Source of the DNA: Lunasporangiospora selenospora
Taxonomy: Eukaryota > Mortierellomycota > Mortierellomycetes > Mortierellales > Mortierellaceae
Direction: 5' to 3'
Length of the DNA stretch: 24,005 nt
Assembly: GCA_015680635.1 (NCBI GenBank)
Contig: JAABOA010000124.1
Location: forward strand, 1-24,005
The notes under the pieces are model-generated. The model was not told the origin of the DNA and searched no databases. It saw nothing but the letters and a program-made list of their open reading frames with translations. Positions 1 through 24,005 of the stretch are shown in pieces (position 1 is the first letter of the stretch; the number at the start of each line of letters is the position of its first letter). Made by a program: the position numbers and the translations under genes.

Positions 1-59
1 AATTGGAGTGCTGATAAAAAAAATTAGAAAAATGAGAGATATGAGAAGACTCCCACTTC

Positions 60-3000
60 TTAGGCGGAGGCTCCAGAATCTTGACTCGAACCAGTTGGCG
101 GCACCGAAGACACAGCTGAGGCAGTGACGACCGAAGCAGTGACTGGCGTCGACGTACCTGAGACTGACCCAGACTCAGTAGATAGAGAGGATACATCTAC
201 AGGAGTCGCCGATGCCTGTGTCGCTGGGGTGGCGGGAGTTGTAGAGCCCGAAAGAGCAACAGCAGCTGTGGTGGTAGGAGTAGAAGGAATAGTAGCAGGA
301 GCAACAGCCTCAGAGCCAGCAGCAACTGGAGTGACTACAGGGCCTGGCGTAGATGCTGCTGACGATACTCCTGTAGAAGCTGGCGTGGACACTGGTGCAG
401 GAGAAGACGCATTCGTGGATGCAGGTGCAGGAGTGGTCTCCTTTGGAACCACAGGAGGTGGCAGCTTGTTGGGATCCACCTGCGAGAGTGGTACATACTT
501 GGCCATCTCGATAAGCCTTGTCCTGATATCCTTGACTAAAGAATCGAATGGGGCCTTGTCACCCTCGCCTGAAGCTGCTAAAGGTGTCAGAGTAGGCGTA
601 TTTTGAACAGACAAAGATCCTGGCACTGCTGTTGAGTTGGCGGTAGTGGTGGTTGCAGAGAGGCGCAGCGCCTCTTTTATATCCTTTGTGTTTTGATCGA
701 GGTACTCTTTGACCCACTTCTTGCTCTCCTCAGAGTCATCACTCTTCCAGGTTTCTCCCCAAAGGACCTTGGCTTCATCAGCGACTGCGCCTCCTATCAC
801 TGCCTTTGCTGGCAACAAGCTGGTGAGCTCAATCTTTTGTTGTCTCCAAAGCTGATAGTCATTCCGCGCGCGTTGGGCTGCAGGCCAAGCTCGGATGTCT
901 TGTAGCACCCTGCGAATGTCCACCATTTCCTCTGGCGCTTTAGGAGTGTCCTCTGTAGACAAGAGTGGGTTTTCATCCACTCCTTTCTCGTCCTTGATAG
1001 GCTCCTTGGTCTCGTCCTGTTCAGTGTCAACATCTTCCATCTCCACATCTTTGGCTGTCTCGGTCTCAGCCTTTGTCTCTTCTTCTTGGTCCTTTGCTGA
1101 AGCCTCGGCACTAACAATAGCTTTGTCGCTCGCCCCCTTGTCAGGCGTGGTCGTGGGCTTACTGGAATCCACTGTCGGGCTTGTATTACTGTCCTGACAC
1201 CAGAGCGATAGCGAGACTCGAGTATCTACTCCTGATGGCTTTCCTGTCTTTTCTTCACGAATCACAGACGCAACCTTGTCGACTATAGTGCTGGCGCCTC
1301 GAGTCAGTGTTTCCACCTTTTTATGAATGTGATCTCGAACCTCCATCAGTCCTGTAGTGTCTTCCTTGGGCATGGATGCGAGCTCTTCTTCAGTCACAAT
1401 CCCATCCAAAAACATGACAAGGCTGCGGACATAGGCCTCTCCTTTCTCGTCTCCAAAGACCATTCCTGTATAGGCAGGAATATTTTGGACACCAGAGTTG
1501 TTAAAGATGTCCTTGGGCTTTTCTAAAATGGCATAGGGTCCATAATCCTGGTGATTCGCAGGTCGGAAGTTGGACATTGGTACGTTCCAGTATGGATAGT
1601 CGTCTAGATATTGTCCATTGTAAACCGGATTAGCCTCCAAGAGCGGACACAAAAGTGGGGCCGAGCCAAAGTCACCTGTCTTGGGCACAAGTGACCATGG
1701 GTCCGGATGCGAAGCAGGGTCGATCGATCCGTCAGTTGTGTAGCTAAAGGCGATCGTTCCATCCCTCTTGTACTTGATCTTTTTCGACTTTCTGTATTGT
1801 TGGGGTGTGTGCGATCTCGATTCTGCTATTGACATGGGTGACTGATATTGGTAATCAAAGATGTCGATGGTTATTAATATATGCTGTCTCTGAGAGGGCG
1901 TGAGAGCAATCCAACTCTCCAATTCAGAGGATACCTACATCGACTGCTGTCTCAATGCTAACCATTGGCATTCTATATGAAGGTATGGGAGCACTTGGAG
2001 ATTGTTGCTGATGATGATCGCCCATACCAACTACATCCAAGGTCTCCTCTTCCTTGACTGATCGCAAAAGCTCTTCGTCCTTATCAATAATATTCTTTCG
2101 CTCCCGGTCAATCGCCTTTGAGCCCCACTCCCACAGTTTATCTGCCTGTCTCCAGTACAACGTCTCTTTGGCGTTGTAAGTCCTGGCATTGTCGCAGACG
2201 AGTTTAAAGTCTGCCAAGAATTCATCTGCTGTTGGATAGAAATTCTTTCCGATTTTGGATCGCATGGTTGAAAAGTCCATTGGATTCTTAATGACTGAAG
2301 AATAGTCTGGTACCAACTCTGGATCAACAGGGTGTGTAAAGAGCACATAGGCATCCCTCCTAAAATGAGTAAATGAAGAAGGTCGTTAACACATAGTCAC
2401 GAATAACCATTTTGGCCTACTCCGAGCATTCCAAGCAACACTTACTTGATAAAGCCATCCAAAAGTTTGTGACAGACTATTGAGAGCTCTTTCTTTTTGG
2501 GGACTGTGGGTGTCGATGGCTTTGGCGTCACGGTTCTTCTTGACACCTTATGTTTCTTGGCTCCTTTTACTGGCAGCGATGGTGGCGTCGAGGCTGAAGG
2601 AACGGACCCTTCACGCGTCGAGGTATCCCTAGCCTGCTTAGGTTTCTTTGTCTTTCCTGACAAGCTGTTAGTTGGTGCTCTTGCGCCAGGAAGCGTCTTT
2701 GATCCAACTTGGCCGGCTTTCGGTGATTTGGACGCAACGTTTGGCCATTGAGAAGACGACATTGAGTTTTCATCCTCAGATCGTTCATCTGCATCCATTT
2801 CGCTTTGCTGGCGACTGTCCTGCTCGTCACTGTCGTCGTCGTCGTCGTCGTCGTCGTCTTCGTCTTCATCGTCGTCGTCTTCGTCGGCTTCATCGTCTTC
2901 ATCATCGGGTTCATCCAGATCTCCAGCGAGGGGGTCATCCTGATCTTCATTATCTTCCAAATCATCTTCAGCTTCAGTTACTACTTCAGACTCTTGGCTC

Positions 3001-3944
3001 ATGGGTCGCTGTTCATGACTCAAAGAAGAAAATGGTTTCTTTTGACCATGGGTTGGGCGAGGCTGCGCCTCTGATAGAACTTCTGAGACCATTTCTTCCT
3101 GCTTAATCGCAAGTGGAGAGTCGCCATTAACCGAGTAACTTAGAGATCGGGACCGTGATCGCGATGTTGACTGTCGGGGTGTCACTGACTGTCGGTCATC
3201 ATTCTCTTCGTCTAAAGCTCGTTGGTGATTCTTGGAAGAGTAGTCGGCCAACGTGGTCTTCACTTTTTGGGGGCGGGACGTCTTCCCGAGTCGTAGAGTC
3301 AACTTGGAGGTCTCTTGAGCTTCTTCCTGGTCACTGTCTCCTGGATACCTTCCAACATTTTCCTCGTCCTCGTCCTGGTGACCAGATTCCTGCAGCTCAT
3401 GCCTGGAAGACTTGCGCTTATGCTTATGCTTATGCTTTCTCCTCTTTCTTTTGTGCGATGACGCAGTAGGCGATGTCACATCCGAGTCCTGTTCATTGTT
3501 CGAATCTGGTGCATCCTCATCACCAGACTCGATGTCGAGCTTTTCGGACGAGCGGCGCTTTCTTCCAGTCGCGTACTTTTTGCCAGACGAGGCTTCAGGA
3601 GTTGAGATAATCGAGGGCTTGGTTGGTAATTTCAGCGAGATCTTGATGGTGGGGAGCTTTCGAGGTGGTGTAGGGGGAGGAGGAGATCCAGATTCTCCAT
3701 GATCGACTTCATCGTCCAGGTCTTGGTCAACATTATACTCGTAACGGTCCTTCTTGCTCTTTTTCCGTCTCCTCTTGCTGTTGGCAGGGCTCTGGAGATC
3801 GATGTCGTGGCTGTATTTGGATGCGGACGACCTGCGCTTAGTCACGGGCGAGAGAGGCGACGATGAGGATGAAGTAGGCGAGGGACTCTGGGTATAATGC
3901 GGAAGGGACGAGTCCATGCTCTTGGATGGAGTTCGTGTGCCCAT
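60..3944 (-). CDS. BRD7/BRD9-like bromodomain protein, three exons
   Basis: Predicted exons on the minus strand are 3944-2446, 2359-1939 and 1841-60, giving about 1233 aa. Intron 1 (2445-2360, 86 bp) joins ..GFIK to RDAYV.. inside the bromodomain. Intron 2 (1938-1842, 97 bp, GTAGGT..ATATCAG, branch-like TTAATAAC) is phase 0 and removes an apparent frame break near 1923. The bromodomain spans about residues 484-590: ZA-loop VPDY..IKNPMDFSTM, then CDNARTYN with N562 as the acetyl-lysine-binding Asn. Its sequence is closest to the BRD7/BRD9 branch, known in animals from SWI/SNF-type remodelling complexes. That it reads acetylated histones is family knowledge; the complex in this fungus is inferred. 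The N-terminal half is disordered: basic nuclear-localisation-like clusters (57-66 and 164-180), an SR patch (259-268) and an acidic run (326-377). The C-terminal 200 residues are Ala/Ser/Thr/Pro-rich. The ATG follows directly after T13-AG, so an upstream exon is possible. Confidence 0.85.
2832..2858. repeat. (GTC)9 trinucleotide run coding poly-Asp
   Basis: Nine uninterrupted GTC triplets on the plus strand (GAC on the coding strand) encode the run of nine Asp within the acidic stretch of the bromodomain protein. Interrupted copies flank it on both sides up to about 2940. It is a likely length-polymorphic microsatellite in a disordered region. Confidence 0.9.
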
Positions 3945-4145
3945 CTAAAAAAAAAAAAATTCAAAACGTCGAGCGATTCTGGGCGTTGGAGAAAAAATGA
4001 GGCACTCAGTCCGTGGGTGCAGCTAGATCTGACCCATCCTTGTTTTTGCTTCTTGTTGATTCGTGTACGTGCGAGTCATGTGTACGTGGCTTGAATTTCG
4101 TACGAGAACGAGAGAAGCGATTGAGCGACTGTGCCTTATTTTGTC
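3945..4145. promoter_or_regulatory. Divergent promoter region between the bromodomain gene and FEX
   Basis: About 200 bp separate the two divergent start codons, so the upstream signals of both genes must lie here or within their 5' ends. Visible features are a 13-base A run at 3947-3959 abutting the bromodomain ATG. On the minus strand there is a short ORF (ATG at 4079, 18 codons) that could be an upstream ORF or part of an unrecognised first exon. I see no clear TATA box. Confidence 0.5.
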
Positions 4146-5612
4146 ATGGCCAAAGCACCTCTCAGGAATGCCATAAAGCCTCTCTCTCTCTCTCTCTCTC
4201 TCATCGACTCCGGAACAGAGATGCATTCCGCCAGCCATGCGAACGACAGCCACCTGGATCAAGCTCCAGAGCTTTCAGAACTTGTTCTTATTGAAGAAGG
4301 CGCGGAATTACCTCCCCCATTAGAAGGCTCGACCACAGCTTCACCATCCGATGATGCGCAGACCAAGGCTCACACCTCGCCAACAACGATATCATTGCAA
4401 CCACACCCTTTACGGGAAAGAATACTTCTTCCTATCCTCCTTATTCCATTTTCTATCTTGGGGCTTTTGGTCCGGCTTGGATTGGTTTACATTGAAACCT
4501 TCTCAGGACAACAAGTGTTTGCCCTCGCTTGGCCACAGTTTGTGGGGTGTGTACTCATGGGGCTGTTTGTCTCAACACGAGCTTGGATTGAGCAAGGCAT
4601 GTTCCTGCGGGATCCGAAGAGGAGTGGGCACTGGATTGGGTCGTTCATCTATGTGGGCCTCGCTTCAGGTCTCTGTGGGTCTATTACTACATTCTCATCA
4701 TGGAGCCTTGCGACATTTGTCGAACTAATCAACCCAAACAAGCTGGATCGGTTTCCACTCCAGAATGTAGGTTGAGAAAAGATACGCTTCATGAGTCGCA
4801 GATACCTCTTCTATAATGTACCCAGAACACTGACCTATTTCACTCCCAAGTGGGACTGGTAATCCTTATAGCTCCTCTCTGCTCTCGCTGAACTGGCAGT
4901 GACGCTTGCACTTTCAGTAACAGGGTTACAAGTAGGAATTCATCTCGGAGAAAATCTGTCGAAATCACCGCCGCCACCACCACCACCACCGGCAGCAGCG
5001 CCGACAGGAGATGACAATAGTGCTGGGTTGGAGGACAGCCCAGGGAATACCTCTACAGTTGTTGTTGCCCTACCAATCCCTCCTCCATACTGGACTGTTC
5101 TTGATATACTGCTCATTACGGTCTGTGTTTGTGTTTGGCTAGGAATGATTTTTGCAGTGATTTGGATGCCTCTATCTTCCTATAGCTCATGGCGACATGT
5201 CGTATTTGCAGCCGTTTTTGCTCCCCCTGGTGCAATGATTCGGTGGTATCTTTCCAGGTTTAATTCCTCAAAATCATTCCATCAATTTCCAATTGGTACC
5301 TTTACTGTCAATGTCGGTGGATCAGCCATCTTGGCGGCTGTAGTCTGCCTTCAACATACCCCAATGATCACAGGAAATAACACCGCTGCATGCCAGGTTT
5401 TGAGTGGACTGCAAGATGGCTTTTGTGGGTGTCTTACTACCATCTCAACGTTTGCTCTTGAACTTCGTGTACTCTCACGGCGGGGGTCTTATTTTTATGG
5501 GTTGGTCTCTGTTGTTGCCGCACAAGTTTGTATGCTTTTGATCCTGGGAAGCTTTGTCTGGACTAGACATGGTGTGGAGAACCAATTCCAGACTAGCCAA
5601 TGTCAAATGTAG
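4146..5612 (+). CDS. FEX: Fluoride exporter, fused two-domain CrcB/FEX family
   Basis: Two exons, 4146-4770 and 4900-5612, give about 445 aa. The intron is phase 1 with a weak donor (GTTGAG) and acceptor TGGCAG; a second in-frame acceptor ends at 4917. The start is uncertain: the first ATG is 4146, but a CT-repeat lies between it and the in-frame ATG at 4221, which may be the real start. FEX proteins are plasma-membrane channels that expel fluoride. Each half carries the CrcB signature: SGLCGSITTFSSW (about 174-186) and DGFCGCLTTISTF (about 381-393), plus FPIGTFTVNVGGS with N346 in the second half. Nine membrane segments can be read, the fifth (near residue 280) being the linker that inverts the second half, as in eukaryotic FEX. 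A Pro run (about 232-239) sits before the linker helix. F183 and F393 each keep one Phe of the bacterial Phe pair, with W186 and I390 at the other positions. Confidence 0.9.
4180..4201 (+). repeat. (CT)n dinucleotide tract at the 5' end of FEX
   Basis: About eleven CT/TC dinucleotides lie just upstream of the in-frame ATG at 4221. If translation starts at 4146 they code Leu/Ser alternation. Such tracts are more usual in fungal promoters or 5' leaders, which favours the later start. Confidence 0.7.
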
Positions 5613-5834
5613 CGAGGCGGAGTAAAACAGTAAAAAAATTACATAGACCCAAACGCGTAATAGACAACCAAACTGTGCCACAACCCTCCCCCTTTTTTTT
5701 AGTTCTAGATCTCGACCGTCTTGATCATCCCATCCACGATCACTCTTCTCTTGCATCCCTTGAATGGTCAATACTCTTAATTTCAAGTCCATCATCCAAG
5801 ACCTAAAAGAATCTTGTAATTCATCCATTTATAA

Positions 5835-7668
5835 ATGAATGTCATTCTCAGACATGGTGACACTTTTCTCCTCGATCCAGTGCGGGAGATAGCTCCAGGG
5901 TGGCAAATTCGACCAGGAACTTTCCGTGTGGCACAGCCATATGATAAACCTAGAGCAACCCCTGAGTTGCATCCTGCGGACCAAACGACTCTTGGTTCTA
6001 CAGAACACACAGCCGATCCTGACGATAAATCCAATCAATCTTCTGCTCGTCCTATCAAGAAACGCAAAGTATCCAAAGTCGGAAATGCGATAGCCCATGA
6101 CGAATCCGATCAATCTCTATGGATTTCTACACAGCTATCAGCGCTCCTTGCTTTAGAGCCTGCGAGGCAATTCTTTGAGGATGCACCCAAGGACTATTTT
6201 TTTGGAACTTGTCCAGGTACCTCAGCCTCTGAAGACTATGCTCTTGACTTGGTGACTCTTCAGCCAACGTTTCAAATGCTACATTCCGGATTCGCCTCTC
6301 CCGAGGTCGCAGAAAGCAGGACCGGACGTCAGCGCCGCAATGACGGATCTCAGAAACCACACCCTCAGGAGGAGATTCTGTTTGGTGAACTTTGCATCTC
6401 GTCACTATTCCAGGCTATGGATCTTGGTGACCTGTATGAATGTGTAGTGACCAATACCAATGACGAGAACAAGGCGGCACTGATGTCGGTAATGACAGAG
6501 GGACAACCCCACTACCTTTTACCACCACGGTCAGGGTTTGTCATCTCGGATCTGGATAGAATTCATGGGCTAACAGGCGTGGGTATGTTCAGTCAGTTCA
6601 CTATCAGCAACCTGGCGTCATGTGGAGAAGACATTTACTCCAAACTCATCTACTACCCTTCCTTTTCTTCATTCCAAATCATAAACAGCGCGCCAGCGTA
6701 AAGGGTTTGATATTATTGTGATGGACCCTCCTTGGCAGAATGCGTCTGTTGACCGAATGTCTCATTACAATACAATGGACCTGTACGACTTGTTCAAAGT
6801 TCCTGTGATGGAACTGGTGAGACAACCTATTACAGATGATGAGCATCTTGACGCCAGGGTAGATCAAGCAAACGATAGTAGCACGACTCCAGAATTGCTT
6901 GAGCCAACTACTGTTGAAGGGTCCATTGTAGCTGTTTGGATCACCAACCGAGCCAAGATTAAACGCGTTGTTCTTGAAAAGCTGTTCCCGGCATGGGGGC
7001 TCGAGTACATTGATCACTGGACTTGGCTCAAGGTACAGTGTCTGCGTCTTGCCATCAGGGTCCATCGAGATTATTTTAGCCACGGAATACTAAACGGTCG
7101 CCTTGTTGATGGATAGGTCACTACAGCCGGTGAGCCAGTTCTGTCGCTGGATAATCACCATCGCAAACCATACGAAAGTGTTTTGATTGGACGACATAGA
7201 CAACAAGGAGTCGCCTCACCTTGTAATGCCCCCCAACCAGCAGAGGGTCCTTCCAAGCCTAGCATACAGAAACGAATGCTTGTGAGCATACCCAGCCAAC
7301 ACTCCCGAAAGCCGTCCATTTTTCATTTGCTCGAGCAAGAGTTCTTTCAAACTCAAGCAATGGCCACGGCCACAAACCCATCAAGCTCCCTTGGACTAGT
7401 GGAAAATCCGGCTAGTGCATGCAACATCTCACAGCAGGAGCTCGGGCCTCGCACGACTTGTCTCCCAAACAATCCAACTCCACCTCAACGAAAGCGTCCT
7501 TTGAACCGTCTGGAGCTCTTTGCACGTAATCTAGAAGAAGGGGTTCTCTCGTGGGGGAATGAGCCAATTCGGTATCAGTACTGTGGGAGAAGTACAACAA
7601 AAGGCGTTACGAATCCCGATGGGTCGTCTCTAGTTCAAGATGGATTTCTGGTCCCCTCTCAAAATTAA
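5835..7668 (+). CDS. METTL4: METTL4-like MT-A70 N6-adenine methyltransferase, three exons
   Basis: Exons 5835-6582, 6689-7032 and 7117-7668 give 547 aa. Introns are 106 bp (GTATGT..ACAG, phase 1) and 84 bp (GTACAG..ATAG, branch-like ACTAAAC, phase 0), and both restore a continuous family alignment. The protein transfers a methyl group from SAM to the N6 of adenine. The catalytic motif DPPW is at 262-265, preceded by GFDIIVM. MT-A70 hallmarks follow: VAVWITNR, LFPAWGLEY, HWTWLK, then VTTAGEPVLSLDNHHRKPYE and VSIPSQHSRKP. The METTL4-type tail RLELFARNLEEGVLSWGNE is also present. A PIKKRKV stretch at 73-79 resembles a classical monopartite nuclear localisation signal. Animal METTL4 acts on U2 snRNA (m6Am) and has been linked to DNA 6mA; which substrate is used here cannot be told from sequence. 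It lies 222 bp downstream of FEX on the same strand. N-terminal residues 1-130 match no domain I know. Confidence 0.92.
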
Positions 7669-7975
7669 GGAAGCCTCGATCGTTTGCCCTCCAAAAAGCA
7701 GGACGGTTGCACGAAGGCGCGACTGCATAAACAACCACCACGACATGTGCATCAAATGGAATTCTGACCATTTATGGCCCAGTTCTGGGATATCTCTCGT
7801 GGGTCCCTACAGCATATGCCCCAGCGTGTATTGGTTCACTGGGTGTCTCTTGTGGAGGCTTACTCTGGACCCAAATTTCCTCACGCTCTCTTTTTTAAAT
7901 AAAATGCCTTGCGCTCGCATGCAGAACAATGCACATTTCTCCCATTCTCCTGTCTGAATTGTTCAACTCCCCATC
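7669..7975 (+). other. Intergenic region between METTL4 and the carboxypeptidase
   Basis: 307 bp without a supported gene. An AATAAA at 7898-7903 lies 230 bp after the methyltransferase stop and 73 bp before the carboxypeptidase start. It could serve as polyadenylation signal for the former or as an AT-rich promoter element for the latter. Confidence 0.5.
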
Positions 7976-10018
7976 ATGAGAATCCTCAGCATTTCTGTGG
8001 TGGTCTCAATCGCATTGCTGGTAAGCCAGCCAGTCACTGCTCAACTCGTCGCCTTTACTGGTGATAGTCCTCAGATTGCCTTTGGCCAACGTCCCCAACG
8101 CGCCCACCCCCAACCCTTGGACCACTGCGGCTCTGAGAGCAACAAGAAAGGTAAACTTGAGACTCTTTCGTGAGATATTTCTTGTTCGTTTCTGATGCGG
8201 GTCAGCAGCTGGCTCCTAACGAGAGAGTAAGGAAATGACTAACAGTTGGCTAAATCTCGATAAAAAATTAAAAAAAAAAGAACTCTCGGGTCATGCTCTG
8301 GTCCGGTACAATGCCCGAAAGCACCACGGCATGTTGATCGCGAACTCAGCCATGAGACGCGATTGGATCAAGGATTCGAAACGCTGGAAACTCCTTCTTG
8401 AGCAGGATTACCTGAAAAATGATAGAAAGAGCATAAGCGAATTGATTAGCGACTACTTCCTAGAAAGCTTGGACATCTGGTACCAATCCCCTGATATGAC
8501 AGATGTTCTAGCCCATTTCTCAAATGAGCAGTTCATGGCCTTTGAGTCACTTATGCGTGCCAAGAACATCCCTGAGGGTGAGGGTGACTGGGTGGTAGTC
8601 GAGCGAGATCTGCAGAAGGTTGCTGATGAAGATGAGTTGAGACGTGCCAAGGTCGATGTCGAGATCCAACGAATCCAAATGAGGAATGCCAAGCTTAAGG
8701 ACGCGAAAGGAGAGAAGCCTAGAGTGGACTACGAAACTTGGTTCCTGAACTTTCATCCTCACGAGGAAATCAAGGAGTTTTATCTCCAGATTGCGGACGA
8801 CTTTAAGGACTTGGTGACCTACATTCCATCGATTGGAAAGACGGTAGAAGGTCGCGATATCTTTGCTATCAAGATTAACGCTAAAGACAAGCAAGGATTT
8901 GCCCATGAGAAGCCCCAGATCTGGTGGCAAGGATTGTATGACCACAAATCAAAAACAATGCAGAATACCTTAATACCTGCACTTTTTTTTTGTTCAAAAT
9001 CTAATTTGTGTGATACTATACACCATCTCTTTCTTAGGCAACATGCTCGCGAATGGGCTGGTGGATCGACAGGTCAGTTGACCAAATTACGTTCTTTTGC
9101 CATAGGATTGTTTTTTGCGAAAATTGTCCATCACAACCTTGCTAAGACTCTTTGGTATTCTTCCTTTCCTTGCTGCTTCTGTGAAACTAGTCCAGTACTT
9201 GACTTATCACTTCCTTAGCAAGTATGGAAAAGATGATCTCATTACAGATCTCTTGGACCGCGCAGAAATCATTATTGTCCCTATCATGAACCTGGATGGC
9301 TACAACTACACATGGTCCAACAACCGACTCTGGCGCAAGAACCGTAGCGAGAATAGTTTTGGATCCTATGGTGTTGACCTTAACCGGTACGGAACGTTAT
9401 CACTCTTGTCTTTTTTTTTTTTTTGTTTTTTGCTTTTTTGTTTTTGTTCTAACCAAATACTGATCGTCGTCGCCTACAAATAGAAACTGGGACGATCACT
9501 TTGGCGAAGGTGGCTCGAGCAGCCTCCCCTGGAGTGAAACTTACCGCGGGCCCCATGCGGCCTCCGAACCCGAGGTCCAAGCGCTACAAAACTTTTTCAG
9601 TACCCACAAGCGAATGGTTGGAGCCATTGACTTTCACTGCTTCTCGCAGTTGATTCTTCGCCCCGAGGGTTGGACCAGCAAACCTGCACCCCACGAGCTG
9701 GAACACAAGGTTTTGGGAGATAAGATGGCTGAGCTGATCCTGGGTGTCCATGGAAAGAAATATGTGAGCGAGCCCTCGTACTCACTCTACAAGACTACGG
9801 GTGCCGCAAGTGACTGGTTCTATGGTGAAAATGCGACAAAGGCAAATAACGGCAAGCGCATTTACTCCTATACGATTGAGCTGAGACCCAGCGACTCTTT
9901 CGGTCGAGGACGAAGCGGATTCGTCTTGCCACCTGAGGAGATTATTCCCTTGGGAGAGGAGATTGCTCAGGCTGTTGAGTTCTTTGTTGACTATGTTGTT
10001 AAACACCCATTGAGGTAG
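7976..10018 (+). CDS. Secreted M14A-type zinc carboxypeptidase, five exons
   Basis: Exons 7976-8150, 8281-8935, 9038-9072, 9191-9386 and 9484-10018 give about 531 aa. Introns 2-4 (102, 118, 97 bp) fit in phase at family motifs; exon 3 is only 35 nt. Intron 1's acceptor is uncertain (8280 or 8223, both phase 1). The enzyme removes C-terminal amino acids from peptides. An N-terminal signal peptide (cut near VTA-Q, about residue 22) indicates secretion. A propeptide of about 200 residues precedes the catalytic domain. Zinc ligands are H279 and E282 (QHAREW) and H405 (DFHCFSQ). Substrate carboxylate binders are DLNRNW (R354) and the WRKNR segment; the catalytic Glu is E486 (YTIELRP). The Tyr248 equivalent is in SLYKTTG. 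With all catalytic residues kept it looks active, unlike the ECM14-type pseudoproteases. By alignment the position-255 specificity residue is Ser (GAASDW), so a CPB-like basic preference is not indicated. An insertion of about nine residues follows that motif. Confidence 0.9.
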
Positions 10019-10534
10019 AATAACGTAGGCCACAATAGCACATGCTTGACACAGATAGATTTTATCGTCTTATGAAACCCCAACTTTGTGAATACAACAC
10101 GATGGGAGGATGCACTCTGCTCCTCTTTTTGAATAGGGTTGTTGGAGATAAAATGGGTCCCTCTTCTCGCTGCTCCTGCTAGTCATGATGTGCGAGATGA
10201 TGTATCGTGTGATACTAACTCCGGTGGGGATATTAATGGGTCGGCGTCAGGGCGTAAGGGCGAACATCTGTAATACGTGGTGGACATGTCAGTCTCTAGT
10301 TCTTTGTTATCCGCACTGTCATAAGAAAATGGTTCAGTTAATAGCTCAGTGAGTAAACACGTTGCGAAGAGCACTCGAAATAATACACTCTACAATGAAT
10401 CGAGGCCGACTTTGATTTTGACTCACCATGGTTAGTCGCAAGCCCTGATTAGTTGGAAATTTGACCCGCCTCATCGAAGAAAGGAAGAGGTCACACGCTT
10501 GATTTTCTGACTTGACTCACCAATTTCCACCATT
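10019..10534. other. Gene-free region after the carboxypeptidase
   Basis: No supported gene. A 63-codon minus-strand ORF (10374-10183) has no recognisable domain and is not called. No clear poly(A) signal for the carboxypeptidase is visible in the first 200 bp. Confidence 0.4.
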
Positions 10535-10741
10535 TTGAATGACGAGGAGGTCAAGAAGGAGACATTACCGAAACCCCGCACGATCAAAACGCACGTCTTT
10601 GCCAACAAGTTGAATGATAACATCGAGACCCACCTGGACATGGCCCTCGGATCGCCTTCGCTTCAGCTTCCAGGCCTCAACCTTTTCACTACTATCTTTG
10701 CTTTTCAGGACAACCTACAAACCTCTCGGTACATATTCTAA
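10535..10741 (+). other. Short unrecognised ORF upstream of the transposase relic
   Basis: A 68-codon open frame starts with ATG and ends 12 bp before the readable transposase block, in a different frame. I do not recognise its product. It could be the decayed N-terminal part of the same element, or the remains of an exon. Its charged start (MNDEEVKKE) and THVFANKLNDNIETHLDMAL segment look protein-like, but nothing more can be said. Confidence 0.25.
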
Positions 10742-10753
10742 CTCCTCCCCAGG

Positions 10754-11330
10754 CAAGTGTATGACACCACTTACCTTGACAAGAACCCATTTGCTACCAG
10801 GAAAAACAACTATGCCATTGGGGCGACAGAGATCTGCAATCACTGAGGCGTCTTCATTCGCTTCCTCATTGGTTACTATGGCACAAGGGTATTGATTCGT
10901 ACCAAAGAAGAGAATATTTCTTTAGCGGTGACGAACACCTCATTGGGGACTCTGCTTGAGCCTGATCACACCGTCATGGTTGCATTCAAATGGAAAGTCC
11001 TGACAGCGGAGCAAAGTGCGTTCAATGTCAAGCTACGTTCTTCAAGGGTCAAAGTAGAGAATTCTTTTGGCATGCCGAAAGCCCGCTTCTACTCTCTTGA
11101 TGAAACGAAGGTTGGATACGCTGTAGAACCGGATATGACGCCCACCATTCTCCACATTTTTGCATGCGTACTTTATCCACAACATCCTACTGGTGCGTCC
11201 GGAACTTTGAGATGACTCGGGCAGTGAAGGCGACGATGATTAGACCGATGAACAAGAGAATAGTGTCAGTGATGACCCTCCCTACAAGTTTCAAGATGAT
11301 GAGGACGGTGATATTGAAGAGGGAGAATGA
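10754..11330 (+). pseudogene. Degraded PIF/Harbinger-type DDE transposase relic
   Basis: Three plus-strand frames give consecutive pieces of one transposase. Frame 2 from 10754: a VYDTTYLDKNPFATRKNNYA block (first catalytic Asp, codon 10763), then GATEICN, a TGA at 10844, and GVFIRFLIGYYGT. Frame 1 near 10890-10955: DSYQRREYFFSGDEHLIGDSA (second Asp, codon 10948). Back to frame 2: VMVAFKWKVLTAEQSAFN and RVKVENSFGMPKARFYSL (third acidic residue, Glu codon 11057). Frame 3 from 11169: YFIHNILLVRPEL followed by an acidic tail with stop codons at intervals and a last TGA at 11328. The order and spacing fit the DDE_Tnp_4/Harbinger family, which moves DNA by cut and paste. At least three frame changes and several stops show that it is dead. 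No terminal inverted repeats or target-site duplication could be defined by eye. Confidence 0.75.
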
Positions 11331-11510
11331 GAGCACTAGCTCGACAACTCATGGAGATATTTTGCGATATTCGCGGAGAGGACGAGATTTGAGAAATGTC
11401 AAAAAGTCCTTGGTCAAAGAAAACAAAATAGGTTGATGAGAATGATTGAGTGTAGGAAGTTATTATTCTTTGTACATTTGAGGAATTGAAGGGTTTGTAA
11501 GTGCTGGGGC

Positions 11511-11885
11511 CTACCTTCCGGGGGATGGTGGCTGGGAACTTGGGGTTGTTGCCTTTGTCAACTCTATGCGTAGCTCCAGGACCCTCCTTTCATGCTCCAT
11601 CTCCGACCTCTTAAGTTCTGCTCCTATTTCACTTGCCCCAGCTCCTATCCTCCTCGCTCCAGCTCCTATCCTCCTCGCTCTAGCCTCTACCCTCCTCGCC
11701 TTAGCTTTTACCCTCCTCACTTCTGCATCCAATTTCCTGGTCTCAATCTCCGCCTGCCATAGAGCAGCTTCCTCGCGCCATAGCCTGAGCTCGAGTTCCT
11801 TGATTTTGACATTGTTTTCGGATATGTCGCAAGATGCATCGGTTACTCGATAAAATTTTGTAGAAGATCGCGATTTCGCGTTTGC
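11511..11885 (-). pseudogene. Coiled-coil ORF fragment, possibly an element-associated second ORF
   Basis: The frame is open from 11885 down to the stop at 11511 (124 codons), but its only Met codons lie well inside (first at 11732), so a start is missing unless it is an exon. The readable product includes KIKELELRLWREEAALWQAE, then heptads of Arg/Ala/Gly/Glu, then EMEHERRVLELRIEL, and a Ser/Pro tail. This is a long charged amphipathic helix, so a coiled coil. It faces the dead transposase, 180 bp away. Harbinger-type elements often carry a second, Myb-like ORF with a C-terminal coiled coil, so a common origin is possible. No Myb/SANT domain was found upstream, so this link is weak. Confidence 0.4.
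11620..11724. repeat. Five-copy 21-bp minisatellite
   Basis: Five head-to-tail 21-bp units run 11620-11640, 11641-11661, 11662-11682, 11683-11703 and 11704-11724. Units 2 and 3 differ at one base (gctcctatcctcctcgctc-c/t-a) and the outer ones diverge further. On the minus strand each unit codes exactly seven residues (ARRIGAG and variants), one coiled-coil heptad. Confidence 0.9.
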
Positions 11886-12857
11886 CTAGACCGCCCTCTG
11901 GACCCGGATGTTTTGTTGGAAGGACAGGCAGAAGATGCACGCGGGTCCCAACGGAAATGACACGTCCAGGGCGCACTGATCCTGCTCGAGATGACGCTGA
12001 TTACGGGGCTGGTGATGGCGTGGACCAGGAAGTCGATTTGATTTGGTCATGTCTAGTCAGTGGCGCATCCTCTTCTTCTTGATCTGTGGCCCAACTAGTC
12101 GGGGACCTCTCGGCGGGCCGACTTGCACCTCTTCCTGGTAACGTTCGCTTGTGTGGTATCAACCACGCGAGCGATCATTTCTGCCCCCTGATAAATGGCA
12201 GGAGGATACAAACAAGCCTCTCCATCGTCTTGGATCTCATACCAAGTCCACTAGTAGTCTCCCTCGTCAAAAGCGCAAATTTCTCAGCCATCCATACTCG
12301 CCCTCTTCACCCAAATTCAAACCACTTTACTTCTGAAGAGACCGAGGAGTTCCCCATCCTCGTACTTGATAGTCCTGACTCCTTGGTTACCCTGAATACT
12401 TTACTCGCCATTGACAATTGTTCTTTGGACCAAAGGCCGAAAACACAACACAGACCTACAGCATGAACCTCTCATCACCTATTGAAAGCGGACCTTGATC
12501 CACTCGGGCCACTTCCTCTATTCAATAGGAATACTGCTGGTTCAAAAAGTGGCTTTCACGAAACGTGCTGAAATTTCCAGCACTGTTCCCTGCCATTCAT
12601 GCACGCAGGGATACACGGGGATGGATAGAGATGGGTGCAACAGATGGGGGTGCGGTTGCAGTCAGTGGAGGCTCATGCGCTAAAGAGGATTTCAGGGGAG
12701 AGAAAATAGGAGGATCCAGCTCAAGCGCAAAAAGAAGAAAAAAAGATGGTGGATCAAGACATTCCCGAAAATATCATCCTTGTGAAAGTCCATTATATTT
12801 AAAGGTAACTTTTTCTTTTTCCTATTTTCTCACAACCTCGACTATTTCCATTACGAT
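11886..12857. other. Gene-poor region left of the tandem array
   Basis: Several overlapping ORFs of 60-130 codons occur on the plus strand (for example 12086-12466 and 12565-12870), none with a recognised domain. Near the right end a Lys/Ser-rich stretch (12700-12804) is followed by an AAG-GTAACT donor-like site at 12805. A T/C-rich segment and TAACTCATAG ending at 12870 come next, which is the first acceptor-like site of the array. This is a possible exon-intron junction leading into the repeats, not a called gene. Confidence 0.35.
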
Positions 12858-15800
12858 TGGTAACTCATAGCATTCACTCTGTACTTATGCCACAATCACT
12901 CTGTACTTTTCCATCTTTCACTTCCAACTGTCTATTTGTCCATGCCCAATTAGTTGGTAAGAACAGTTATTCCTTCAGATCTGGCACGAACTTTGTCCCT
13001 TCCAACAATGCACACGATTACTCACAGTATTCACTTTACACTTTCTTACGCTATACGTTCACTATCTCTTCATACATAATCAATAGTTGGTAAGGCTCTT
13101 TACACAGTCAGCCCTAGCACGTATTTTATCCCATCCACCATTGCACATGATTACTCATAGGATTCACTCTATACCTTTCCACTTTTCCACTATTACCGTC
13201 TCATTGCTCATGATCAGTAGCAAGTAGGAGCATTCGCTCACTTAGATCTAGCCCACAATGTGTCCTGTCCCTCACAGTGAATGAGGATCCTCAGCACTCA
13301 CTCTGTAATTTTCAACTTTACATCTTCACTGTTCATGATCAATAGCTCGTAATTATATTCGCTCACTTAGGTCTAGTACGCAATGTGCCTCATCCATTAT
13401 TCCAAATGAGATCTCAAATTATTCACCCTGTATTTTCCACATTTCAACCTCACCATTTTATTCATGACCGATAGGGGAGGGGGGTAAGAATACTCACTCA
13501 GTCATATCTTGCCTGCATTGTGCTGTATCCCTCATTACACATGATTACTAATAAATCACCTTGAACTTCTCCGCCTTGCGACTACACTTTCTAATAATCC
13601 TCGACCAATAGTTGGTAAGAGTATTCCATCATTCAGATATAGCTAGTATTGTGCCATGTCCACTATTGAGAATGACGACTCACCGTATTCACTCTATACT
13701 TCTCCACCGTTCACCCTCATCATCTCACCATTCATGATCAAAAGCAAGTAAGAACACTCGTCGATTTGGATCTAGGTCGCACTGCACCCCCATACATAAT
13801 CGAGAGAATGATTACTCACAGCGTTGACTCTGTAATACCTTTTTACCACTTTCTGGTTGCTCACGATCAAAAGCCTGTAAGAACATTCCCATCTTCAGAC
13901 CTTGTACCTACTGACCCACCTATCATTGCGAGTAATAATTCACAGCTTTCACTCTTTACTTCTCCATTTTTCTCCTTCGCTATCTCATTGTTCGTGGTCA
14001 ATAGCGAGTAAGATATTCTCTCATTCTGATCTAGCATGCGCTGGCCCATACTTCATTGCGAATGATTACTCACAGCAATCGCTCTGTACTTCTCCACCTT
14101 ACAACTGCACTATTTCGTTGCTCATGATCTATAGCCAGTAAGAGCATTCCCTGAGTCAGATCTAGCTCGCACTGTACCTTATCTATCGTTGAGAATGACG
14201 ACTCGCAGTAATCAATACGTACTTTTCTACCTTGTAACCTCACTACCTCATTTATCATGATCGATAACAAGTAAGTACACTCACTCATCTATTGTCTATT
14301 TGCATGGTTTTCCTTATGAAATCCATCTTTTTATTTGTCAACAAAGAGCATCGAGTCACAAAAATTATCCCACACCGCCCCATCACCTATTGTGCTTGAT
14401 TACTCACAGCGTTCAATCTGTTCTTCTCCACCTTTCTACTCTCACCATCCCGTTGTTCATGATCAAAAGCGAGTAAGAACATTCGTCGGTTTAGATCCAG
14501 GTCGCATCATTGCAATTGATTACTCATAGCGTTCACTCTGTTCTCCTCCACATGTTATCTTTACCATCTCGCTATTCGGTCCCAATTAGGTGGTAATGAC
14601 ATTCTCACATTCGGACCTTGTACGCACTTTGTCCCATCCATTATTGTGAATGATTAATTACTCTGAATTATTTTTTACTTTTCAACCCCACCGTTTTTAT
14701 TATTATTATGAATAGCCCGTAAGAGCATAGGTTATTCTAGCCTTGGACATACTGTCTCATCAAATATTGAGAATGATTACTCACAACATTCAATCTATAC
14801 TTCTCCACCGTTCACCCTCACCATCTCGTTGTTCATAATCAAAAGCAAGTAAGAATAACCCCTTATTTAGATCTAGCCAGCATTGTGCCATGTCCATCTT
14901 TGAAAATGACGATTCACAGCCTTCACTCTGTATCTCTCCATCATTAACCCTCACCATATCGTTGTTCATGATCAATAGAGAGTAAGAACATTCCCTCATT
15001 AAGATCTGGCACACATTTTGCCATATCAACTTCTGAGAATAACGACTCACAGTACTCACTCTGTAACTTTCCACTTTATATCTTCACCATATCATTGCTC
15101 ATGATCAATAGCTAGTAAGTACATTTGCTCACTTTGGTCTCACACAATGTGTCCCATCCCTCAATGCAAATGAGGACTCACAGTATGCACTCTATGCTAC
15201 TCCACTTTCCACCCATCATGTCGTTGTTCATGATCAAAAGCTTGTAAGGACATTCGCTCACTTAGATCTAGCGCACAATGTGTCCTGTCCTTCACAGAGA
15301 ATGACAACTCACAGCATGCACTCCGTATTTCTCCGCTCTTCACCCTAACCGACTCGTTATTTATGATCAATAGCTAGTAAGAATACTCCCTCGTTCAGAT
15401 CTAGCCTGAATTGTTCCAAGTCCATTTCTGAGAATGACGACCCTCAGCACTCACTCTGTAATTTTCCTCTTTACATCTTCACCATCTCATTATTCATGAT
15501 CAATAGCTCGTAAGGGCATTCGCTCACTTTGATCTAGCGCGCAATGTGTCCCATCTATTATTCCAAATGATTACTCACAGCGATCGCCCTGTACTTCTCT
15601 ACCGTTCACCCTCACTATCTCGTTGGTCATGCTCAAAAGCCCGTAAGAACACTTTTTATTTGGATCTAACATGCACTGGTCCATACCTCATTGTGAACGA
15701 TTACTCACAGAATTCGCTCTGTACTTCTCTACCCTACAACTACACTATCTCGTTATTCATGATCAATAGCCCGTAAGAGCATTCCCTTATTCAGACCCTG

Positions 15801-16042
15801 CCCACATTGTGTCCCATTCATTTTTGAGAATGACCACTCACAGCATTCACTTTGTGTTTCTCCACCTTTCACTCTGAATGTCCCGTTTTTAAATGGCAAT
15901 AGCAGGTAAAGGGTCTTATTCATTTAGATCTAGGCCGCACTGCTCCTCATGTCTTATTACAATTGATTGCTCACAGTATTCGCTTGTATTATTGTAACGT
16001 CCGCCTCGACTCTCTCGTTGGTCATAATCAATAGCTTGTGAT
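12858..16042 (+). repeat. Degenerate tandem array, about 24 units of about 133 bp, with splice-like motifs
   Basis: A GTAAG-like mark recurs at 12957, 13090, 13224, 13349, 13484, 13615, 13748, 13877, 14008, 14138, 14271, 14473, 14593, 14719, 14849, 14982, 15115, 15244, 15377, 15510, 15643, 15773, 15906 and 16038. Spacing is 120-135 (mostly 129-134), with one interval of 202. A typical unit reads ACTCACAG, then CATTCACTCTGTACTTCTCC, a pyrimidine-rich stretch, TCGTTGTTCATGATCAATAG, two or three bases, GTAAGAACATTC, a GATCTAG core, CAATGTGTCCCATCC, GAGAATGATTACTCACAG. The mark is GTAAG in 19 of 24 units and begins GTA in 23; the TCACAG-like end keeps AG in 19 of 24. The period is not a multiple of three and frames break from unit to unit, so one continuous protein is unlikely. 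It is a satellite-like array of unknown role. Confidence 0.9.
14272..14472 (+). repeat. Irregular long unit within the array
   Basis: Here two successive GTAAG marks are 202 bp apart instead of about 133. The extra 70 bp or so (about 14290-14365, including a TTTGCATGG..AAATCCATC stretch) resemble no neighbouring unit, whereas the right part (GATTACTCACAGCGTTCAATCTG onward) returns to the consensus. It looks like an insertion into one unit or a junction between two sub-arrays. Confidence 0.6.
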
Positions 16043-18151
16043 CCATTGCGGACCGAATCTGGGATAGGACCGTATAGTCCATGCATCGTAGCCGGGAAAA
16101 CTTGGCCAAACGACAGTCAATGAGCCATCGTTTGGGAGTCTTTTTCGTCGGTCGCCATCCCCCATAGCCGAGTCCTATGCGAACTGCCAAGATCATTGTT
16201 ACTAGCACTGCGAAACTTCCTTCATAATCGTTAGCCTTAAACGAGAAGTGAACGCAGGGGTCTTTTCGGGATGATTTACAGTGAGGCAGCATAACATAAG
16301 AGAGCTAAGAGATGATGGGAATGATCACAGTCGTAAGCCTTAAACGACCGGTACCTTGGAGTGCGAGACACAAAATCTGGCGTTTTATTCATTTTTATAC
16401 CCCATGGATTTTTTACCCTTAATGGGACCAAGAGGGCCCCATCACATTTACTTTATCACAATAGGAGAAAGAAACGTAAAAGGGCGAGTTCGAGCACAAT
16501 TGGTGATGGCCCAACTATCATACTTTTTTTAGTAATGGTGAAAAGCTTAGACGCGTACTAAAGTTATGCGGGGGGCCAAAAAAAAAATTTACAGAGAATA
16601 GGAGTGAATGGAAGTGAGAGGAAGAATGCAGTCAATTCCTGGAATTTGTAGTCGAAGGCAGTGTGTTAATTGGGCGCTCTCAGGGCTCCATTCGTTCATT
16701 GAATGAACCACAAACTCATCTCAGACATCCTCAAGGTAAATCATATCCTTTCACTTCTCTTTCATCTTCATCCTCTCCTCTTCGAAAGGAGGGCCTTCTT
16801 CCTCTCTCTCCCTCTCCCCCTCTCCCTCACTCTCTCTCTCTGACTGAGGAGAGCTCAGAAGAGTAGTCCGCGCAACACCCCAGCATGCCTTCCTCAAAAA
16901 AACGTTATCATTATTTTTCTCACGATCATGTTCTTTATCCTTTCTTTGTCTTTTGTCTGGGCTTGATAATTGCCGCTCTAAAACTTATCCAAAAGAATGG
17001 TCTATATTGCTGATAGTACGCCGTGTCTTCAGACACCTCCTACAAGGCACGCTCTTTGCATAGGAAATGACATTGCCCTAGTTTGCCAGGACTCCAATGG
17101 TCTTTTATACCTTTTGCTTTTTTATGGAGACAAACACTAATTTCACTCTGGAAAAAAAAGATAAAAAAAAAACACATCATGATCTCTAGGTTTGTGGTAC
17201 CCTTTGGGCCAGCCCTGGGTCCTGCAAGGTTATGTAAACGCTCCTTGCTATCGAACCGGATGGGGTTTGCGGATGAGCTCGAGTTACGGGGTGAGATGGC
17301 AATGGACAACATAGCAATGAAGGCGATGGGGAAAGGATGTAGCAACACAGCCTTCTTGACAATTTTGGCCACCAAATGTGCGTGAGGCCGCTTACTCATG
17401 CCAAGATTCACAAGCTAAGCATCTGTATGACTTCGCAACAATGGGTGTTTGTACCACCATATCTCCTCTCTTGCCTGAGTGCTACAATACCTCAGCCCCT
17501 TCTCTCCTCATTACAAACAAACACGCACACTATCAACGTGATGTGCCGTTTTGGTTTTGAAGCACGAGTCAACAGCTAGGTCCCCCCTCGTTTCTAAAAA
17601 GTGATCACGGTTGCCCAAATGGACTATTGCAATGATTGGATGGCTACTATTCAGAGGAATTTTTCGCTACCCTTCTCGGTTTTAGGATTAAGGTCCACCA
17701 CGTCCAATATTTAGTCGAACACCGACCTTATCTTTGCAAACCATGGGTTCCCTCACACATAGCCTCGCAGAGCAAGCTTTGGGACTCAATGTGACACAGT
17801 CAGCATGAATGTATCAAGCAAAGTATCTGTCTGTTGTTTAAATACCTCAACGCCAATGCTTGTGTCTTGTCGCCTCTTGTGAAGTATCCCCCAAATGGAT
17901 GAGTTGGTGCGCTGTTTTTTTTTTGCCTGAACAATTGAAGGCTATGGTGGTGACACAAGGAGGAGCCGAGCAAGTGGATGAGTGAGCCTTTTCGCCGTTC
18001 CCGGTGTGCGTGGGTATTGTTTGTTTGTATGTTTTCCTTTGCTCCGCCACCAGTGGCAAACTATTTTAACCCTTCCATTCTTCTCTCGTTCCCATGCTTT
18101 CCCCTTTACGCCCTTACCTTCTTCCCAACCCTTTATTCTTAACAGACACCG
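16043..18151. other. Long region without a supported gene
   Basis: 2.1 kb lying between the array and the 622-aa gene. Open frames (minus 16292-15957, 111 codons, overlapping the array end; minus 17411-17040, 123 codons, with overlapping plus frames) show no known domain and no coding-like pattern. Visible sequence features are a poly-A run near 16579-16588, a perfect 7-bp inverted repeat at 16694-16708 and a CT-rich tract at 16798-16842. The last few hundred bases hold the promoter of the downstream gene. A pyrimidine tract ending TTCTTAACAG at 18144 may be a 5'-leader splice acceptor. Confidence 0.4.
16694..16708. repeat. Perfect short inverted repeat
   Basis: GTTCATT-G-AATGAAC is a 7-bp perfect palindrome around one base. 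It could bind a dimeric factor, but a site this short may occur by chance and it has no assigned gene. Confidence 0.5.
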
Positions 18152-20020
18152 ATGTACCTGTCCCAGTCTGCGAGCGCCTTCCTGTTCACTGTGATCAGGC
18201 AAGTGCTGCAGATCTCGTCAGTATTCTTCATCACCCATACTGCCTCCCGGTCCTACAACCTGACCTATCTTGAGCGCATCAACGGTGGATTTCTCACCAG
18301 AGTCAACTACCTCCTATTCGCTAAACTTCCTTCAGGACACAACCACTCGCTGGGCCGTTTCTATGTTGGTATTGTACTCGTTATTACCTTGGCCCTCAAC
18401 TATCTACCTACGCTGCTAAGCGACCTCTACCCAGTGCAGCCTGTCTTTCTGGAATCGAGCAGCCAGCCATTCAATATTTCAGCCAGGTTCATCAAGCCCA
18501 CAAGCCTGGTCCCTAGTCAGACTAATGTTAGCACCATCTTACTCAACATGGGTGTGTCACTCGGCGATGCCCAGGTATTTGGCTACTCAGAGACACCTTC
18601 GCCCCAGCGCACCACCTGTCAGCCAAAAAGTCAAGGCTACGATTGCTCCGAGAACGAGGACGAGGAAGTCTTCATTACCTTCCCATATCGAGCTGGTGAA
18701 AATCCTCTCGCACTTGGTTACGGCATGGATTCGGACAATTCACCACGGAACGCCTTAGGCCCGGCAGGCGAGCAATTTGCTTATTTTAACTTTACCTCCA
18801 ACCGACTTAATTCTTACAGCGTGGTCGATATGTACCGTCAGGCAGTATACTATGCTTTGAAAGACGACGAATCTTTTCACCCAAGGGCGGTGCCGAATGG
18901 CCCTCGATCGCTTGAACAGTGTCTGTTTCGCACAAAGGCTGAAGGCCGATGCGTGCGTGATAGCCTTACCTACGTCGCTTCCGATCCGGGTGTCTTTCTA
19001 GTCTCGCGACGGGTCTCATTCCAGACGATTCGGGCGCATATCGACGATGCCGCTGATAGCGAAGATACTGAAGATATTGGAGGTACCGTAATTACCAACA
19101 AACCACCCGATTGCTCCGCCCTTGCGAATGCAGCCCTCGAGACACTCTGTCGCCAGCTCAACAGCTTGGGCACCCCTAGCACCTACCTTAACGAGTTCCG
19201 AATGCACACAGTACAGAACAGAACGGAGGCTTCTGACGGTTCATTCACCTGGGATGTGGTTACAGCCTATGTGGATCACCCAATTGTTGACGAAACGTAT
19301 TGGATCATCGAGGCATTACACATTGACGTTTCGTTTAGCTTTCATGATTCCACTGTTGACTACTACTTTATCAACAATATAAACGACGACAAAACGCAAG
19401 TCGAGATTGAAACACAGGAGCAGGAGGTCTTTGAAGCAACCTACTTTGTACCAAGGGCAATACCACTCTCAAATCGCACTTGGGCCTCATGGGGGTTCTC
19501 AGCCGAGGACAAGGCCAACCTCACCAATTTCTTGTTGGGCGCTACAATCCTCAACGATGGCACATTGATCATTCGGACACCTTCGCTGCTTGCGAATGTC
19601 TCTAACATTGTTGTGGGTATATTATTTGGCCTCGCTGCCATCCTGCTCGCTACCGGTGCCTTACTGGCGTGGGGTGTGCCCGCCATTGTCCGCCTTCCGC
19701 TCACAGAGGTACTGGCCGAAGTGGCCACGCAAGACAAGAACAAAATGAAGAAGAAAAGTTCCAAGAACCCATTGCGGCGACGTAAGATTGCTAGTCTTAT
19801 GCTAGTCCCACAGGCTTCTAACGATGATGACCCCGAGGCCGCCACGGGAGGTGACGATGGTAACGGAGCGTCCAAGGTGACAAAGTCAAAAACGTCACCG
19901 CCAGCGTTGACACTTCGTATGGAAATCGACAATAACAACCACGACAGCGAGGAGTTTGACACTATACAGCTGCTCGACACTACACACAACCACCAAGACC
20001 ACCATCGCATCCCTCATTAA
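18152..20020 (+). CDS. Unrecognised 622-aa membrane protein with a large extracytoplasmic domain
   Basis: A single uninterrupted reading frame of 622 codons with fungal-like composition and no introns. I do not recognise the family. Hydrophobic segments lie at about residues 9-28, 70-89 (FYVGIVLVITLALNYLPTLL) and 485-509 (IVVGILFGLAAILLATGALL). Between the last two are about 390 residues with several Asn-X-Ser/Thr sequons (for example NIS, NVS, NFT, NRT, NLT) and scattered Cys, consistent with a glycosylated lumenal or cell-surface domain. The C-terminal tail of about 110 residues is charged and disordered: a basic cluster (KMKKKSSKNPLRRRK), then acidic and His/Asn-rich stretches, probably cytoplasmic. 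The start at 18152 is the first ATG of the frame; a TTCTTAACAG just before it may be a leader-intron acceptor. An AATAAA follows the stop by 34 bp. Topology and location are inferred from hydrophobicity alone. Confidence 0.8.
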   Translation: MYLSQSASAFLFTVIRQVLQISSVFFITHTASRSYNLTYLERINGGFLTRVNYLLFAKLPSGHNHSLGRFYVGIVLVITLALNYLPTLLSDLYPVQPVFLESSSQPFNISARFIKPTSLVPSQTNVSTILLNMGVSLGDAQVFGYSETPSPQRTTCQPKSQGYDCSENEDEEVFITFPYRAGENPLALGYGMDSDNSPRNALGPAGEQFAYFNFTSNRLNSYSVVDMYRQAVYYALKDDESFHPRAVPNGPRSLEQCLFRTKAEGRCVRDSLTYVASDPGVFLVSRRVSFQTIRAHIDDAADSEDTEDIGGTVITNKPPDCSALANAALETLCRQLNSLGTPSTYLNEFRMHTVQNRTEASDGSFTWDVVTAYVDHPIVDETYWIIEALHIDVSFSFHDSTVDYYFINNINDDKTQVEIETQEQEVFEATYFVPRAIPLSNRTWASWGFSAEDKANLTNFLLGATILNDGTLIIRTPSLLANVSNIVVGILFGLAAILLATGALLAWGVPAIVRLPLTEVLAEVATQDKNKMKKKSSKNPLRRRKIASLMLVPQASNDDDPEAATGGDDGNGASKVTKSKTSPPALTLRMEIDNNNHDSEEFDTIQLLDTTHNHQDHHRIPH

Positions 20021-20053
20021 TCTGCTCGATCCTTTCGATTCAAATTTTACATA

Positions 20054-20059
20054 AATAAA
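20054..20059 (+). terminator. AATAAA poly(A) signal of the 622-aa gene
   Basis: A canonical AATAAA hexamer starts 34 bp after the TAA stop at 20018-20020, in an AT-rich context. Its position suits cleavage and polyadenylation of this transcript. Confidence 0.6.
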
Positions 20060-22378
20060 GTATCAATCAACAACAGAGAAGGAAGCGTTTGTAATGGGAT
20101 TGACCAAGGGGCTCATTCGATACTTTACTACATATCAGAATGCAACTCTATATAAACGGTCAGGACTAATTCGAACAAGTTCACCTCATTCTCATTCGCT
20201 ACTATGCACTGCCCTTATTATTTGTGCGGAGGGCTTTGATTACTCCTATGAACACCCATCCGTACACATGGGAGAATATCGTAATCCAAAGCGTCCCAGC
20301 AAGGGTTGATTCACAGGGAGACCAAGGAATATACGCCATACTTGATCAACTTTCCTATACACACGAGGTGCTTAATGATGGTCGCCTCATGGTTATCGAT
20401 GCAGGATCAACGTATTATTTTAGTTACAGGAATAATAACGTTGAGAAACATATGTGAGGAAGTATACGATCGAAACCCTGTTGCTGACCCACGCGCAGAG
20501 TCGATGTCTGCCAAACCATTCACTGTTCCGATGATGGGACCTAGCACTTAAAACTCGGACAAGGTCAATATAGTCTATATTTGTAATGGGTATAGTCATC
20601 AGAGGTTCATGGTAGGGATGAAATCCCTCAATTACACAATAACAGTTACTGACTTGAGTGGACATATACGCGTTGGTCTTGAACAGTGTGCACCATATCC
20701 AGTGAAAGGAAGAGCCTAGTTGCTAATAAAGAAAAATGAACGACAGCGTTCAATAACCTTTTCCCAATTATACACTGGGAATGGTACGCGTATGCAATTC
20801 ATTTAAGAGACACTTCTATAATGGATGGATCGCCCATCATGGGTCCATTCCGACTTTAGCAATCGTATCTCGAGTCCCTTTCACCCCTTACCAGCAAACT
20901 ATTATTGCCCTGCAAAGACTCTCACAAAAACATCAATATACCCCTAGTAATTGATATCACAGACCAAATGACATGGACATCTGTCGTAAGAATGTTGCAC
21001 GCTCGAACCGCACTGCACAATAAGTGAGAGGCGAAGGACCCGAACGTATGCAGTCGAGCAAGTCTATCAGAAAAATAAATGCGCGAAACAAAGATGAATG
21101 GAGAGATTGAAAGGGAGAGAGCGAGGGTACTTTGACACTACTAACACACCCAGATGCAGGAGACTGAAATGTAATGCCACAACCACATGACGACAAGACC
21201 GAATTGACTCGAACCCACTGAACTTGATCCATTAGCCTTTTCTGAAAGACACCAAGACACTGACGGTTACAACAGTTTGTTACTTTACCAAACAACGAGG
21301 CGACCTTTTTCAATATGAAAGCAAATTCTCATCGGGATACAGTTGAAAAAGTCTATTCCTTCCATGCTCTTTTTTTAATAGGCGGATCAAATTGTAAACC
21401 CTCCTCCTGGTACCAATCACAGTTTGTCTTACGAGAAAGACATCGGCATGGACAACCCATGTTCATATCAAGCAAGGGTTGGCTGGTTGCTACAAATATG
21501 AGAATATTTTGGGGAAATACGTATGATATCTCATAGTTTTAAGTTGCTGCTTGAATGCATTTTTTTTGGGAGGGGGGATGACCTTTGTTATGCATATTCC
21601 CGTTCGATTGACTATGGATACTAACAACAACAAAGGCACTCGTGCTCTGTTTCATCCTCAGAGAGGGCACACATGCGCCCAATACGTCATTTCGGCGACA
21701 TACGCAATTGAATATAAATGTTTCAGTGAAAAATAAACTACCAGACACACCTAAAAGCGCATAGCTGATGACCCTGAATAGGTGTAGTTTGAGAACAACA
21801 ACTCCAAAACTGTGAGCTACCGAAATAGGGCGAGTCCGTTAGGCACAACATCCAGACCTGTGGGCATATCACTGAAAGAGAGTAGGGCTACAGGACGAGA
21901 GTGTTCATCCAAAGCGACTGCTGTCAGCAACACATTTTAACATGATCCACACTTTTGTCGTACGGCCTGCAGATGAGTAAACGCTCGGATAGGACTTTTC
22001 TACAGTCTGAATAATCAAATTTAGCTGTACTAGAGGGGGGGAAAAATGAGCAATACGATATATGCATCAAGAATGTACCCGGCTTTAGACATCGGGATCA
22101 ACGGAAGAAGAGACGTTCCTAGGAAAGCAAGGTGCAATCTATGCATAGGCGCTTGTGGTTCTGATGAAGGGTGTTCTTGTCAAGTGCAAACAGTTCAGTT
22201 CCTTCAGCGTCTGTGGGAAAATAGAACATGTTAATATTCACCATGCAAGTTAGAACTACAAAGGAATAAATGATCATGTGGATAATTGAATAGTTCTAAT
22301 GCAAATATTATAGTATGATTTAATGGTAATAGGTACATGGTGTGGTTTCTAAGGACTAGAGCCAGAGCAAAGAGCTGC
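20060..22378. other. Gene-poor intergenic region with short ORFs
   Basis: 2.3 kb without a supported gene. Overlapping short frames at 20094-20309 and 20224-20457 (71 and 77 codons) are the most protein-like: the second contains IVIQSVPARVDS, GIYAILDQLSY and DGRLMVIDAGSTYYFS and may be the remains of a decayed gene, family unknown. A minus frame at 21313-20957 (118 codons) and others look like chance. A TTTAAT at 22319-22324 (ATTAAA on the minus strand), about 55 bp past the transporter stop, may be that gene's poly(A) signal. No RNA gene was found. Confidence 0.4.
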
Positions 22379-24005
22379 TTACTTCTCTTTCTCATTAATA
22401 ATCTCCATCTTCTGGTCACTATATCCAGTTTCCGTCTCGGTGGTCTCATCACCGCCAAACTTGGCGTCTTGTGCATCATGGTCAAGAGAGAGATCGACTT
22501 TCTTCATCAAAAGAGTGAAGAGACCAGCGATGACGACCATAGAGGCAGAAATGATGGAGAGAATCATCTGTGCGTCACCATAGGCAGCGATGGCCTGCGA
22601 GTATGTAGGCTCAGTGAGAGCCTGGACGGCATCGACATTGTTTATGATCTTGAACTCGTCGTACTCGCCCTGGATATGATGTCTGAGACGCTGGGGCAGC
22701 ACCTGGGTCCAGACGCTGCCTGCAATGGTGCTACCGATCGAACTGATAATGGAGTTCATCATCGAGTTGACACTGATAGCCATGGCGTAATCACGGCGAT
22801 GGACGGAACCAGTGATCGCAACGATGGAAGCGAGAGAGGTCATACCATCGCCAAGACCGACAATGGCTTGTGAAATGGCGACAAAGAAGTCTGACGAGCC
22901 GGGCAAACGAGCAGGGATCATGACAATGGTACCGATGGTCTGAATGATAAGACCAATCCAGATGAAGCGGCGAGCGGCCATGAACCTCTTCATCAGGTAG
23001 CCAGTGATAGGCTGGGTAATGTAGTACGCCATCTGATAACCACGGGCGAGCAGGAAGGCCTTGGAGAATGGGATGTTGCGTGTGACAACAAGGTAGTTGT
23101 AGAAGTATGTGTAGTTCATGGAAACCATCAAACTACTAACAATGCTACCACAGATAGCACCCATGACAGTGCGATCAGACCAAATGCGCTTTGGCAACAT
23201 TGGCTTGGTGGCGAACTTGGCGTTCCATACGAGCAAAGCGATCAGACATACACCACCAGCACAAAGGCAGCCAATGACGATGGGGTTCTTGAAGTTGCCT
23301 TCGTAGGTATTGGCAGTAATCAGCGGGAAGAACGTAAAGGCCAAAGTGGCAGCCAAGATAAAGGCACCGACGAAATCAAACTGCTGAAGGAACCAGCGGA
23401 CCGTGCGACGGGGGCGCTCTCCTAGCATCTTTTCACCCTTGCGTTGGAAGTACCACAGAGGAGTCACCACCAAGATCGCACCTGCGGCGACAAGACAGGT
23501 GCAAATCAACAAGCCCGTGCGCCACATATCCTTTGTCGCGAGACGATCCACAACACTATTAGTGAAAATAAAAATGGAAGGGATCAGACTTTTGTTACAA
23601 TCATATTCAAGAATAACAGAAATTATTCTAGTCAGAGAAAGCAAAGTGTAAACGTACGCTTGGCCAACCCAAATGTTGATGACATTGCTGAGATCCATGA
23701 GACCAATGAAAATTCCACGGTGCTTAAGCGGCGTTACGTCTATACGCGAGAAATGCGAGCAAATGTGTGAGTTGAATAACCAAAGATAAGTTTGAATGAG
23801 CACAATGTTGTGTCGACGCACACTCAAGCAAAGGTCACACACAGCTCAGCCATCCAAGTGAATGGTATTGAGCGATCTGCAGCCATAACCCCTTCCTCAC
23901 TTACCAGCAATGATAACAGACTGCAAGCAGCTATAACCAGTATTGCCAATGCTACCAAGGAATCCGCCGACAGTCAACTGGATGAATTCTTTCGAAGTTG
24001 TCTGG
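22379..24005 (-). CDS. MFS siderophore-type transporter, 5' end outside the window
   Basis: Predicted exons are 24005(+)-23905, 23739-23658 and 23555-22379 on the minus strand, 452 residues visible. Introns are 165 bp (GTAAGT..GTATAG, phase 1) and 102 bp (GTACGT..CTAATAG, phase 2). Splicing gives a continuous QSVIIADVTPLKHRGIF and then NIWVGQAVVDRLATKDMW. The product is a proton-coupled major facilitator permease. The VIIADVTPLKHRG loop, the FDFVGAFILAATLAFTFFPL segment and the KPMLPKRIWSDRTV motif resemble fungal siderophore-iron transporters (ARN/SIT/MirB family), which import ferric siderophores. Roughly the last ten membrane segments are present; the first ones lie beyond the window. The C-terminal tail is short, cytoplasmic and acidic (ETTETETGYSD). 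Substrate cannot be read from sequence. Iron-dependent control is usual in the family, but the promoter is not in view. Confidence 0.87.

Follow-up and report, generated by a model that had tools for sequence, protein, structure and literature searches.

Micro-exon genes, among them the bicycle genes of aphids and the MEGs of schistosomes, carry a signal peptide at the 5′ end, and their exons are not known to lie between tandem copies of a single intron. According to one study, bicycle genes have many tiny internal phase-2 exons and encode fast-evolving, putatively secreted proteins (PMC9168663). Three other reports describe exons of 1 to 3 nt: a 1-nt exon in Arabidopsis APC11, for which intron definition combined with recursive splicing was proposed (PMC4674806), a 1-nt exon with transcript evidence in Fusarium CYP621A (PMC12940212), and a 3-bp exon in Drosophila homothorax (PMC7392893). 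Drosophila ratchet points, as described in PMC8605326, are juxtaposed AG/GT sites inside long introns, with nothing left in the mRNA. In human exons whose branch site lies far from the acceptor, AG is avoided between the two and an AG very near the branch is bypassed (PMC1431707).

We analyzed a window of 24,005 nucleotides from the fungus Lunasporangiospora selenospora (contig C105 in an assembly of 8.2 Mb and 475 contigs), which contains a tandem array from about 12,850 to 16,041 on the + strand. The array is likely the body of a gene in which a single phase-2 intron and the three bases following it were copied in tandem. Like bicycle genes and schistosome MEGs, such a gene would have many tiny internal exons of one phase and a fast-evolving, putatively secreted product, the exons here being predicted from sequence. 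The predicted introns of the fungal array are copies of each other, unlike what is known of the two micro-exon gene groups. The bicycle and MEG exons encode several residues each, whereas the internal exons of the long fungal arrays would be exactly one codon, with one exception. The peptide predicted from the array on contig C337 had no homolog among 5.8 billion proteins in a word search, as would be expected if such genes go unpredicted; the family therefore seems to be analogous to the bicycle/MEG type rather than a member of it.

The other systems each share one property with the array. As at ratchet points, acceptor and donor nearly touch and the introns are likely removed stepwise; however, at the intact junctions of the three long arrays AG is not directly followed by GT, since three bases (once nine) lie between, and three bases would remain in the mRNA per step. 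The APC11, CYP621A and homothorax reports indicate that exons of 1–3 nt can be spliced, in a fungus as well, but they report one such exon per gene, whereas the array would have dozens in a run. The human exons with distant branch points have the same AG-free tract and near-branch AG but do not stand in tandem arrays. Among the matches listed in a literature search of open papers, there was no gene with runs of 3-nt exons.

An earlier note on the window had described a 133-bp unit repeated about 24 times with GTAAG at a fixed place. The array is real. A profile search of the window found units throughout from 12849 to 16035; 9 of the 24 are exactly 133 bp long, 18 are 129–134 bp, and TRF detected only the regular half (14767-15855, period 133). 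GTAAG was present in 19 of the 24 donors. The conservation of the donor is not due to chance, as the introns around it are diverged. Intron identity was 0.45–0.70 in 1278 of 1431 unit pairs from the window and C337 arrays, and 0.55–0.80 in 1361 of 1540 pairs from the array on contig C22. The array does not suit an unspliced coding sequence, as the period of 130–133 is mostly not a multiple of 3 and a 111-aa ORF across two units had no homolog. The features of the window copy are listed in Table 1.

Table 1. Predicted features of the array copy in the window.
Feature	Position	Strand	Basis or remark
5′ remnant	12850..12953	+	leader-like TTACGATTG fused to intron 3′ half (TAACTCAT, pyrimidine tract, CCCAATTAG acceptor)
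3-nt exon TTG	12954..12956	+	AG-TTG-GTAAG; unit alignment, curated junctions
3-nt exon TTG	13087..13089	+	unit alignment, curated junctions
3-nt exon CAA	13221..13223	+	unit alignment, curated junctions
3-nt exon CTC	13346..13348	+	unit alignment, curated junctions
9-nt exon GGGAGGGGG, 3 codons	13475..13483	+	AG-(9 nt)-GTAAG
3-nt exon TTG	13612..13614	+	unit alignment, curated junctions
3-nt exon CAA	13745..13747	+	unit alignment, curated junctions
3-nt exon CCT	13874..13876	+	unit alignment, curated junctions
3-nt exon CGA	14005..14007	+	unit alignment, curated junctions
3-nt exon CCA	14135..14137	+	unit alignment, curated junctions
Degenerate junction ATAA-CAA-GTAAG, acceptor AG lost	14268..14270	+	curated junctions, masked profile search
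Rearranged stretch	14271-14400	+	resembles 3′ flank of C90 array, by eye
3-nt exon CGA	14470..14472	+	unit alignment, curated junctions
3-nt exon GTG	14590..14592	+	unit alignment, curated junctions
3-nt exon CCC	14716..14718	+	unit alignment, curated junctions
3-nt exon CAA	14846..14848	+	unit alignment, curated junctions
3-nt exon AGA	14979..14981	+	unit alignment, curated junctions
3-nt exon CTA	15112..15114	+	unit alignment, curated junctions
3-nt exon CTT	15241..15243	+	unit alignment, curated junctions
3-nt exon CTA	15374..15376	+	unit alignment, curated junctions
3-nt exon CTC	15507..15509	+	unit alignment, curated junctions
Example intron of a regular unit	15510..15639	+	donor GTAAG 15510-15514; branch-like TTACTCAC, A at 15577
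Example intron, AG-free pyrimidine tract	15581-15637	+	
Example intron, acceptor AG	15638-15639	+	
3-nt exon CCC	15640..15642	+	unit alignment, curated junctions
3-nt exon CCC	15770..15772	+	unit alignment, curated junctions
3-nt exon CAG	15903..15905	+	unit alignment, curated junctions
Last array junction AG-CTT-GTGATC	16035..16041	+	as phase-2 terminal exon: C TTG TGA (Leu-stop)

The unit is best read as an intron of about 130 nt that ends in a conserved CAATAG acceptor, followed by a 3-nt exon and the next GTAAG donor. In 145 curated junctions at 14 loci, A-2 was conserved in 143, G-1 in 142, G+1 in 140, T+2 in 143 and A+3 in 142, and every other one of the 38 columns shown varied more; both AG and GT were present in 134 junctions. 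The AG of CAATAG, 3 nt before GTAAG, is thus a second signal as conserved as the donor, one that the earlier note had missed. The donor itself agrees with the U2 type (GT, purine-rich at +3 to +5), with GTA in 23 of the 24 window donors. The window junction at 16035 also fits AG-NNN-GT; it is counted in the 145 and treated as terminal as well. Not among the 145 are the 9-nt window exon, any first or terminal exon, two junctions from C352 where it is inverted, and three degenerate sites (C22 8339, C96 3619 and C411 4148).

Because the junctions had been curated from a scan whose site score favored AG and GT, we masked the seven junction columns, rebuilt the profiles and searched the three long arrays (window, C337 and C22), the masked profiles still being based on the curated positions. 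Of 112 units that spanned a junction, 105 showed AG-NNN-GT and one showed AG-(9 nt)-GT. The other six were the C22 first exon (GT without AG), the C22 terminal exon (AG without GT), two C337 junctions that were intact but shifted in the alignment, and two junctions with the AG lost. Five further matches did not span a junction.

TACTCACAG is best read as a branch site, not as the end of an acceptor. A GATTACTCAC-like sequence lies about 62 nt upstream of the junction, as a CTNAC-like branch motif of a U2-type intron. The earlier note saw no clear branch site; TACTCAC itself would be that site, and the identities of its CTCAC columns in 53 aligned units are.79,.87,.87,.91 and.83. A branch-like site was found in 142 of 145 units, with the A in 140, by a scan that favors A and T. 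For the same reason, the YTNAY matches at the best site (20/23 in the window, 23/31 in C337 and 54/56 in C22) are upper figures. The branch distance in C425 is meaningless because its junction is at the contig end. An MFS gene lies at the right end of the window, and one of its introns, located through protein homology, has the same ACTCAC upstream of its acceptor; it ends in ...TTCAACTCACACATTTGCTCGCATTTCTCGCGTATAG. The distance from branch to AG counts against the reading, as it is about 62 nt in the array and thus longer than the roughly 30 nt of two homology-checked introns, both of the MFS gene. Two attempts at ab initio intron training were too noisy for use (16 candidates with one over threshold; 81 candidates, most of them implausible).

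Between branch and acceptor, AG is strongly avoided. In the 142 units with a branch-like site (the three others are omitted), this tract held 9 AG, whereas shuffled tracts averaged 136 and never had fewer than 106 in 1000 shuffles. GA occurred 180 times in the same tracts. It was AG-free in 21/22 units in the window, 30/31 in C337 and 55/56 in C22, so that the acceptor is almost always the first AG past the branch. As shared ancestry could account for part of this scarcity, we also shuffled letters within alignment columns over the last 50 nt. The window had 1 AG versus 9.0 expected, a count that none of 1000 shuffles reached or undercut; C337 had 3 versus 9.5 (2 of 1000 as low), and both together had 4 versus 20.4 (0 of 500). 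AG avoidance in the window and C337 therefore exceeds what column composition explains. For C22 alone it was not significant (1 versus 3.2), because the C22 tracts are more alike. Of the nine further dinucleotides that the joint test covered, all but AC stayed within the shuffled range. AG was thus not alone in leaving it: AC was in excess (210 versus 191.5, maximum 208), as if replacing AG sites. In the upstream half of the intron, AG was not depleted in the window and C337 (76 versus 82). The C22 upstream half had 66 AG versus 82, below all 300 shuffles (minimum 73), for which we have no explanation.

The window copy is probably a truncated, decaying member of the family. A signal-peptide first exon is present in the paralog C91 and missing from the window copy, and TACGATTG occurs twice in C91, with exon 1 between the copies, but once in the window (both comparisons by eye). 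The window exon 1 was therefore probably deleted between direct repeats. Since AG avoidance persists, the copy appears to be only recently out of selection.

The same introns and 3-nt exons might be spliced into a non-coding RNA, or splicing might just shed the repeat with the peptide as a by-product. We regard this as unlikely, though AG avoidance and junction conservation are independent of coding. Internal exons are 3 or 9 nt long while intron lengths range from 93 to 383, and the three exon bases differ in variability. By entropy over the 131 columns of the window and C337 units, exon base 3 ranked first, base 2 second and base 1 only 37th. Variability in the unit alignment peaks at two columns (identity 0.38 and 0.36) that directly precede GTAAG and follow CAATAG C. 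In unit pairs with intron identity of 0.60–0.75, exon bases 2 and 3 agreed in 15–32%, and more often in 12 closer pairs. Such a pattern fits fast-evolving residues with a tame wobble base, provided that base 1 completes the preceding codon as its third position. The effect was weaker in C22, where exon bases 2 and 3 ranked 7th and 10th.

The ends of the arrays also argue for coding. Paralogous first exons lie upstream of the arrays at C337, C411, C142, C91, C202 and C361. All six are open, and all end two bases into a codon (phase 2) directly before a GTAA donor. Each would encode a hydrophobic leader that resembles a signal peptide by eye; C142 and C91 lack an ATG at the aligned start. Counting against the model, in first exons of equal length, differences at the three codon positions numbered 76, 67 and 80, or 16, 22 and 32 without the C361 pairs; the C411 and C142 first exons differ at 7 nonsynonymous and 2 synonymous codons. 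At the 3′ end, a stop came within six codons of the last exon in phase 2 at 7/8 loci, in phase 0 at 4/8 and in phase 1 at 0/8. The test is weaker than 7/8 suggests because the window, C361 and C425 exons also read AG-NNN-GT and were assigned as terminal by us; without them the figures are 4/5, 3/5 and 0/5, from last exons that are partly homologous.

Other observations leave some room for a non-coding product. None of 120 phase-2 codons was a stop, but this is weak support, because exons shuffled in order had a mean of 1.7 stops and none in 13% of cases, and phase 0 was stop-free too. In C22, the cleanest of the arrays, a signal peptide is not evident and phase 2 meets no early stop; the product predicted from it is a low-complexity Pro/Gly/Arg chain. 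The DNA behind the C22 array reads N. The joined C337 product, as modeled from small exons of which 30/31 have intact AG and GT, would consist of the leader MAPSLRSLIILLATLVMFASAAN, then ICCCYIYAPGDYISCYFDRCPDGFIEQPAKRCNF and a stop; it would be a Cys-rich peptide of 57 residues. The C411 model gives 35 residues ending in DQEYF. The window and C337 peptides showed no significant similarity, 25% of shuffles being as good.

It is very improbable that the units are an ordinary, unspliced satellite with a common protein-binding site. The tandem structure would suit one, RNAalifold on 48 units gave 0 pairs of conserved structure, Rfam gave no match at E ≤ 1, and no tRNA was found. However, conservation falls exactly on the AG and the GT of AG-NNN-GT while the three bases that separate them are near-random, AG is avoided in the window and C337 from branch to acceptor and not upstream, and the first member of C22 has a donor only and the last an acceptor only. 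The signal-peptide-like exons before the arrays at six loci also count against a satellite.

The family extends over the assembly, where DNA searches as well as a pattern search found the unit at other loci. Allowing for as many as 3 mismatches, ATGATCAATAGCNNGTAAGAAC gave 100 matches, on 13 contigs and mostly in tandem, versus 0 for a reversed control, and an exact-pattern scan of viral contigs gave 0 matches. Besides the 23 junctions of the window (and one of 9 nt), there were 31 in C337, 56 in C22, 7 in C121, 6 in C142, 4 in C361, 3 each in C352, C91, C96 and C90, 2 each in C411 and C62, and 1 each in C425 and C202. C228 matched the terminal region only. Many of the short arrays are decayed, which counts against the gene model. 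C142, C411 and C121 resemble each other in their 3′ regions, and by eye C22 resembles them there too.

The earlier note had itself raised selection for splicing and many mini-exons, and that part stands; its choice of exon does not. It paired GTAAG with CACAG, giving 71-nt introns and 62-nt exons, a pairing that now seems hardly tenable. Both GTAAG and the acceptor-like AG were found in 19 of 24 window units, the latter counted by eye. An automatic rule found AG after TACTCAC-like sites in 14 of 22 or 23 window units, fewer because it takes an adjacent CTCAC in some units. The AG is not general, being present at this site in only 2–4 of 56 C22 units, and it lies 3 nt from the CTNAC-like branch motif; an AG so close to the branch can be bypassed, as described in PMC1431707. 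The pairing also leaves unexplained the conservation of CAATAG and the avoidance of AG across the 62 nt of the supposed exon. The note's objection that 62 nt does not keep frame counts against exons of that length, most of which are not a multiple of 3, but not against the re-paired 3-nt exon, which keeps frame. Pairing GTAAG with CAATAG thus answers both of the note's doubts, about branch site and frame. An 84-nt exon from CAATAG to a GTACTT donor, taken from the consensus, was rejected, as the examined C22 units lacked that donor and had stops in frame. Introner-like elements, transposons that create introns, could account for introns repeated many times with 3-bp spacers if their 3-bp target-site duplications mimicked exons. 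We give them almost no credence, as the family is mostly tandem and target duplications would give similar neighboring 3-mers, whereas identical neighbors in the three long arrays were no commoner than after shuffling the order (window 2 versus 1.4, C337 2 versus 2.1, C22 9 versus 10.4).

If the array is a gene body of copied introns and codons, each unit would be a complete spliceosomal intron with a GTAAG donor, a CTNAC-like branch site, an AG-free pyrimidine tract of about 57 nt and a CAATAG acceptor, and the three bases from acceptor to next donor would be an exon. Fuller members would open with a phase-2 signal-peptide first exon, continue through a run of 3-nt exons and close with a terminal exon that soon reaches a stop. 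A codon would start with bases 2 and 3 of one 3-nt exon and be completed by base 1 of the following exon, which is mostly C or T. The introns would most likely be removed one after another under intron definition, each removal depositing one codon and exposing the next donor; a stepwise order is likely because two spliceosomes could hardly fit 3 nt apart. Fungal introns are mostly recognized as units, so that a tiny exon in itself would be no obstacle. This would be the mode proposed for the Arabidopsis 1-nt exon, intron definition with recursive splicing, repeated dozens of times. Since nearly all exons are 3 nt, skipped or lost units would alter the peptide by whole residues: tandem duplication of an intron and three bases would add one residue and keep the frame, and loss or skipping would leave one residue fewer. 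The products, as predicted for C337 and C411, would be small secreted peptides.

We are inclined to believe, with some reservation, that in this gene family the body of a secreted peptide is spelled out with a single codon in each exon. Residues would be added as "intron plus codon" is copied in tandem, codon positions 1 and 2 would diversify fast while the intron signals stay conserved, and splicing that is stepwise or variable would yield peptide repertoires. If true, this would be a gene architecture unreported among the matches listed in our searches of open papers, in which a protein grows residue by residue. It would also be the most extreme micro-exon gene, with up to 56 three-nt exons in one array; we know of none more extreme. 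The family would bear on the minimum exon length under intron definition and on splicing through dozens of near-zero exons, and it suggests a route by which introns may build coding sequence, one residue per duplication. To our knowledge, no standard gene finder predicts 3-nt exons, and annotations of Mortierellomycota may therefore miss a class of secreted peptides.

In the upstream half of the introns of C22, the contig with the longest array of the family, AG dinucleotides were rarer than expected: 66 were observed versus 82 expected, with a minimum of 73 in shuffles of the letters within alignment columns. The first exon there is short, reading ATG TTT AAT GGG CG before a GTAAG donor. TATATAAGG lies about 100 bp upstream of its ATG and AATCAATAG lies immediately upstream; the latter may be an older acceptor.

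Features in the window and in other contigs of the L. selenospora assembly
Sequence	Position	Strand	Feature
Window	2832-2907		GTC / TCGTCGTCATCA repeat
Window	11620-11718		Minisatellite, 21-bp unit, 4.7 copies
Window	22379-24005	minus	MFS transporter gene
C22 (L056)	about 1138-1255	reverse	Region of the short first exon
C352 (L014)	1-960	reverse	Array in two parts
C228 (L074)	about 2340-2551	reverse	Segment resembling the family's terminal 3′ region
C202 (L075)	715-1080	reverse	Open exon and one putative 3-nt exon

In the window, the public gene model of the MFS transporter (P0001) is partial; it lacks an upstream exon that homology to one Podila and one Linnemannia protein reveals in the window. 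The repeat at 2832-2907 falls within an Asp/Glu-rich stretch of a minus-strand ORF that adjoins a bromodomain exon, and the ORF and this exon probably form one gene.

The two parts of the C352 array have opposite orientations, with three units in each direction, and a contig end adjoins this split array. In C228, the terminal-like segment is present without a preceding array; inspection by eye shows an unrelated direct repeat upstream of it, about 150 bp in size. In C202, the open exon resembles a signal peptide and is followed by the single 3-nt exon, after which the array ends abruptly. This locus is possibly another truncated member of the family.
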